Assembly (NCBI RefSeq): GCF_002887595.1
Contig: NZ_PEBU01000002.1
Coordinates: forward strand, 620,001-684,000
Source of the DNA: Bowmanella denitrificans
GTDB lineage: Bacteria > Pseudomonadota > Gammaproteobacteria > Enterobacterales > Alteromonadaceae
Direction: 5' to 3'
Length of the DNA stretch: 64,000 nt
Of this stretch, positions 1 to 64,000 are shown in pieces (within the stretch, counting starts at the first letter, position 1; every line of letters starts with the position of its first letter). The translations under genes and the position numbers were made by a program. A model generated the notes under the pieces. That model did no database searches. It was given only the letters and a program-made list of their open reading frames with translations, and had not been told where the DNA came from.

Positions 1-493
1 ACTGCAAGTCAGGACCCTCCATCAAATCAAGACAATAGGGCACGGCCGGGAACACGGCGTCCAGGCATTGGCGGATCGCCTTTGGCTTACCGGGCAGGTT
101 GATAATTAATGATTGCCCCCGCAAGCCGGCAGTCTGGCGCGACAAGATAGCCGTCGGCACATATTTCAGGCTTTCCATTCGCATCAGTTCGCCAAAGCCG
201 GGCATCATACGATCGCATACCGCTTCGGTTGCTTCCGGAGTGACATCCCGCTTAGCAGGCCCGGTACCGCCTGTCGTCACCACCAGGGCGCAGCCGTCTG
301 TATCTACCAAGGCTTTCAGCGCCTGTTCAATCAGGGGCTGTTCATCTTCTACCAGACGATACACCGGCTCCCATGTGCTGGTTAAGTAGTCGTTCAGCGT
401 GTCGATAATGGCGGGACCGGACAAGTCTTCGTACTGGCCACGGCTGGCGCGATCGCTGACGGTCAGAATGCCGATTTTGGCAGGTTGTGACAT
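1..493 (-). CDS. mogA: MogA-type molybdopterin adenylyltransferase (3' end cut by window)
   Basis: Molybdenum cofactor biosynthesis: MogA adenylates molybdopterin before molybdate insertion, in the cytoplasm. The visible protein starts MSQPAKIGILTVSDRASRG, has the SDRAS segment and the family signature VVTTGGTGP followed by RDVTPEA near residues 70-85, then a LPGKPKA segment. The ATG at 491-493 has a strong AGGAGG Shine-Dalgarno just upstream. About 164 codons are visible; the usual length is about 180-195, so only a short C-terminus is missing. It fits the molybdoenzyme theme (the YdeP-like oxidoreductase, fdhD, modABC). Family assignment is firm; MogA rather than MoaB is inferred from the motif set. 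Confidence 0.9.
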   Translation of the reverse strand, partial: MSQPAKIGILTVSDRASRGQYEDLSGPAIIDTLNDYLTSTWEPVYRLVEDEQPLIEQALKALVDTDGCALVVTTGGTGPAKRDVTPEATEAVCDRMMPGFGELMRMESLKYVPTAILSRQTAGLRGQSLIINLPGKPKAIRQCLDAVFPAVPYCLDLMEGPDLQ

Positions 494-566
494 AGAGCCT
501 CCTAGAATACATGGGCCGCTAAGCTTACCCATGACGACACGACCTGCCAATAGTCAGCTTGTTATC

Positions 567-1150
567 TTATTTGGCGGACAGCACCATGGATGTGATCTTA
601 TTAGCCAGATGACCACTGGGAAAATCCTCTTCATTGGACAACACCACCACCACATAATCGATGGATTCACTGCGCAATATATAGGTGCTAAAGCCTTCAA
701 TACCGCCGCCATGCTGGTGGAATTGATCGCCATTGACGTTGTAGCTGATGTTCCAGCCAAGGGCATAACCGGCTAAAGCCGGAGTGTACATTTGTTCGGC
801 CGATTGGTCTGAGATTAGCCATCGCTGGCGTAGGGCATTATGCCAGATAAACAAATCTTCTACGGTGGAGGCAGTGCACCAGCGGCATAAGGAACACTCA
901 TATTCAGCATTGGTGCTGGCTTGCCATCACCATACCCTAGCGCAAATTGCTGATTCGGCGCATCATAACCATAGCCACTGTTGTACATACCCAGAGGCCT
1001 GAAAATTTCCTGATCAATAAAGTCGGCATAAGACATACCAGACACCTGCTCGATAACAAAACCTGCAAGTACATAATTTGAGTTGGAGTATTGGTACTGT
1101 GTACCAGGTTGTGCATTTTTCGGCGGCTTCCTGGCCCAAGGGGGCCAATA
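567..1150 (-). pseudogene. Remnant of a class C beta-lactamase-like serine hydrolase
   Basis: Two minus-strand frames together spell the C-terminal half of a beta-lactamase-family (AmpC/EstB-like) serine hydrolase. From about 1140 to 860 the frame has PGTQYQYSNSNY, with the catalytic YxN-type motif, then IFRPLGMYNSGY and PYAAGAL. The frame then stops, and the match resumes one frame away with STVEDLFIWHNAL, ending in HQHGGGIEGF, the KTG-equivalent HxG region, and a stop at 567-569. Two bases sit where a codon is expected at about 865-870, pointing to a small indel. The N-terminal half with the nucleophile SxxK motif is missing upstream, where the YdeP-like gene begins. Inactive remnant; original substrate unknown. 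Confidence 0.8.
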
Positions 1151-1229
1151 CTCGACATGGATTGTTGTGAATATGGCAGCCGCGACGTAAGCTAACCGAG
1201 TGTTTGCCGTTCCCGGTCTGGAATCTGCC

Positions 1230-3554
1230 ATGAGTAACAGTAAAAATATCAAGCCCTACTCGGGCCCGGCGGCGGGCTGGGGTGCACTGAAGAGTGTGAC
1301 TAAGGCTTGGATCAGCAGTGAAAAACCACTGAAAAATCTGCGTGCTATGCTCAGAACCAATCAGGACCAAGGTTTTGACTGCCCGGGCTGTGCCTGGGGA
1401 GAGTCGCCAGATCAGCACAAAATTAAGTTTTGTGAAAACGGCGCCAAGGCGGTCAACTGGGAGTCAAGCGGGCGTTTGGTCACGCCAAGCTTTTTCAGTC
1501 AATACAGCGTCACGCAATTGCGCAAGCACAGCGACTATTGGCTGGAATATCAGGGCCGTATTACCCACCCGATGCGCTATGACGCCCTGACCGATCACTA
1601 TGTAGAAACCAGCTGGGATGAAGCGTTTGCCTTGATTGCCCGACATCTGAATGGCCTGGAGTCGCCCAATCAGGCCGAGTTTTATACTTCGGGCCGCGCC
1701 AGCAATGAAGCGGCCTATTTGTATCAGCTGTTTGTGCGTGCCTTTGGCACCAACAATTTCCCGGATTGCTCCAATATGTGCCACGAAGCCAGTGCCCAGG
1801 GCATGGTCAGCACCATAGGGGTGGGGAAGGGCACGGTGGTGTTTGAGGATTTTGCCAAGGCCGATGCCATTTTTGTAATTGGCCAAAACCCCGGCACGAA
1901 CCACCCGCGCATGCTCGAACCACTGCGCGAAGCGGTAGCACGTGGCGCTCAGGTAGTGTGTTTTAATCCACTGAAAGAACGCGGGTTGCAGCGTTTTCAG
2001 CATCCACAGCATCCTTTTGAGATGCTTAGCAATGGTTCGCAGCCCACCAATACCGCGTATTTTTGCCCGGCACTAGGCGGTGATATGGCGGCCCTGCGCG
2101 GTATGGCCAAATTTTTACTGCAGTGGGAACGCGAAGCCCAGACGCAGGGCCTGGCACCGGTATTTGACCATGACTTTATCCAGGCCCATACCCAGGGACT
2201 GGACGCTTACTTAGCCGAAGTGGACAACACATCCTGGCAGCAGATTGTTGAGCAGTCGGGGCTTGCTAAGGCTGATATTGAGCTGGCGGCCAGCATGTAT
2301 CGACGGGCCGATAAGGTGATTATGTGCTGGGCCATGGGCATTACCCAGCACAAGCATTCCGTTGCCACCGTGCAGGAAATCGTTAATTTGCAATTACTGC
2401 GAGGCAATGTTGGCAAACCTGGGGCGGGATTGTCACCCGTGCGCGGGCACAGCAATGTGCAGGGCGATCGCACTATGGGGATTAATGAAGTACCGCCAGC
2501 CTGGTTTCTGGATGCCATTGAACAGCGTTTTGCCTTTCAGGTACCACGTAGCCGGGGCCATAATACCGTGCAAGCCATACAGGCCATGGAAGGCAAACAG
2601 GCCAAAGTCTTTATTGGCCTTGGCGGTAATTTTGCCCAGGCAACTCCCGATACGCCGCGTACCCATGCAGCATTGCAAAACTGCGAGTTAACCGTACATA
2701 TCAGCACTAAGCTCAATCGGTCACACTTAACTTTGGGCAAAGACGCGTTGATTTTGCCTTGTTTGGGCCGCAGTGAAGAAGATGTGCAGGTCAAAGGCAA
2801 GCAAGGCATTACTGTGGAAGACACCTTTTCCATGGTGCATTTGTCCTATGGGCAGTTGCCGCCTTGTTCAGATGCCCTGCGCTCTGAGCCTGCCATAGTG
2901 GCGGGCATTGCAAAAGCCACGCTAGGCAATCAGCCGGTGGACTGGGATGATCTGATTGCCGATTATGGTCGTATCCGCGAACTGATTGCCGATACCATTC
3001 CCGGCTTTACCGACTTTAATGTCAGGTTGCAACAGCCCGGCGGCTTTTATCTGGGCAATGCTGCGGCACAGCGACGCTGGCGCACTGCCAGTGGTAAGGC
3101 ACAATTTGCCTGCGGCCCATTACCCACACAACTGCTAAATGAAAAGATCCTGGCCAGCGGCGAAAAGCCTGATCTGATCCTGCAAACCCTGCGTTCGCAT
3201 GACCAGTACAACACCACCTTATATGGCCTGGATGATCGCTATCGCGGCGTTTTTGGGCTGCGCGAAGTGCTGTTTGTCAACAAGCTGGATATTCAGCGCC
3301 TGGGTTTTGCCGCCGGTGATAAGGTCGACATTATTTCATTATGGGAAGATGGCCTGGAGCGGCGCATCAGCGGCTTTGAACTGGTGGAATATGACACGCC
3401 TGGCGGACAGGCCGCCGCCTATTATCCCGAAACTAATCCCCTGGTACCGCTGGAAAGCTATGGCGATGGCTCTTATACGCCTACCTCAAAATTTATTGCA
3501 ATCAAACTGGAAAAGGCCAAAGCGGATAAGCAAATCGCCGCAGCCATATTATAA
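1230..3554 (+). CDS. FdhF/YdeP-family molybdopterin oxidoreductase
   Basis: Cytoplasmic molybdopterin-dependent oxidoreductase related to formate dehydrogenase alpha subunits, closest in pattern to E. coli YdeP. The hallmark FDCPGCAWGE at residues 49-58 supplies C51 and C54, with C68 following, for a probable Fe-S centre. The DCSNMCHEAS segment (about 180-188) corresponds to the active-site region; there is no in-frame TGA, so no selenocysteine. Length 774 aa is usual for the family. The ATG at 1230 is preferred over an in-frame alternative 30 nt upstream because the family start follows it (MSNSKNIKPYSGPAAGWG). The convergent fdhD gene next door suits a formate-dehydrogenase-like enzyme. The true substrate of YdeP-type enzymes is uncertain. 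Confidence 0.88.
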   Translation: MSNSKNIKPYSGPAAGWGALKSVTKAWISSEKPLKNLRAMLRTNQDQGFDCPGCAWGESPDQHKIKFCENGAKAVNWESSGRLVTPSFFSQYSVTQLRKHSDYWLEYQGRITHPMRYDALTDHYVETSWDEAFALIARHLNGLESPNQAEFYTSGRASNEAAYLYQLFVRAFGTNNFPDCSNMCHEASAQGMVSTIGVGKGTVVFEDFAKADAIFVIGQNPGTNHPRMLEPLREAVARGAQVVCFNPLKERGLQRFQHPQHPFEMLSNGSQPTNTAYFCPALGGDMAALRGMAKFLLQWEREAQTQGLAPVFDHDFIQAHTQGLDAYLAEVDNTSWQQIVEQSGLAKADIELAASMYRRADKVIMCWAMGITQHKHSVATVQEIVNLQLLRGNVGKPGAGLSPVRGHSNVQGDRTMGINEVPPAWFLDAIEQRFAFQVPRSRGHNTVQAIQAMEGKQAKVFIGLGGNFAQATPDTPRTHAALQNCELTVHISTKLNRSHLTLGKDALILPCLGRSEEDVQVKGKQGITVEDTFSMVHLSYGQLPPCSDALRSEPAIVAGIAKATLGNQPVDWDDLIADYGRIRELIADTIPGFTDFNVRLQQPGGFYLGNAAAQRRWRTASGKAQFACGPLPTQLLNEKILASGEKPDLILQTLRSHDQYNTTLYGLDDRYRGVFGLREVLFVNKLDIQRLGFAAGDKVDIISLWEDGLERRISGFELVEYDTPGGQAAAYYPETNPLVPLESYGDGSYTPTSKFIAIKLEKAKADKQIAAAIL

Positions 3555-3599
3555 GGTAGAGCAGGGCGGTGACAGCTCTCACCTTTCGCCCATCCCACT

Positions 3600-4412
3600 T
3601 TATTTGTCATTTGCTGGACTATACAGCCTGGGCGCACTTTGCCGTGGCAGATGCAGCAGATTCAGGTTGTAACGCCTCGCCCAATCTACGCTTAAGGCCG
3701 TAGGGGCTGCTAAGGTAACCAGGGTGCCAACCTTAGCACGCACGGCCTTCTGCACCAGCTCCAGGCTGCCGCGACTGGTGAGCACCACCATGCCGGTATG
3801 CGGATTAAGCTGTTTGCTCAGTAGTGCGCCAATTAATTTATCCAGGGCGTTGTGCCGACCAATATCTTCACGGCACAGCTGAATATGTCCATCGCTATCT
3901 AAATAGAGTGCTGCATGCATAGCGCCGCTGCTACGGGCTTGTTGCTGCACTGCGGTGATTTTGCTGCGCAGGGCCAGAAACAGTTCCGGAGCCGGTAAAG
4001 GTGCCGGTGTCAGTGGATTTAAGGCTGGCAAAGCTTGCTCAAGGGCTGCCACGCCGCAGATACCACAGCTGCTGGTGCCAGCCAGTTGCCTGCGGCTTTG
4101 CTTAAGAGTCCACAGCGCTTTATTGCTTAAGGTAACATCTGCCAGGCAGGCCCCATCCGATTCGCTAACAACCATGTCGTGAATCTGTGTGGCGACATCA
4201 ATAATGCCATTACTCAGGCTAAAACCCAGTACAAAATCCTCTACATCGCCGGGTGATACCATCATCACCGCATGGCTGATGCCGTTATAGCTAATGGCCA
4301 GGGCGGTTTCTGCAGCGAGGGGAAACTGCCCGGTATTTTGATTGTCGCTAACCTCCTGGTATTGATAGCACTCAGGCTGTTGCGAGGTATTGGTATGATC
4401 CTGCGCTGACAT
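3600..4412 (-). CDS. fdhD: FdhD sulfur carrier / formate dehydrogenase accessory protein
   Basis: FdhD takes sulfur from the cysteine desulfurase IscS and sulfurates the molybdenum cofactor of formate dehydrogenase before insertion. At 270 aa it has the family length. The essential CxxC is seen as SSCGICG (C116, C119), and the C-terminal half has the DIGRHNALDKLIG segment and SRGSLELVQKA. It is convergent with the YdeP-like oxidoreductase, 45 nt apart, which supports a functional pair. The start at 4412 has a GAGTGAGAT stretch just upstream. Confident assignment. Confidence 0.95.
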   Translation of the reverse strand: MSAQDHTNTSQQPECYQYQEVSDNQNTGQFPLAAETALAISYNGISHAVMMVSPGDVEDFVLGFSLSNGIIDVATQIHDMVVSESDGACLADVTLSNKALWTLKQSRRQLAGTSSCGICGVAALEQALPALNPLTPAPLPAPELFLALRSKITAVQQQARSSGAMHAALYLDSDGHIQLCREDIGRHNALDKLIGALLSKQLNPHTGMVVLTSRGSLELVQKAVRAKVGTLVTLAAPTALSVDWARRYNLNLLHLPRQSAPRLYSPANDK

Positions 4413-4498
4413 ATCTCACTCAAAATTCTGGCGGTTAAGCCATAAGCTGGAAAAAGATTAACATGTCACAGCTTGGCATATCTCGGCGTATTCTCATA

Positions 4499-5239
4499 TT
4501 ACTCCTTAGTCTTTGCTGTTAGCCTGTCCAGAACCTCAACGAGGTAGTCGGTAGATGCAGGAGCGAAGTCGAATCCGTCGGCGGATTTTGATTTCATCAC
4601 ATTTGACACAATGCCCACTAATTGCATGTATTCGTCAACAACCGGACTGCCACTTAACCCTCTTAGTTTAGTTGGCTCCATGTTGGCCATTTTTACGCGT
4701 AAGTTATTGTTTTCCTTGTTAAGAAATTCGCCAGTGTAGGTGTTTTGCAAGCAACTGGCTTGATTTAAATAAGTGCAGCCGACCGCGGTCAGCATTTCCC
4801 CCGCAGCAATTGGCGTACGGCGAAGTAACAAGGGCGTTAAGAACGTTGGCTGCTGAGGCATTTCGAAAACCAACCAGTCTTTTTCCAACACTGCCATATC
4901 CAGCTTTTCGCTGGGGTCTTCATTGAGTAGTTTGCCCAGTATAATGGGGGCATGGTCAGCGTTGTTGGCACTGATTTGCCATTGAGCAATATGATCTTTT
5001 ATTGACACACTTTGCATGTCGGGGACATTTGCTTCCAGCAATACATGTTTAACTGTTAGTGCGTAGACTTTATCTCGGTATTGAAGCAAGAACGCGTTGC
5101 CGATAAATGCATGGTTGGATTTAGCATTGTGGAAGGTTAATTGGTTGACTCCTGACAGTTGCTGAGCATAGGCAAGCACCGGGATAAAGAGTAATAGGGT
5201 AAACAACCCCAATGTGACGGAAGGCTGATAATATTTCAC
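4499..5239 (-). CDS. Secreted trypsin-like serine protease domain protein
   Basis: Predicted exported protein with a trypsin-like fold. An N-terminal signal peptide (hydrophobic residues 9-23, then AYAQQ) precedes a compact domain. The putative catalytic triad is H65 (LTVKHVL), D114 (KLDMAVL) and S198 in GLSGSPVV, the classic GxSGSP nucleophile motif. Length is 246 aa with no PDZ domain. The start is a GTG at 5237-5239 with GGAGATAC upstream. It stands alone, divergent from the AraC-type regulator. Substrate unknown; it could be a stand-alone periplasmic protease or a non-catalytic relative. Confidence 0.7.
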   Translation of the reverse strand: MKYYQPSVTLGLFTLLLFIPVLAYAQQLSGVNQLTFHNAKSNHAFIGNAFLLQYRDKVYALTVKHVLLEANVPDMQSVSIKDHIAQWQISANNADHAPIILGKLLNEDPSEKLDMAVLEKDWLVFEMPQQPTFLTPLLLRRTPIAAGEMLTAVGCTYLNQASCLQNTYTGEFLNKENNNLRVKMANMEPTKLRGLSGSPVVDEYMQLVGIVSNVMKSKSADGFDFAPASTDYLVEVLDRLTAKTKE

Positions 5240-5363
5240 TGTATCTCCATGCGTAGCTGTTTTGGTTTAACACAACCTACCGATTGGTGGCCCACATTGT
5301 GTTAACTTAACCTGAGATTTACAGCAACTTAGAAACGATTACTTACACTGTCACCAGACGTGC

Positions 5364-6563
5364 ATGATGGATTTCGCAATGAATCACACCTTATTGGGGC
5401 TCATTTATTTTATGGCCTTTAGTCACAGCTTGATGTTGGCCATTTCCCTGTGGCATAGGTCCGCTAAACAGAGCTCTGGTCGTTGGCTGGCATTATTAAC
5501 CTTAATTGTCAGTTATAAGTTGTTCGAAGGCGGCGCACTTTATACCGGGTTGTATCCGTTTCTGGCCCATAGCATGGATTTATTGCCAGGCGAAATACTG
5601 GTGATTGGGCCGCTGTTATATATCTATAGCATCGTAGTGGTGGGTAAAAGACCGGCCAGGAGCGCGCTGTTAAGTTGTCATTTTATTCCCGCCTTGGCCA
5701 TCTGGCTGTTTAATTCACCCGCGGTATTTCGTGGTACTGATGCGAAAATTGCGATGTGGGAAACGGTAGCGACATCTTCCGGAGGAGCACCCCTGCCAAT
5801 ATACCTGGTGATATTATTGTTGGGCATGAAAGTACATCTGAGTGTGTATTTATACTTGAGCTGGCGTGAAATACGTTTATTCGAACACGCTTCAGCTAAT
5901 CTGCGTTCTGACAATAGTCAGCAGGTTTTAGCCAATATCAAAAGCCTGATTGCGGCCTTTTTTGTGTTAGAAATGCTATGGGCAGGGCTGTTTATCGGGC
6001 AGCAGTACTTTGGCCTGGATAGTTTGACCAAAGTCGGTGAAATCTGGTTATTGTTAGTCGCTGCATTGATGTTAGGCATTGGCTATATCGGGCTGCAAAG
6101 ACCAGATCTTATTTTCACCAAGGAAGAATACACACTGGCCCAATCACGGGCTGACAGTAATACGCAGGACAAGACAGACAATATTAAGTATTTTCACTCA
6201 GCACTGCCGATGGAAACGGCTGAACTTTTAGCTAAGGAGCTGGAACATCATATACAGGCTAAACAACTATATCTGGACGAAAAATTGAGCCTGACAGACC
6301 TGGCCAAGGCGACTGGCATTAAAGCCCATACGCTGTCGCAGGTGATTAATCTGACCATGAAAACCAGCTTTTATAAGCTGATTAATACCTACAGAATTCA
6401 GCACGCGATAGAATTAATCGACAATCCTGCCATGAACTGGACCCTGGAGCGAATCGCATACGAGTCTGGTTTCACTAATAGGGTGACGTTCAGTAAAGCC
6501 TTTAAAGAAGTTATGCAATGTACGCCGTCTGCGTACAAGAAAGAAAAAGTCAGAGTCTCATAA
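5364..6563 (+). CDS. Membrane-anchored AraC-family transcriptional regulator
   Basis: The N-terminal ~240 residues hold about seven hydrophobic segments. The C-terminus is an AraC-type double helix-turn-helix: LSLTDLAKATGIKAHTLSQV forms the first HTH, and RIAYESGFTNRVTFSKAFKEV with TPSAYKK the second. This architecture is common for AraC regulators in Alteromonadales and Bacteroidetes. It lies tail-to-tail with the xanthine-dehydrogenase-type gene, which it might control. Start codon is uncertain: ATG at 5364, 5367 or 5379; none has a strong ribosome-binding site. The ligand is unknown. Confidence 0.8.
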   Translation: MMDFAMNHTLLGLIYFMAFSHSLMLAISLWHRSAKQSSGRWLALLTLIVSYKLFEGGALYTGLYPFLAHSMDLLPGEILVIGPLLYIYSIVVVGKRPARSALLSCHFIPALAIWLFNSPAVFRGTDAKIAMWETVATSSGGAPLPIYLVILLLGMKVHLSVYLYLSWREIRLFEHASANLRSDNSQQVLANIKSLIAAFFVLEMLWAGLFIGQQYFGLDSLTKVGEIWLLLVAALMLGIGYIGLQRPDLIFTKEEYTLAQSRADSNTQDKTDNIKYFHSALPMETAELLAKELEHHIQAKQLYLDEKLSLTDLAKATGIKAHTLSQVINLTMKTSFYKLINTYRIQHAIELIDNPAMNWTLERIAYESGFTNRVTFSKAFKEVMQCTPSAYKKEKVRVS

Positions 6564-6598
6564 CGTAAGTACTATTACCGCTGGCGCACAAGTTGCGG

Positions 6599-8812
6599 TT
6601 AGTTAAAAACAGTGGCGCTTAGTGGCAGCTGTCTGACACGAATTCCGGTTAGGTTAAATACAGCGTTCAATACTGCCGGTGCCGTATCTGGTACGGCGGC
6701 TTCTCCCACTCGGTTTGGTGGTCGATGGCTGTTAACCAGTTGAATATCAATCACCGGTGTTTCGGCCAGGCGCAGCACTGGATAGTCATGGAAATTAGAC
6801 TGCACTACCGCGCCATTTTGCACCGAAATCGCCGGGTTCAGCACAGCAGATAAAGCCCAGATGATAGAGCCTTCTATTTGTGCGTGTACCAGCTGCGGGT
6901 TTACAACCTTGCCACAATCAAACAGGCAAACCACTTTGTCGACTTTGATCCCTTTATTGCTTTGGCTGACAAAAGCCATTTGACAGACGTAGGTGCCATA
7001 GAAGTAGCTTAAAGACAGCCCTTTACCTTGATTGGGCTGCATTGTCCGATTCCATTCCTGATTGTCAGAAGCCAGATTAAGCATTGCTAAGAGACCCGCT
7101 TGCACCTCGTTTCTTTTTCTTACCGCCTCAGGCTTGAGTTTTTCACCCTGAAAGTGAGCTGCCTGCTGAGATAGCCACTGCCGCCTGATGGCAATAGGAT
7201 CGACGCCTAACTTGTCCGCCACCTCATCGATAAAACACTCTCGCGCCAGGCCTTGTGGATGCGCATCTACACTGCGCCAAGAGCCGGGCAGAAGCACCAG
7301 ACTGTCACTTTCTGCATGCCGACAACGCCGATGGATGGTAGCGCCTGCGTAGTAATCCAACATATTGTTACGCGCCAACCAGCCGTAGTTATTGCCACTC
7401 CTGGTCAGACAATCCCAGGCAACCGGGTTGTTTTTTGCATCTAAAACCAACCTGTGTTGATCAAAACGGGCCAGGTGATAACGTCCATGGCGCATGCAGT
7501 CTTCACGACGCCATGTGACCTTCACCGGTTTTCTTATTTGAATTGCCAGATAGGCCGCTTCGGCAATGAAATCAAAGAAATAGCGCCGACCAAAACCACC
7601 ACCTGAGCGCATAGAATGAATTTTTATGTTACTAACAGCGACTCCTGTCACTTCTGCCACATAGTAAAGAGCCAGGGTAGGGGACTGACTTCCGGCCCAC
7701 AGTGACAGTGTTTTACCGTCATACTTTGCCACGGCACTTAACGGCTCAATATGGGCGTTTTCCTGGTAAGGATTAAAATATTGGCTTTCAAAAAGCGACG
7801 TCGGCGTAGCCTTCGCTATTTCCTTGTCGACATCACCGGATGACACCACGTCGCGAATGCGCTCTTGCGGTATTGATAGCAAAGCGTCTTTTATTGACTG
7901 ATCGTCCTGTCCTGTATAACGACTTTCACCCCATGCTGTTTTAAGTAAACGACGACCTTGCAAAGCGTGCCAGGTAGAAACGGCTATCACCGCCACGCCG
8001 CTTTTGGTGCCGCGGTATTTTTCCTGCCACTGGTTACTCTCGTCGGTTTTGTATGGAAATGCCGGCAACACAATGGTTTCCAGCACGCCGTTAAGTTCCC
8101 GGCATAGTTGGTCGTCTACAGATACCAGCCTGGCATCTGTTGTCGGGCTGCGCTCTATACTGGCGTGCACCATGCCTTCTAAAGCAACATCAATGGCATA
8201 TTCTTGCTGGCCAGTCACAATATCCTGATTTTCCAGGATAGAAACGGGGGCACCAATGAGCGTGAGATCTTTGTCGGATTTAAATGCGGCATTGGTTGGC
8301 AGCGGCCGACCAATAACACCTCGAAACAACGCACTAAAAGCAATGGCTTGCGAAGTAGCAAGCCGATGGACTTTGCCCTGGGAGACAAAACAGTCTTCAG
8401 GTGAACAGCGCCATATATCGCATGCACATTCGATAAAAACGTGCCGCACATTGGCTGCAGCCTGACGAAGCGGAAGATACGCAGCCAGCATACCGTTACT
8501 ACCTGCAGAGGATTCTAATGAGTGCTCAATGGGCATCTCAGTGTTTAGAGGAGGGCGTTCAATAATCAAACGTTGCCAATCTGCCCCTAATTCATCGCAA
8601 GCAACCATGGCCAGCCCGGTCGAAATTCCCTGTCCCATTTCAGGTTTAGTGTCCCGATAAGTAATGGAACCATCCATGTTTAAGCGAAAATACGCGTCAA
8701 ACTGATGATCAGCACCTGTCTCCTGGCTACAGGTTGGCAGAGTAACTGCAAATAGCAGCCCACCTCCTGACACCAGGCTTAGCTTAACAAACTGTCGTCT
8801 GCTTATTTCCAT
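6599..8812 (-). CDS. Orphan xanthine dehydrogenase-family molybdopterin-binding large subunit
   Basis: Large (beta, molybdenum-binding) subunit of the isoquinoline 1-oxidoreductase / aldehyde dehydrogenase type, 737 aa. It starts with a twin-arginine-like signal (SRRQFVKLSLVSGGG), so a periplasmic location is likely. It has the cofactor-loop motif GGGFGRR, and GSWRSVDAHPQG where the family has a G-x-W-R-x-V/P region. The ATG at 8812 is chosen because GAGG lies six bases upstream and the Tat motif follows at once. Unusually, no [2Fe-2S] small subunit or c-type cytochrome gene is adjacent; the only small subunit in the window is at 24915-25385. Substrate unknown. Confidence 0.85.
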   Translation of the reverse strand: MEISRRQFVKLSLVSGGGLLFAVTLPTCSQETGADHQFDAYFRLNMDGSITYRDTKPEMGQGISTGLAMVACDELGADWQRLIIERPPLNTEMPIEHSLESSAGSNGMLAAYLPLRQAAANVRHVFIECACDIWRCSPEDCFVSQGKVHRLATSQAIAFSALFRGVIGRPLPTNAAFKSDKDLTLIGAPVSILENQDIVTGQQEYAIDVALEGMVHASIERSPTTDARLVSVDDQLCRELNGVLETIVLPAFPYKTDESNQWQEKYRGTKSGVAVIAVSTWHALQGRRLLKTAWGESRYTGQDDQSIKDALLSIPQERIRDVVSSGDVDKEIAKATPTSLFESQYFNPYQENAHIEPLSAVAKYDGKTLSLWAGSQSPTLALYYVAEVTGVAVSNIKIHSMRSGGGFGRRYFFDFIAEAAYLAIQIRKPVKVTWRREDCMRHGRYHLARFDQHRLVLDAKNNPVAWDCLTRSGNNYGWLARNNMLDYYAGATIHRRCRHAESDSLVLLPGSWRSVDAHPQGLARECFIDEVADKLGVDPIAIRRQWLSQQAAHFQGEKLKPEAVRKRNEVQAGLLAMLNLASDNQEWNRTMQPNQGKGLSLSYFYGTYVCQMAFVSQSNKGIKVDKVVCLFDCGKVVNPQLVHAQIEGSIIWALSAVLNPAISVQNGAVVQSNFHDYPVLRLAETPVIDIQLVNSHRPPNRVGEAAVPDTAPAVLNAVFNLTGIRVRQLPLSATVFN

Positions 8813-8860
8813 AGGGCCTCTTTGATGCTTGCTGAACCGAACCTTCCTAAAGGCAACGTG

Positions 8861-8878
8861 ATTGATCATTTAATCAAT
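8861..8878. promoter_or_regulatory. Inverted repeat upstream of the orphan molybdoenzyme gene
   Basis: ATTGAT-CATTTA-ATCAAT is a perfect 6-bp inverted repeat with a 6-base spacer, centred about 57 bases before the ATG of the molybdoenzyme gene. Its spacing does not match FNR (which needs four bases). It is a candidate operator for an unknown regulator, perhaps the adjacent AraC-type protein. Confidence 0.4.
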
Positions 8879-8976
8879 GATGCAAAGCTCCACGGAGGTT
8901 TACATATTCAAAGGTTCTTAATGTAGCTGAGCAACGCGCGGTATAAGTCAGTACTCTTCGCGCGGATATCTTAAGC

Positions 8977-8988
8977 GTGACATGTCAC
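8977..8988. promoter_or_regulatory. GTGACATGTCAC palindrome (matS-like)
   Basis: Perfect 12-bp palindrome GTGACATGTCAC. The identical sequence recurs at 11108-11119, and a one-base variant lies at 11037-11048, next to the start of the MatP-like gene. The arms GTGAC/GTCAC are those of the E. coli matS consensus (GTGAC-RNY-GTCAC), but the spacer is two bases rather than three. Confidence 0.5.
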
Positions 8989-9606
8989 ACTTGATGTGTG
9001 TTCAATCATTCAAGACAAAGTTGCTGGAAAGACGTTGAGTGTAATAACGAACTCAACTGTTACATGGTGAGTGACGTAAGCCTTTCTACGGATTAATGGC
9101 CAATCCCAATTAACGACTAAACTGGTCACTACCATGCCGTTTGTGGTGCGCGGGATAACGCACTCTAAAACCAGGACTGTTGTTTTAGAAGCGGCCAGGC
9201 ATCTACACCATAGGTTAGATTTTTTAATCCACTCAATACAGTACCTGCTGTGATGTGACGCAGCTCCAACTCTGCAGCACAAGGTTTTCTGGGTTATCTA
9301 AGCTCACTGACCATGCATCTGACTGATGACAATATAGATCTTGTTCGAACGCTCGTTGCAAACAATACAACCAAACCAATCACCAAATGGTGGCCTGAAT
9401 GCCCTTTACTCCCACAACATTGTTGTTCTCATAATGTATATTATGTTAAATGGTATTCATTGTTTAATATGCCCTTAGCTGAACGCTGGTATTTACTTAG
9501 TTTTATCCCCTGCTTTTGATTTCTGGTTCAAACCTTTTCGATGTGGCGGATTTTGGCGATGGCTTGTTGGAGTTTTTGTGGAGCTTTTACTTGGTGCCGC
9601 TACGTA

Positions 9607-9645
9607 AAATCTGCGTGAGTTTGGTAGTGTCTGCCTTGCAGATTT
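9607..9645. repeat. Stem-loop AAATCTGC ... GCAGATTT
   Basis: Perfect 8-bp inverted repeat separated by 23 bases, with weaker complementarity continuing outward (GTGCCG on the left, CGGCGCAC on the right). It lies some 170 bases before the phd-type antitoxin. No function is evident; it could be a cassette-recombination remnant or a structured untranslated region. Confidence 0.4.
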
Positions 9646-9761
9646 CACCACGGCGCACTTTGTTTGCTCTGCAGCCTATTTCAAATAATTGGCTAGGTTT
9701 TTGTTAGTTTTTATAATGAATAAGGTTTGGGATTGGGAATTCATCTTTTAACTGAATTGAC

Positions 9762-9777
9762 CAAATCGTTCGATTTG
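9762..9777. promoter_or_regulatory. Likely operator of the phd/relE toxin-antitoxin operon
   Basis: CAAATCG-TT-CGATTTG is a 16-base palindrome with perfect 7-bp arms, ending 36 bases before the antitoxin ATG. Phd/YefM antitoxins autoregulate through palindromes at this position, so this is the natural operator candidate. Binding is inferred from position and symmetry. Confidence 0.6.
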
Positions 9778-9813
9778 ACTAGTCTTGAGGCCAACACTAA
9801 AGCGGAGTTATTC

Positions 9814-10059
9814 ATGCAATCTTTAACCGCCAATGAAGCCAAAACCAAGTTCGGCACTATGCTGATCAACGTTCAAAACGAACCTGTTGAGATTCTGAAA
9901 AACGGTACGCCCGTAGCCGTTGTTATGTCACTACGCGAATATCAAAGCCTGGAAGCGCTTAAAATGGAACTGGTTAAAGCACGGTTTACTAATACAGATG
10001 ATAGTGATCTCGTCGATGGTAAGTCGTTTTTCCAAGAGCTTGATGCTGATACCCTTTAA
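9814..10059 (+). CDS. Phd/YefM-family antitoxin
   Basis: 81-aa antitoxin: the N-terminus MQSLTANEAKTKFGTMLINV and the VEILKNGTPVAVVMSLREYQSLE segment are typical of the Phd/YefM fold, with an acidic C-terminal tail for toxin binding. It should repress its own operon and neutralise the RelE/ParE toxin encoded two bases downstream. The ATG at 9814 is chosen because GGAG lies eight bases upstream; the longer open frame has no such signal. A palindrome at 9762-9777 precedes it. Confidence 0.9.
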   Translation: MQSLTANEAKTKFGTMLINVQNEPVEILKNGTPVAVVMSLREYQSLEALKMELVKARFTNTDDSDLVDGKSFFQELDADTL

Positions 10060-10061
10060 TA

Positions 10062-10394
10062 GTGGCCAACGTACCAGTACCCTTCTATTTCAAAAGTTAT
10101 GCCCGTGCTGATTTGGTAAGTATTCGCCAATACACTATAAAGCAATGGGGTCAGGCACAGTGGCTCACCTACAAAGAGGCTTTATTCAATACCTTTCAAA
10201 CTCTAGCGAATAGTCCAGACATTGGCATCACGCTAAATGAGATTTCGCCAGATGCCTATCGTTTTCCACTGAAAAACCACGTTATCTACTATGTCAGGAA
10301 GCCGGACAAGATCATTATTGTCGGTGTTTTGTCTTCGGACATGGCTCCCGAAAAGCATCTAAGACGTGAAAAAGCCATTTCAGACGAACTCTGA
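10062..10394 (+). CDS. RelE/ParE-family toxin
   Basis: 110-aa protein partnered with the Phd-type antitoxin. Family features include the N-terminal SYARADLVSIRQYTIKQWG helix pair and the C-terminal FPLKNHVIYYVRKPDKIIIVGVLSSDM beta core of ParE/RelE proteins. It starts with GTG two bases after the antitoxin stop, implying translational coupling. RelE members cleave mRNA on the ribosome and ParE members poison gyrase; the ARADLVSIRQY pattern leans toward ParE, but this is not decided by sequence alone. Confidence 0.88.
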   Translation: MANVPVPFYFKSYARADLVSIRQYTIKQWGQAQWLTYKEALFNTFQTLANSPDIGITLNEISPDAYRFPLKNHVIYYVRKPDKIIIVGVLSSDMAPEKHLRREKAISDEL

Positions 10395-10417
10395 AGCCAG
10401 GAAAAGTAGCTCAGGAA

Positions 10418-11032
10418 CTAGCTTTTCAGTTCACGCATAAAGTCTTCGCAGGCCTGGTCTCGGTGTTTATCGGTGCGCTGTTTTGCTGCTTTACAGGCCA
10501 GCCAGCCATGGCCAAAGGCATGCTCTAACTGGCTGTATAAATAGCGCTGGCTGCTGGGCCTGAGTTTAAGTTTTGCTTGTAGTAATTGGCCCTGGTCCTG
10601 AGTGTTTAAGCCACTTGGCAATTCAGCTACCGCTTGTTTAGCGCTATCTAGGTTTTCTTCGGGGTCCAACAAATATTCCAGCACCAGGTCGTAGTTATCC
10701 CCATCCAGCCCCGCCTTGGCGGCCAAGGCTCTAAGCCGGTCCAGGGTTTCGGTCTTAATGGTTAAACTGGTGAGATTGCTTAAATGGCGCTGCTTATACT
10801 TACGCCACTTGGCATTTAAGCGTTTATAGCAATCCGCCACTATGCTGTGCTTAAGCAACTTCATGGCCTCGCTGGCACTTAGCTGAGTAAAATCCGGCAA
10901 TACCCTATCCGGCTTAATCAAATCCACCGGCTTAATGGCTTTTTCAATTAGCCCGCTTTGCACAAATTGTTGCCAGAGTGCTTGGTTGGCATCCTGGGTG
11001 GATGGGTTTGACGTGTTGTATTTTGAACTCAA
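10418..11032 (-). CDS. MatP-like ribbon-helix-helix protein
   Basis: 204-aa protein of no firmly recognised family. Residues ~77-131 (starting NAKWRKYKQRH, with LTIKTETLDRLRALAAKAG inside) resemble the DNA-binding part of MatP, the Ter macrodomain organiser: basic RK..KxRH, then a beta strand, then RL..LA...G, and an acidic stretch DPEEN. A lysine-rich helical N-terminus and a ~75-residue C-terminal extension lie outside that match. The start is a TTG at 11032 without a clear ribosome-binding site. Two GTGAC..GTCAC palindromes, whose arms match the MatP site matS, lie at the start codon and 70 bases upstream, suggesting autoregulation. It sits between two toxin-antitoxin modules. MatP homology is by eye and remains an inference. 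Confidence 0.5.
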   Translation of the reverse strand: MSSKYNTSNPSTQDANQALWQQFVQSGLIEKAIKPVDLIKPDRVLPDFTQLSASEAMKLLKHSIVADCYKRLNAKWRKYKQRHLSNLTSLTIKTETLDRLRALAAKAGLDGDNYDLVLEYLLDPEENLDSAKQAVAELPSGLNTQDQGQLLQAKLKLRPSSQRYLYSQLEHAFGHGWLACKAAKQRTDKHRDQACEDFMRELKS

Positions 11033-11036
11033 TTGC

Positions 11037-11048
11037 GTGACCTGTCAC
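11037..11048. promoter_or_regulatory. matS-like site abutting the MatP-like start codon
   Basis: GTGACCTGTCAC: arms GTGAC/GTCAC with a two-base spacer, ending four bases before the TTG start at 11032. A bound protein here would cover the ribosome-binding region and probably the promoter. It is a one-base variant of the perfect palindromes at 8977 and 11108. Confidence 0.5.
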
Positions 11049-11107
11049 AAACAAAATGTATGCAGCCCACTCTATTCGAGTTGTTGATTGGTTGCAATAT
11101 CACTACT

Positions 11108-11119
11108 GTGACATGTCAC
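11108..11119. promoter_or_regulatory. GTGACATGTCAC palindrome upstream of the MatP-like gene
   Basis: Perfect 12-bp palindrome, centred about 80 bases upstream of the MatP-like start and about 15 bases beyond the 3' end of the relE-type toxin gene at 11135. With the site at 11037 it forms a pair 71 bases apart. Confidence 0.5.
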
Positions 11120-11134
11120 GCTCTTGCTGCCACA

Positions 11135-11422
11135 CTATTCGTCCAAAGGTGGCCACTGACGCGCGGCATGGAGGATACGGAGAATCCGGATCAACTCGGG
11201 TGTGCATTGATAAACTACAATATAATTTGCCAGGGCAACTAATTCCCGGGTATTTGCAACTCGGCCAGTTCTGCCCATTTGTGGAAATGAGGGTAACTTC
11301 TCTACTTTTCCAACAATATCGTTAATAAGGCTTTGCGCTGCGTCGGGATTATCCTCAGAAATGTACTCGACAATTGCACTCAAATCAGCGTGGGCTAATT
11401 TGGACCATGCAATTTTAGGCAC
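11135..11422 (-). CDS. RelE/ParE-family toxin of the second module
   Basis: 95-aa toxin with the ParE/RelE pattern: IAWSKLAHADLSAIVEYISEDNPDAAQSLINDIVGKVE, then GRTGRVANTRELVALANYIVVYQ and an IRILRILHAARQWP C-terminus. That C-terminal ILHAARQWP is typical of the RelE/ParE superfamily members paired with RelB/DinJ antitoxins. The start at 11422 overlaps the antitoxin end by eight bases, so the two are translationally coupled. Target (mRNA or gyrase) is not decidable here. Confidence 0.9.
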   Translation of the reverse strand: MPKIAWSKLAHADLSAIVEYISEDNPDAAQSLINDIVGKVEKLPSFPQMGRTGRVANTRELVALANYIVVYQCTPELIRILRILHAARQWPPLDE

Positions 11423-11705
11423 GGCGTTTCCTGTTAACTAGCGCTTGTAAGTCGTTAACAACCTGATTATGTGGCACATCCGCCTGATTGCTGGATAGCG
11501 CTTCCTGAACTTTGGCTCTAAACCACGCATCATGTGCATCAGGATCAACGGTCAGGCCAGCCGGTAATCCCCCTTCTTTGCTTACCCGAGTGAGCAATAT
11601 GCGCACAGCATCTGACAAGGTAAGACCCACATTGGCCAATTTTTCTGTTGCATCTGCTTTCAACTGGCTATCGATACGAACGTGCAGCATTGATGTTTGC
11701 GCCAT
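11415..11705 (-). CDS. RelB/DinJ-family antitoxin
   Basis: Antitoxin with a ribbon-helix-helix N-terminus: MLHVRIDSQLKADATEKLANVGLTLSDAVRILLTRV, a textbook RelB/DinJ signature, followed by the toxin-binding C-terminus. It represses the module and neutralises the toxin encoded downstream. I chose the ATG at 11705 (MAQTSM...), which has GAGG eight bases upstream, over the one 27 bases earlier. About 96 aa, usual for the family. Confidence 0.9.
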   Translation of the reverse strand: MAQTSMLHVRIDSQLKADATEKLANVGLTLSDAVRILLTRVSKEGGLPAGLTVDPDAHDAWFRAKVQEALSSNQADVPHNQVVNDLQALVNRKRRA

Positions 11706-11802
11706 TTCCACCTCAGGCTTATCCTCGTTCACTTAAGTATGTATATCAAAAGCGATACGGTCAACTGGTAAGCTGCTGCCGTTTGAAAGCGATAGAAAAA
11801 CG

Positions 11803-12111
11803 TTAGTGACAGCTGGACTTGTACTCGTCATACGCCACAGTCATCGCCTTATCGACTACCACTTTTCGAATCTGTTCTGTTTCGGCAAGGAATTGCCAGA
11901 CAATGATGGTTTCGCCCTGTTCAGTCACTTTTAGATGCGAATCGGCACCAACCAGTAAATCACAGCCAGGTATGGCTTTGCTGCTCTCCAGCAAGGCAAC
12001 TTCTTTACCTATCAGCTCTTCAGCGTGGTAGGTGTTGCTGGAATCCTGATACCAGTAGCCGAGTATGAATCCGAGGATGAGGAAAACAGAGCCAATGAGC
12101 CATTTATTCAT
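11803..12111 (-). CDS. Small membrane-anchored hypothetical protein
   Basis: 102-aa protein not recognised. It begins MNKWLIGSVFLILGFILGYWYQD, one transmembrane anchor or uncleaved signal, followed by a soluble ~75-residue domain with two cysteines (C50 and the penultimate residue) that could form a disulfide in the periplasm. An AAGGAATAAC stretch precedes the ATG. It is separated from the defence operon by 48 bases and from the toxin-antitoxin module by 97, so it may be its own transcript. Confidence 0.55.
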   Translation of the reverse strand: MNKWLIGSVFLILGFILGYWYQDSSNTYHAEELIGKEVALLESSKAIPGCDLLVGADSHLKVTEQGETIIVWQFLAETEQIRKVVVDKAMTVAYDEYKSSCH

Positions 12112-12159
12112 AGTTATTCCTTATAAAAAACCACCCTACTCTACTTATATGCTGTCTGG

Positions 12160-12948
12160 CTAAAAGGCATCCGGCAGAAGGGCAAATGCCATCGAATCCA
12201 GCCGTTCTTTGGTCTTTTCCCACTTTGGCATTACCTGGTTCATTAGCCTATAAAACCGCTCGCTATGGTTATGTTCGGCAATGTGACAAAGCTCATGCAA
12301 AATCACATAGTCGATACAGTCGCGGTGAGCTTTGACCAAGTGAGGGTTGAGGGTGATGCAACCGTTAGGTGAACAGCTACCCCATTGGGTTTGCATGGTC
12401 AGTATGCGCAGCGGTGGTCGTTCTTCTACCCAAAGGGCTTGCTCCAGCATGGCATCCAGGCGTTTGGCAAAAATTTCTTTAGCGCGAGCTTTGTACCAAT
12501 CCGTCAGCAGTGCTTTCACTTTATCGGCTGACTTCGTTCTTACAGACACTTCCAGTTTGCCACGTAGCAATTTTACGCCTTGAATCTGCTCAGGTGCCTC
12601 AATCACTTTCAGCAGATACTGTTTCCCTAGATAGTAATGGCTCTCGCCGCTGATGTACTGACGTGGGAAGGTAAACTCAAGCTGTTTGCGAAAATCCCTT
12701 AACTGTTCGTATATCCACCGGCCACGCTTTTTAACCGCCCATAGAATCGCTTCGCTGTCAGCGTCTTCGGGAGCGGATGCGATTACCCGGCAATCGGGAT
12801 ACACCTTGATCAATACTTTGCTAGTGGCTTGCGGGCGCTTGACTCGCTTAAACGTAATCTGCTCGTCACCGTAGCGAAAGCTCATGGTCTCGCTCGCTTT
12901 GGTGGATCTAGGTTTAATCGGCACATTCATTTGGTTAAACCCACTCAA
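12160..12948 (-). CDS. YgjP-like (DUF45) M48-family metallopeptidase
   Basis: 262-aa zinc metallopeptidase-like protein. The C-terminal half carries QTQWGSCSPNGCITLNPHLV and the zinc motif HELCHIAEHNHSERFY (HExxH plus downstream H and E), the hallmark of the YgjP/DUF45 family. Such genes are often the last gene of type I restriction operons. Its ATG overlaps the hsdR stop as ATGA (12945-12948), so it is translationally coupled to hsdR. Role in restriction is unproven; it may process HsdR or act as an effector. Confidence 0.88.
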   Translation of the reverse strand: MSGFNQMNVPIKPRSTKASETMSFRYGDEQITFKRVKRPQATSKVLIKVYPDCRVIASAPEDADSEAILWAVKKRGRWIYEQLRDFRKQLEFTFPRQYISGESHYYLGKQYLLKVIEAPEQIQGVKLLRGKLEVSVRTKSADKVKALLTDWYKARAKEIFAKRLDAMLEQALWVEERPPLRILTMQTQWGSCSPNGCITLNPHLVKAHRDCIDYVILHELCHIAEHNHSERFYRLMNQVMPKWEKTKERLDSMAFALLPDAF

Positions 12949-15900
12949 GCACCGTTTAATCCAACCCGGGTGATCTGAACAATCATCTCAACTATCTTCT
13001 TGGCCTGATCCATACCGCCACCAATGGCTTTGCACTCCTGGAATATTCTGGGAAGTAGCTTTTTACGAATATCGGCTTCGATGTTCTGTGGGTTGATGGA
13101 GTTTTCCGCGACAGAGGTTTCTACCGCCAGGTCAATTTCAAAAGCAACTTTGACCCACTTGTCCTGAACCTGGCTGTCGGGTACAGCCAAAGCTTCAGGC
13201 AACATTTTCTTGAAAACACCAAAATAGGCCTGGGCATGACGATTACCTGCAAATGCATCTGGTATGTCATGCAATCGTCTGTCCTGTACTTGCTGTTCAA
13301 ATTCACGGAACAGCATGTACTGTTTCAGTGGGTGGTCGAATAGTTTTTCGGCATCGATAATGGCCTGGCGCAGCAGCTTGGAAAATGCTTCCTGAGCATA
13401 AGGGTCATCCCGCAGCTCTTGCTCGATCATGCGGGTAACGCGGGTTTTAATAATGTCGGTTTCGTTGCGGGTTTTATCTTCGCTCCAGTCTTGCGGCTGT
13501 TGCTTCTGGCCCATCTTGCCCACTTCATACACGCCACCGGGCTCTTTCACCTCTACCCCTACCACATGCTTATCCAGCAGCTTTTTTACTTGTTCGGCGT
13601 ATTCGTCGTAATCAATCTTCTCGCCCGCATCTTGCTGCACCAGTTGGCGCAGACTGGAAAATTGCTTCACTGTTTCTTTGTAGTGGCGGCGATCCTGATC
13701 GCTAAAACTCTTATCTTCAAAGAAGGTGGCTGATTGCAGTGCAACTTTCAGGCAGCTGGCGAAGGCCGTCAGGGCTTCATAAAAGTCCTCTCGTACTTTC
13801 AGGTGCACGTCAACCAGCTCGCCGCGCTCTCCAGGCACTAAAGGCTTTTGCTCTTCAATCTTCGGTACCAGCACCTGACGCAACTGCTCTATGTCGTTCT
13901 TGTTTTTCACCCCATCGAATATGGCCCATAGCTGCTTATAAAGCTGTGGCAGGCGCTTGTACTCGGTGCTCATCTGGTTGTAGAGGCCAGCAATATCATT
14001 AATGTCATAACCGCCCTGAGTGCGGGAGGCCAGATCCTGGTATTTCTGAATGGTGGTATCCAGTTCCGCCAGAATGCCGCGATAGTCGATAAGTAAGCCA
14101 AATTTTTTCTTTGGGTGCAGACGGTTTACCCGTGCAATCGCCTGGATCAGGTTGTGCTCTTTCAAGGGTTTGTCGATATACAGCACAGCGTTTTTCGGCT
14201 CATCAAAGCCGGTGAGCAGCTTATCAACCACGATGAGTATCTTCAGTGAGTCATCTTTGTCAAAGCGTTCAATAATCTGTTTGGTGTAAGCCTGTTCATC
14301 CTGGCTGCCAATATTGTCTTTCCACCACTGGGTCACTTCGGGTGTGGTAGCCTCATCGACAGCAGTGTTACCTTCACGGCTATCGGGCGGGCTCATCACC
14401 ACCGCAGATTCAAACAAGCCTGCTTCATCCAAGTACTTTTTGAACTTAATGGCAGAGGCTTTGCTGTCGCAGGCTAACTGGCCTTTTAAGCCCTCGTCGA
14501 TGTTCTTTACAAAGTGGTTGGCTATATCCAGGGCAATCAAACGAATGCGATCATCCGCACCGTAAACCTGGCCTTTCTTGGCAAACTTGCGCTTTAGGTC
14601 TGTCTTTTGCTCGTCTGAAAGCCCCTCGGTAATACGCTCAAACCAACTATCAATGGCGCGTTCATTCACATCCAGATCGGGAATACGCTCTTCGTACAGC
14701 AGCGGCGTCACTGTCTGGTCTTCCACCGCGCGCTGCATGGTATAAGCGTGCACAATGGGGCCAAACTTATTGGTGGTCTTGTCGTCTTTCAACAGTGGTG
14801 TGCCGGTGAAGGCGACAAAGGCGGCATTGGGCAGCGCCTGCTTCATGCGGATATGGTTTTCACCGCCTTGGCTGCGGTGGCCTTCGTCGATCAGCACAAT
14901 AATGTCAGCGCTGTGGTTTACACATTCAGGCAATTTGGTGGCGGAATTAAACTTCTGGATAAGCGAGAAAATAATCCGCTCAGTACCTTTGCCAATTTGT
15001 TCGGCCAATCGTTTGCCAGAGGTGGCCATGGCGGTCTCAACGTCTTTCTTGCCGGCCAGTTCGCCACCAGAGGCGAAGGTTTTACTGAGCTGGGTTTCCA
15101 GGTCTACCCGGTCAGTTACCACCACAATACGGCATTGCTTCAGGCTTTCGTGCAGGATCAGCGCCTTACTTAAAAACACCATAGTGAATGACTTGCCCGA
15201 CCCAGTGGTGTGCCAGATTACACCGCCTTCACGGCCGCCGGTGCTACTTCGGGTATTGATGCGTTCAATCAGGCGCTTAATACCAAACACCTGCTGATAG
15301 CGGGCGACGATCTTGCCTGCTTTTTTATCGAATAAGGTGAAGTAACGGGTTATCTCCAGCAACCGGGCAGGGCTTAACAGGCTGATCAGCAATCTATCCT
15401 GACCGGTCACTGCCAGCTCGCCGGAAGCTAACAAGCTTTGATACCAATCCAGATCTTTAGCTGGTCGGTGGCTGAACAGGCTGGTTAGTTGTGCATTGTT
15501 CAGCGTTTGGTTTTTAATGGCGTGCATCTCAGCGTCGGAAATATCCTCTTCCCGCCAGGCGGCCCAGAACTTAGCGGGCGTGCCACAGGTACCATAACGG
15601 CCTTCGTTACCGTTTATAGATAGCAACATCTGGCTATAGGCGAACAGCATTGGGATTTCATCATGGCGCTGGTTACGCAGGCTTTGTGAAATGCCTTCGT
15701 CAATGGTGGGGCCGCCCCCTTTTCCGGTTCGAGCCTTGCCATCCGGGCGCTTGGCCTCAATTACCACCAGAGGAATACCGTTTACAAAGCAGACAATATC
15801 GGGCCTGCGCTTGTCTTGAAATGAAGAGCCGACTCCGCCCGAGCGGGTAACAGTAAACTCTTCGGTAAACACAAAGCTGTTATTGGCCGGGTTCTGCCAA

Positions 15901-16274
15901 TCAATCAGCGCAACGGTCGGGCTGGCCTTTTTACCATCGACAAACTCAGTGACGGAGATGCCATACAGCAAGTGGTTGTACAGGCGCTCATTGGCCGTTA
16001 ACAAGCCTTCGTTAAGCGCCGGGCTGCATACCTCGTCAATCAAGTTGTCGATAGCCTTTTCAGACAGCGGGTAACTGTTACCAGCAAAGGTAAAAGTGCG
16101 CTTTTGAAGCTCACTGCGTAGCACCTGGCGTAACACCACTTCATCAGCTTTACCACCACGGGCGGCTAATGCAAGTTCAGGAGAGAGGAACGACCACCCA
16201 AGGTTGGTCAATAACGTCAGCGCAGGTAACTTGGCACTGTATTCTTCCTGAAATTTGGGTGTGTATTGTGTCAT
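12945..16274 (-). CDS. hsdR: Type I restriction enzyme, restriction subunit HsdR
   Basis: 1109-aa ATP-dependent motor-nuclease subunit that translocates and cuts unmethylated DNA as part of HsdR2M2S1. Seen in order: an N-terminal nuclease domain with PDIVCFVNGIPLVVIEAK (the PD-(D/E)xK-like centre), Walker A GVIWHTTGSGKSFTM, the DEAH-like VLIDEGHRSQ, AFTGTPL (motif III), and helicase motif VI-like QAIARVNR. The ATG has AAGGACAGC upstream and overlaps the stop of a 39-codon ORF. Unusually, hsdR is separated from hsdS by ptuAB and a GIY-YIG gene. Confidence 0.97.
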   Translation of the reverse strand: MTQYTPKFQEEYSAKLPALTLLTNLGWSFLSPELALAARGGKADEVVLRQVLRSELQKRTFTFAGNSYPLSEKAIDNLIDEVCSPALNEGLLTANERLYNHLLYGISVTEFVDGKKASPTVALIDWQNPANNSFVFTEEFTVTRSGGVGSSFQDKRRPDIVCFVNGIPLVVIEAKRPDGKARTGKGGGPTIDEGISQSLRNQRHDEIPMLFAYSQMLLSINGNEGRYGTCGTPAKFWAAWREEDISDAEMHAIKNQTLNNAQLTSLFSHRPAKDLDWYQSLLASGELAVTGQDRLLISLLSPARLLEITRYFTLFDKKAGKIVARYQQVFGIKRLIERINTRSSTGGREGGVIWHTTGSGKSFTMVFLSKALILHESLKQCRIVVVTDRVDLETQLSKTFASGGELAGKKDVETAMATSGKRLAEQIGKGTERIIFSLIQKFNSATKLPECVNHSADIIVLIDEGHRSQGGENHIRMKQALPNAAFVAFTGTPLLKDDKTTNKFGPIVHAYTMQRAVEDQTVTPLLYEERIPDLDVNERAIDSWFERITEGLSDEQKTDLKRKFAKKGQVYGADDRIRLIALDIANHFVKNIDEGLKGQLACDSKASAIKFKKYLDEAGLFESAVVMSPPDSREGNTAVDEATTPEVTQWWKDNIGSQDEQAYTKQIIERFDKDDSLKILIVVDKLLTGFDEPKNAVLYIDKPLKEHNLIQAIARVNRLHPKKKFGLLIDYRGILAELDTTIQKYQDLASRTQGGYDINDIAGLYNQMSTEYKRLPQLYKQLWAIFDGVKNKNDIEQLRQVLVPKIEEQKPLVPGERGELVDVHLKVREDFYEALTAFASCLKVALQSATFFEDKSFSDQDRRHYKETVKQFSSLRQLVQQDAGEKIDYDEYAEQVKKLLDKHVVGVEVKEPGGVYEVGKMGQKQQPQDWSEDKTRNETDIIKTRVTRMIEQELRDDPYAQEAFSKLLRQAIIDAEKLFDHPLKQYMLFREFEQQVQDRRLHDIPDAFAGNRHAQAYFGVFKKMLPEALAVPDSQVQDKWVKVAFEIDLAVETSVAENSINPQNIEADIRKKLLPRIFQECKAIGGGMDQAKKIVEMIVQITRVGLNGA

Positions 16275-16390
16275 ACGCTGTCCTTACTTACTCGATGTCT
16301 GCCGACGCCACCATTAAATGCATAACTGACTGTCAAAGGAACTTTACCAATTTTATTTCCGGTATTTTGCTGCTTCTGGTTGTCAGCCAT
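16271..16390 (-). CDS. 39-codon ORF translationally coupled to hsdR
   Basis: A small frame between the GIY-YIG gene and hsdR, beginning MADNQKQQNTGNKIGKV and ending at a TGA that overlaps the hsdR ATG (ATGA at 16274-16271). GGGGAG lies about eleven bases upstream of its ATG, seven bases after the GIY-YIG stop. It fills the entire gap, which argues for a real small gene or a translational coupler. No family recognised; it is basic and lacks a membrane segment. Confidence 0.5.
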   Translation of the reverse strand: MADNQKQQNTGNKIGKVPLTVSYAFNGGVGRHRVSKDSV

Positions 16391-16396
16391 AGTTAG

Positions 16397-17284
16397 CTAC
16401 TCCCCAACGCTTAGCTGCTTACTGGCAGACTCCAGTGCCCGGCCCTGATAATCATGCAAGGTCACGCCCTGCTCTGTTTTCCAGTCCAGCCAACCGTTTG
16501 ATGTACCCAACAGCAAAAACATCGACGCCCCGCTGGGGGTTTGAAACAAGTGATCGCGTTGAAATACAAAACGTTCTCCCTGCTCTGTAATCACGCCTTT
16601 GGCCAGCAGTTGGTCGCGTTTATCAAAGAAGCGCTGCTCGGTTTTGCGCTTGGTGGTCATCGGCGCTGAAGAGCCTTTTAGTACCACCATACCCTCATTG
16701 GTATAAATACCTTTGGCCTCAACCCCGGTGCGGCTGCAAATAAATAACGGTTCGGCGCTTGCCTCAGTCGGCCCGGTAAGGGGTTCAAATAACGGATAGC
16801 CAAGGGTGGCCAATAATAAACTGCCAATGTCATGCAGCTCATCACAATCGGCTTTTAGCGGCACAGGCGTATGCGGTTTTTGACCGCCATTGCCATTTAA
16901 CAGGTTATAACGCTGGCAGCTTTTGGCTTTTTCAATAGACAGCGATTCTAAATACAATACATGGGTTTGGGTCAGGTTGTTGGTGAGTGACACCAACACC
17001 AGGGCACGCTCCCAATCTTTATTTTCATCTTTATGGTGCTGCATCAGGCGGCTACCTACCGCGCCCGACTGGCCAATATACAATTCGTCTTTATTGTCAC
17101 CAGAAAGCAAAAAATACAGCCCCACCTGTTTGGCTTCGGGCATAGTGACAAACTCGGCAATATCACTACGAGGCACTTCAATCAGGCGGATAATCGAGGT
17201 TGTTTGTTCGGCAATACGAATACCGGCAGGATCGCCGCCAGGCAGAAATATCTGAATCGTACGGGGGCGCTTTTGTATTGTCAT
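16397..17284 (-). CDS. GIY-YIG nuclease with DUF4357 domain
   Basis: 295-aa protein. An N-terminal part (~50-130) has GLYFLLSG...ELYIGQSG, the GIY-YIG core written as GLYF/LYIGQSG, followed by RLMQHHKDENKDWERALVLVS and the acidic YLESLSIEKA helix. The C-terminal part (~240-290) matches DUF4357 (SGASMFLLLGTSNGWLDWK). GIY-YIG plus DUF4357 proteins occur in phage-defence islands and type I restriction loci. Its ATG overlaps the stop of a 26-codon hsdR-like fragment (ATGA, 17281-17284). Nuclease activity is expected from the motif; its role with HsdR is not known. Confidence 0.82.
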   Translation of the reverse strand: MTIQKRPRTIQIFLPGGDPAGIRIAEQTTSIIRLIEVPRSDIAEFVTMPEAKQVGLYFLLSGDNKDELYIGQSGAVGSRLMQHHKDENKDWERALVLVSLTNNLTQTHVLYLESLSIEKAKSCQRYNLLNGNGGQKPHTPVPLKADCDELHDIGSLLLATLGYPLFEPLTGPTEASAEPLFICSRTGVEAKGIYTNEGMVVLKGSSAPMTTKRKTEQRFFDKRDQLLAKGVITEQGERFVFQRDHLFQTPSGASMFLLLGTSNGWLDWKTEQGVTLHDYQGRALESASKQLSVGE

Positions 17285-17361
17285 ACCAGTTCCTTCGCCT
17301 TTGCTGTAGCGGAATATTTACTGGTAAATTTTTGCTGAGCCTTAGGTGTGTATTGTGTCAT
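17281..17361 (-). pseudogene. 26-codon fossil of an hsdR 5' end, coupled to the GIY-YIG gene
   Basis: Small frame MTQYTPKAQQKFTSKYSA... stopping at a TGA that overlaps the GIY-YIG ATG. The true HsdR begins MTQYTPKFQEEYSAKLPA: seven identical residues, then clear similarity, with about 20 bases at the start almost identical. A GAGAG ribosome-binding site precedes it. It reads as the leftover 5' end of an ancestral or duplicated hsdR, split off when the GIY-YIG gene was inserted or when two hsdR copies recombined. It may now serve as a translational coupler. Confidence 0.65.
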
Positions 17362-17405
17362 TCGTTATCTCTCTTCAATCCCTGGCACCCGAGGTGCAGA
17401 TATTT

Positions 17406-18065
17406 TTAAGCCGCTATCCAATTGCGAAGTATGTTGGCAACGACAGGTGCGAAAGCCTCTAACTTACCGTCTTTAGGCGTCATAAGATCATCTATAACGG
17501 CGAGCAGTAACTCTTCGTCTTCGAGACCATCGGCAGGGTCAATTCCATTACTCCACATCAAACTGTGTGAAAGTTGCTTGCGTTTCTCAATGAGAGATTT
17601 GTTATTTACTTCATTTTCGCCAAGGTTCAGCACTCGGATTGTTTCGCGTGCTCTATCTGTTAAGCCTTCAACGCGACCACTGATTTTAAATTTCAATTCG
17701 GTTTCACATTCTTCCATCAGAGGGGTTAATGTAAAAACTTGTCTTGCATGTGCGTTATCACATTGGTTCTTCGTCTTACAGCTAGCAACAATATTGGTAT
17801 GTTCTAAGCTTCGTCTTGATGCTACAGCTCGAGCTTCTACATGTTCGTTGACTGTATCGGCACTCTCGCCAGTAATACAATCACAGCAATAAGCACACAA
17901 AAAAAATTGCTCCGCTGCATTGTGGCGACTTAAATCTGACACTACTTGCCATTGTTTTTGCTCGTACAGCGCTTGAAACCATTGGTTTTCGTCCTTATTT
18001 TTTGGCTTTCGTCTAACCCAATCTGCAAAGCTTTCTGGTGGCTCGCCTTTAGTTATTTTGCGCAT
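17406..18065 (-). CDS. ptuB: PtuB-like HNH nuclease (Septu system)
   Basis: 219-aa HNH-family protein. The zinc/HNH region shows CAYC at C57/C60, TVNEHVEARA (H75), and NIVASCKTKNQCDNAHA (C96, C102, H106), the layout of PtuB/TIGR02646-type HNH proteins. Its start overlaps the ptuA stop by 17 bases. In Septu, the PtuA ATPase and PtuB nuclease form a complex that degrades DNA on phage infection. No reverse transcriptase is nearby, so it is not a retron of the Ec78 type. Assignment rests on the pair; the gene name is by analogy. Confidence 0.75.
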   Translation of the reverse strand: MRKITKGEPPESFADWVRRKPKNKDENQWFQALYEQKQWQVVSDLSRHNAAEQFFLCAYCCDCITGESADTVNEHVEARAVASRRSLEHTNIVASCKTKNQCDNAHARQVFTLTPLMEECETELKFKISGRVEGLTDRARETIRVLNLGENEVNNKSLIEKRKQLSHSLMWSNGIDPADGLEDEELLLAVIDDLMTPKDGKLEAFAPVVANILRNWIAA

Positions 18066-19434
18066 ATTTTAGCTCCTGCTTACGCAATAACATTTTTGCT
18101 TTGACGATTTCCAAGTGGTTCGACGGCAGTTCTTTTTCTAGCTTATTGAGTGCTTCTTTAGCTTGTGACACGGAACTTGAATCGTTGGTTTGTTGAATTA
18201 AATCCAGTAAATCATTTAGCTGCGAAGCAATTTTCGCGTTTCTAATGTGTGTATCCATCACATTAAGCAACACGCTGTTTGCATCCTCTCCATATTGCGA
18301 TGGCACCCGACTTACCTCGCCGTCATCTAACGAATAAATCAGTACATTTTTATAATCACTAATCACTAAAGGTGAGTGAGTGGTTAAAACAAATTGGCAG
18401 TTAGGGAAGGTAGACGTTAATCGCTCAATAATGCTGCGCTGCCAAGTGGGGTGCAGGTGCATGTCAACTTCATCAATAAGCACAACACCATCGCCATGCA
18501 GCGGGTTTTCAAGCGCTGGGTTCATCATCGCTAAACGGCGGGCGACATCACCCACAAGCGCCATTAGAGATTTTTCGCCTTGTGAAAGTTGTAATACGTT
18601 CAGCGTTTGACCATTTTTATCAATCGACATATGTAAACGTGGCTTACGGCGAACGCGTAAATTGCTAAAGCCTGGCATAAAGTTGCTAATGGCCGTACGT
18701 ACAGCAGTCAGCTGTCTGTCACGTGAAGACGCCATTAATGACTGCAACTTGTGCCAAACGTCGTTATTATCACCCAGCGTTTCTAAGAGCTTATCCATCA
18801 CATCTTGTGGTAGCCCTGATTCATTTTCTGAGTCTTCTCGCTCACGGAACCACTCAAAGAAGCGCCTAAAATCTACCCCCTGATTTAATGAATTGTCGTA
18901 GCCATCTACTTGAAGAAAACTATGCCGTTCCTTAATTTTTAATGGCACATCTAAAACAACGCGTTCTACAGGGTAAAAGGCGATAAGTGGCAATCCAAGT
19001 TTCTCATTCTGAGTAAGGGTTGTTCTGTAAAGATCGGCTAAACGGCTGGCATCGCTTAAATTAGAATTAAATTTGGATTTTTTGCTCGTCTGGGTTTTTG
19101 CTAACGACCAATGATAAATCGCATTATCACTCTCCAAATCTGGATTACTTAGCTGTCCATGACCGTCAAGCACAGAGACATCAATCAATGCGGAAGCTTG
19201 ACCATTTAAAATAACTCCCTCAGGAATCGGGCTGCCACTGCCTTTTTCACTACGCAGCCGCGCAACAAACCAACTTAAACTAGTGGCAAGGGCTTTTAAT
19301 ATTGAGGTTTTACCCGCGCCATTATTCCCAATAAAAACAGTAACGTTACTATTTAGCTCTGGTGTTGGCGCAAGCTCTGCTTCCAACTCACTGAAACGCC
19401 CCAGATTAGTCAGGCGAAATTGTTTAATTTCCAT
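18049..19434 (-). CDS. ptuA: PtuA-like AAA/ABC-type ATPase (Septu system)
   Basis: 461-aa SMC/ABC-like ATPase. Walker A GNNGAGKTS is at residues 36-44, the signature LSQGEKSLMALVG near 283, Walker B GVVLIDEVDMHLHP near 317, and the switch TTHSP follows. A central coiled region separates the two halves. This is the architecture of Septu PtuA and related OLD/RecF-like defence ATPases. It is followed by the HNH gene with overlap, and its 5' end overlaps hsdS by 11 bases, so it belongs to the restriction operon. Expected partner: PtuB. Confidence 0.82.
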   Translation of the reverse strand: MEIKQFRLTNLGRFSELEAELAPTPELNSNVTVFIGNNGAGKTSILKALATSLSWFVARLRSEKGSGSPIPEGVILNGQASALIDVSVLDGHGQLSNPDLESDNAIYHWSLAKTQTSKKSKFNSNLSDASRLADLYRTTLTQNEKLGLPLIAFYPVERVVLDVPLKIKERHSFLQVDGYDNSLNQGVDFRRFFEWFREREDSENESGLPQDVMDKLLETLGDNNDVWHKLQSLMASSRDRQLTAVRTAISNFMPGFSNLRVRRKPRLHMSIDKNGQTLNVLQLSQGEKSLMALVGDVARRLAMMNPALENPLHGDGVVLIDEVDMHLHPTWQRSIIERLTSTFPNCQFVLTTHSPLVISDYKNVLIYSLDDGEVSRVPSQYGEDANSVLLNVMDTHIRNAKIASQLNDLLDLIQQTNDSSSVSQAKEALNKLEKELPSNHLEIVKAKMLLRKQELKYAQNN

Positions 19435-20602
19435 AAGTTGCGGCCTTAGTATTTTGTTCGGTTAATTGTACGCGGCGCTTGCCCGTTAACAACTGCTGCA
19501 TCAGCGCTTTCTTTTCTTGCTTTAGTGCGTCTAGTTTTTGTTGTAGCTTACTGATAGTGTCGCTTGATGCATGAATAACGTCGGCAATCCGTTCCTGCTC
19601 ATCGAAACACGGTACAGGAACTTTGGTAATCATAAACTCAGCAGGTTTAATATTCAGAAGTCCGTTGTTTCTGACTCCCGTATTTACCAAGGCACCAAGT
19701 TGAGGTTTAAGATAGTCAGCTTCAAAAAGGTACTTGAAATAGCGGTGGCTAAGCCCTTGATGAAGTTTGAAACACACGTACACGTGGGGTACCAACCCCG
19801 ATTTATGACTATCAAGATCAAAAATGCAGCCAAACTCGTAGGTTTTTGAGTTTCCTTTGTTGTATGCAAATTCACCTTTTTTCAAAAGGATGTAGTTTTT
19901 TACACTCTCGCCAGCCATATATCTGCTGTAGCGTTCATCCTGCCTAACAAATCCAGATAAAGATGAAATAGTGAGAATAGGATGATCTTCACCATCGGAT
20001 TTACGCTGGATTCTTTTGGAAATTTGACTAATGCTCTGGAATTTCCACTCCTCACTAAACCTAACCCCATTCTTATTCAGCAGGCGTTTTTTGCCAGTAA
20101 GAAGTTGTTGCATTAGGGCTTTTTTCTGCTGCTGACTGTTGGCGAGCAGTTGTTCGGTGGTGGTGATAGCTTTGTCCCAGGTGGAGAGGATTTCGGCGAT
20201 TTTTTTTTGTTCTGAAAATGGTGGAAAAACACATTTCACACCATGTACGTTGTTTCTGTTTAAGGTTGGAACTGATGAAGCCTCATCAAACCTTTCAAGT
20301 CGCAGGAACCTCAGGAAATATTCGATGTACTTAATGTCATTACCTTTGAAATCCTTTACCCACAAGGTCGTATCATGAGGCCAAAAATCTTCATTGATTA
20401 GGTATACTGGTCCTACACTACCTTTCCGACCAGTTACAATTCCAGGCCCTCGAACTTTTGATTCGTTATGGAAGTATGCTAAACCAGAAGACGAATAGAC
20501 AGGAATATTGCCATCAACTGCTTGTTTTGCAGTTAAATCGAAGCCTCTTTGTAGAAACAAGAAGTCTTGAACTTGTCCTTCATTCCAACCATTAGGCACC
20601 AT
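19424..20602 (-). CDS. hsdS: Type I restriction enzyme, specificity subunit HsdS
   Basis: 392-aa DNA-recognition subunit with two target recognition domains (about 1-150 and 175-345), each followed by the same conserved helix: QQKKALMQQLLTGKKRL and QEKKALMQQLLTGKRRV. Each domain reads half of the bipartite recognition sequence, while the conserved helices set the spacer and bind HsdM. The two helix-coding stretches near 20085-20130 and 19465-19515 form a long direct repeat that can mediate domain exchange. The start overlaps the hsdM stop by one base (TAATG). Full length, no frameshift seen. Confidence 0.95.
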   Translation of the reverse strand: MVPNGWNEGQVQDFLFLQRGFDLTAKQAVDGNIPVYSSSGLAYFHNESKVRGPGIVTGRKGSVGPVYLINEDFWPHDTTLWVKDFKGNDIKYIEYFLRFLRLERFDEASSVPTLNRNNVHGVKCVFPPFSEQKKIAEILSTWDKAITTTEQLLANSQQQKKALMQQLLTGKKRLLNKNGVRFSEEWKFQSISQISKRIQRKSDGEDHPILTISSLSGFVRQDERYSRYMAGESVKNYILLKKGEFAYNKGNSKTYEFGCIFDLDSHKSGLVPHVYVCFKLHQGLSHRYFKYLFEADYLKPQLGALVNTGVRNNGLLNIKPAEFMITKVPVPCFDEQERIADVIHASSDTISKLQQKLDALKQEKKALMQQLLTGKRRVQLTEQNTKAATYGN

Positions 20603-22215
20603 TATTCTTCACCTCCGGCACCCGCCGCTCCTGCGCATCCCTGCGCTCGCGGCACTTGTGCTTCCTGCACATCGTATCCCAACTCCTCCAGATACTTAGC
20701 CATCTTGGTTTCCAGCTCAGTCAGTTGCGCTTTAAGCTGCTCACGCTCGGCACGCACCGCCATCAAGTCAATTTCTTCCTCTTCTTCAAAGGTATCGACG
20801 TAGCGCGGGATATTAAGGTTGTAGTCGTTTTCTTTGATCTCTTCGAGGCTGGCAAGGTAGGCGTATTTTTCCACCGTGTCGCCGGCCTTATAGGTGGCAA
20901 CGATCCTGGCTATATTTTCGTTAGTCAGCAGGTTCTGGTTTTTACCGGCTTTAAAGTCACGGCTGGCATCAATAAACAGCACCTTATCGTCGTATTTATC
21001 CTGACGAAACAGTAAAATCGCGGCCGGGATGCCGGTGCCGTAAAACAGTTTTTCCGGCAGGCCAATTACGGCATCTAACAAGTTCTCATCGATCAGCTTT
21101 TGCCGAATTTTGCCTTCGCTGGAGCCACGGAACAGTACGCCGTGCGGCACTACCACGCCCATGCGGCCGGTTTTTGGTTTGAGGGTTTCAATCATATGCA
21201 GGATAAAGGCGTAGTCACCCTTGGTTTTGGGTGGTACGCCACGGCGAAAGCGGCTGAACTTGTCATGCTCGGCTTCGTCATGGCCCCATTTATCTAAGGA
21301 AAACGGCGGGTTGGCAGTCACGATATCAAACAGCATTAAATCGCCATTTTTATCCAGCAGCTTGGGGTTACGAATGGTGTCGCCCCATTCGATTTTGTGG
21401 TTGTCTTCACCGTGCAAAAACATATTCATTTTGGCCAGCGACCAGGTTGAGCCAATGGCTTCCTGACCGTACAGGGCATAATTTTTACTGTGGTGCCTGC
21501 TGCGTATTTTGCTGCCGCACTTCATTAATAATGACGCAGAGCCACAGGCCGGGTCGCAGATGCTCATGCCTGGCTGTGGATCTAACAGCTCGGCAATAAG
21601 ATCTGACACCTCTGGCGGGGTATAAAATTCACCGGCTTTCTGGCCACCGCTGGCGGCAAAGTTTTTGATCAGGTATTCGTAGGCGTTACCGATGACATCC
21701 AGGGTGCCAACACGGCTCGGCTTAAGGTTAAGCTCGGGCTTGGCGAAGTCTTCCAGCAGATGGCGCAGAATAGTGTTTTTTTGCTTTTCTTCCCCCAGTT
21801 TGTCGGTGTTAAAGCTAATGTCCTGGAACACGCTTTTACCGGCGTCTTTGAGCTTGGTACCATTGGCTTCTTCAATGGCGTGCAGCGCCTGGTCGATGCG
21901 CTCGCCGTTACCGGGTTCGTGGCGGCGTTCAAACAGGGCATAGAAACCGGCCGCCTTAGGCAGTACAAAACGCTCGTTTTTCATTAGTTCTTCGAGCAGT
22001 TCGGGCTCATCACCATGTTCGGCCTGATAGGTTTCAAAATGGTCCTGCCATACATCGGAGATATATTTCAGGAACAACATGGTCAAAATAAAATCTTTAT
22101 AGGTATCGGCGCTGATGGTGCCACGGAAGGTGTCACAGGCGGCCCACAGGGCTTTGTTAATGGCATCCTGACTGATGGTGTTCTTAGTGGCCTGCGTGGC
22201 TGACTCTGGATTCAT
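20602..22215 (-). CDS. hsdM: Type I restriction enzyme, methyltransferase subunit HsdM
   Basis: 537-aa N6-adenine methyltransferase. The SAM-binding motif is SICDPACGSASLLMK and the catalytic motif IV is TANPPFSLDKWG (NPPF). The N-terminal HsdM helical bundle (INKALWAACDTFRGTISADTYKDFIL) is intact. With HsdS it methylates the host site. The ATG has GAGAGAG upstream. The C-terminus ends in an unusual Ala/Gly-rich tail (AQGCAGAAGAGGEE). It leads the core restriction genes after three upstream regulatory or unknown genes. Confidence 0.96.
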   Translation of the reverse strand: MNPESATQATKNTISQDAINKALWAACDTFRGTISADTYKDFILTMLFLKYISDVWQDHFETYQAEHGDEPELLEELMKNERFVLPKAAGFYALFERRHEPGNGERIDQALHAIEEANGTKLKDAGKSVFQDISFNTDKLGEEKQKNTILRHLLEDFAKPELNLKPSRVGTLDVIGNAYEYLIKNFAASGGQKAGEFYTPPEVSDLIAELLDPQPGMSICDPACGSASLLMKCGSKIRSRHHSKNYALYGQEAIGSTWSLAKMNMFLHGEDNHKIEWGDTIRNPKLLDKNGDLMLFDIVTANPPFSLDKWGHDEAEHDKFSRFRRGVPPKTKGDYAFILHMIETLKPKTGRMGVVVPHGVLFRGSSEGKIRQKLIDENLLDAVIGLPEKLFYGTGIPAAILLFRQDKYDDKVLFIDASRDFKAGKNQNLLTNENIARIVATYKAGDTVEKYAYLASLEEIKENDYNLNIPRYVDTFEEEEEIDLMAVRAEREQLKAQLTELETKMAKYLEELGYDVQEAQVPRAQGCAGAAGAGGEE

Positions 22216-22240
22216 TGACTCTCTCGTTGTTCTTTATCTG

Positions 22241-22417
22241 TTAATGCGGCTTGGCAGCACTGACCAAATGGCCCAACACCAGTTCCACCGCTTCGCTTTG
22301 TTCCATACCCTCGGCCATCAGTGACTCCACCTTGTCCACCATGGCTTTTTGGCCTTCTATATCCGGGCTGTTGGCGAGCACAATACTTAAAACGTCGGCT
22401 AAATCCAGTTCAAACAT
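22241..22417 (-). CDS. Small hypothetical protein in the defence operon
   Basis: 58-aa acidic protein beginning MFELDLADVLSIVLANSPD; helical, no membrane segment, no recognised domain. The ATG at 22417 has AGGAAACC upstream, which decides it over the longer open frame. It lies 25 bases upstream of hsdM in the same orientation. A role as a small regulator or subunit is possible but unsupported. Confidence 0.55.
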   Translation of the reverse strand: MFELDLADVLSIVLANSPDIEGQKAMVDKVESLMAEGMEQSEAVELVLGHLVSAAKPH

Positions 22418-22484
22418 GCGGTTTCCTTGTTGTTTGGTTATTTGTTCTTCATCAGCGGCAATCTGCACTTCAGACTTATAGCCC

Positions 22485-23036
22485 TTACCCGTTTTCCAGT
22501 AACTGCAACATCGCTCTGTTCGGCCAAATACAGTCTTTCTGACCTTTTATGTTGTAGGGACGTTCAGATAACCAGGCGGCGGTTTTGTAGGGTGAACACT
22601 CTGTGATATTGACACTGTCGTACCACAGCATGTGTTCGATATTGCCAGCCATAAGATTTAGGGTGCCCTGTACCGAGCGATCGCTGGTTTTTTCAATACA
22701 AAGTGGCGCAAGCCATGTCTGAGCAGTGTTGAGTTGTTCGTTGTTGGCCCCAATTTTCAACAAGGTGTTAATAAAACAATCGGCAAAATGATAGTCCAGG
22801 GCTGCAAAGTCCGGTTTGGTCAGGCCAATCATAAACAGAGGAAAGCGCGTCTGATTATGCACCAGTAGCATGCAGTTACGTCGATGTAATATGACTAGAT
22901 TGGCGTGCCAGCCTGAGAGCGGATTGTTATCAATCTGCTTTGACAGACTATTTTGCCATTTTCCGCCCTGTGGTAATGCCCCGCCTTGCACCGGTAATTT
23001 GGCGATCAGCTTTTGTGTGCAATGTAACTTAATCAT
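22485..23036 (-). CDS. DUF6933-like protein
   Basis: 183-aa protein beginning MIKLHCTQKLIAKLPVQGG, a pattern I associate with DUF6933 proteins found near defence and toxin-antitoxin loci. The middle holds GWHANLVILHRRNCMLLVHNQTRFPLFM, the likely conserved core. It lies 31 bases after the WYL regulator and 67 before the next small gene, so it is probably in the same operon. Function unknown; the family name is from memory. Confidence 0.6.
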   Translation of the reverse strand: MIKLHCTQKLIAKLPVQGGALPQGGKWQNSLSKQIDNNPLSGWHANLVILHRRNCMLLVHNQTRFPLFMIGLTKPDFAALDYHFADCFINTLLKIGANNEQLNTAQTWLAPLCIEKTSDRSVQGTLNLMAGNIEHMLWYDSVNITECSPYKTAAWLSERPYNIKGQKDCIWPNRAMLQLLENG

Positions 23037-23067
23037 TTATCTGTCCTGAACAATTGCTTGGCTGTTT

Positions 23068-23940
23068 TCATTTTCCATACCCAGGGGCGATAGCCAGATT
23101 CTCAGCGCCATACAGGCTTTGCTGGTTTTGTAGCCAGAGTTGGTATTCCCCTCCCCTTAGGCTGGCGTTTTCGGTGCAATCCACATTCCAGCGCCTGAGC
23201 AGATAACCGGCCAGGGCGGCGCGTACGTTGAGTTCCAGCGCGCCGTTTTGCATACCGTAGTCCAGTTCAATGGCGGTGGGGTGTTTAACATTATGCGGAT
23301 GTGGCACCAGTTTGATCGGCATCTGGCGTTGCCACTGATGATCTTCGCTTGGCTCTTCATTGGGCTGCGGGGCTTTATCTAACAAGGTGACGGAGCTTAA
23401 GCGGGTCAGTACAAAGTCGCGAAAGGTCTGGGTTTTACGGTCAAAGCCACGTACATGCCAGCGCAGGCCGTTATCGATAATGCTGTGCGGTACTATCTCG
23501 CGCGCCGCCGAACCGCTGGACAGCGAGGTGTAGATCACCTTGACCGCCCGGCCATTTAAAATGGCCTGAATAATACGCGCCACCACAAAGATATCCGGTA
23601 CATTAAGCTGGCTGGGCGCTTCAACCGGAAAGCTAAGATCGCCAATGGCATCAAAGCCGTCGCTGATATCGGCGGCGAGCTTGGCCAGGGTCTTTTTGGC
23701 ATCATGGGCAAACAAGGGTTTAAAGCCCGGGGTTTGAAAATACTGCTTTAGGCGGGTGTCGTAATTGATGTTATTGGGGGCCAGTTCTTTATACAGATTA
23801 AAATCGCGGGTACCGGCAGATAAGCCCACCTCAAAGCGGTTAATCAGATCCTGGCGGGTCAGATGGCCCTTAAACAGCAGCACAAAATCGATATAGGCCA
23901 GGCGCTGGCGCTGGGCAAAAGGGATATCCTTTAAATTCAT
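23068..23940 (-). CDS. WYL-domain transcriptional regulator of the defence operon
   Basis: 290-aa regulator: an N-terminal winged helix-turn-helix (LAYIDFVLLFKGHLTRQDLINRFEVG, ~residues 14-40) and a WYL-type domain in the middle (IIDNGLRWHVRGFD, ~160-175), followed by a C-terminal extension. This matches CapW/BrxR-type regulators, which repress defence operons and are relieved by a nucleic-acid-like signal. Being the first gene of the operon supports that role. No clear operator was found in the 163 bases upstream. Confidence 0.85.
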   Translation of the reverse strand: MNLKDIPFAQRQRLAYIDFVLLFKGHLTRQDLINRFEVGLSAGTRDFNLYKELAPNNINYDTRLKQYFQTPGFKPLFAHDAKKTLAKLAADISDGFDAIGDLSFPVEAPSQLNVPDIFVVARIIQAILNGRAVKVIYTSLSSGSAAREIVPHSIIDNGLRWHVRGFDRKTQTFRDFVLTRLSSVTLLDKAPQPNEEPSEDHQWQRQMPIKLVPHPHNVKHPTAIELDYGMQNGALELNVRAALAGYLLRRWNVDCTENASLRGGEYQLWLQNQQSLYGAENLAIAPGYGK

Positions 23941-24103
23941 GTAACACCTTGATTAGGCTTTTATACTTTTCGAGTGTGCTTTATTTTAAATTGGATAACA
24001 AGGCGTATTTTCAGGCACTTGGGGTGCTTGGCATTGCGTTTAAGGCGATGCTAGGATGGTGCCGTCTTTTCAGACTGACTAAAGGCTTGGGATAATCGCC
24101 ACT

Positions 24104-24937
24104 ATGACGCAACTTCTTAACGTAAAACATTGGCCTGTGCAGCTTGGCAGCAAGGACGTGCTGGCCCCGCTAGTAGGCTGGTGTGGATTTGTGCTGGTGT
24201 TAACCTGTTATTGCCTGGTTTATAAGCAGGTGCTGTTTGCCTCATCCTTTAACTTTAGTTGGGCGGTAGCCACTGAAACTCTGATGTGGGCCTGTCGTGA
24301 ATGGGCTGTCTGGATGGTGCTGACTCCGTTGGCCTTTGCCTGTTTTCGTCTGAATCAAAAGGTCATTCAGCCACAGCACAAAGGTTGGCTGTGCTGCGGT
24401 GTATTGCTGCTGATTGCATTACTGGCCAAATTGGCGATGGAACTGCTGGCCAGTACAGGTGATGCGTTCAGTAGCCTGGTGGTGCTATTTCCCCGCTATC
24501 TGGCTGCATCGTTAGTGGTGATGTGGGTATGGCGAAAGTATCTGCGCCCCTGCTCTGCCCAACCCAAACAACCAACACTGGAGCCAGCCGGTCCCAATGA
24601 AAATGCCAGCATTATGGTTAGCAAAGGCAGTGGCCAGGTGTTGCTGGCCCTTGATGCAATACAATGGCTTGCCGCCAGTGGTAACTATGTTGAAGTGCAT
24701 ACTGCTGATGGGCAATATCTGCTGCGCGCGACCATGCAGCAACTGCAAGAACAGTTGCCCGCGCGGCTTTTTTTACGTATTCATCGCTCCTATATGGTGA
24801 ACCTGGGCGCCATTGACTGTATTCAGCATCTACCTTCCGGTAGTGGTAAGGTATTGCTCAAAAGTGGCCATACCCTGGCCCTGAGTAAATCCTATCGTAA
24901 GGCACTACAGCAATTTAAGTTTCAGGCGGTGTCTTAG
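24104..24937 (+). CDS. Membrane-bound LytTR-domain regulator
   Basis: 277-aa protein: four hydrophobic segments in residues ~22-145, then a LytTR DNA-binding domain (~170-270) with [43 protein letters not shown] and [14 protein letters not shown]. Such anchored LytTR proteins act as one-component regulators. It is divergent from the WYL regulator and converges with the IorAB-like genes, its 3' end overlapping the small-subunit gene by 23 bases. Its targets are unknown. Confidence 0.85.
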
Positions 24938-25385
24938 CGGCCACCAACTCGATGGCCTTGCGAATTCTGGTGTAGGTACCGCACCGGCAAATATTACTCA
25001 TATGCGCATTGACTTGCTCCTCGCTGGGATCGTTCACCTGCTCCAGCAAAGCCACGGCCGCCATTATTTGCCCGGCCTGGCAATAGCCGCATTGTGGCAC
25101 ATCTTCATCCAGCCAGGCCTGTTGTACGGGATGCAGGTCGGTGCCAGACGCCAGCCCTTCAATAGTACGAATAGCACTGCCCTGCAATTGCCCCACAGGT
25201 AAAAGGCAAGAGCGCACGGCCGAACCGTTTAAATGCACGGTACAAGCACCACATTGGCCAATACCACAGCCGAATTTGCTGCCGGTTAGCTGCATTTTTT
25301 CACGCAGGAACCACAACAGTGGCATTTCTTGGTCTTTCTGATCGAGGTTAACTGGCTGACCATTAACGGAAAACTGAATGGGCAT
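24915..25385 (-). CDS. (2Fe-2S) small subunit of a molybdenum hydroxylase (IorA-like)
   Basis: 156-aa electron-transfer subunit. The plant-type [2Fe-2S] cluster is [17 protein letters not shown] with a later cysteine in VRSCLLP, and the second cluster is [10 protein letters not shown] plus [12 protein letters not shown]. This two-cluster layout is diagnostic of xanthine dehydrogenase-family small subunits such as IorA. The partner large subunit lies immediately upstream (9 bases apart). It could also serve the orphan large subunit at 6599-8812. Confidence 0.93.
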
Positions 25386-25394
25386 GGTGGCTCC

Positions 25395-27608
25395 CTAAAT
25401 ATTGATATGTTCTGCAAATGGCATACGGCGTAAACGTAAGCCGCTGGCCGCATAGATGGCATTAGCCAGGGCCGCTGGTGCGGGCGCGACAGGCGGTTCT
25501 CCCACACCAGTTGGGCTTTGGGTGCCCTGTATGATGTCAATTTCAATCTGTGTTGGGGCTTCCTGCATCCGCATCCAACGCAGTCGGTCAAAGTTAGTGG
25601 TGGCGACAATACTGTCCTGTACTGTCACCTGGTTAAACAAGGCAGCGTTTAAGCCGTCAATAAAACCGCCTTCCATTTGCGCGCGAATATGGTTGGGGTT
25701 AACGGCCAGACCACAGTCGATAACGCCCCAGGCTTTTTGTAATTGCAGCTTTCGGTTTTTATCCACTTGCACCTGCAGAACAAAAGCCACATAGGTACCA
25801 AAAGTGAAGTGACCGGCAATTCCCAGCCCCTGCCCGTTTTTTAATGTTCTTCCCCAGCCAGCCATCTTTGCCGCCAAGCGATAGCAATTAGCCATACGAC
25901 CTGAGTCGATTTCGTTGGCGGCCCAGAAGTTGATTGGGTAAATCTTCGCTGGTCCCATCAGCGCTAACCGAAAAGTCAGCGGGTCGCTGCCTTTGGCATA
26001 AGCAAGTTCATCTAACATGGACTCCACCGCAAAGGCTTGCTGCATTTGTCCGGGACCACGCCAGGCACCTAAAGGAAATGGATGATTTGCCGTAAGGCTT
26101 TCTATCCTGCAATCACTAATCAGATGGGCAGGAAAACCATGTGACTCCGCCTCGCCGCCGGTTTGCGCCTGGCGCATATGCCAGCCCTGAATGCGCCCTT
26201 GCTTTAACCCGGCCTTAATTTTTACCGCAGCTGCGGGAGCAAAATAATCGCGCTGCATATCGTTTTCGCGGGTCCAGAGCACTTTAACCGGCTGGCCGAC
26301 CTTATGACTGAGCCAAATGGCTTCACGCAGAAAATCTGTTTCACCTTTGCGGCCAAAACCGCCCCCCATACGTTTGTTGCGTACTTCTACCCTTAAAGCA
26401 TCTATACCGGTTAGCTGTTCAACTTCCAGGGCCACCTGGTGTGGCCACTGATGGCCCACCACCACCACGGCATGATGTTTTTGAACATCAGCAATACAAT
26501 TCAATGGCTCCATACAAGCGTGACTTAATAACGCCCGTTCGTAGGTGTGCTCTAACACTTGTTCTGCCTGCTCAAAAGCTTGCTCGACATTGCCGTCATC
26601 CCGGTGGCGCTTGCCGGGATTCGATGATTGTGCCAAAGCATTGAGAGCAGTTCTGTGCGCTGCGCTGTTCAGGCCAGCGTAGCGATTGGCATCTGTCCAG
26701 GTGGTGGCCAATGCGGCTTTACCCTGCAGGGCCGCCCAATGACTGTCTGCCAACACTGCCACACCAGCTGCACATATCTGTGTTTCACCACCTGGCCAGT
26801 GTGGGCCGCTATGATGCGGTGTTTCGACTATCTGTTTGACACCAGGGATGGCAAGCGCAGCCTCACGGTTATAGCTGGCAATTCTTGCGCCCATGGCTGG
26901 TGCCCGGTCAATCACTGCGTGCAATGCATTTGGGTAGTTTTCATCAATACCAAACAACGGCTTGCCGGTAACTATGTCTCTGCCATCAATAGAGGCTTTA
27001 CTGCTGCCTATAATACTGAATTGTGATGGATGTTTGAGCTTCAGTTGGCTTAAGTCCACGCGGCGCGTTGAGGCTTGTTGCGCCAGTTCGCCATAGCTGA
27101 ACTGACGAGAGGATTGGCTGTCGATAATCCGGCTGTTTTTGGCAGTTAACCTGGCAGCCTCGCAGCCCCAGCGTGCTGCGGCTTCTTCGATCAGCATCTG
27201 GCGTACAATGGCACCGGCGGTGCGCAGGTACGACCAATTGTTCTTCAGGGTCTGGCTGCCCCCGGTACCTATTTGAGCATGGGCATAGACGATATTATTT
27301 TGCTCATCGCGACGAAGAAACGTAGGCATAGTGGTGTCGAATTGGATCAGCGACCAGTCCAGATCCATTTCATCCGCCAGGATCATAGGGCCGGCGGTAC
27401 GCATAAATTGTCCCATCTCCATAATGGGCGATTGCATACTGACCGAATTGTCACTGTGAATGTGCACATAAACACACCATTGCGATAATTCGGCCTTGGC
27501 ATTTGCACTGCCTCTTACCTGACCAGGAAGAAGGATCGATATCAGCATAGAGCTACTTACGATTGCCGATACTTTTAGAAATTCCCGCCGCTTGGGGTCC
27601 TGAATCAT
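25395..27608 (-). CDS. Molybdopterin-binding large subunit (IorB-like aldehyde/N-heterocycle oxidase)
   Basis: 737-aa molybdenum hydroxylase subunit with an N-terminal twin-arginine signal (KRREFLKVSAIVSSSM), implying Tat export together with its small subunit. Cofactor-binding motifs GGGFGRKGETD and PLGAWRGPGQMQQAF are present, the latter holding the family G-x-W-R region. The C-terminal GVGEPPVAPAPAALANAI is typical, with the catalytic glutamate in GVGE. It forms an operon with the 2Fe-2S subunit. Substrate may be an aldehyde or N-heterocycle; the sequence does not say which. Confidence 0.9.
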   Translation of the reverse strand: MIQDPKRREFLKVSAIVSSSMLISILLPGQVRGSANAKAELSQWCVYVHIHSDNSVSMQSPIMEMGQFMRTAGPMILADEMDLDWSLIQFDTTMPTFLRRDEQNNIVYAHAQIGTGGSQTLKNNWSYLRTAGAIVRQMLIEEAAARWGCEAARLTAKNSRIIDSQSSRQFSYGELAQQASTRRVDLSQLKLKHPSQFSIIGSSKASIDGRDIVTGKPLFGIDENYPNALHAVIDRAPAMGARIASYNREAALAIPGVKQIVETPHHSGPHWPGGETQICAAGVAVLADSHWAALQGKAALATTWTDANRYAGLNSAAHRTALNALAQSSNPGKRHRDDGNVEQAFEQAEQVLEHTYERALLSHACMEPLNCIADVQKHHAVVVVGHQWPHQVALEVEQLTGIDALRVEVRNKRMGGGFGRKGETDFLREAIWLSHKVGQPVKVLWTRENDMQRDYFAPAAAVKIKAGLKQGRIQGWHMRQAQTGGEAESHGFPAHLISDCRIESLTANHPFPLGAWRGPGQMQQAFAVESMLDELAYAKGSDPLTFRLALMGPAKIYPINFWAANEIDSGRMANCYRLAAKMAGWGRTLKNGQGLGIAGHFTFGTYVAFVLQVQVDKNRKLQLQKAWGVIDCGLAVNPNHIRAQMEGGFIDGLNAALFNQVTVQDSIVATTNFDRLRWMRMQEAPTQIEIDIIQGTQSPTGVGEPPVAPAPAALANAIYAASGLRLRRMPFAEHINI

Positions 27609-27760
27609 TACCCATCGCCTTTATGTTGCCTTGTTACCCTGAACAGCAATCTATGCGTCGAAGAGCCCGGAAATACAGCAGATTGGGATAAATGGACGAA
27701 TTCCGTGCTGAGTGCACCGGAGCGTATCCGTGGCTTGATGCGAGTTAGTGCATGATGAAA

Positions 27761-27928
27761 ACCACAGAGGCACAGAGAACACGGAGTTATCGACAGCTTG
27801 TACTCTTTTGGAACCGTGGTTATTCTGAATTAAGACAGAAAAGCTCGAAAGCAGTTTTCATCTTAGAAACGCGAAAACATGGCGTTTTAATGAACAAAAA
27901 CACTCTGTGCCCTCTGTGTCTCTGTGGT
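27761..27928. repeat. MITE-like element, copy A
   Basis: 168-base element bounded by inverted repeats, ACCACAGAGGCACAGAG at the left and its near-complement CTCTGTGTCTCTGTGGT at the right. Its interior is related to copy B: both have gagttat, the segment gtggttattctgaatt, and gaaacgcgaaaacatggcgtt. No open frame of note. The same terminal sequences recur in the prp operon. Confidence 0.85.
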
Positions 27929-27957
27929 GAAAATCTAACTGCGCAGAAGGATAAAAA

Positions 27958-28134
27958 ACCACAGAGGCACAGAGAACAGGGAGTTATTGATAGCTTGGAC
28001 TCTATGTACCCATTGGGAACGGTGGTTATTCTGAATTCAGGCAGAAATGTCCAAAAGCACTTCTTGCAGTAGAAACGCGAAAACATGGCGTTCTATTGAA
28101 CTTAAACGCTCTGTGCCCTCTGTGTCTCTGTGGT
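27958..28134. repeat. MITE-like element, copy B (tandem)
   Basis: 177-base second copy, same orientation, 29 bases after copy A, with the same terminal inverted repeats and clearly homologous interior. Differences are small substitutions and a few indels, so the two copies diverged after duplication. Located between the IorB-like gene start and the putA terminator. Confidence 0.85.
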
Positions 28135-28183
28135 TTATTTGATTTCGGATTACAGAATCCCAGCGTCTTTGCGAGAAGCCCAT

Positions 28184-28207
28184 AAAAAAGGCCTGCATAA
28201 GCAGGCC
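28184..28207 (-). terminator. Rho-independent terminator of putA
   Basis: On the minus strand GGCCTGC-TTAT-GCAGGCC (7-bp perfect stem) is followed by six T residues; it lies nine bases after the putA stop. Confidence 0.9.
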
Positions 28208-28215
28208 AATACAGA

Positions 28216-31200
28216 TTAAGCACCCAATGCTGAAGCCAGCTCCTGCGGCGGCATGGCGCCGGAAGGCGCACTGTCTTCAATCAGCATCAACGACGCATTG
28301 CCGCCAATGGCGGTGGTATTGACCGTTAAGGTCTTCTCCAGCCACATACGCTGCAACAAGCGCTGACCGCCAGGTTCGCAAATAAGCGGCAACAAGGCGC
28401 CAGGGCGCGTGACCAGCGCTTGTTGCACCAGGGCGTTATAGCCACAATCCGGGCTGCTGATCACCCCGCTTAGGGCCGGATGGGCCAACAACGCGGGGGT
28501 AAAGCTGACTATCTGCAGCGGTAAAGCAGATTGCTGCATGGCCTTTAGCCACTCGGGCGTATGGCCAAAACAAGCGATAATCAGCCCATTACCACTGATA
28601 AGTGCACTAAGCAGGGCCTGATAAAGATGCCTGTGCTGTCGACCGGCTACTAAATACAGCAACCAGCCGCGGGGCTCAAAGTGCAGTTCATTGCGCTCCC
28701 CTGTTGGCCCTGGCAGGCTTAAGGGGCGGGCCAGCCAGGTTCTGGCCTGGCTAAATAGCGTATCGGCCAGCCGCTCCAGCTCTGCCCTGTCTTCGCCCGG
28801 CAACTTAAGCATGGCCAGCACGCTGCGTAACTGGCGCTCGCGCTCGGCCAGTGTCACTGTCTGCCAGCTTTGCAGTGATCGGCTATCCACCGTTAGCGGC
28901 GGCTGTTCAGCCACCGCCGGCCAACAGCTTTGCATACTGTGCGGCGTCGCCGCAGGCTTTTGCAGGCGACTTAAATACAAGGGCCCACCGGCTTTGGGGC
29001 CGGTACCGGATAATCCGCGCCCGCCAAAGGGTTGTACTCCCACCACCGCGCCGACCATATTGCGGTTTATATACACATTGCCGACCTGAAGCTGGCGGGC
29101 CAGTTTGTCTGCTCGCTCGGCCAGGCGCGAATGAATACCTGCGGTTAAGCCAAAACCTGTGCTGTTAATTTGTGCCACTACCTGGTCAAGCTCGGCGGCG
29201 GCAAAACGGACCAGATGCACACAAGGGCCAAAAACTTCTTCGTTTAGCTGGCTGATGGCGCTGATTTCATACAACCTGGGGGCAAAGAAAAAGCCCTGAT
29301 CTTTGGGCAGATCCGGCTCAATTTTAGCCAGTAGCCTGGCTTGTTTGTCCATACGCTGGGCATGGCGCTGCAGGCTGTCCAAGGCTTTGGCGTCAATCAG
29401 CGGGCCAATATCGGTAGCCAGCAAAGCCGGATCGCTAACACTCAATTGCGCCATTGCCCCTTGCAGCATGGTGATCAACGCATCGGCAATATCTTCCTGC
29501 ACATACAATACCCGCAGTGCCGAGCAGCGCTGCCCGGCACTTTTAAAACCGGATTGGATCACATCGTCCACCACCTGCTCCAGCAAGGCGGTGGAGTCGA
29601 CAATCATGCAGTTCTGCCCGCCGGTTTCGGCAATCAGTGGAATTGATTCTGCGCGTTTGGCCAGTTGTGCGGCAATATGTGCGCAGGTGGCATTGGAGCC
29701 GGTAAACATGACCGCCTGAATTCTGGGGTCCGGCAGGCAGACTTTGCCTACCACGGCGCCTCTGGCCAGCACCACCTGCAGGGCATCGGCAGTTAAGCCG
29801 GCCTGATACAGCATATCGGCCGCGCGCAAGGCAATCAGACTGGTTTGTTCGGCCGGCTTGGCCACCACGGTATTGCCGCAGACCAGTGCAGCCACCACCT
29901 GGCCGACAAAAATCGCCAGCGGAAAGTTCCAGGGGCTGATACACAGCACGGTTCCCAGCGCATTCAGATTGGGCTGTTGGTCGGCAAGGGCCTGCTGTGC
30001 GTAGTAGCGGCAGAAATCCACCGCCTCGCGCACTTCGGCCACCGCATCGTCCAGGGTTTTACCGGCCTCTTTTAAACACAATCCCAGTAGTTCGGTTTGC
30101 TGTTTTTCCATGCTATCGGCAAAGCGCATCAGCACCGCGGCCCGCTCGCTTAACGCGCAGGACGACCATGGGCCAAAAGCCCCATCTGCCCGGCTGATAG
30201 CGCTGGCGATGTCGTCCTCGCTATGGGCTTTGAGCCAGGCCAGTACCTGCTGGCGATTGGCGGGGTTTCGCACTTCCAGATACGCTTGGTGGTCATCCTG
30301 CTGCGGCTCGTTAAGGCGCTGCTGATGTTGCTGCCACCAGTTATCCAGGGCGGCATCCAGGGGCAGTAAATCGTTATGATGATGTACATCCAGCCCCTCG
30401 GCATTGTTACGCTCGCTGCCGTAAATGGCCTCGGGCAGCACAATATGCGGATTGCGCTTATCGCTCAGTACCAAAATGGCATCCACCGGGTCGGCCAGCA
30501 GACTGGCCAGATTCAGCTGTTTGTTTTGCACCAGATTCACAAAGGACGTATTGGCGCCATTTTCCAGCAGGCGGCGCACCAGATACGGCAGTAAGTCTGC
30601 GTATTTACCTACCGGCGCATAAATACGGCAATGCAGTTTATTGCTGGTCACCAAGGGATCGTACATGGCTTCGCCCATGCCATGCAGGCGCTGAAACTCA
30701 AAATCCCGTTGCTCACCGGCCATTTCCAAAATACAGGCCAGAGTGTAGGCATTATGGGTGGCAAACTGCGGGTAGATCCATTTGGCCTCAAGCAGCGCTC
30801 TGGCGCAGGCCTGGTAGCTGATATCGGTATTTTGCTTACGGGTAAACACCGGGTAATCGGCCAGACCATGTTGTTGCGCCAGCTTAATTTCACTGTCCCA
30901 ATAGGCACCTTTTACCAGCCGCACGTTTAAGCGGCGCTGGGCTTTGGCGGCCTGGGCCGCCAACCAGTGGATCAGCGGTAAGGCACGTTTCTGATAGGCC
31001 TGTACCGCCAGGCCAAAGCCGTCCCAGCCCTGTAGTTCAGGGGATAAAAAAACCGCTTCAATGACATCCAGCGACAAGTCCAGCCTATCGGCCTCTTCGG
31101 CATCCACCGTCAGACCAATATGCTGGCGTTTGGCCAGCACTGCCAGTTGCAACAGCCGTGGCACCAGCTCGCTCATCACCCGGCCTTGCTGTGCCAGTTC

Positions 31201-31947
31201 GTAGCGGGGGTGAATGGCCGACAGTTTCACCGAAATGCCGGGACTGGCCGCCACATTCCCTGCAATGCCCGTTAGCGCCATAATCGCATGCTGATAACTG
31301 GCAAAGTAACGATCGGCGTCGTGCTGGGTGCGGGCACCCTCGCCCAGCATGTCATAGGAATAACGATAACCACGTTGCTCCTGGGCTTTGGCATGTTGAC
31401 AGGCCTTTTCGATACTCTGGCCGGTTACAAACTGCCCGCCCAGTAGCGCCATGGCAAAGCGCATGGCCTGGCGTACCAGCGGTGCCCCCAGGCGTTTCAG
31501 CAAAGCCCCAAAGCGCTTTTGGCTCTGTTTAGAGGCCAGCATCGACTTACCGCTGACCAGCCCCAGGCTGGACAAATTAACAAACAGTGAATGGCTGTTA
31601 CCCAGGTGCGAATGCCAGTTGCCCTGCCCTAATTTTTCTGCGATCAGTGCGTCGCGGGTGGCGCTGTCCGGAATGCGCAGCAGCGCTTCGGCCAGACACA
31701 TTAAGATTACCCCTTCTTCGCTGGACAGCGCGTATTCCTGTAGCAGGCTTTCCATCATACCGGCCGCGGCCTGCTGCATATGGGTAACCAGTTGATGGGC
31801 CTGGCATTTGGCCTGGGCCTTGGCACTTTCATCTAAACTGGCCAGGGCAATAAGCTGATTGATAAGGCCTGCTTCATCGCAGTGGTAATGATCGCGAATT
31901 TGCTGGCGCAAGGCGCAAATCGGCGGCAAGGGCGTGGAAAATAACAT
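28216..31947 (-). CDS. putA: Bifunctional proline dehydrogenase / P5C dehydrogenase PutA
   Basis: 1243-aa enzyme oxidising proline to glutamate: an FAD-dependent proline dehydrogenase domain (~120-470) with KGAYWDSEIK and RIYAPVGKYADLLPYLVRRLLENGAN, then an aldehyde dehydrogenase domain with ETGGQNCMIVDSTALLEQ and the catalytic cysteine in SGFKSAGQRCSALRVL. A C-terminal domain follows. It lacks the N-terminal ribbon-helix-helix of E. coli PutA, so it is not expected to repress its own gene. The ATG at 31947 has GAGG eight bases upstream. Peripheral membrane. An M64 peptidase gene ends 28 bases upstream, possibly co-transcribed. Confidence 0.95.
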   Translation of the reverse strand: MLFSTPLPPICALRQQIRDHYHCDEAGLINQLIALASLDESAKAQAKCQAHQLVTHMQQAAAGMMESLLQEYALSSEEGVILMCLAEALLRIPDSATRDALIAEKLGQGNWHSHLGNSHSLFVNLSSLGLVSGKSMLASKQSQKRFGALLKRLGAPLVRQAMRFAMALLGGQFVTGQSIEKACQHAKAQEQRGYRYSYDMLGEGARTQHDADRYFASYQHAIMALTGIAGNVAASPGISVKLSAIHPRYELAQQGRVMSELVPRLLQLAVLAKRQHIGLTVDAEEADRLDLSLDVIEAVFLSPELQGWDGFGLAVQAYQKRALPLIHWLAAQAAKAQRRLNVRLVKGAYWDSEIKLAQQHGLADYPVFTRKQNTDISYQACARALLEAKWIYPQFATHNAYTLACILEMAGEQRDFEFQRLHGMGEAMYDPLVTSNKLHCRIYAPVGKYADLLPYLVRRLLENGANTSFVNLVQNKQLNLASLLADPVDAILVLSDKRNPHIVLPEAIYGSERNNAEGLDVHHHNDLLPLDAALDNWWQQHQQRLNEPQQDDHQAYLEVRNPANRQQVLAWLKAHSEDDIASAISRADGAFGPWSSCALSERAAVLMRFADSMEKQQTELLGLCLKEAGKTLDDAVAEVREAVDFCRYYAQQALADQQPNLNALGTVLCISPWNFPLAIFVGQVVAALVCGNTVVAKPAEQTSLIALRAADMLYQAGLTADALQVVLARGAVVGKVCLPDPRIQAVMFTGSNATCAHIAAQLAKRAESIPLIAETGGQNCMIVDSTALLEQVVDDVIQSGFKSAGQRCSALRVLYVQEDIADALITMLQGAMAQLSVSDPALLATDIGPLIDAKALDSLQRHAQRMDKQARLLAKIEPDLPKDQGFFFAPRLYEISAISQLNEEVFGPCVHLVRFAAAELDQVVAQINSTGFGLTAGIHSRLAERADKLARQLQVGNVYINRNMVGAVVGVQPFGGRGLSGTGPKAGGPLYLSRLQKPAATPHSMQSCWPAVAEQPPLTVDSRSLQSWQTVTLAERERQLRSVLAMLKLPGEDRAELERLADTLFSQARTWLARPLSLPGPTGERNELHFEPRGWLLYLVAGRQHRHLYQALLSALISGNGLIIACFGHTPEWLKAMQQSALPLQIVSFTPALLAHPALSGVISSPDCGYNALVQQALVTRPGALLPLICEPGGQRLLQRMWLEKTLTVNTTAIGGNASLMLIEDSAPSGAMPPQELASALGA

Positions 31948-31975
31948 GGCATTCACCTCAAACGAATAGTCAGAA

Positions 31976-33319
31976 CTAGCGCATGGCAGCAGCATGAGCT
32001 GCCGGGCGCGGTTTATCTTGGCTCAGGGCGTCGGATGTGGCGGCGTTTATCACCTCCAGGATGGCTGCACTGCACACTGGGCAAAAGGTATTGTGGCCGC
32101 CGTCACGAAACATCAGGCAGTTCAGGGCCGGACGGTAAAACTGCGTAGGGCTGTAATTGGCACCCACAAAGGCCCCTACCTCATTGGCAAAGGGCTGGCT
32201 TTCAAGCCAGCGCTGATCGCTCTGCATACTTTGCATAAAGCGCTCGCGGGGCCAGGGGGTGGGAATGGGCGTGTCTGCTTTTACCCATTTTGCCCATTTC
32301 AGCTTGCCGTCCTGTAAGGCGGTGACATTGGGTTCGTGGGGTTCAATCACTTGTGTGACCTGAGCATAGCCAGGGGTGTCATGAAAATACTCATCGGCCA
32401 GCCCGGCCAGGTGATGGCCAAGTTCATGCACCAATAGAAAGCGCAGGCGTGGCTCAAAGGCCGGCACAACAGTGTAGGCACCAAAAATGCCACTGGCGCT
32501 GTATTTGGCTGAGTTAGTCAGAATAACAATATTGTCGTACGGCGCATGCATGGCGATATTGCGCAGCCGCTGATTTTCCAGGGTCAGGGCGTAGCGGGCC
32601 ATGCCCAGGGCATTGGGATTCACCTTCAGGGCCGTGTCACCGCCAAGACCAGAATCATTGGAGGCAACAAACAGCGCCCGGACATTAAAGGCATGTTGAT
32701 GGCTTTGGTAAGGCTCGGCGCTAAACAGCGCCTGCATGGCTTTTTGCGCCGCGGTAAAGAATTTGTCCTGCTCGCCATCAGTAAAGCCTTCGGCAATAAA
32801 CAGCAGGTCCAGCTTTTGCTGCGGCTGGCCATTCTGCAGCAGGTCGCGTACTACCACAGGCGCAAAAGCCTGGGCCATTGGCGGCTCGTTTGATGTGGCA
32901 GCCTGGATCTCGGTCTGCCAGACTGGCACAAAGGGCTGGCCGGGCTTATCTAACTTGCGCGCAGAGATTACTAAGGTTGCATCCTCTGTTGGCGCCGGAA
33001 AACGCACCGATTCCTGAAACTGGCCAGTTTGCGCTTTGGCCGCTACGCCGCGGGCCCAGTCTGAATACACCGAGTTATAGCTTTGCGAAAACCAGGCGCT
33101 GGGCTGGCCTTTAGCAAAGAGTTCCACTTTGTAGTCGCCACGCAGCAAATGATCAAACCAGGGCGACGACCACTGCCCGGGTTCACGCACGAGCGCCGGT
33201 TCGGTAAAGCCTTCTTTTGCACCATGACCGCCAGTATGTATAAAATCCAGCCGCCATATAGGCGTGGCGCTGGCACTGCTGATAAACGCCATAACAATAA
33301 GACTGAGCAATATGCGCAT
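31976..33319 (-). CDS. Secreted M64-family peptidase (IgA peptidase M64-like)
   Basis: 447-aa exported zinc peptidase. The signal peptide (MRILLSLIVMAFISSASA) begins at the ATG at 33319, which has AAGGTAG just upstream; the longer frame has none. The zinc motif is HELGHHLAGLADEYF (H298, E299, H302). FIAEGFTDGEQDKFF is typical of M64 peptidases. It probably supplies amino acids or peptides in the periplasm. Gene order M64-putA suggests linked peptide breakdown and proline use. Confidence 0.88.
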   Translation of the reverse strand: MRILLSLIVMAFISSASATPIWRLDFIHTGGHGAKEGFTEPALVREPGQWSSPWFDHLLRGDYKVELFAKGQPSAWFSQSYNSVYSDWARGVAAKAQTGQFQESVRFPAPTEDATLVISARKLDKPGQPFVPVWQTEIQAATSNEPPMAQAFAPVVVRDLLQNGQPQQKLDLLFIAEGFTDGEQDKFFTAAQKAMQALFSAEPYQSHQHAFNVRALFVASNDSGLGGDTALKVNPNALGMARYALTLENQRLRNIAMHAPYDNIVILTNSAKYSASGIFGAYTVVPAFEPRLRFLLVHELGHHLAGLADEYFHDTPGYAQVTQVIEPHEPNVTALQDGKLKWAKWVKADTPIPTPWPRERFMQSMQSDQRWLESQPFANEVGAFVGANYSPTQFYRPALNCLMFRDGGHNTFCPVCSAAILEVINAATSDALSQDKPRPAAHAAAMR

Positions 33320-33657
33320 AGAACTACCTTGAAATTCAAATTCAGAGCGCACGCTAATCAGTTCATTTGCCGGGAACAATGCAACTGGCATCAGGTGGTG
33401 GGAATTGGGGCATGAACGCACCGGATGCGGTCATTAAATATCAAAGCAGCAAAGCCAATCCAACGGAGCTGTTTACAACTTATTCAAATGGGGTTTTCGG
33501 TTTATACCACCGAGGGTGACATTGGATACAAGCATTCTGCCATTCATGCCCATCAGCGTTTTTATTGTGCGGCAAATGTTATCAAGTTGTGATGCCAAGC
33601 CTGTTTCCGTCATCAATAAAAGGCAGGCACGTGATAACAACAACAGGACAACACAAC
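33320..33657. other. Divergent intergenic region
   Basis: 338 bases between the M64 gene and the TonB receptor. It must hold two divergent promoters, but I see no strong -10/-35 pair, operator palindrome, riboswitch or small gene in it. Confidence 0.5.
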
Positions 33658-36501
33658 ATGCATCAAGTGAGAGATAACCATAACGCCGCCCCTTTTCGCT
33701 ATTCGTTGCTGGCTTTGTCGGTGCTGGGTCTGGTTCCGGCTGTGCAGGCTCAGGCACAACAGACCAGCGAACAGAATATGGAAATGGAGGTGATTGATAT
33801 CACCGGTAGCCGCATTCGCCGCACCGATATTGAAACGCACACCCCGGTGGTCAGCTTCAGTGCCGATGACATTGTAAAAACCGGCACGATCAATATTGGT
33901 GAACTGCTCAATGAGCTTCCCAGCATGGTACCGGCCGGTGGCACCGAAACCAGCAACGCCAATGGCTATGCCGGGTTAAGCCGCCAGGATCTGCGTGGTC
34001 TGGGTTCCACTCGCACTCTGGTGCTGGTCAACGGTCGTCGTCATGTGCCCTCCGTACCTGGCACCAGTGAAGTAGATGTGTCGTCGATTCCCACCGCATT
34101 AATTGAACGCATTGACGTACTCACAGGCGGCGCGTCTTCGATTTACGGTGCCGACGCGGTGTCCGGGGTAGTGAATATTATTCTGAAAAAGAATTTTACC
34201 GGCACCGAAATAAGCGCCTCCTATAACAGTACCGGCGAGTTTGACGGAAAACGCTGGTACGCCACTATGACTCACGGCCAACCCTTTGCCGATGGCAACG
34301 GCCATATTAACTACCATTTAAGCTATCAAACCTCAGATGAAGTAGAAGCCCGTACCCGTGGCTATGTGGCCAATGATCTGACCTTTATCGACAACCCCAA
34401 TGCCGATGCGCCCGGGCAAGTTAAACGCATCACTGCCCATCGCTCTCCGCTGTACGCCAGCAGTCAGCGCCTGTTTTTACTGGATGGCCGCCCATTTGGG
34501 GTCAATCCGGACGGCAGCTTAAAGCCGATGCTGGCTGACGGACAGGAAGTGTATGGCACCAGCACCACCCAACTTGCCGCCCTGACGGTGGACAGCAGTA
34601 ATGACAATTTTTATACCCGTTATCAGTGGGGGCGCCTGGCGGTGCCGGAAGATAAACTCAATGCCAACTTGAATCTGAATCGCGAAATTGCCGATGGCGT
34701 GGACTTCAGCGCAGAGCTGAAATACGTTAAAACCAAATCAGAGAGCCGCACCGAGCCCCTGGCCGAATACGGCGTGACGCCCTTGCCTGCAGACTACGCA
34801 TTTTATACCGATGCACAGCGCCAGGAGGTTACGCGTACCGGTCAGGGCCTGCTATTTGGCGGCTATTTCCCGGAAATGGGACGTCAGGGTAGCGACTATG
34901 ATTATGGCCTGTATCAGGCGGTGTTGGCCCTGGAGGGGCTGACCGACGATAACTATCGCTGGCAGCTTAGTGCTCAGCATGGCCAGACTAAAGTGAAAAC
35001 CACCAGCATCAATGATTATTCCCAGGAAAACTGGGAAAAGGCGGTGTGGGGTGGTTATCAGGACCCTGAGACATCCGAGTGGCGTACTTGTGATGCCAAC
35101 TGCGTGCCGGTCAATGTGTTTCAACCCCTCAGCCAGGATGCAATTGATTATCTGAAAATTGCCCCGCACCAAAGCAGTGCCAAACTCACCCAATCGGTAT
35201 TCGCCGCCAGTCTGGATGGCGAACTGTTTGAATTACCTGCAGGTTTTATGGGGTTTGCCATTGGTGCTGAGCATCGACGCGAGAAAAGTGACAGTACCCC
35301 TTCCGATGTACAACTGGCCGGATTGGGCGCCTTTAACTTTAAAGCCAAACCACTTAGCGGCGATTACCATGTCAGCGAAGCCTTTGCCGAGTTGCGGGCT
35401 CCCTTGCTTAGCGACGTGCTGCTGGCCAAATCGCTGGAATTAAATGGAGCCTGGCGTACGGCCCGTTACAGCACGGCTGGCACTAACCATAGTTGGACGG
35501 TGGGTCTGGACTGGATGCCTACCGACGAGCTTAAGATTCGTGCCTCGCGAGCCAAGGCCGCCCGGGCACCCAATATCAATGAGATCTACCAGAGCGAAAG
35601 CCAACGATGGAACTATGTGTATGAGGTGTGCTATTCGTCCTACCGTAAAAACGGCTCAGAGTACCGCGAAGCCAATTGTGATGCGCGTGGCCTGAATGAT
35701 CCAGCCAATTACTATAACAACGCGCTGATCATCACCTCTGGGAACGAGGAGCTGAAAGCCGAGCGCGCCTATACCTTTACCGGCGGTTTGGTGTATGCAC
35801 CGGAGTATATTGATAATCTGAGTCTGACCGTGGACTACTGGGATATCAATCTGGTGGATAAAATAGGCACCCTGGACTGGTCGCAGATTTATCCTAACTG
35901 TATGGACAGTGCCAGTCTGGATAATATTTTCTGCGACTTAATTGAATATCAGGACGGTTACACTCAGCTTAATGTGTCGTACCTGAACCTGGCCATGCAT
36001 GAAACCCGCGGCGTTGATTACGCACTGGACTACCGCTTCAGCCTGCCGGACAGCGGTGTCAATCTGTCGCTGCGCAGTAACTGGAGCCGCATGTTACAGC
36101 GTGATTTGCAGTCAGATCCCAATGCCGAGATAGAGCAAACCCTGGGGGAAATGGCCTTCCCTAAATGGCGGGGCCGTACCACATTTACCGCCCAAGCAGA
36201 GGACGTTACGCTGACCCTGACCGGCCACTACATTGGCTCACAGGTGCCTGACTTGTCACGCGATCCGGCTGATTACTCGGTGTATGCCACCGGACGGCTT
36301 TGGTATCTGGACTTCGGTTTGAACTACCAGTTCAACAACCAGACCAGTGTAAACCTGTACGTGTCGAACCTCAGTGGCCGCGAAACCCCGCAGATCCCCG
36401 GCGCCAATACCGGTGGTGCGAGCTGGGAAATGGGCTACACTGCTGGCTTGTACAGTACACTTGGCCGCTATTACAGCCTGAGTGTCAATCACAGATTCTG
36501 A
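33658..36501 (+). CDS. TonB-dependent outer-membrane receptor
   Basis: 947-aa receptor: cleavable signal (LLALSVLGLVPAVQAQAQQ), TonB-box-like EVIDITGSRIRR, a plug domain with LRGLGSTRTLVLVNGRRHVPS and IDVLTGGASSIYGADAVSGVVNIILKK, and a beta-barrel ending in aromatic RYYSLSVNHRF. The start at 33658 has AGGA upstream and leads straight into the signal. The downstream kinase, response regulator and zinc-peptidase lipoprotein, plus an upstream M64 peptidase, suggest peptide import. Substrate is not proven. Confidence 0.93.
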   Translation: MHQVRDNHNAAPFRYSLLALSVLGLVPAVQAQAQQTSEQNMEMEVIDITGSRIRRTDIETHTPVVSFSADDIVKTGTINIGELLNELPSMVPAGGTETSNANGYAGLSRQDLRGLGSTRTLVLVNGRRHVPSVPGTSEVDVSSIPTALIERIDVLTGGASSIYGADAVSGVVNIILKKNFTGTEISASYNSTGEFDGKRWYATMTHGQPFADGNGHINYHLSYQTSDEVEARTRGYVANDLTFIDNPNADAPGQVKRITAHRSPLYASSQRLFLLDGRPFGVNPDGSLKPMLADGQEVYGTSTTQLAALTVDSSNDNFYTRYQWGRLAVPEDKLNANLNLNREIADGVDFSAELKYVKTKSESRTEPLAEYGVTPLPADYAFYTDAQRQEVTRTGQGLLFGGYFPEMGRQGSDYDYGLYQAVLALEGLTDDNYRWQLSAQHGQTKVKTTSINDYSQENWEKAVWGGYQDPETSEWRTCDANCVPVNVFQPLSQDAIDYLKIAPHQSSAKLTQSVFAASLDGELFELPAGFMGFAIGAEHRREKSDSTPSDVQLAGLGAFNFKAKPLSGDYHVSEAFAELRAPLLSDVLLAKSLELNGAWRTARYSTAGTNHSWTVGLDWMPTDELKIRASRAKAARAPNINEIYQSESQRWNYVYEVCYSSYRKNGSEYREANCDARGLNDPANYYNNALIITSGNEELKAERAYTFTGGLVYAPEYIDNLSLTVDYWDINLVDKIGTLDWSQIYPNCMDSASLDNIFCDLIEYQDGYTQLNVSYLNLAMHETRGVDYALDYRFSLPDSGVNLSLRSNWSRMLQRDLQSDPNAEIEQTLGEMAFPKWRGRTTFTAQAEDVTLTLTGHYIGSQVPDLSRDPADYSVYATGRLWYLDFGLNYQFNNQTSVNLYVSNLSGRETPQIPGANTGGASWEMGYTAGLYSTLGRYYSLSVNHRF

Positions 36502-36511
36502 TAAGTAAGAT

Positions 36512-36529
36512 GCCCGCCAGTTGGCGGGC
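36512..36529 (+). terminator. Hairpin between the TonB receptor and the LytS-type kinase gene
   Basis: GCCCGCC-AGTT-GGCGGGC, a perfect 7-bp GC stem, ten bases after the receptor stop and 15 before the kinase start. No T-run follows, so it is more likely an attenuator or 3'-end stabiliser, letting receptor transcript exceed regulator transcript. Confidence 0.6.
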
Positions 36530-36543
36530 TAACTGGATAGTCA

Positions 36544-37620
36544 ATGACGTACCTGACTTTTCTGCGCGGCAAACTGCTGGCGCTGTATAACACCATTAGC
36601 TGGCGCGATCTGGTGGTGGTGTTTTTGCTCAATACCATGGGGGCGCTGCTTAACGCCCTGCACTACCTGATTGCCGATGGGGCCGGTTTTTCGGCGTTTT
36701 ACGCCAGTATCAGTGAATACATTAAGGTGTATAACCTGTTGGGCTTTGCCCTGATGTTTTCATACCTGCTGCTGTCTCCTGGCCCTGATGCCCGGCTTGG
36801 ATTCTTCCGGGTTTTGTCTATTGGCGGGTTGGCCTTTGCCATCAGCCTGCCGGTCAGCTTTTTGATGTTTGGCTGGCAGGGCAAAACCGTTCATCCGATA
36901 TTAGCGGCTTCCACCTATTTGCTGGGTAATCTGCTGCTGGCGGCCTGGGCGATTTTTGTGATTATTTATATCAAAAGGCGGGAATCGCAGATTCAGTTTC
37001 AGAATCTGCGCAACCAAATTGCACAAACCGCCCAGCAGCGCGACAAAGCCGAGATGGAGCTGCATTTGCTGCAGGCCCAGTTGGAGCCACACTTTTTCTT
37101 TAATACCCTGGCCAACCTGCACAACCTGATCGATATCGACGGCGAGCGCGCCAAACACCTGCTGGAAGAGCTGACCCGGTATCTGCGCTCAACCATTCCG
37201 CAGTTTCGCCAGCGCTTTATCAAGCTCAGCGAAGAACTGGAGATAGTGCGCCGCTATCTGAATATTCAGAAGATCCGTTTTGGCGACAAACTGAATTTTA
37301 GGATTGAAAGCGACGACAGTGTGGCCGCCTGCCCGGTGTTGCCCATGTCGGTACTGTCTCTGGTGGAAAATGCCATAAAGCATGGCATCGAAAAGACCCG
37401 GCGCGGTGGCACGATTCAGATCCTGGCCAGGCAGCAAGGCGAGCAACTGCTGTTAACCGTGAGTGACGATGCCAACCTGCTACAACAGCAATCTGAAGGA
37501 ACCGGCCTGAGTAACCTGATTGCCCGCCTGGATACCGCCTATGAAGGCCGGGCCAGATTCAGTATTGCCTGCCAGTCACCGCTGACACTGGCCACATTGG
37601 AGTTGCCCCTGCATGGTTAA
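36544..37620 (+). CDS. LytS/YehU-type sensor histidine kinase
   Basis: 358-aa membrane kinase: four to five hydrophobic segments in residues ~20-145, a coiled linker, then a His_kinase domain with LEPHFFFNTLANLHNLI (phospho-acceptor H) and a GHKL-type ATPase with LVENAIKHGIEKTRRGG. It would phosphorylate the LytTR regulator encoded next, whose start overlaps by eight bases. The stimulus may be related to the adjacent receptor's substrate. Confidence 0.9.
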   Translation: MTYLTFLRGKLLALYNTISWRDLVVVFLLNTMGALLNALHYLIADGAGFSAFYASISEYIKVYNLLGFALMFSYLLLSPGPDARLGFFRVLSIGGLAFAISLPVSFLMFGWQGKTVHPILAASTYLLGNLLLAAWAIFVIIYIKRRESQIQFQNLRNQIAQTAQQRDKAEMELHLLQAQLEPHFFFNTLANLHNLIDIDGERAKHLLEELTRYLRSTIPQFRQRFIKLSEELEIVRRYLNIQKIRFGDKLNFRIESDDSVAACPVLPMSVLSLVENAIKHGIEKTRRGGTIQILARQQGEQLLLTVSDDANLLQQQSEGTGLSNLIARLDTAYEGRARFSIACQSPLTLATLELPLHG

Positions 37621-38359
37621 TCTGATTATTGCCGACGACGAGCCCATTTTACTCGACAGCCTGGCCGCCAAGCTGACCAAATTCTGGCCCACTGCCAACA
37701 TTGTGGCTAAGTGTCAGTCGGGTGAAGACGCCCTGGATGCCATTTTGGCCAATGACGTACAGGTTGCCTTTCTGGATATTCAGATGGGCGATCTGACCGG
37801 TATTGATGTGGCCCTTAAGGCCAGTGGGCAATGCCATTTTGTGTTTGTCACGGCCTATGACCAATATGCCGTATCAGCCTTTGAAACCGACGCCATTGAT
37901 TATCTGTTAAAACCCTATTCCGATGAACGGTTGCAGGACAGCATCTTGCGGGTCAAAGCCAGGCTGAGCAGTCAGCCGCTGGATATCAGTCAGGCGCTGT
38001 TGAGTTTGCAGGGCGACAGCCGCCAGTATCTGAAGCGCATCAAGGTTCAGATAGGCACCCGAATCTGGTTAGTAGCGGTGCAGGATGTGCTGTATTTTCA
38101 GGCCAGCGGCCGCTATGTCAAAGTGGTGACCAAGGCCCGGGAAGCACTGGTGCGGATGCCGCTGAAGTCCTTGCTGATGCAGCTTGATCCGGACTGCTTC
38201 TGGCAAATTCATCGCAGTATCGTCATCAATCTCAATCACCTTGATCATGTCAGTGCCAGTGAGCCGGAGCAATTACAGGTGTTTATGCAGGGCGTCAGTG
38301 AGCCCCTGCCGGTGAGTCGCAGCTCACAACATCTGTTTCGCAGTATGCCGTCGGAGTAA
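37613..38359 (+). CDS. LytTR-family response regulator
   Basis: 248-aa response regulator: a receiver domain (~1-115) with the acidic pair in IIADDEP, phospho-acceptor Asp in VAFLDIQMGDLTG, and the lysine in YLLKPYS; then a LytTR DNA-binding domain (~140-245) with DVLYFQASGRYVKVV and CFWQIHRSIVINLNHLDH. Overlap with the kinase gene indicates one two-component operon. Likely targets include the TonB receptor operon. Confidence 0.92.
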   Translation: MVNLIIADDEPILLDSLAAKLTKFWPTANIVAKCQSGEDALDAILANDVQVAFLDIQMGDLTGIDVALKASGQCHFVFVTAYDQYAVSAFETDAIDYLLKPYSDERLQDSILRVKARLSSQPLDISQALLSLQGDSRQYLKRIKVQIGTRIWLVAVQDVLYFQASGRYVKVVTKAREALVRMPLKSLLMQLDPDCFWQIHRSIVINLNHLDHVSASEPEQLQVFMQGVSEPLPVSRSSQHLFRSMPSE

Positions 38360-38361
38360 GC

Positions 38362-39201
38362 ATGTTTAAACGTCTGTTACCTTTAGTCTTGATGCTGTTG
38401 GCAGGTTGTGCAGCCAAACCCGAATTTCAGCGCCCCAGTTTGCTGCAAACCCAGCACCAGCGCACTGGGGTGTTCTTCACCACTGAAACCCGGCCATTAA
38501 CCGTATCACCCTGGGATATCCGCTATCAGAATATCGGCTTTGAACAGGACCCTAAATTGCTCAATTACCTGGCCCTGTTTGAGCAGGAAATTGCTAAGCT
38601 GCCACCCGCCGTGCTGCATTTGTCGGGCCTGGATAAAGTGGCCTTTGTACGGGCCTTGTCGGTAGGGCCCCAGCCCCGCGCAGCGGTGCCGGATTATATT
38701 CATGAAGTGCTGTATTACGATGTGGATGCCCCAGGTGATGCTTACCTGCGCCATGTGGTGCATCACGAGTTTTATCATATGCTGGAGCAGCAGTTATATG
38801 GCAGCGCCTATTATAAAGATCCGCTTTGGCACAGCATGAATCCTGAAGGTTTTGTATACGGTAATGGCGGGGCCTACGCCAGGGACAGCAGCGTGTCTGT
38901 GTTCAGTCACCCTCACCCAGGTTTTGTCAATGGTTATGCCATGAGTGGCCTGGAAGAGGATAAGGCCGAGATCTGGGCGATTATCTGGGCGCAGCAAAGC
39001 TGGCAGGCCGTCGAGGCTCTGGTGGAAATCGACAGCATACTGCAGGCAAAAATTCGGCTGCTTACCGCCCAGGTGCAATGTCAGGCACCAGAGATGGCAA
39101 ATGCCTGGCCTGACTATATTCAGCGGTATCTCACTGCGCTACCGGCCTGTGAATTTGTTAACACCATTCGCGCCGCTCCAGCCGCAGTTGAGGGTTCTTA
39201 A
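38362..39201 (+). CDS. Lipoprotein with zinc-peptidase motif
   Basis: 279-aa predicted lipoprotein (lipobox LAGC, Cys16). The motif HHEFYH (H135, E136, H139) fits a gluzincin-type zinc peptidase, with a possible third ligand in LEEDKAEIWAI downstream. The family is not one I can name. It starts two bases after the response regulator stop and is therefore the last gene of the operon. A role in handling peptides for the receptor is a guess. Confidence 0.65.
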   Translation: MFKRLLPLVLMLLAGCAAKPEFQRPSLLQTQHQRTGVFFTTETRPLTVSPWDIRYQNIGFEQDPKLLNYLALFEQEIAKLPPAVLHLSGLDKVAFVRALSVGPQPRAAVPDYIHEVLYYDVDAPGDAYLRHVVHHEFYHMLEQQLYGSAYYKDPLWHSMNPEGFVYGNGGAYARDSSVSVFSHPHPGFVNGYAMSGLEEDKAEIWAIIWAQQSWQAVEALVEIDSILQAKIRLLTAQVQCQAPEMANAWPDYIQRYLTALPACEFVNTIRAAPAAVEGS

Positions 39202-39291
39202 CCTGCCGCTGGTAGCCAAGCAACTGGTTAACAGGATGTAAATACCGCAATCTGGCCATCACCATTCCCGGTCAGATAGAAGTGAAAAGCG

Positions 39292-39453
39292 ATGATAAGC
39301 AGGCAACAACAAGAACCTCAGCAAGCACCACCGTCTCCCGAGCAAGGCTATCGATTTACCCTGGCCCAACTGGCAGTATTGCGGGCACCTGAACAGGAAA
39401 CCGACGCGGGGGAAGAGCAGGACTGCGTTGGTTTTGTGCGTGGTGAGAATTAA
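39292..39453 (+). CDS. Possible 53-aa ORF
   Basis: Frame MISRQQQEPQQAPPSPEQG... ending FVRGEN and stop at 39451-39453. Composition (Gln/Glu/Pro-rich, acidic tail) is protein-like, but there is no clear ribosome-binding site and no recognised family. Another open frame in the preceding 60 bases (CKYRNLAITIPGQIEVK) also looks protein-like, so this stretch may be a decayed gene instead. Confidence 0.25.
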   Translation: MISRQQQEPQQAPPSPEQGYRFTLAQLAVLRAPEQETDAGEEQDCVGFVRGEN

Positions 39454-39474
39454 GGTGCAGCAGTATCTCGGCAA

Positions 39475-39499
39475 TGATGATTATGTAACATAATCATCA
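39475..39499. promoter_or_regulatory. 25-base palindrome TGATGATTATGT-A-ACATAATCATCA
   Basis: A perfect 12-bp inverted repeat around a central A, overlapping the stop codon of the GRPGAGRP gene. It contains two facing copies of GATTATGT/ACATAATC, the motif also found before that gene. As a terminator it lacks a T-run and is AT-rich, so an operator is the better reading. Confidence 0.6.
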
Positions 39500-39826
39500 G
39501 TTTTCATCGCTTTGGGCCTCAGTATTGAATGTCAGCATAACCTGGCGATTATCCAGATCCTGTATCTGCACGCTTGATTGCAGTTGCTGGTAATCGCGTT
39601 GCTGATCCAGGTGAGCAATCAGGCTTTCAATTGCCCCGGCATATTGTTGCGGTATCCGCTTCACCAGGGTCTTGCCCCGTTTAGCTGGCCGCCCTGCCCC
39701 TGGTCGGCTGCCTCCTCTGGCGGCCTTTTGTTCCAACCAGTCTAACTGCACTTCTTTGCGAATAACCCGGCGCATATCAGTTGATTCCGTTACATAATCT
39801 ATTTTTAGTTTGTCTATATTAGCCAA
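39497..39826 (-). CDS. Small basic GRPGAGRP protein, possibly DNA-binding
   Basis: 109 aa if the TTG at 39826 is used, 92 aa if the ATG at 39775 (MRRVIRKEV). The centre has RGGSRPGAGRPAKRGKTLVKRIP, an AT-hook-like basic segment common in small DNA-binding and phage/plasmid proteins; the C-terminal half is Gln- and Asp-rich. The short form is attractive because a GTTACATAATC motif at 39789 would then lie upstream of the coding region. Neither start has a good ribosome-binding site. Autoregulation is inferred from the motif layout. Confidence 0.5.
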   Translation of the reverse strand: MANIDKLKIDYVTESTDMRRVIRKEVQLDWLEQKAARGGSRPGAGRPAKRGKTLVKRIPQQYAGAIESLIAHLDQQRDYQQLQSSVQIQDLDNRQVMLTFNTEAQSDEN

Positions 39827-39890
39827 TAATTATGTAACAAAATCAAGAGGAAGCCTGTCTGGGTCTAGCTGTTATTTTTGTTACAGAATC
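39789..39890. promoter_or_regulatory. Repeated GTTACAnAATC motifs upstream of the GRPGAGRP gene
   Basis: GTTACATAATC at 39789-39799, ATTATGTAAC at 39829-39838 overlapping GTAACAAAATC (39834-39844), and GTTACAGAATC at 39880-39890. Together with the palindrome at 39475 these share the core GTtACAnAATC, in both orientations, and flank a single small gene on both sides. Confidence 0.55.
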
Positions 39891-39900
39891 AAATGTGAGG

Positions 39901-42027
39901 TTACTTAGCGGTACTGCTTTGCCAGCGAAGCGGGCTGGCAAAGGAATGTTGTATGTGCAACTTATCCTGTGCAACCAGCTGTTGAATTTGCTCAGAATCA
40001 ATGCTGCTGAGGGATATTGAAGGGTCAGCAGTGATAGCATCCAGCCCGACCCAACCGTTCCGGCCAGAATGTTTGGCGGCGTATAAACACAGGTCCGCCA
40101 GCTTTATCAGTGTGGCCCATGGATTGTGCTCTGCAATGGCCAGGGGATAGCAAACATAACCGACCGAACAGGTTAACCACAATGGCTCAGTGCCTTGGGG
40201 AGAAAACGCGCTATGGCGAATACTTTCAACAAAGCGCTGTGCCAGTGATGTTGCATCTTCCCTGTGTATAAACCGGGCCACGGCAACAAATTCTTCCCCA
40301 CCCCAACGCACCAGATAATCAGAATGGCGAAATACCTGCTGCATGCGTTGTTTCAACATACGCAGCACGTCATCGCCGACATTGTGGCCGTATTTGTCAT
40401 TCAGGGCTTTAAAATTGTCCAGGTCGATAAGAAAGACCACCAGGTCAGCGCTCTCAGGTTTGCCGGTCTTGCCTCTTTGCCAGTCCTGATAAAGACGCTG
40501 ACTGTGGATCAGATCGCTTTCAATATGGCTTTCCAAAAAATGGCGGTTATGCAGGCCGGTGAGTTTGTCGGTCAGGCTGATGGTTTCCAACTGTTTATAG
40601 GCGGCCTGCAATTCCAGGTTTTTATCTTGCAGCTCTTCTGTTCTGCTTGCCACTTGCTGTTCCAAACGCCGGTTAAGACGTTTTTGATTGTGACGATGGT
40701 AAAGCATTAATAGCAGGGTAAAACCTGCGGCAAGTCCCAAGACCCAAAAGTTGCGATACAACCTGTGTTGTTCAACCATGGCTTGCTGCAGCGCCTGTTC
40801 TTTTTTCAACAGCTCTATCTGATTTTGCTGACGGGTAAAATCCGCCTGCGCTTGGATATTGGCAATGGTTGCCGCTCTTTGCGCATTGAATAGCTCATCA
40901 TCCAATTGTTTTTGATGCTGCAAAGCGGCCAGGGCTTCACGTACCGCGTCCTGTTTAACCAGCACCTGCACCCGCAGTTTTTCTAAAATGGCTTCATCGG
41001 CACGTTCATTATTCAATCTTGCCTGGATCACACCGGCTTCGATGTAACCCAGCGCAGCACCGTATTCTTCCTTCTTAATGGCCAGTTCCGCCGCCAGTTT
41101 ATAAGCGTCAACCAGCAGACTTTTATATTCCTGTTTCATTGCCCTGGCGATAACACCATCGAGTAATTGCTGTGCTTCATTGTAATGACCTTGGTCCATT
41201 GCCAATTTTGCTAAAGAAGTGCGCGCCCAATCCGCATCCCGCGGCGCGTGAATCTGTTCAAATAACGCCAGGGCCTGGTTAAGGTGTATGGCTGACTGCG
41301 CAAAATTGCCCAGTTCACTGTATAAGAAACCCAACTTGTTGTGGCTGTACGCAATGTTTTTCGGATCGCCGACAGCTTGGTCCATCTCCAGCGCTTGCAG
41401 GAAGTAGCTCAGGGCCTTTTGTCTATCGCCCATGGTACGGTTGAGGTCGCCCAGATTAAAAATAGCGCTGGCGATCCCCTCCTGATCGCCTGTCTGGTAA
41501 TGTAAATCCAGGGACTGTTGATGCGCCTGCAACGCTTGTTCGAATTGGCCCATCTTTTCCAGAATTGTACCAATGCTGTTGTAAACCGAGGCCATCGCCC
41601 TGGTGTCTTGCTGCGTTTGGTAGATTTGCATCGCCAGATAGACGTTATCCAGCGCCTGGCCGTAGTCACTTTGATAACGATAGGTCAGCCCAAGCTGGCG
41701 GTACGACTCTGCCAACAGGCTTTGCTGGTTGATGTCCAGAAACAGACTAATGGCCTGTTGAAGATAGGCTTTGGCATCGGGGTAACGATTTCGCTCCATG
41801 GCATTTCTGCCGAGGTTGAAATAAGCCCGGCCCTGTTCAAGCAGATCGCCGCGTTGATTGGCCAGGATCAGATATTGATTGGCAAGTTGATCGGCATTGT
41901 CCATCTGGCCTTGCTGCCTTGCACTTTCAACTTGCTCCCTCAGTAGAGTGAAATTGTCCTGCTGGGCCAGAACAGATGCCGAGAATGCGCATGACAGCAA
42001 CACCGCCAGGTTAAGAAAACGCCGCAA
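39901..42027 (-). CDS. TPR-containing diguanylate cyclase (GGDEF)
   Basis: 708-aa protein: signal peptide (MRRFLNLAVLLSCAFSASVLAQQ), about eight tetratricopeptide repeats in residues ~45-400, a coiled-coil, one transmembrane segment (FWVLGLAAGFTLLLMLYH), then a GGDEF domain with RWGGEEF (active-site loop) near residue 585. It should synthesise c-di-GMP in response to a periplasmic signal sensed by the repeats. No EAL domain. Stands alone between the GRPGAGRP gene and prpF. Confidence 0.93.
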   Translation of the reverse strand: MRRFLNLAVLLSCAFSASVLAQQDNFTLLREQVESARQQGQMDNADQLANQYLILANQRGDLLEQGRAYFNLGRNAMERNRYPDAKAYLQQAISLFLDINQQSLLAESYRQLGLTYRYQSDYGQALDNVYLAMQIYQTQQDTRAMASVYNSIGTILEKMGQFEQALQAHQQSLDLHYQTGDQEGIASAIFNLGDLNRTMGDRQKALSYFLQALEMDQAVGDPKNIAYSHNKLGFLYSELGNFAQSAIHLNQALALFEQIHAPRDADWARTSLAKLAMDQGHYNEAQQLLDGVIARAMKQEYKSLLVDAYKLAAELAIKKEEYGAALGYIEAGVIQARLNNERADEAILEKLRVQVLVKQDAVREALAALQHQKQLDDELFNAQRAATIANIQAQADFTRQQNQIELLKKEQALQQAMVEQHRLYRNFWVLGLAAGFTLLLMLYHRHNQKRLNRRLEQQVASRTEELQDKNLELQAAYKQLETISLTDKLTGLHNRHFLESHIESDLIHSQRLYQDWQRGKTGKPESADLVVFLIDLDNFKALNDKYGHNVGDDVLRMLKQRMQQVFRHSDYLVRWGGEEFVAVARFIHREDATSLAQRFVESIRHSAFSPQGTEPLWLTCSVGYVCYPLAIAEHNPWATLIKLADLCLYAAKHSGRNGWVGLDAITADPSISLSSIDSEQIQQLVAQDKLHIQHSFASPLRWQSSTAK

Positions 42028-42073
42028 AACAGCAATCCAAAAAGTCTAAATCGACCAAGAAGGTAACATTAAA

Positions 42074-42093
42074 GGCGATGGATAACCATCGCC
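42074..42093 (-). terminator. Terminator of the prp operon
   Basis: GGCGATGG-TTAT-CCATCGCC on the minus strand, 8-bp perfect stem, followed by TTTAAT, 25 bases after the prpF stop. Confidence 0.8.
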
Positions 42094-42118
42094 TCAAGGC
42101 GCTGTCAAACTATTCAGA

Positions 42119-43297
42119 CTAGCCTGGTACTCTTACCCAACCTTCCATCAGCACACGGGCACTGCGGCTCATAATGGCTTTGCTAACCTGCCATTGGCCA
42201 TCTTGTTGAATCGCCTCGGCTCCAACCCTCAAAATGCCGGATGGATGACCAAAGACCACCGCTTGTTTGTCATCGCCACCGGCAGCCTGATTAACCAATG
42301 TACCGGGAATGGCGGCTGCGGTGCCAATGGCCACGGCAGCGGTACCCATCATGGCATGGTGCAATTTGCCCATGGATAAGGCCCGTACCAGCAAATCAAT
42401 GCTGTCTGCGCTGACCGCTTTACCACTGGACGCCTGATAGTCTTTAGGCGGTGCGACAAAGGCAATTTTCGGGGTATGGGCGCGGCTGGCCGCTTGGCTG
42501 ATATCTTCAATCAGGCCCATTTTCAGCGCACCATAAGCGCGAATGGTTTCAAAGCGCGCTAGCGCTGCGCTATCGGCATTAATATCGTCCTGCAATTCGC
42601 TGCCGGTATAGCCAATATCCGCAGCGTTAACAAAAATGGTGGGAATACCGGCGTTGATTAAGGTAGCTGGAAAACTGCCGACGCCAGGCACATCCAACGT
42701 GTCGATAAGATTGCCGGTGGGAAACATTGCCCCGCCCTCACCGTCTTCGTCGGCGGCCGGATCCAGAAATTCAATCTGTACTTCGGCGGCTGGAAAGGTC
42801 ACACCGTCCAGTTCAAAATCGCCGGTTTCCTGTACTTCACCGTTACTGACTGGCACATGAGCAATGATGGTTTTGCCGATATTGGCCTGCCAGATCCGCA
42901 CTACACAATGACCATTGTGGGGAATACGATCGCTTTTGACCAACCCATTGCTGATGGCAAAGGCACCCACTGCGGCAGTGAGATTACCGCAATTGCCACT
43001 CCAGTCGATAAAGGGCTTGTCGATGGCCACCTGGCCAAACAGATAGTCCACATCGTGGTTGGCTTTGGTGCTTTTGCTTAAGATCACGGTTTTTGAGGTG
43101 GATGATGTCGCCCCGCCCATACCGTCGGTATGCTTGGCATAAGGGTCCGGACTACCGATGACCCGTAGTAACAGCGCATCCCGCTCCGCCCCAGGCACCT
43201 GCGCCGCCACCGGCAAATCATCCAACTTAAAAAACACGCCCTTAGAGGTACCGCCACGCATATAGGTGGCTGGAATACGAATCTGAGGCTTAAACAT
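42119..43297 (-). CDS. prpF: 2-methylaconitate cis-trans isomerase PrpF
   Basis: 392-aa isomerase converting the trans-2-methylaconitate-type product of AcnD into the cis form usable by aconitase. Recognised by PQIRIPATYMRGGTSKGVFF at the N-terminus and SGNCGNLTAAVGAFA. The ATG at 43297 has GGAG eight bases upstream; an apparent 14-residue extension is encoded by the upstream repeat and is not part of the protein. Last gene of the minus-strand prpR-prpB-prpC-acnD-prpF operon. Confidence 0.95.
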   Translation of the reverse strand: MFKPQIRIPATYMRGGTSKGVFFKLDDLPVAAQVPGAERDALLLRVIGSPDPYAKHTDGMGGATSSTSKTVILSKSTKANHDVDYLFGQVAIDKPFIDWSGNCGNLTAAVGAFAISNGLVKSDRIPHNGHCVVRIWQANIGKTIIAHVPVSNGEVQETGDFELDGVTFPAAEVQIEFLDPAADEDGEGGAMFPTGNLIDTLDVPGVGSFPATLINAGIPTIFVNAADIGYTGSELQDDINADSAALARFETIRAYGALKMGLIEDISQAASRAHTPKIAFVAPPKDYQASSGKAVSADSIDLLVRALSMGKLHHAMMGTAAVAIGTAAAIPGTLVNQAAGGDDKQAVVFGHPSGILRVGAEAIQQDGQWQVSKAIMSRSARVLMEGWVRVPG

Positions 43298-43317
43298 AAT
43301 AGACTCCAATTTATTCA

Positions 43318-43386
43318 ACCACAGAGACACAGAGGGCACAGAGGTTCAAAAATCTAAGCACTCTGTGTTCTCTGTGCCTCTGTGGT
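43318..43386. repeat. CCACAGAG/CTCTGTGG hairpin repeat E1
   Basis: 69-base element with inverted arms of ~26 bases (ACCACAGAGACACAGAGG left, complementary sequence ending CCTCTGTGGT right) and a 17-base loop. It lies between the prpF start and the prpF-acnD chimera, and would fold into a long RNA hairpin in the operon transcript. Confidence 0.85.
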
Positions 43387-43390
43387 TAAT

Positions 43391-43489
43391 TTAGGCTTTT
43401 TGGATTCCAGGAGGTTCTGGACAGGTCTCTGTAATATACAATCCGCCACGCATATAGGTGGCTGGAATACGAATCTGCGGTTTGAACAT
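43391..43489 (-). pseudogene. 32-codon prpF'-acnD' chimeric remnant
   Basis: A frame that starts MFKPQIRIPATYMRGG, exactly the first 16 residues of PrpF, then changes to a short unmatched stretch and ends with EPPGIQKA and the stop of an acnD-like 3' end (compare ESEKA at the AcnD terminus). Upstream bases 43490-43510 also copy the prpF leader, including the ribosome-binding site. The prpF part (43443-43510) is about 90% identical to 43251-43317; the acnD part (43387-43421) is more diverged. It looks like the scar left when a tandem acnD-prpF duplication lost its interior. Confidence 0.75.
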
Positions 43490-43510
43490 AATAGCTTCCA
43501 ATTTTCTTCA

Positions 43511-43665
43511 ACCACAGAGACACAGAGGGCACGAAAAATAGCAGGAGATCTTTCAATCGAGGCCTTCGCAATCTCAGCGTTCTCTGCGTCTCGTCGTTTA
43601 ATGAACTAATGTCTCTTACAGTAACAATACCTTCAACCACTCTGTGTTCTCTGTGCTTCTGTGGT
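43511..43665. repeat. CCACAGAG/CTCTGTGG element E2
   Basis: 155-base element beginning ACCACAGAGACACAGAGGGCAC, identical to the first 22 bases of E1, and ending CTGTGCTTCTGTGGT. Contains an internal degenerate CTCTGCGTCTCGTCG stretch, so it may be a nested or decayed copy. Lies upstream of the chimeric remnant. Confidence 0.75.
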
Positions 43666-43693
43666 TATCTATCATTCTGTTTAGATAAATTTC

Positions 43694-43762
43694 ACCACAG
43701 AGACGCCGAGGGCGCAGAGCGTTTAGTACTGGCTAGTCTGTATTCTTCTGTGCCTCTGTGGT
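43694..43762. repeat. CCACAGAG/CTCTGTGG element E3
   Basis: 69-base element, same length as E1, beginning ACCACAGAGACGCCGAGGG and ending GTGCCTCTGTGGT, five bases before the acnD stop codon. The left arm is partly decayed. Confidence 0.8.
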
Positions 43763-43766
43763 TAAT

Positions 43767-46361
43767 TTAGGCTTTTTCCGATTCCAGGAAGTCCTGGGCG
43801 AAACGCTGCAGCACGCCGCCCGCTTCATAGATAGACACTTCCTCGGCGGTATCCAGCCGGCATTTAACCTGCACTTCTTCACTGTGGCCGTTTTGGCGCT
43901 GCACTACCAACGTCAGCAGCGCACCGGGCTCACGTTTGCCTTTAACATCAAAGGTTTCGGTGCCATCAATGGCCAGCGTATGGCGGTTGGTGCCGGCTAA
44001 AAACTCCAGCGGCAGTACCCCCATACCAATTAAGTTAGTGCGGTGAATACGCTCAAAGCCTTCTGCCACTATAACTTCCACCCCTGCCAGGCGTACTCCT
44101 TTGGCGGCCCAGTCACGGGACGAACCCTGACCATAATCGGCACCGGCAATAATGCACAATGGCTGTTTACGCTGCATATAGGTTTCAATGGCTTCCCACA
44201 TGCGCGTTACCTTACCTTCCGGCTCAACACGGGCCAGCGAACCTTGCTTAACCTTACCTGCTTGGTCTTTGACCATTTCGTTAAACAGCTTAGGGTTGGC
44301 AAAAGTGGCGCGCTGCGCGGTTAAATGGTCACCGCGATGGGTGGCATAAGAGTTAAAATCTTCTTCCGGCAGGCCCATTTTGGCCAGATATTCCCCGGCA
44401 GCACTGTCCAGCAAGATAGCATTGGACGGCGACAGGTGATCGGTAGTGATATTGTCCCCCAGTACCGCCAGCGGTCTCATTCCTGTCAGGCTGCGCTGCC
44501 CGGCCAGCGCCCCTTCCCAATAAGGTGGACGGCGGATATAGGTACTCATTTCACGCCACTGATAGAGGGGATCAATATGGCTACCGTAGTCGACAGTTAA
44601 GTCGAACATCGGGTCGTAAACTTTGCGGAAATGCTCGGGCTTGACCGATTTGGCAATCACCGCATCAATTTCTTCATCACTTGGCCAGATATCCTTTAAG
44701 GTCACAGGCTTGCCTTGGGCATCCAGCCCCAGTGCGTCTTTTTCAATATCGAAGCGCACCGAACCGGCAATGGCGTAGGCAATAACCAGCGGTGGTGAGG
44801 CTAAAAAGGCCTGTTTGGCATAAGGGTGAATACGGCCGTCAAAGTTACGATTACCCGACAGCACCGCAGTGGCGTATAGATCGCGCTCGATAATCTCTTG
44901 TTGAATCTGTGGATCCAGTGCGCCGCTCATACCATTACAGGTAGTACAGGCAAACGCCACTATGCCAAAGCCCAACTGTTCCAGTTCCGGCAGCAAACCG
45001 GCTTCTTCAAGATACAGCTGCACCGCTTTGGAGCCTGGGGCCAGCGAGGTTTTCACCCAGGGCTTACGCACCAGGCCCATGGCATTGGCCTTTTTGGCCA
45101 GCAGACCAGCGGCAATCACATTGCGCGGGTTACTGGTGTTGGTACAACTGGTGATAGCGGCAATAATCACGGCGCCATCTGGCATTTTGCCTGACTCTTG
45201 CTGGTAATCAGCGACAATCCCTTTACTGGCCAGTTCATTGGTTGCCACCCGTGCATGGGGGTTAGAAGGCCCGGCCATATTGCGCACTACTGTGGCAAGG
45301 TCGAATGTCAGCACCCGTTCGTACTGCGCCTCGGTCATGCTGTCGGCCCACAGTCCGGTGGTTTTGGCATAGTTCTCCACCAGCGCGATTTGTTGGTCGT
45401 CACGGCCAGTCAGGCGCAAGTAGTCAATGGTTTGCTTGTCGATATAGAACATGGCCGCGGTGGCGCCATATTCCGGAGTCATATTGGAAATAGTGGCGCG
45501 ATCGCCCAGGGTCAGACTGGCTGCCCCGGCCCCGAAAAATTCCAGATAGGCCCCGACTACTTTTTCTTTACGCAGAAATTCGGTGATGGCCAGCACGATA
45601 TCGGTAGCGGTAATGCCGGGCTGTGGTTTGCCGGTTAGCTCAACGCCGATAATATCCGGTAAGCGCATCCAGGAGGCACGCCCCAGCATCACGCTTTCGG
45701 CTTCCAGGCCACCTACCCCGATGGCAATCACGCCCAGCGCATCCACATGCGGGGTATGGCTGTCGGTGCCAACACAGGTGTCGGGAAACGCGACACCGTC
45801 TTTAACCTGGATCACCGGCGACATTTTCTCCAGATTGATCTGGTGCATAATGCCGTTACCCGGAGGGATCACATCAACATTTTTAAATGCCGTTTTGGTC
45901 CAGTTAATAAAGTGAAAGCGATCGTCATTGCGCCTGTCTTCTATGGCGCGGTTTTTCGTAAAGGCGTCTTTTTCAAAACCGGCGTGTTCTACCGCCAGGC
46001 TGTGATCGACTATCAACTGGGTGGGTACTACGGGGTTAACTTTGGCCGGATCGCCGCCTTTTTCGGCGATAGCGTCACGTAAACCCGCCAGATCGACTAG
46101 TGCGGTCTGGCCAAGAATATCGTGGCACACCACCCTGGCCGGAAACCAGGGGAAGTCCAGTTCGCGTTTGCGCTGAATGATTTGGGTTAGAAACGCATTG
46201 AGCTTGGCCGGTTCGGCGCGTCTGACCAGATTTTCGGCCAGGACTTTGGCGGTATAAGGCAATTTGGCATAGGCACCAGGCTCAATGGCCTCCACTGCAG
46301 CCTGGGTATCGAAATACGCCAGGTTGGTGCCGGGCAATAGCTGTTTAAATTCGGTATTCAT
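43767..46361 (-). CDS. acnD: Fe/S-dependent 2-methylisocitrate dehydratase AcnD
   Basis: 864-aa aconitase-family enzyme dehydrating 2-methylcitrate in the methylcitrate cycle; works with PrpF in place of PrpD. The [4Fe-4S] ligands appear as AITSCTNTSNP and FACTTCNGM; the swivel domain has DYGQGSSRDWAAKG. Full length for AcnD. It sits between prpC and prpF with hairpin repeats in both gaps. Confident assignment, supported by prpF. Confidence 0.96.
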   Translation of the reverse strand: MNTEFKQLLPGTNLAYFDTQAAVEAIEPGAYAKLPYTAKVLAENLVRRAEPAKLNAFLTQIIQRKRELDFPWFPARVVCHDILGQTALVDLAGLRDAIAEKGGDPAKVNPVVPTQLIVDHSLAVEHAGFEKDAFTKNRAIEDRRNDDRFHFINWTKTAFKNVDVIPPGNGIMHQINLEKMSPVIQVKDGVAFPDTCVGTDSHTPHVDALGVIAIGVGGLEAESVMLGRASWMRLPDIIGVELTGKPQPGITATDIVLAITEFLRKEKVVGAYLEFFGAGAASLTLGDRATISNMTPEYGATAAMFYIDKQTIDYLRLTGRDDQQIALVENYAKTTGLWADSMTEAQYERVLTFDLATVVRNMAGPSNPHARVATNELASKGIVADYQQESGKMPDGAVIIAAITSCTNTSNPRNVIAAGLLAKKANAMGLVRKPWVKTSLAPGSKAVQLYLEEAGLLPELEQLGFGIVAFACTTCNGMSGALDPQIQQEIIERDLYATAVLSGNRNFDGRIHPYAKQAFLASPPLVIAYAIAGSVRFDIEKDALGLDAQGKPVTLKDIWPSDEEIDAVIAKSVKPEHFRKVYDPMFDLTVDYGSHIDPLYQWREMSTYIRRPPYWEGALAGQRSLTGMRPLAVLGDNITTDHLSPSNAILLDSAAGEYLAKMGLPEEDFNSYATHRGDHLTAQRATFANPKLFNEMVKDQAGKVKQGSLARVEPEGKVTRMWEAIETYMQRKQPLCIIAGADYGQGSSRDWAAKGVRLAGVEVIVAEGFERIHRTNLIGMGVLPLEFLAGTNRHTLAIDGTETFDVKGKREPGALLTLVVQRQNGHSEEVQVKCRLDTAEEVSIYEAGGVLQRFAQDFLESEKA

Positions 46362-46367
46362 ATTTGC

Positions 46368-46503
46368 ACCACAGAGTCACAGAGCGCACAGAGAATTGGA
46401 TAGATAAGAAGCTGGTCTTTCCCAGCGCGCTTTAGTTGTTTGCTGTCATTATCCACAGAGACAGAAAGAGCATATTACTTAGTGCCCTCTGTGCCTCTGT
46501 GGT
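46368..46503. repeat. CCACAGAG/CTCTGTGG element between prpC and acnD
   Basis: 136-base element from ACCACAGAGTCACAGAG to CCTCTGTGCCTCTGTGGT, with an internal ATCCACAGAGACAG copy of the arm. It occupies nearly the whole gap between the prpC stop and the acnD start. Confidence 0.8.
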
Positions 46504-46514
46504 TCTTTTTGATC

Positions 46515-47642
46515 TTACCGCTGGGCGATGGGAGTGACTTTACGTAGCTCTTCGCCGGTGTATTCCGCCGATGGGCGAATAATGCGGTTGTCGGCGCGCT
46601 GTTCCATCACGTGGGCTGCCCAACCGGTTAAACGCGACATCACAAAAATCGGGGTAAACAACTTAGTCGGAATACCCATAAAGTGATAAGCCGAGGCATG
46701 GAAGAAATCGGCATTACAGAATAGTTTTTTCTCACGCCACATCACTTCTTCACAGCGCACCGAGACCGGATACAATACTTTGTCGCCCACATCATCGGCC
46801 AGCCTGGCCGCCCAGGATTTGATAATGGCATTGCGCGGGTCAGACTCTGAATAAATGGCATGACCAAAGCCCATGATCTTTTCTTTGCGGGCTAATTTAC
46901 CCAGCATTTCCTGCTCAGCATGCTCTGCAGAGGTAAAGCCTTCAATCATTTCCATGGCCGCTTCATTGGCCCCGCCATGCAATGGGCCACGCAGTGAACC
47001 AATGGCACCAGTGATACAGGAATGCATATCTGACAAGGTGGAGGCGCAAACGCGGGCGGTAAAGGTGGAGGCATTAAACTCATGTTCGGCGTAAAGGATC
47101 AGGGAAACATGCATCACCTGCTCGTGCAGTGACTTGGGTTTTTCACCATGTAACAAATGCAAAAAGTGCGCGCCAATGCTGTCATCGTCGGTTTCTACCT
47201 CAATGCGCACGCCGTCGTGGCTGAAGCGATACCAGTAGCAGATGATGCTGGGGAAGCAGGCCAGCATGCGTTCGGTTGCGTTTTGCTGCTCAGAGAAATC
47301 CAGTTCTGTTTCCAGATTGCCCAGCATTGAGCAGCCGGTGCGCAATACATCCATGGGATGAGCTTCGGCAGGAATACGCTCTAATACATCTTTTAATGCC
47401 TGTGGCAGCGCGCGCAGGGACTTAAGTTTAGCTTTATACGCATCCAGTTCGGCCTGATTGGGCAGTTTGCCTTGCAGAATCAAGTAAGCCACTTCTTCGA
47501 ACTGGCAATGCTCGGCCAGATCTTTAACATCATAGCCGCGATAGGTAAGCCCGGAACCGGACTTACCCACGGTAGACAGCGCTGTTTTACCTGCCACCTG
47601 GCCGCGCAGACCTGCGCCACTTAATACTTTACCTTGTGCCAT
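46515..47642 (-). CDS. prpC: 2-methylcitrate synthase PrpC
   Basis: 375-aa citrate-synthase-family enzyme joining propionyl-CoA and oxaloacetate. Active-site histidine regions are GPLHGGANEAAMEMIEGF and MGFGHAIYSESDPRN, with the catalytic Asp region in NADFFHASAYHFMGIP. Its N-terminus has the PrpC-typical GLTYRGYDVKDLAEHCQFEEVAYL. It is separated from prpB by 150 bases without a visible gene. Confidence 0.96.
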   Translation of the reverse strand: MAQGKVLSGAGLRGQVAGKTALSTVGKSGSGLTYRGYDVKDLAEHCQFEEVAYLILQGKLPNQAELDAYKAKLKSLRALPQALKDVLERIPAEAHPMDVLRTGCSMLGNLETELDFSEQQNATERMLACFPSIICYWYRFSHDGVRIEVETDDDSIGAHFLHLLHGEKPKSLHEQVMHVSLILYAEHEFNASTFTARVCASTLSDMHSCITGAIGSLRGPLHGGANEAAMEMIEGFTSAEHAEQEMLGKLARKEKIMGFGHAIYSESDPRNAIIKSWAARLADDVGDKVLYPVSVRCEEVMWREKKLFCNADFFHASAYHFMGIPTKLFTPIFVMSRLTGWAAHVMEQRADNRIIRPSAEYTGEELRKVTPIAQR

Positions 47643-47792
47643 TGGTTATTCTCCTGATTTTTATAGGGTTCATTTACTGGTTTAATCAAGCATAGAAATG
47701 CCGCGTTTTTATGACGAATTTATTGCAGCGGCTATTCTCGTTCTATGCTGACGTCAGGCTGATTCAGTGCCTTTGCCGCAAAATCGGGACTA

Positions 47793-48671
47793 TTACTTGT
47801 TTTTGCCCTGGGCAAACAAGGCGTCCAGTTTTTGTTCGTAGTCGTGGTAACCCAGGTAGTCATACAGCTCCATACGGGTTTGCATACTGTCCAGTACGGC
47901 TTTTTGGTCACCGTCGTTAAGAATATGCCGGTACACGTTTTCTGCAGCACGGTTCATGGCCCGAAATGCGGATAACGGATACAGCACCATATCCACGCCC
48001 CACTGGCCTAGCTCGGCTTTGTTCCAAAGCTCGGTCTTACCAAACTCGGTGATATTGGCCAGAATCGGTACGTTCAGCGCTTCGCTGAAAGCCCGATAAT
48101 GGGCTTCGGTTTGAATAGCTTCTGCGAAAATGCCGTCGGCACCGACCTCAACATACGCCCTGGCACGTTCAATGGCGGCTTCCAAGCCTTCCTGTGCAAA
48201 GGCATCGGTGCGGGCCATAATAAAAAAGTCAGGGTCGGTACGGGCATCCACGGCGGCTTTGATCCTGTCCTGCATTTCTTCCACAGAGACAATCTCTTTA
48301 TTGGGGCGATGGCCGCAGCGTTTTTGCGCCACCTGATCTTCCATATGCACCGCGGCCGCACCGGCCTTTTGCATGTCTTTGATGGTTTTGGCGATATTAA
48401 AGGCTCCGCCCCAGCCGGTATCAATGTCGACCATCAACGGCAGGTCGCAGGCAGCGGTAATACGCTGCACATCCACCAGCACATCATTCAGCGAGGTCAT
48501 ACCTAAATCTGGCAGGCCATAAGAGGCATTGGCCACACCACCGCCGGATAAATAGATAGCCTGATGGCCGATGTGTTTGGCCATCATCGCGGTATAGGCG
48601 TTAATCGTACCGACAATCTGCAAGGGTTGATTGTCGGCCAGCGCCTGGCGGAATTTTTTTCCTGCACTCAT
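47793..48671 (-). CDS. prpB: 2-methylisocitrate lyase PrpB
   Basis: 292-aa lyase cleaving 2-methylisocitrate to pyruvate and succinate. The active-site loop is KRCGHR, with the metal site in [17 protein letters not shown]. The start overlaps the GntR-regulator stop (ATGA, 48668-48671), making it the first enzyme gene of the operon. Length and motifs are standard. Confidence 0.96.
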
Positions 48672-49354
48672 GCTTGTTCTCTCCTGTTACCGGCATCAGT
48701 GGCCAGTTTTTGTTCAATATTGATTCTTGAATAGGTGATATGACGGCGCATCAGCATTTCCGCCAGTTCTTCATCACGATTAGAAATGGCTTTAACAATA
48801 TGGCGGTGTTCATCGAAGGCCGTGGTGACGCGCGGTCCGGCCATTCCCAGCTGTACGCGGTACATACGCACCAGGTGATAAATACCGTTGGTGAGCATAT
48901 TAATCAGATGGCGATTTTTGCTGCCCTGAATAATGCGGTAATGAAAGTCCACATCTCCGGCTTCCTGATAATAAGATTCGCCGCCCTTTACTTCCTGAAA
49001 ATGCTGGTTGAGTAAGTCATTCAGTGCGGTTATTTCCTGCTCTGTCATATTGCGTGCCGCCAGGCGTGCAGCCATGCCTTCCAGCGCTTCGCGCACTTCA
49101 TACAGTTCAATCAGGCCCTGGGGACTCAGTGCCACCACTCTAGCGCCAATATTGGCTTTACGCTCAACCAGGCGACAGGATTCCAATCGATTGATGGCTT
49201 CACGTATGACGGCACGACTGACGGTATATTTTGTCGACAATTCTGTTTCACTCAGCTTGGCGCCTGATGCAATCCCCCCTTCTACTATGTCCTTTCGCAG
49301 CAGGAAGAATGTTTTATCGGCCGAAGTTACGGCCTGTTCACTGAGTAAATTCAC
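48668..49354 (-). CDS. prpR: GntR-family regulator of propionate catabolism
   Basis: 228-aa FadR-subfamily GntR protein: N-terminal winged HTH ([40 protein letters not shown]), C-terminal FCD domain with metal-type residues in [18 protein letters not shown] and [14 protein letters not shown]. Encoded at the head of the prp operon, with TTGTCGACAA palindromes upstream and inside its coding start. It probably represses the operon until a methylcitrate-type ligand binds. The symbol is used by context; it is not the sigma-54 PrpR of enterics. Confidence 0.85.
49231..49240. promoter_or_regulatory. PrpR (GntR) operator-like site inside its own gene
   Basis: TTGTCGACAA, a perfect 10-bp palindrome within the first ~45 codons of prpR, matching the core of the upstream sites. 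Could act as an internal roadblock operator. Confidence 0.5.
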
Positions 49355-49383
49355 GGGGCGTCACACAGGATAAGCTTATTAAA

Positions 49384-49394
49384 GTGTCGACAAT
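49384..49394. promoter_or_regulatory. PrpR operator-like site, promoter proximal
   Basis: GTGTCGACAAT, 30 bases before the prpR start; TGTCGACA core palindrome with one arm mismatch. Confidence 0.65.
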
Positions 49395-49434
49395 ATAGAC
49401 CCCGAACCAGGGAAGATCAAATGTAAATGCAATA

Positions 49435-49446
49435 ATTGTCGACAAT
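49435..49446. promoter_or_regulatory. PrpR operator ATTGTCGACAAT
   Basis: Perfect 12-bp palindrome about 80 bases upstream of prpR and 14 bases after the modC stop. It matches the motif I associate with GntR-type PrpR in Shewanella and relatives. Paired with the site at 49384 (51 bases apart). Confidence 0.75.
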
Positions 49447-49459
49447 AGTCGTAGATAGG

Positions 49460-50521
49460 TTAGCGACTAAGAGCCATAGATTTGATTTGCGCGAACAGCG
49501 ACTGGCCTACTTGCAGATGCAGGTGCTCTGCCGAGCGCAGGCTGATCTTGGCCAGCAATGCTCCTGCATTGCTGCTAAGTTCAACCATTACTGCATCTTG
49601 CACAGTATTAACGCTTTCTACCCGGGCCGGCAGTCGATTGAGAATGCTGGAGTCATTGTGATTACCCAGGCTCAGGCTGATATCCCTGGCCAATATATGC
49701 AGGCGCAAAGGCTCTCCTACCTTGAGGCCAGAGTCTGGTAGCCATAAACTGGCCGACTGACTTTGGGCACTGACCAAATGCCACTGTGGATGGGATGCTG
49801 TGACCACGGCGTCAAGCACACAAAAAGGTGCATCAGGATCCGCCAGCCCCAGCTGGCGGCTCAGTTCGGCAATACTGCCCTGTGCCTTCAACTTACCCTG
49901 TTCCAGCATCAGCACGTAGTCAGCCAGGCGGGTCAGCTCTGCCAGAGAATGGGTGACATAGAGCACCGGAATCGCCAGCTCCTGATGCAAGTTATGCAGA
50001 TAGGGCAAAAACTCCTGTTTACGTTTTTCGTCCAATGAAGCTAAAGGCTCGTCCATCAACAACAGGCTGGGATTAATAAGCAGTGCCCTGGCAATCGCCA
50101 CCCGCTGGCGTTCGCCGCCTGACAGCGCATCGGGTAACTGCCTAAGCAGCCCGTCAATGCCCAGCAGTTCGACAATTTGTGGATAGGGTATGCCTGTGCC
50201 AGGCCAGGCCCGTTTGCGCGCATAATCCAGATTGCCCTGCACAGTTAAATGAGCAAATAAGCTGGCCTCCTGAAATACATATCCCAATGGCCTTTGATGC
50301 ACGGCCAGTTTTTGCTTGCCTTGCTGCCAGATTTGTCCGGCTACAGTTAAAGAGGCACCAGCACAAGGCTGAAGACCGGCAATAAAACGCAGCAGGCTGG
50401 TTTTACCCGAGCCGGAATGACCGAAAATGCCGGTAATGCCCTTGCCCGGCAACACGCAATCGAGAGCCAGATTGAATTGTTTACTTAATTGCAGATCCAG
50501 GCTGATTTCAATCTTATCCAT
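49460..50521 (-). CDS. modC: Molybdate ABC transporter ATP-binding protein ModC
   Basis: 353-aa ATPase energising molybdate import. Walker [10 protein letters not shown], signature [15 protein letters not shown], Walker [12 protein letters not shown], then a C-terminal molybdate-sensing TOBE/MOP domain (~290-350, [20 protein letters not shown]). It overlaps modB by eight bases. With ModA and ModB it supplies molybdenum for the molybdoenzymes of this window. Confidence 0.96.
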
Positions 50522-51203
50522 GACCTTTCCTTTGCGTGTTTTGTCTTGAAACTCCCTGTACCAGCAATAACACGATAAATGAAAAGACCAGCATTAATGC
50601 CGACAAACTATGGGCCTGACTGTATTGCAGCGCTTCAACATGATCGTAGATTTGTACCGAAACCAGGCGGGTTTCGGCGGGAATATTGCCACCTATCATC
50701 AGCACTACACCAAATTCCCCCACCGTATGGGCGAAACCAAGCACGGCGGCGGTAATAAAGCCGGGTCTGGACAGCGGTAATACCACAGTGATAAATCGGT
50801 CCCAGGGACTGGCGCGCAAGGTGGCCGCCACTTCCAGAGGACGCAGACCGATGGCGGTCATGGCGTTGTATAAAGGCTGTACCACAAAAGGCAGGGAGTA
50901 AAATACCGAGCCCACCACCAATCCCCAAAAGGTAAAAGGCAGCAGGCCCAGCCCAAACCACTGGGTAAACTGTCCGATCGGCCCTTGCGGCCCCATCGCT
51001 ACCAGCAGATAAAAGCCAATTACAGTGGGAGGCAAAACCAAGGGTAGCGCCACTAACGCTGCGACAGGCCGTTTAAACCAACTTGTGGTCTGGCTTAACC
51101 ACCAGGCGATAGGTGTCCCTATCAATAACAGAATCACTGTCACCGTACTGGCTAGCTTTAAGGTCAGCCAAATGGCCGCTAAATCGTCATTGCTAAGCGG
51201 CAT
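50514..51203 (-). CDS. modB: Molybdate ABC transporter permease ModB
   Basis: 229-aa inner-membrane permease with five hydrophobic segments and the EAA-type loop [29 protein letters not shown]. Starts one base into the modA stop region and overlaps modC. Standard ModB. Confidence 0.96.
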
Positions 51204-51946
51204 TATTGGTTTTGCCCAGGTAACGCATAACCAAATGAGCGGATAATTTGCTCTGCATAGGGTGATTGTAAAAAGGTAAGGAAGGCCTGTGTATCAGCAC
51301 GCTCATGGGCATCTCTGATCACCACTCTGTCCTGGTATATGGGCGGGTAAAGATGGCTGGGTACCAACCAGGTATGCTGAGTATCCAGTGCGCCGTTGTG
51401 CATCAATTGTGACAACGCCACAAAGCCAAGTTCGGCATTGCCGCTTTGCACAAACTGGTAGGTCTGGGCAATGTTCTCTCCTTGCACCCAACGGGTTTTA
51501 CTGCTGTGCAGCAAATTGAGCTGGGTTAAAACGCTTACCGCTGCACTGCCATAGGGGGCGAGCCTGGGGTTAGCCAGGGCCAGTTTGCGATACGGGCCGT
51601 TTAGAATCTTGCCCTGCTGTGGATCCTGCCCGGGTGACCATAACACTAACTTACCTATGGCATAGGTTTGCTGACTTCCTGCTTGCGCGATACCTGCGTC
51701 CAGCAGGGCCTTAGGTTTGCTCTGGTCTGCACTGAAAAACAAATGAAAAGGTGCACCGTGGGTGATTTGCGCAACAAATTTGCCGGACGCGCCAAGAGCA
51801 AGACTAACCGGATAGCCGCTTTGTTTCTCGAATTCGTCGGCAATGGCCTGCATGGGTGCAGCAAAGTTAGATGCTACCGCCACTTTCAGTGGTTCAGCCT
51901 GGGCAGATATAAATATCAGCGCCAGTAACGCCACCAGTGCCCTCAT
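51203..51946 (-). CDS. modA: Molybdate-binding periplasmic protein ModA
   Basis: 247-aa exported binding protein (signal [17 protein letters not shown]). Typical ModA segments are [43 protein letters not shown] and [11 protein letters not shown]. First gene of modABC. I saw no ModE-type operator upstream. Confidence 0.95.
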
Positions 51947-52117
51947 ATCGTTTCCTTATCTGTTCGCGCTTGGTGTTGAATCTTAGCCTATTGCAATAAT
52001 CCATTGAAGCTAAAAGGATTTCATGACTCGTCATGGTCACCGGACCTGCAATGTCACATTAATTACACAATGCCTTGTTAGCTTGAGCGCAGTTTACCCC
52101 AACTTAAAACGATTGCA

Positions 52118-53719
52118 GTGAATACCCTGAGTAATGTAATGACAGCGCCGCGCTCCGGCAACCAGCTATCCAGACTGAGCTTGTTCTTTATTGTGCTGAT
52201 GTTGGTAACGGGCGGCTATTTCCTTTATTGGGGATTAGGCTATACCCACAATAACCACAGCCTGCTATTCGTATTGGCTACGCTGTTTGGCCTGTTTATG
52301 GCGTTCAACATTGGTGGCAACGATGTAGCCAATTCCTTTGGTACCAGTGTTGGTGCCGGTACCCTGACCATTAAACAGGCCTTGTTTATCGCCGCTATTT
52401 TTGAGGTCAGTGGTGCGGTAATTGCTGGCGGTCAGGTAACAGAGACTATCCGCAAAGGCATTGTGGATATGAGTCAATTGCATATGGACCCGATGCAATT
52501 TGTTTATATTATGATGTCGGCACTCTTGTCTGCGGCCCTTTGGTTGTTGTTTGCCTCTAAGCGCGGCTATCCGGTCTCTACCACTCACGCCATTATTGGC
52601 GGTATTGTCGGTAGTTCTATCACCCTCGGTATTTTAATGAATGGCAGTGATTCTGCCTTTGGGTTGGTGCATTGGGATCAGATTGGTGAAATTGCTATAT
52701 CCTGGGTGTTGTCTCCCTTGTTAGGTGGGTTGGTTTCCTACCTGTTGTTTGCGGCCATTAAAAAGCATGTACTGCATTACAATGATGAAGCAGAAAGCCA
52801 GCTGAAACGCATAAAAAAAGAAAAAAAGAAGCTAAAAGCCCAGCATAAGCAGGCATTTGAGCGCCTAAGTGAAATTCAGCAGATTGCCTATACCGGTGCC
52901 ATGGCGCGTGATGCTCATGTGTATGTTGAGGGAGACTTTGGTCCTGATGATCTGGAATCTGACTATTACCGCAGCTTGCATGAAATTGACCAGAAGAAGC
53001 AGGAAGTCGGCGCACACCGAGCCCTGGAACACTGGGTGCCACTGATTGCCGCGTTGGGGGCCATGGTGATTTCTGCCATGCTGCTGTTTAAAGGCCTGAA
53101 GCATATGAATCTGGGCCTGACAAGACTGCATAACTATCTGATTATGATGATGATTGGCGCCGCAGTATGGATGGCAACCTTTATCTTTGCCAAAACCCTG
53201 AAGGGCAGTTCACTGTCTCAGTCAACTTACTTAATGTTCAGTTGGATGCAGGTTTTTACCGCGTCAGGCTTTGCCTTCAGCCACGGCTCCAATGATATTG
53301 CCAATGCCATTGGCCCTTTTGCCGCCATATTGGATGTACTGCGTACCGGTGAAGTGGGCGCTACGGCGGCGGTCCCCACTGTGGCCATGGTGGCCTTTGG
53401 TATCGCCCTGATTGTCGGTCTGTGGTTTATTGGCAAAGAAGTGATCCAAACCGTAGGTCACAACCTGACGCAGATGCACCCTGCTTCGGGTTTTTCTGCG
53501 GAATTAGCCGCCGCAGCCGTGGTGATGGTCGCCTCTTTAATGGGATTACCCGTCTCCAGTACCCACATACTGATTGGTGCAGTATTAGGCATAGGCCTGG
53601 TTAATAAGCAAACTAACTGGGATTTGATGAAACCCATTGGCCTGGCCTGGATCATCACCCTGCCCGCTGCAGCACTGCTGAGTGCCGCCTGCTTTATGGT
53701 GCTACGCGCCACATTTTAA
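52118..53719 (+). CDS. pitA: Low-affinity inorganic phosphate transporter PitA
   Basis: 533-aa PiT-family permease, probably co-transporting metal-phosphate with protons. The duplicated family signature is [23 protein letters not shown] near the N-terminus and [20 protein letters not shown] in the second half, flanking ~10-12 membrane segments and a charged cytoplasmic loop ([16 protein letters not shown]). The start is either GTG 52118 or ATG 52139; neither has a clear ribosome-binding site. Confidence 0.93.
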
Positions 53720-53731
53720 TCTTTACAAGTG

Positions 53732-53753
53732 ACGCCGGCCGTAAAGCCGGCGT
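53732..53753 (+). terminator. Hairpin after pitA
   Basis: ACGCCGGC-CGTAAA-GCCGGCGT, 8-bp perfect stem twelve bases after the pitA stop, followed by TCTGTATT, a weak T-run. Confidence 0.7.
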
Positions 53754-53880
53754 TCTGTATTCCAGCCGTTTGTCGCAGCCTTTCTGCTTTTCATATCAAT
53801 ACATTGCTGGTTGCTGGCGCAACGTCAATGGCGTTGCCTAAGCTCAAACTGACCTTTTCGTTTACATTGGTTATATATTT

Positions 53881-53905
53881 ATCGATATCGATTCCTTTAA
53901 GGAAT
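53881..53905. promoter_or_regulatory. Stacked palindromes upstream of the second TonB receptor
   Basis: ATCGATATCGAT (53881-53892) and ATTCCTT-T-AAGGAAT (53891-53905) are adjacent perfect palindromes about 85-105 bases before the receptor ATG. GGACC...GGTCC at 53927-53944 adds a third short inverted repeat. Candidate operator region; the regulator is unknown. Confidence 0.5.
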
Positions 53906-53987
53906 ATAAAATTAAAATCAGAACTTGGACCCGTTATAAGGTCCTGGCTAAAGTGCGGTGGCACACACAAACACGCAGGAGCGACAC

Positions 53988-56522
53988 ATGCAATTAAACA
54001 AACTTGCTTTTACCCTTAGCCGTCAGCTTGGCACTGGACTGCTTGCGTTGCCTTTGATTACCATCAGCAGCACTGCCGCCTATGCGCAGGATGGTGCCAA
54101 TGAGCAACTTGAACAGATTATCATCACAGGTACCAGACGCAGTGACAGAACCGTGGCACAAAGCAATGTGCCCATTGATATTCTGGATGCCGATCAACTG
54201 ACCTCTTCCGGCCAATTGGAAATCAGTCAGCTTCTGACCAATCTGGCCCCCAGCTTTAATTATCCCCATGCCACTGTTACCGATGGTACTGACCATGCCC
54301 GTCCTGCTGTACTGCGTGGTCTCGCACCGGATCATACCTTGGTGCTGATTAATGGTAAGCGCCGCCATGCCGGTGCGCTGCTAAACCTCAATGGTTCGGT
54401 TGGCCGTGGTTCCAGCGCGGTAGATATGAATATGATCCCGGCCGCCGCCATCAAGCGCATTGAGATCCTGCGCGATGGCGCCGCATCACAATACGGCTCT
54501 GACGCTATTGCCGGCGTGATTAACATCGTCCTTAAAGACAGCGATGATGAAGGCACTGTTGCCCTGACCTTTGGTCAGCACGATACACAAATGGCCGGGG
54601 TACCGCAGTTGACGGGCGTCTCCGGTGACGCGGCAGGGAATCTGCAGTTTAGTACTGGTGAGGATAGAAAACGCAGTGACGGTGAGACCTGGAACCTGTC
54701 GGTCAACAAAGGTTTAAGCATCAGTGACGAAGGTTTTATCAATCTGACTTATGAGTATCGCGACCGTGAGCCCACCAACCGTTCCGGCTTCGATCCCCGT
54801 CGTCAATATCCTTTGCAGGCCAGCGGTTTACTCGACCCAAGAGAGATGGAGTTTGACCGTTATAATCACCGGTTTGGCAAGGCTGCTCTTGAAGAGCACA
54901 GCCTGATCCTTAACGGTGGTTACACGCTTGGCGAGGTAGAGCTGTATGGCTATGCCAGCTATGGGGTGCGGGACGGCGAAAGCGGTGGTTTTTACCGACG
55001 GGCCAGTGATAGTCGCAATGTACCCGCCATCTATCCTGATGGCTTTTTACCCTACATTGTTTCAGATATTGAAGACCTGGGCGGTACTCTTGGTGCCAAA
55101 GGCCTGGCAGGCGAATGGCAATGGGATGTGAGCCTGACGCATGGTTGGGACAGTTTCAACTTTAACGTGGAAAACAGTCTGAATACCTCAATGGGTAATG
55201 CCAGCCCGACTAAGTTTGACGCTGGCACCCTGGAATATGCGCAATCTCTGCTGAATCTGGATCTGTCCCGCTATTACACGCCAAATTGGCTTCCCGACAG
55301 CCTGCTTGTGGCGGTGGGCGCCGAATACCGGCGGGAAAACTACCAGATTAAAGCCGGTGAACAGGCATCCTATCTGACGGTGCTGGATGAGCAGGGCAAT
55401 CCGGTGGCGGCCGGTGGTTCACAGGTGTTCCCTGGTTTTTCCCCCATCAGCGCTACCGATCGCAGCCGCCATAACTGGTCACTGTATGTAGACCTGGACA
55501 CCAATCTGACCGAGCAATGGAATATTGCCCTGGCCAGTCGCTATGAAGACTACAGCGATTTTGGTTCAGATGTGAGTGGCAAACTGGCCAGCCGCTACCA
55601 GTTGACAGACGGCTTGGCGATTCGCGCCTCAATCAGCAACGGCTTCCGTGCTCCCAGCCTGGCGCAATCAGCCTTTACCACCGTCAGTACGCAATTTGTT
55701 AACGGCGTGCCTTTTGAAGTTGGCACCTATACCGCGGACCATCCCGCCGCCTTAGCTTTGGGCTCGCAGCCTTTGCAGGAAGAGCAGTCCTTGAGCCGCT
55801 CCATTGGTTTGACCTACCAGGCAGGCGGACTGAGCCTGACGTTGGATTGGTATCGCATTAATATTGACGATCGTATTGTGTTAAGTGAAAGCCTGAGCGG
55901 CCCGGCGGTGGTGCAAATTCTTAACGACGCCGGTATCAGCGGAGTGCAACAAGTGCGCTACTTCACTAATGCCATAGATACTCGCACCCAGGGTGTCGAC
56001 CTGACTGCCAGTTATAATCTGCCACTGCATGAGTATGGCAGTCTGAATCTGACCGCAGCTTACAACCGTAACGACACTGACGTGGAACGTATTGCCGCCA
56101 ACCCGCCAGAGTTGAATGCACTGGATCCGGACCAATACACCTTATTTGGCCGCCTGGAAACCAAACGCTTTGAGCTTGGTACGCCAGACTCCAAGCTCAA
56201 CCTGTCAGCCACCTGGCAGTATGACAGAAGCAAAGTAACTTTGCGCGCGGTACGCTATGGAGAGGTGGTCGATGCCGGCAGCACAGCAGCAAATGACGAA
56301 GTGCTGGATGCTAAATGGATTACTGATCTGGATGTGGCCTATGAGCTGACGGAGCAGTGGCAAGTATCTGTGGGAGCCAACAACCTGTTTGATCAGTATC
56401 CCAGAGATACCATCAGCACTATGGGGCAAACGGACTTTAATCAGATCTTCCCCTACTCTGGTTTTTCCGCTTACAGCATTGATGGACGCTACTGGTACGC
56501 CAAGGCACAGTATCGATTCTGA
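53988..56522 (+). CDS. TonB-dependent outer-membrane receptor
   Basis: 844-aa receptor: signal peptide (LLALPLITISSTAAYAQ), TonB box LEQIIITGTRR, plug with AVLRGLAPDHTLVLINGKRRH and IEILRDGAASQYGSDAIAGVINIVLKD, and a barrel ending RYWYAKAQYRF. The ATG at 53988 has AGGAG eight bases upstream. Substrate unknown; resembles receptors for organic substrates rather than siderophores, and no Fur box was seen upstream. Confidence 0.94.
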   Translation: MQLNKLAFTLSRQLGTGLLALPLITISSTAAYAQDGANEQLEQIIITGTRRSDRTVAQSNVPIDILDADQLTSSGQLEISQLLTNLAPSFNYPHATVTDGTDHARPAVLRGLAPDHTLVLINGKRRHAGALLNLNGSVGRGSSAVDMNMIPAAAIKRIEILRDGAASQYGSDAIAGVINIVLKDSDDEGTVALTFGQHDTQMAGVPQLTGVSGDAAGNLQFSTGEDRKRSDGETWNLSVNKGLSISDEGFINLTYEYRDREPTNRSGFDPRRQYPLQASGLLDPREMEFDRYNHRFGKAALEEHSLILNGGYTLGEVELYGYASYGVRDGESGGFYRRASDSRNVPAIYPDGFLPYIVSDIEDLGGTLGAKGLAGEWQWDVSLTHGWDSFNFNVENSLNTSMGNASPTKFDAGTLEYAQSLLNLDLSRYYTPNWLPDSLLVAVGAEYRRENYQIKAGEQASYLTVLDEQGNPVAAGGSQVFPGFSPISATDRSRHNWSLYVDLDTNLTEQWNIALASRYEDYSDFGSDVSGKLASRYQLTDGLAIRASISNGFRAPSLAQSAFTTVSTQFVNGVPFEVGTYTADHPAALALGSQPLQEEQSLSRSIGLTYQAGGLSLTLDWYRINIDDRIVLSESLSGPAVVQILNDAGISGVQQVRYFTNAIDTRTQGVDLTASYNLPLHEYGSLNLTAAYNRNDTDVERIAANPPELNALDPDQYTLFGRLETKRFELGTPDSKLNLSATWQYDRSKVTLRAVRYGEVVDAGSTAANDEVLDAKWITDLDVAYELTEQWQVSVGANNLFDQYPRDTISTMGQTDFNQIFPYSGFSAYSIDGRYWYAKAQYRF

Positions 56523-56530
56523 CAAAGATA

Positions 56531-56555
56531 AGGAGCGCATTGGCGCTCCTTTTTT
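56531..56555 (+). terminator. Rho-independent terminator after the TonB receptor
   Basis: AGGAGCGC-ATTG-GCGCTCCT, an 8-bp perfect stem followed by six T residues, eight bases after the receptor stop. Confidence 0.93.
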
Positions 56556-56563
56556 ATTCGGCG

Positions 56564-56929
56564 TTAAGGCAGTTGCACTAAAGGCGCAAATCCCCCCCAG
56601 AACATACGCATGGCATCAAAGGGCATATCTTTGGGATTCATCATGTCGCTCAACCTTGGGTCGGCCATCACCTGTTCGTTGATTCTGTCCCTGTCCTGCC
56701 GTGAGGCATAGGTGATCCAGGCAAACACCACGATTTCATCGTCTTTTAAGTCTACCGCCTGAGGAAACGAAGTCACCTTACCGGGTTTGACGTCCTCCGC
56801 CACCCATTCACGATATTCCAGCGCACCATATTCTATCCAGACGTCACCGGCCTTTTGCGCCAATTGTCGGTAACTGTCCAGCTTGCTTTTAGGCACGGGC
56901 AATACGAAACCATCAACATAATTCGCCAT
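56564..56929 (-). CDS. DUF1428-family protein
   Basis: 121-aa protein with the family pattern YVDGFVLPVPKSKLDSYRQLAQKAGDVWIEYGALEYREWVAEDV and MPFDAMRMFWGGF; a dimeric ferredoxin-like fold is expected. Biochemical role unknown. The ATG at 56929 has AGGAG eight bases upstream. Convergent with the TonB receptor. Confidence 0.9.
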   Translation of the reverse strand: MANYVDGFVLPVPKSKLDSYRQLAQKAGDVWIEYGALEYREWVAEDVKPGKVTSFPQAVDLKDDEIVVFAWITYASRQDRDRINEQVMADPRLSDMMNPKDMPFDAMRMFWGGFAPLVQLP

Positions 56930-57041
56930 CGGGTTTTCTCCTGTTTTGCAGAATGAAGCGATAATCGTCCTGTGACGATAATATATAGTCGCTATGCCCG
57001 GCATCGTTTCGACATCTGCCTTGAAAATGCGCCCAATAGCA

Positions 57042-57067
57042 AAAGGGTCAACACATGTTGACCCTTT
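57042..57067 (-). terminator. Terminator of the M20 dipeptidase gene
   Basis: AAAGGGTCAAC-ATGT-GTTGACCCTTT on the minus strand: 11-bp stem ending in a T-run, 18 bases after the dipeptidase stop. Confidence 0.85.
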
Positions 57068-57085
57068 ATATGGTGATTTTGCTAA

Positions 57086-58588
57086 TTATGGCGTTTTACC
57101 AGCCAGTTCCACCATTACCGCCGTGTACATTTGCAGATTCAAACGAAATTGTGCGCGGCTGATAAATTCATGCTCTGAGTGACCGGTGTATTCCACCCCT
57201 GGCATTGACGGCCCGAAACTGACCGCATTCGGAAATAAACGGGAATTTGTACCACCACCGATTGCGATGGGCTCAGGGTTTTGGATGCCGGTGAAATGGG
57301 AAAAAACCGCCAGCAGCGTATCAATATGCGGCGCACCGGTTTGTACAAAGGGTTCACCGATATAGTTATGCCGGGCTGCCAGGGTGACACCACTGGCTAT
57401 CTGCCAGGCATCCAGCGCCTGATTAATCTCAACATCAAGCTGTTCAGCCGTCTTGCCGCGGGGGCGACGAATGTTGATATTGAGCTGCACGCCATCATCC
57501 ACCCCCTTAATCACCGTCGGGGAAACCGTCATTGGCCCCATAAAATCATCTGCATACGCAATATCACCAAACTTGTCACCATATAGCCCGGTTCCCAACT
57601 GGTCATTGATAAAGTTCACCAGCGAGCCGGCGGCGTTATTTGGCCAGCGCTGACCATTAAGCAAGGCGGCCAGATAGGAAATCGCATTCACACCATCATC
57701 TGGCTTTGATGAATGGGCAGATTTTCCTTTGGCCTGAATCTGTAAAGCATTCCCTTGCTGGTCAAATTGGAATTGCATGTTGTTGTATTGTTTAGCCTGG
57801 CTCTTTAGCTGCGCAACCAGGGCATTATCAGCATGTTGGATCACCGCACTGGCATCTTCGGGGATTTGACTACCAAAGAAACCACCGGAAAACTCAGACA
57901 AATAGGGCTGCGAAGTATCAATGGGCTGATTAGCAAAGGTCATGCTCAGGGTGCCGTAACCTTTTTCTGCAGTTACAACCGGGTATTCTGCATCAATCGT
58001 GATATTCAGATCCGGCAGGCTGTTGGCTTTAACAAATTCCTGTAGAGGACCCCAATCCGACTCCTCAGCCATATACACATAAAGTTCAATCCGCCGGTTC
58101 AGCTCAATGCCTTTGTCCTTAATCGCTTTCATAGCGTACAACGCGGTGGAAATGGGGCCCTTGTCATCTTCTGTACCACGACCAATCAAGCGCCCTGGCT
58201 CGCTGGTTTCATCCAGTTCAAAGGGAGACTGTGCCCATTTTGATGGGTCGACGGGCTGAATATCACCATGTGTAATCACACCTAATCGTTTTTCTGCCTC
58301 ACCGAGCGCAATCACCACCACATAGCCATGATCCTGAAAATCCAAGCCTAATCTGTGGGCTTGCCTGGCCAGCGCCGCTTTAAATGCCTGATGGGCTGGA
58401 TTATCCAATGCCGATAGCCCTTCTACCGCCACGGTGTTGTGCTTAACCAACTCGCGAAGGCTGTCGACCATAGCGGATTCATAAGTTTCTACTGCATAAG
58501 CTGCAATCTGCTGGGCGCGTATATCCGGTGTTTGGGCAAAAACCACAGAAGTGAACAGCAAAGGGATGGCCACCAGTGACCTGCGCAT
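57086..58588 (-). CDS. Exported M20-family dipeptidase
   Basis: 500-aa PepV/DapE-type metallopeptidase with a signal peptide (MRRSLVAIPLLFTSVVFAQ), so probably periplasmic. Zinc-binding segments: VITHGDIQPVD, GRGTEDDKGPISTALYAMKA, YMAEESDWG and GHSEHEFIS. A lid/dimerisation domain lies in the middle. The ATG at 58588 has GGAGATA upstream, favouring it over a start 30 bases earlier. Confidence 0.9.
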   Translation of the reverse strand: MRRSLVAIPLLFTSVVFAQTPDIRAQQIAAYAVETYESAMVDSLRELVKHNTVAVEGLSALDNPAHQAFKAALARQAHRLGLDFQDHGYVVVIALGEAEKRLGVITHGDIQPVDPSKWAQSPFELDETSEPGRLIGRGTEDDKGPISTALYAMKAIKDKGIELNRRIELYVYMAEESDWGPLQEFVKANSLPDLNITIDAEYPVVTAEKGYGTLSMTFANQPIDTSQPYLSEFSGGFFGSQIPEDASAVIQHADNALVAQLKSQAKQYNNMQFQFDQQGNALQIQAKGKSAHSSKPDDGVNAISYLAALLNGQRWPNNAAGSLVNFINDQLGTGLYGDKFGDIAYADDFMGPMTVSPTVIKGVDDGVQLNINIRRPRGKTAEQLDVEINQALDAWQIASGVTLAARHNYIGEPFVQTGAPHIDTLLAVFSHFTGIQNPEPIAIGGGTNSRLFPNAVSFGPSMPGVEYTGHSEHEFISRAQFRLNLQMYTAVMVELAGKTP

Positions 58589-58765
58589 AGTTATCTCCAG
58601 TACATATAGGGCCTTCAACCTATCAATTTATTTATTTTAAAACAACAAGTTATCAGCGGTGCCCGGCATCTTTCAGGAAAAGTATTATCTGCTCTGAATT
58701 TCCGACCATTCTGCTATGATGGTGACAATGCAAAATGGATTGAGTAGGTCGGGTTGCGCTGGACG

Positions 58766-59131
58766 ATGAATTTGCTGTGGCGGCTATTGGCAGTCGCCTT
58801 TGTGGTGATTGGTTTAATCGGTGTGGTAGTGCCAGGCCTGCCTACTGTGGTCTTTTTGCTGATTGCCGCCTGGTGTGCGGGTAAAGGTTGGCCTGCTCTT
58901 GAAATTTGGTTACTGAACCATCCTCGCTATGGCTTGCCTATCCGCAATTGGCGCCAGTTCGGGTCCGTACCGCGAAAAGCCAAAGTGTTGGCCACTCTGA
59001 TGATTTCCTGCAGTGCTCTGTTACTTTGGTTTTTTTCACTTCATCTGTACCTTAATGTGGCCATTAGTATTGTGCTGGTAGCAGTAATGTTGTGGTTATG
59101 GTCACGCCCTGAGCTGTCCCTGGACAGATAA
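58766..59131 (+). CDS. YbaN-like DUF454 inner-membrane protein
   Basis: 121-aa membrane protein with three to four hydrophobic segments and the DUF454 signature VVGLPTV-type stretch (VVVPGLPTVVFLLIAAWCAGKGWPALEIWLLNHPRYG). Function unknown. The ATG at 58766 (MNLLWRLLAV) is chosen over an in-frame TTG at 58754. Confidence 0.88.
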   Translation: MNLLWRLLAVAFVVIGLIGVVVPGLPTVVFLLIAAWCAGKGWPALEIWLLNHPRYGLPIRNWRQFGSVPRKAKVLATLMISCSALLLWFFSLHLYLNVAISIVLVAVMLWLWSRPELSLDR

Positions 59132-59150
59132 GTCAGCTTCTGTCTTTCCT

Positions 59151-59164
59151 TTGATTTAGATTAA
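59151..59164. promoter_or_regulatory. FNR-like site before the hemerythrin gene
   Basis: TTGAT-TTAG-ATTAA, one mismatch from the FNR consensus TTGAT-N4-ATCAA, centred about 64 bases before the hemerythrin ATG. Confidence 0.5.
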
Positions 59165-59221
59165 ATCTTGGCAGGCATGCTTCGGATATTCTGGCACTCC
59201 CTGGTGTTTGGAGCCCGACAC

Positions 59222-59662
59222 ATGAACAAATTCATTACCCGTTACTTCAGCGCCAATCAGCAGCGGCTGGAGCTACTGTATATCGGCTTTCGCAAATACA
59301 AGCGCAGCAGCCCAGAGCATGCTCAAAGGCTGTTTAAACTGTTTAGCCATGATTTGGCGCAGCATATGCAGTGGGATCAGAATCTGATATTTCCATTGCT
59401 GCAAGCATTTGGCGAACCCCCATTGGATGAACTGATCCATAAAGCCAGAGCCGAACAGCAAAAAATCCGCCAACAGGTAGACGCTGTAGAGCACTTACTG
59501 CGAAAAGGACAGGAAAGCCATGACGATGAACAGCGGCTGGAATATTTGTTATCAGACCACTTTGAAAATCAGGAATTTGACTTGTACCCGGCTTGTGACC
59601 GTTTATTTGATACCGACACCGTCACCAGATTGACAGAAAGTTTGTCTTCGTCACCACGCTAG
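59222..59662 (+). CDS. Hemerythrin-domain protein
   Basis: 146-aa four-helix protein. Conserved iron-ligand-like residues are seen in SHDLAQHMQWDQNLIFPLL (HxxxE-type helix) and LLSDHFENQEFDLYPAC (DH..E). It may bind oxygen or nitric oxide, or handle iron stress. The ATG at 59222 has GGAG nine bases upstream. An FNR-like box upstream suggests oxygen-linked control. Confidence 0.8.
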   Translation: MNKFITRYFSANQQRLELLYIGFRKYKRSSPEHAQRLFKLFSHDLAQHMQWDQNLIFPLLQAFGEPPLDELIHKARAEQQKIRQQVDAVEHLLRKGQESHDDEQRLEYLLSDHFENQEFDLYPACDRLFDTDTVTRLTESLSSSPR

Positions 59663-59821
59663 GGGCTCAAATATATCAGAGTCTGCTCTGCCACTGAGCG
59701 GGTTCACTACCAAGCTTGATAGCACTTATTTGTTGCCTCAATAACAATACAAGCTTTTGATTATCAAGGCTTACCTCTATTATTCTATGGCTTGTTTGTT
59801 GAACTGACGGATTTTCTGCTG

Positions 59822-61393
59822 ATGGATTTTATCTGGGTATTGTTTGCCTTCGTTTGTGGCCTGGGCGTGAAGATGTTCAATCTGCCGCCACTAATAGGTT
59901 TTCTGGCGGCTGGCTTTTTACTGAATTTTATTGGTATTCGTCCCGCCGAGAGCTTGGAAACCCTGGCAAATCTTGGCATTACCCTGATGCTGTTTACCAT
60001 TGGTTTAAAGCTGAACATTAAAGACTTGCTTAAACGGGAAGTCTGGGTGGGAACCGGCGTACATATGTTGGTGTGGTCCAGTTTACTTGGCGCTTTGTTA
60101 ATTGCTCTGGGTAGTCTGTCTTTAGCTTATTTTGCCGTCCTTGATTGGCAGACCGCCGCCCTGCTTGGTTTTGCACTGAGTTTCTCCAGCACCGTGTGTA
60201 TTGTTAAGTTGCTGGAAGAAGCCGGTGAAATGAAAACGCGGCACGGTAAACTGGCCATCGGCGTATTGGTTATGCAGGATATTCTGGCGGTGTTATTTCT
60301 GGTGCTTGCCACCGGCAAAACGCCATCGGTTTATGCCTTTGGCTTATTTGCCCTACTCTGGGTAAAGCCGCTTTTGAAGCGCCTGGTACAGTTATCCGGA
60401 CACGGAGAGTTACTGCCGCTAACCGGCTTCTTTTTGGCCTTAGGTGGCTATGAGTTGTTTAACCTGGTGGGTATTAAAGGCGACTTGGGGGCCCTGGTCA
60501 TGGGGATCCTGATGAGCAATCATGTCAAAGCCGCCGAGCTGAATAAGGCCTTGATGAGCTTTAAGGATCTGTTCCTGATCGGCTTTTTCTTATCAATTGG
60601 CTTTACTGCGCTGCCGGATATACAGATGGTGGGGCTGGCACTGCTGTTATGCCTGCTGTTACCGGTAAAATTCCTGATGTTCTTCTTTTTGTTTGCCAGT
60701 TTGCGTTTGCGCGGACGAACTTCTTACCTGGCCGGATTGGCGCTGAGTAACTTCAGTGAGTTCGGATTGATTGTGGTGGCACTCTGTGTGGAATCCAGCT
60801 GGCTGAGTAAAGAATGGCTGGTGATTCTGGCTCTGGCGGTGTCTTTTTCCTTTATTCTGACCAGTGTTATCTATCGTTATGCGCACTCGGGGTATAGCCG
60901 CTATCAGCAGCTTATCAAGCGCTACGAAAAATCCAGGCGCTTACCCGAAGATGTTTATCAGCAACCAGAAAATGCCCAGGTGCTGGTGGTGGGTATGGGC
61001 CGGGTCGGAAAAGGAGCCTTTTTAGCGTTACGGGATGTTTTGGGCAATAAAGTTTGGGGTATGGATGCCGACCGGGATCGTATCGAACGACAAAAATCCT
61101 TGAATTTGCAGGTCATTCTGGGTGACGGTGAGGATGCAGACCTATGGGATAATATGGATTTTTCCAGCGTTGAGCTGATTCTGCTGGCCTTGCCCTCCAC
61201 TGAGGATATCCGTCATATCCATGATCAATTGCGCAAAGCCGGTTATCGCGCTCAATTAGCGGCCATTGCCCGTTACGAGGATGAACGGCTGGAATTACTT
61301 CGCTATGGTATCGATCACGTATTTAACTTCTATACCGAAGCAGGTACCGGTTTTGCGGAGGAAAGCTTATTGCTATTGGATAAACCAGCTTAA
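59822..61393 (+). CDS. KefB/YbaL-type monovalent cation:proton antiporter
   Basis: 523-aa CPA2-family transporter: about 12 membrane segments with GFLAAGFLLNFIGIRPAES and LGFALSFSSTVCIVKLLEEAGEMKTRHGKLAIGVLVMQDILAVLFL, then a TrkA-N/RCK domain (VLVVGMGRVGKGAFLALRD) binding NAD(H)-type ligands. The RCK domain makes it closer to YbaL/KefB than to simple antiporters. Start: ATG at 59822 preferred over a TTG at 59792; not certain. Confidence 0.9.
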   Translation: MDFIWVLFAFVCGLGVKMFNLPPLIGFLAAGFLLNFIGIRPAESLETLANLGITLMLFTIGLKLNIKDLLKREVWVGTGVHMLVWSSLLGALLIALGSLSLAYFAVLDWQTAALLGFALSFSSTVCIVKLLEEAGEMKTRHGKLAIGVLVMQDILAVLFLVLATGKTPSVYAFGLFALLWVKPLLKRLVQLSGHGELLPLTGFFLALGGYELFNLVGIKGDLGALVMGILMSNHVKAAELNKALMSFKDLFLIGFFLSIGFTALPDIQMVGLALLLCLLLPVKFLMFFFLFASLRLRGRTSYLAGLALSNFSEFGLIVVALCVESSWLSKEWLVILALAVSFSFILTSVIYRYAHSGYSRYQQLIKRYEKSRRLPEDVYQQPENAQVLVVGMGRVGKGAFLALRDVLGNKVWGMDADRDRIERQKSLNLQVILGDGEDADLWDNMDFSSVELILLALPSTEDIRHIHDQLRKAGYRAQLAAIARYEDERLELLRYGIDHVFNFYTEAGTGFAEESLLLLDKPA

Positions 61394-61420
61394 AATCGTA
61401 GCTATCTATGGGGCAACTTG

Positions 61421-61870
61421 TCAGCGGCTGTGGGTATAAAAATCCCACTGCCGATGCAAGGCCTGGCCATCATCCCGTTTCAGATTAAGCACCAGTCGCC
61501 AGTGCATTTGCGGTTCTGTGCAACTCCCCAGGAAGCTGACAGCTCGGTGATGCCTACCTTCAATATGCTCAACGATGACAGGAATACGCCCCATAAACAT
61601 ATTCACGCCTTCAATATGAGCGGCCTGGAACGTTACCCCTGCGGGTAACAGTATGGAAATATCAAGCTCTTCTTCAAGGGGAATGGGTTTAGGCATGATA
61701 CTGATTTTGCCATCCTCGTCTCCCAGCGGGATAGCGCAGTCTTGTTTATCCAACTCACAAACCGATGCGGATTGTTCGCCGAAGTCTGAACGCCCCAGCC
61801 AGTTGGCCATCAACAGGATGATGGCCAGGAATAGCAGACTAAACAACCAGTTATGGGAAGTATTGGGCAA
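61421..61870 (-). CDS. Membrane-anchored hypothetical protein
   Basis: 149-aa protein of unknown family. One N-terminal membrane anchor (WLFSLLFLAIILLMANWLG), then a soluble beta-rich domain with three cysteines (CELDKQDC and SCTEPQM). Divergent from ccoN, with the FNR box between, so it may be co-regulated with the cbb3 oxidase. Not a recognised oxidase assembly factor. Confidence 0.6.
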   Translation of the reverse strand: MPNTSHNWLFSLLFLAIILLMANWLGRSDFGEQSASVCELDKQDCAIPLGDEDGKISIMPKPIPLEEELDISILLPAGVTFQAAHIEGVNMFMGRIPVIVEHIEGRHHRAVSFLGSCTEPQMHWRLVLNLKRDDGQALHRQWDFYTHSR

Positions 61871-61915
61871 ATCAGAGCTCTTTTACCGACGTGACTGGGC
61901 GGCCAGTGTGAATCA

Positions 61916-61929
61916 TTGACCAGGATCAA
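61916..61929. promoter_or_regulatory. FNR/Anr box between the hypothetical gene and ccoN
   Basis: TTGAC-CAGG-ATCAA, a near-perfect FNR site (consensus TTGAT-N4-ATCAA), 46 bases from the divergent hypothetical start and about 192 before ccoN. cbb3 oxidase operons are classic FNR targets. The distance to ccoN implies a long leader or a second promoter. Confidence 0.8.
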
Positions 61930-62121
61930 TCAAGCAGCGTTTAGGCTATCTTTTACGGTGCAAAAACCTTATCATTCGCGCCCGAAGCCCCGCCAAATAT
62001 AAGTTGTGTATCAAGCCTTTATCGGTGATGAATTAACAACCTTGTACTGGCGGTTTCGGGTTTTTTACCTATGTTTAACGGGTAATAAAACATTCCAACG
62101 AGCAGCGGAAGAACCAAGACG

Positions 62122-63549
62122 ATGAGTGAAACCAGTCGAGCACATCCCGAATACAATTATAAAGTAGTGCGACAATTCGCCGTCATGACGGTGATTTGGG
62201 GAATTGTCGGCATGTCAGTGGGCGTATTGATCGCCTCACAACTAATCTGGCCAGAGATGAATTTTAATACACCCTGGCTTACCTACTCGCGATTAAGACC
62301 ATTGCACACCAATGCGGTAATTTTCGCATTTGGTGGCTGCGCTCTGTTCGCCACATCTTATTACGTAGTACAGCGCACCTGTCAGGTGAAGTTGTTCAGT
62401 GACAAACTGGCAGCCTTTACCTTCTGGGGCTGGCAGGCCGTTATTGTGGCCGCCGCGATCAGCCTGCCGCTGGGCTTGACTTCTTCCAAGGAATACGCGG
62501 AACTGGAGTGGCCCATCGACATCCTGATTACCCTGGTATGGGTGGCGTATGCGATTAACTTTTTCGGCACGATGGTGATCCGAAAGACATCGCATATCTA
62601 TGTGGCAAACTGGTTCTTCGGCGCCTTTATCCTGACGGTTGCGGTACTGCACATTGCCAACAGCATGGCGATTCCGGTCTCTTTCACTAAGTCATACAGC
62701 TTGTATGCCGGTGCAGTGGATGCCATGGTGCAGTGGTGGTATGGCCACAATGCGGTTGGTTTCTTCCTGACGGCAGGTTTCCTCGGCATGATGTACTACT
62801 TTGTACCTAAGCAAGCCGGTCGCCCCGTTTATTCTTATCGCTTGTCTGTGATTCACTTCTGGGCATTGATCTCCCTGTACATCTGGGCTGGTCCGCACCA
62901 TTTGCACTACACTGCTCTGCCAGACTGGGCGCAGTCTGTGGGTATGGTGATGTCTGTGATTCTGTTTGTTCCCAGTTGGGGCGGCATGATCAACGGTATC
63001 ATGACCCTGTCAGGTGCCTGGCATAAACTGCGTACCGACCCCATCCTGCGCTTCCTGATCGTGTCCTTATCATTCTATGGCATGTCCACATTCGAAGGGC
63101 CAATGATGGCAATCAAAACGGTTAACGCCCTGTCCCACTATACAGACTGGACAGTGGGCCACGTGCACTCCGGCGCCCTGGGTTGGGTGGCAATGGTGTC
63201 TATCGGCTCAATCTACCACCTGATCCCAATTCTGTTTGGTCAACCTAAGATGTACAGCACCAAGCTGGTGAACGTGCATTTCTGGCTGGCAACCATTGGC
63301 GTGGTGCTATATATCGTTGCCATGTGGATCTCTGGTGTTATGCAAGGCCTGATGTGGCGTGCGGTGAACACTGACGGCACTCTGACTTATACCTTTATTG
63401 AAAGTATTGAAGCCTCTAAGCCGTTCTACTTTGTGCGCTTCCTGGGCGGTGTCTTCGTCGTTACAGGTATGCTGATTATGGCCTACAACTGCTATCGCAC
63501 CATCCGTGCGCCTAAAGGCAGTTTGCAGGCAGAAGCACAACCGGCATAA
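62122..63549 (+). CDS. ccoN: cbb3-type cytochrome c oxidase subunit I CcoN
   Basis: 475-aa catalytic haem-copper subunit for high-affinity terminal oxidation of cytochrome c at low oxygen. Membrane protein with about 12 segments and histidines at haem and copper sites: [46 protein letters not shown] and [15 protein letters not shown]. First gene of a ccoNO(QP) operon. Downstream of an FNR box. Confidence 0.97.
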
Positions 63550-63561
63550 GGGATGCAGCAA

Positions 63562-64000
63562 ATGAAAAACGTACATGAACTAGTCGAAAAAAATACCGGC
63601 TTAATGGCGATCCTGATTCTGGTGGTTATCAGCTTCGGGGCCCTGGTGGAAATCAGTCCATTGATGTTCCAACGTCAGACCACTGAGCCGGTTGAAGGTT
63701 TGAAACCTTATACTGCCCTGCAATTGGAAGGCCGTGATATTTATATCCGTGAAGGTTGCGTGGGCTGCCACAGTCAGATGATTCGTCCGTTTCGCTCCGA
63801 GACTGAGCGCTATGGTCACTACTCTGTGGCAGGCGAGACAGTGTGGGAACACCCATTCCTGTGGGGATCGAAACGTACAGGCCCGGATTTGGCCCGTGTT
63901 GGTGGTCGCTACAGTGATGAATGGCACCGTGTCCACCTGACCGATCCCCGTGCAGTGGTACCAGAGTCGAACATGCCCGCATTCCCGTGGCTGGCAGAAA
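63562..64000 (+). CDS. ccoO: cbb3-type cytochrome c oxidase subunit II CcoO (3' end cut)
   Basis: Membrane-anchored monohaem cytochrome c subunit, ~146 codons visible. One transmembrane helix ([17 protein letters not shown]), then the haem motif GCVGCHSQM (CxxCH). Continues past the window end. The ATG has AGGGA upstream and lies 12 bases after the ccoN stop. Confidence 0.96.

Follow-up and report, generated by a model that had tools for sequence, protein, structure and literature searches.

A repeated prpF start in Bowmanella denitrificans as the probable footprint of a small site-specific insertion

Why should the start of prpF be written twice between an intact prpF and an intact acnD? In the 64,000-nucleotide stretch of Bowmanella denitrificans DNA analysed here (the window), the methylcitrate-cycle genes prpB, prpC, acnD and prpF run along the minus strand, and the gap between the last two holds a 32-codon open frame with its stop codon (43391-43489, minus strand), which reads MFKPQIRIPATYMRGGLYITETCPEPPGIQKA (Table 1). 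An earlier note on this DNA held that the frame begins with prpF codons, ends on the 3′ end of acnD, and has only one simple origin, namely a tandem duplication of acnD, repeat and prpF and then a deletion that reached from the early part of prpF into the late part of acnD. That reading is in part right, in that a stretch has been duplicated, but what is left is most likely the footprint of an insertion rather than of a collapsed gene duplication. Specifically, comparison with other genomes makes it probable that the copied prpF start, here called the stub, marks the place where a small element entered prpF in a site-specific manner, and that the insert was later replaced in the genome of the window. 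That genome is labelled G000 and forms, with G001 to G004, a set of five from its genus.

The copied parts are readily recognized. The frame lies between prpF and acnD as described, and its first 16 codons agree with those of prpF in residues. Together with its leader, the copied start (43443-43504) matches 43251-43312 at 92% over 62 nt, with an alignment score of 125 against 47 for the best of 500 shuffles, and the proposed likeness to the acnD 3′ end is found as a DNA match of 43391-43420 to 43767-43798 with three mismatches and a 1-nt gap (score 54; best of 500 shuffles, 30). Because of that gap, the frame of the stub coincides with the frame of acnD only over the last codons. The palindrome in the slot continues the stub segment, and another CACAGAG copy likewise continues acnD. 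What has been copied comprises the acnD tail, the repeat, the leader and the start of prpF, so the idea of a duplication stands to the extent that some duplication or recombination must have occurred. The filler matches nothing else within the window with up to three mismatches allowed.

Table 1. Parts of the prpF-acnD locus, in coordinates of the window.
Feature	Position	Strand	Remarks
prpF, intact (2-methylaconitate isomerase)	42119..43297	-	TIGR02334, 734.9 bits
Codons 1-16 of intact prpF, ending in ..GGCGG; putative restored start	43251..43297	-	
Leader of intact prpF	43298..43316	-	ribosome-binding site read by eye
CACAGAG palindromic repeat, in the slot between stub and gene	43317..43387	-	one of many in the genome
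Copy of the acnD 3′ tail, including the stop codon	43391..43420	-	
22-nt filler, adjoining the breakpoint	43421..43442	-	matches nothing else in the window
prpF-start stub, 16 codons to the breakpoint GGCGG	43443..43489	-	breakpoint common to six other genomes
Leader of the stub	43490..43509	-	
CACAGAG repeat copies and part copies between stub and acnD	43510..43766	.	family also arrayed elsewhere in the genome
acnD, intact	43767..46361	-	TIGR02333, 1770.2 bits

A stub that ends on the same base, immediately after ..GGCGG, precedes an intact prpF in six other genomes from three families (G001, G002, G034, G163, G109 and G454). The homology ends in ..GTGGCGG in all carriers (GGGGCGG in G109). 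In G000 as in these six, the breakpoint follows codon 16, within the 5′ coding region of prpF, and the spacing from stub to gene is 192 nt in the window and 192–207 nt in the carriers. Inspection by eye of the stretch from stub to gene showed no acnD tail in any of the six. A PrpF search of 59 genomes gave G001, of the window's genus, a second match, to residues 1–32, just upstream of prpF; a second match to the PrpF start was present in four of 30 fetched prpF loci (G000, G001, G002 and G034); and a start-motif search of 394 genomes of the order, which misses altered stubs such as that of G109, matched in 172, with a same-strand pair in G000 and G163 only. G163 belongs to a family other than that of the window, and G109, from a third family, and G454 were found through covariance and pattern searches. 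The stub is absent from G003 and G004, both of the window's genus, and G003 has the stub-free order acnD, repeat, leader, prpF. Two loci of other kinds may be recorded here: the acnD-prpF gap of G027 (L028) holds two copies of a different repeat (CAGGGCACGCCGT..GAAGGCCCTG), and a second, C-terminal PrpF fragment lies about 2 kb from prpF at G047:C1:1972681-1972917 (62% to residues 306–391).

It is informative to consider which of the two starts is the native one. Stub leader and intact-gene leader were each aligned, over 43 nt, with the native leader of an element-free congener. For G109, compared with G125, the stub leader matches at 39/43 (score 74) and the intact leader at 27/33 (score 21). 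The corresponding values for G163 are 36/41 (63.5) and 16/26 (15) with G305, and 36/42 (63) and 24/32 (17) with G360; for G454 they are 32/38 (44) and 19/30 (19.5) with G478, and 28/29 (38) and 25/30 (22) with G429. The congeners scored were all four of those fetched for G109 and both of those for G454. For G163, 16 genomes had been fetched, 15 from its genus and one from its family, and the four scored were picked after all 16 had been viewed. Because the stub leader fits the native leader of the congeners and the intact leader fits it worse, the stub in G109, G163 and G454 is best understood as the displaced native start; to judge by these alignments, intact prpF begins with insertion-supplied sequence in the three lineages that have an alignable element-free congener. 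The more distant relatives G048, G072, G092, G039 and G120 did not separate the two leaders, and G039 favours that of the intact gene (35.5, against 27 for the stub). In the window, both leaders are equally like the native leader of G003 (59/77 and 58/78), so the intact start there is not visibly foreign; the two leaders of G001 are also alike. Likewise, intact starts read MFKPQ in seven of the eight genomes listed, G000 included, and this is no mark of the element, since the element-free G004 and G092 read MFKPQ as well.

In all six carriers other than G000, the gap between stub and gene is occupied by a four-hairpin body followed by a segment, b′, that is the reverse complement of codons 15–19 of the species' own prpF. 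Body and b′ together measure 128 nt in G001 and G002, and both are present in G009, where the stub is absent. GGCGG stands on both sides of the insert in the prpF copies, with the inverse segment b′ internal. Across 11 aligned body copies, an alignment that was fitted to the model and so favours it, 93.3% of cells are paired, 35 of 43 pairs show changes on both sides, and the covariation is 0.636 against 0.07–0.16 (maximum 0.162) for slid controls. The first four sequences were aligned independently of the model, although the structure used for scoring was the fold of one of the four; 17 pairs carry double changes, where shuffling gave 8.2 on average. The match of b′ to its own prpF is 12/12 in G001, G002, G034 and G454, 11/12 in G163, 10/12 in G109 and 8/12 in G009. 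Beyond GGCGG itself, six species (G002 being left out as a congener of G001) give 37 of 42 matches, a total reached by one of the 720 possible assignments, which is the true one, although the b′ segments of G109 and of G009, taken singly, each tie with one other species' target. No Rfam family matched the window between 42000 and 47000 at the gathering threshold, nor L010, L011 or L014 at E≤1; a sub-threshold match to V_AS5 (55.3 bits, cut-off 96) lies downstream of prpF in G020 (L013:1359-1482).

These comparisons also bear on the suggestion in the earlier note that a chimeric peptide might still be made, for which they give no support. Past codon 16 the sequence varies among the carriers, only the congeners G001 and G002 being alike, and between those two it is body and b′ that agree best (121/128), against 36/47 in the stub and 963/1126 in the rest of prpF. 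A conserved chimeric peptide is ruled out by the differing sequences after codon 16 between lineages.

The window itself presents a different filling of the slot. Over the 64 kb, the model R2 finds neither body nor b′ at E≤10, and with its filters off it reaches at most 3.6 bits for the body in 42900-44000; the slot holds the 22 nt, the acnD tail, the CACAGAG hairpin and the leader. The 22 nt were considered as a remnant of the left end of the element and showed no likeness to it in six of six comparisons, with 202 to 982 of 1000 shuffles scoring as high. In a PrpF tree, G000 groups with G001 and G002 at 86/93 (below the tool's mark of 95/80), and G001 with G002 at 98/96; from this grouping, the insertion is most likely older than the split of the three. 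Because body and b′ are absent, because the slot has the acnD tail, repeat and leader as in G003, and because the leaders are alike, a later replacement of the insert would seem to have taken place, and the window is read as having carried the insertion on account of the shared breakpoint, the slot length and the phylogeny. The CACAGAG repeat is abundant in this genome: a 295-nt query that holds the palindrome gave 91 matches, its own place included (40 of 75 candidates were scored), and tandem arrays occur in the window (43310-43768), at C8:265510-266181 and C5:258349-258828, and on C14, C12, C10 and C13, with a period of 204–225 nt in five of six loci and of about 295 nt in C12. The arrays were also considered as carriers of gene ends and set aside: of the 20 loci fetched, six were run through a repeat search and portions of four were inspected by eye, with no gene end seen.

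The following course of events probably produced the locus. A noncoding element of about 190–207 nt would have entered prpF after ..CGT GGC GG (codon 16) in a common ancestor of G000, G001 and G002. The native leader with its 16 codons would have been cut off as the stub, and because the element brought a leader, a start codon and 16 codons of its own, PrpF would have stayed intact. The element would consist of the multi-hairpin body and then b′, the inverse of prpF codons 15–19, which may help to recognize or seal the target site. In G000, body and b′ would later have been replaced by the 22 nt, acnD tail, CACAGAG repeat and leader, probably through recombination with an element-free allele such as that of G003, joined illegitimately on one side, or through template switching, and the replacement would have been resolved on the repeated prpF start. 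The recurrent end of the stub at one base, its native leader in three lineages, the covarying body and the host-fitting b′ have direct support; the mobility of the element, the part played by b′ and the replacement step in the window are inferred.

The chief rival to this insertion and replacement needs no element at all. A single local duplication of about 170 nt, running from the acnD tail through repeat and leader to prpF codons 1–16, with 22 nt of filler, could have arisen where the CACAGAG palindromes caused replication slippage or template switching, in which case the shared breakpoint would be a coincidence or a fragile site common to these genomes. We regard this as a possibility of some weight, albeit a minority one. 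Collinearity of the two copies extends from the acnD tail through repeat and leader to the prpF start, the stub-free order exists within the genus in G003, the arrays elsewhere in the genome indicate that such duplications are common, and the window lacks the element body. In addition, such a 192-bp event yields the same product as the tandem duplication proposed earlier and does so without any large duplication, which is one reason why that origin is not the only simple one. However, the copy stops, at its 3′ end, on the exact base used by the element in G001, G002 and four more genomes, and in a 1.2-kb gene this is unlikely to be chance. As for a duplication of the whole of acnD, repeat and prpF followed by deletion, it does yield the observed order of parts, but it requires two large events, and where the earlier note looked to intact duplications in relatives, a search for prpF found one full copy, and no second, in each of the five genus genomes. 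It also leaves unexplained why six other genomes have this stub, cut at the identical base, with no acnD tail seen there and, in G109, G163 and G454, with the native leader of a displaced original start; we consider it very unlikely.

A further alternative is that stub and body form a cis-acting regulatory leader of prpF, perhaps one that arrived by insertion and was retained, in which b′ could pair with either GTGGCGG of the stub or codons 15–19 of intact prpF, the ribosome-binding site being enclosed, and the change between these two states would switch translation. The fit of b′ to the host's own prpF codons would suit such a role, as would the agreement of body and b′ between G001 and G002, which exceeds that of stub and remaining gene as if constrained, although a recent exchange of the segment between the two would account for the conservation too. 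Against it, the layouts at the 3′ ends of ettA and sdaA (described below) enclose a stop codon and not a start, the window copy is missing body and b′, and the distribution is very sparse, and we think a function of this kind very unlikely.

It is also worth considering where else such repeats occur. In G210, R2 picks up three units in tandem where ettA ends at its 3′ side (E 6.5e-23 to 3.1e-22, these copies having been among the rows used to train it). Weaker hits fall on the 3′ end of sdaA (L-serine ammonia-lyase) in G026 (E 0.0068) and G009 (E 0.0022), the G009 gene being named through the likeness of its translation to that of G026. The gene ends at these loci are duplicated (62/68, 46/54 and 53/70 in local alignment), and a b′-like inverse of the junction is seen by eye before the restored end. 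These layouts appear similar to that of prpF but less clean; in G026 the repeat overruns the expected breakpoint, and in G210 another partial unit precedes the outermost copy. Copies that lie, in the window's genus, upstream of a gene we take from its start to be asnB show no gene-end duplication by eye and look like ordinary insertions, as do five copies in G110. More broadly, R2 matches 44 of 369 genomes of the class, finds one to four copies, many of them diverged, in each of the five genus genomes, and matches weakly in G046 and G087. Exact core patterns were too strict, matching two stretches in genome contigs and four of 246 family genomes, one of these without prpF in its 3-kb locus. 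The idea that the genus carries the body in high copy was rejected, a search with the G001 insert having matched only G001 and G002 among seven genomes. If the weaker class hits are true relatives, gene-end rebuilding would be a minority habit of a wide repeat family. We hesitate to go further than a tentative proposal, which we rate as doubtful, of a family of noncoding mobile elements of about 200 nt in which a junction-complementary segment selects conserved gene ends and which carry the replacement end with them; if true, such elements would sit harmlessly inside metabolic and translation-factor genes.

Parts of this behaviour are familiar from other systems. SXT in prfC and the IMEs in dusA, such as IMEVchUSA3, replace the start of the gene on entry, and elements of this type carry an int gene (PMC8409611). 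Like them, the putative prpF element would enter the 5′ coding part of its gene, replace the start and displace the native one. SXT- and dusA-type elements are large, whereas the one proposed here measures about 200 nt, has a hairpin body and holds an inverted copy of the target junction (b′); the spacing of 192–207 nt between stub and gene is too short for an integrase gene. IS608, of the IS200/IS605 group, selects its target through a guide within the transposon DNA that base-pairs with the target site (PMC5934647); the guide is a tetranucleotide, against 8–12 matching bases across the junction for b′. By analogy, b′, which complements the junction of its own host, could work like that guide, although, unlike IS608, the prpF insert has GGCGG on both sides. 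Should b′ prove to serve in targeting, the prpF insert would represent a mobile element of very small size that is matched to its target, with a link between sequence and site that is open to test. Small repeats are usually assumed to survive by landing between genes; here, the repeat seems to enter a gene at a fixed base and to mend the damage, the true start being left as an apparent scar. Such footprints are readily mistaken for duplications or leader genes and can mislead the annotation of start codons and operons. A description of a noncoding element of about 200 nt that replaces gene starts was not found in a limited set of open-access literature, available in part.

Like MITEs, REP/REPIN and ERIC sequences, the repeat is short, noncoding, foldable and dispersed. 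We know of no MITE described as rebuilding a gene end at its target. A term search of one MITE review, in its available portions, gave nothing of the kind (PMC10969869). Terminal inverted repeats, a MITE trait, are seen by eye in G110 and in many class copies, among them many of the 29 class loci inspected (a few off-centre), whereas the prpF copies show GGCGG flanks and an internal b′ instead. The G110 copies (L117 and L120–L123) also have, by eye, short flanking direct repeats around CTAG, and these five similar copies are perhaps an active MITE of the same fold. Copies with the hairpin fold adjoin tRNA genes, again by eye, at L167 (G623:C1:508754-509241) and L183 (G762:C6:275-420), those of G623 forming a tandem array in steps of 113–122 nt.
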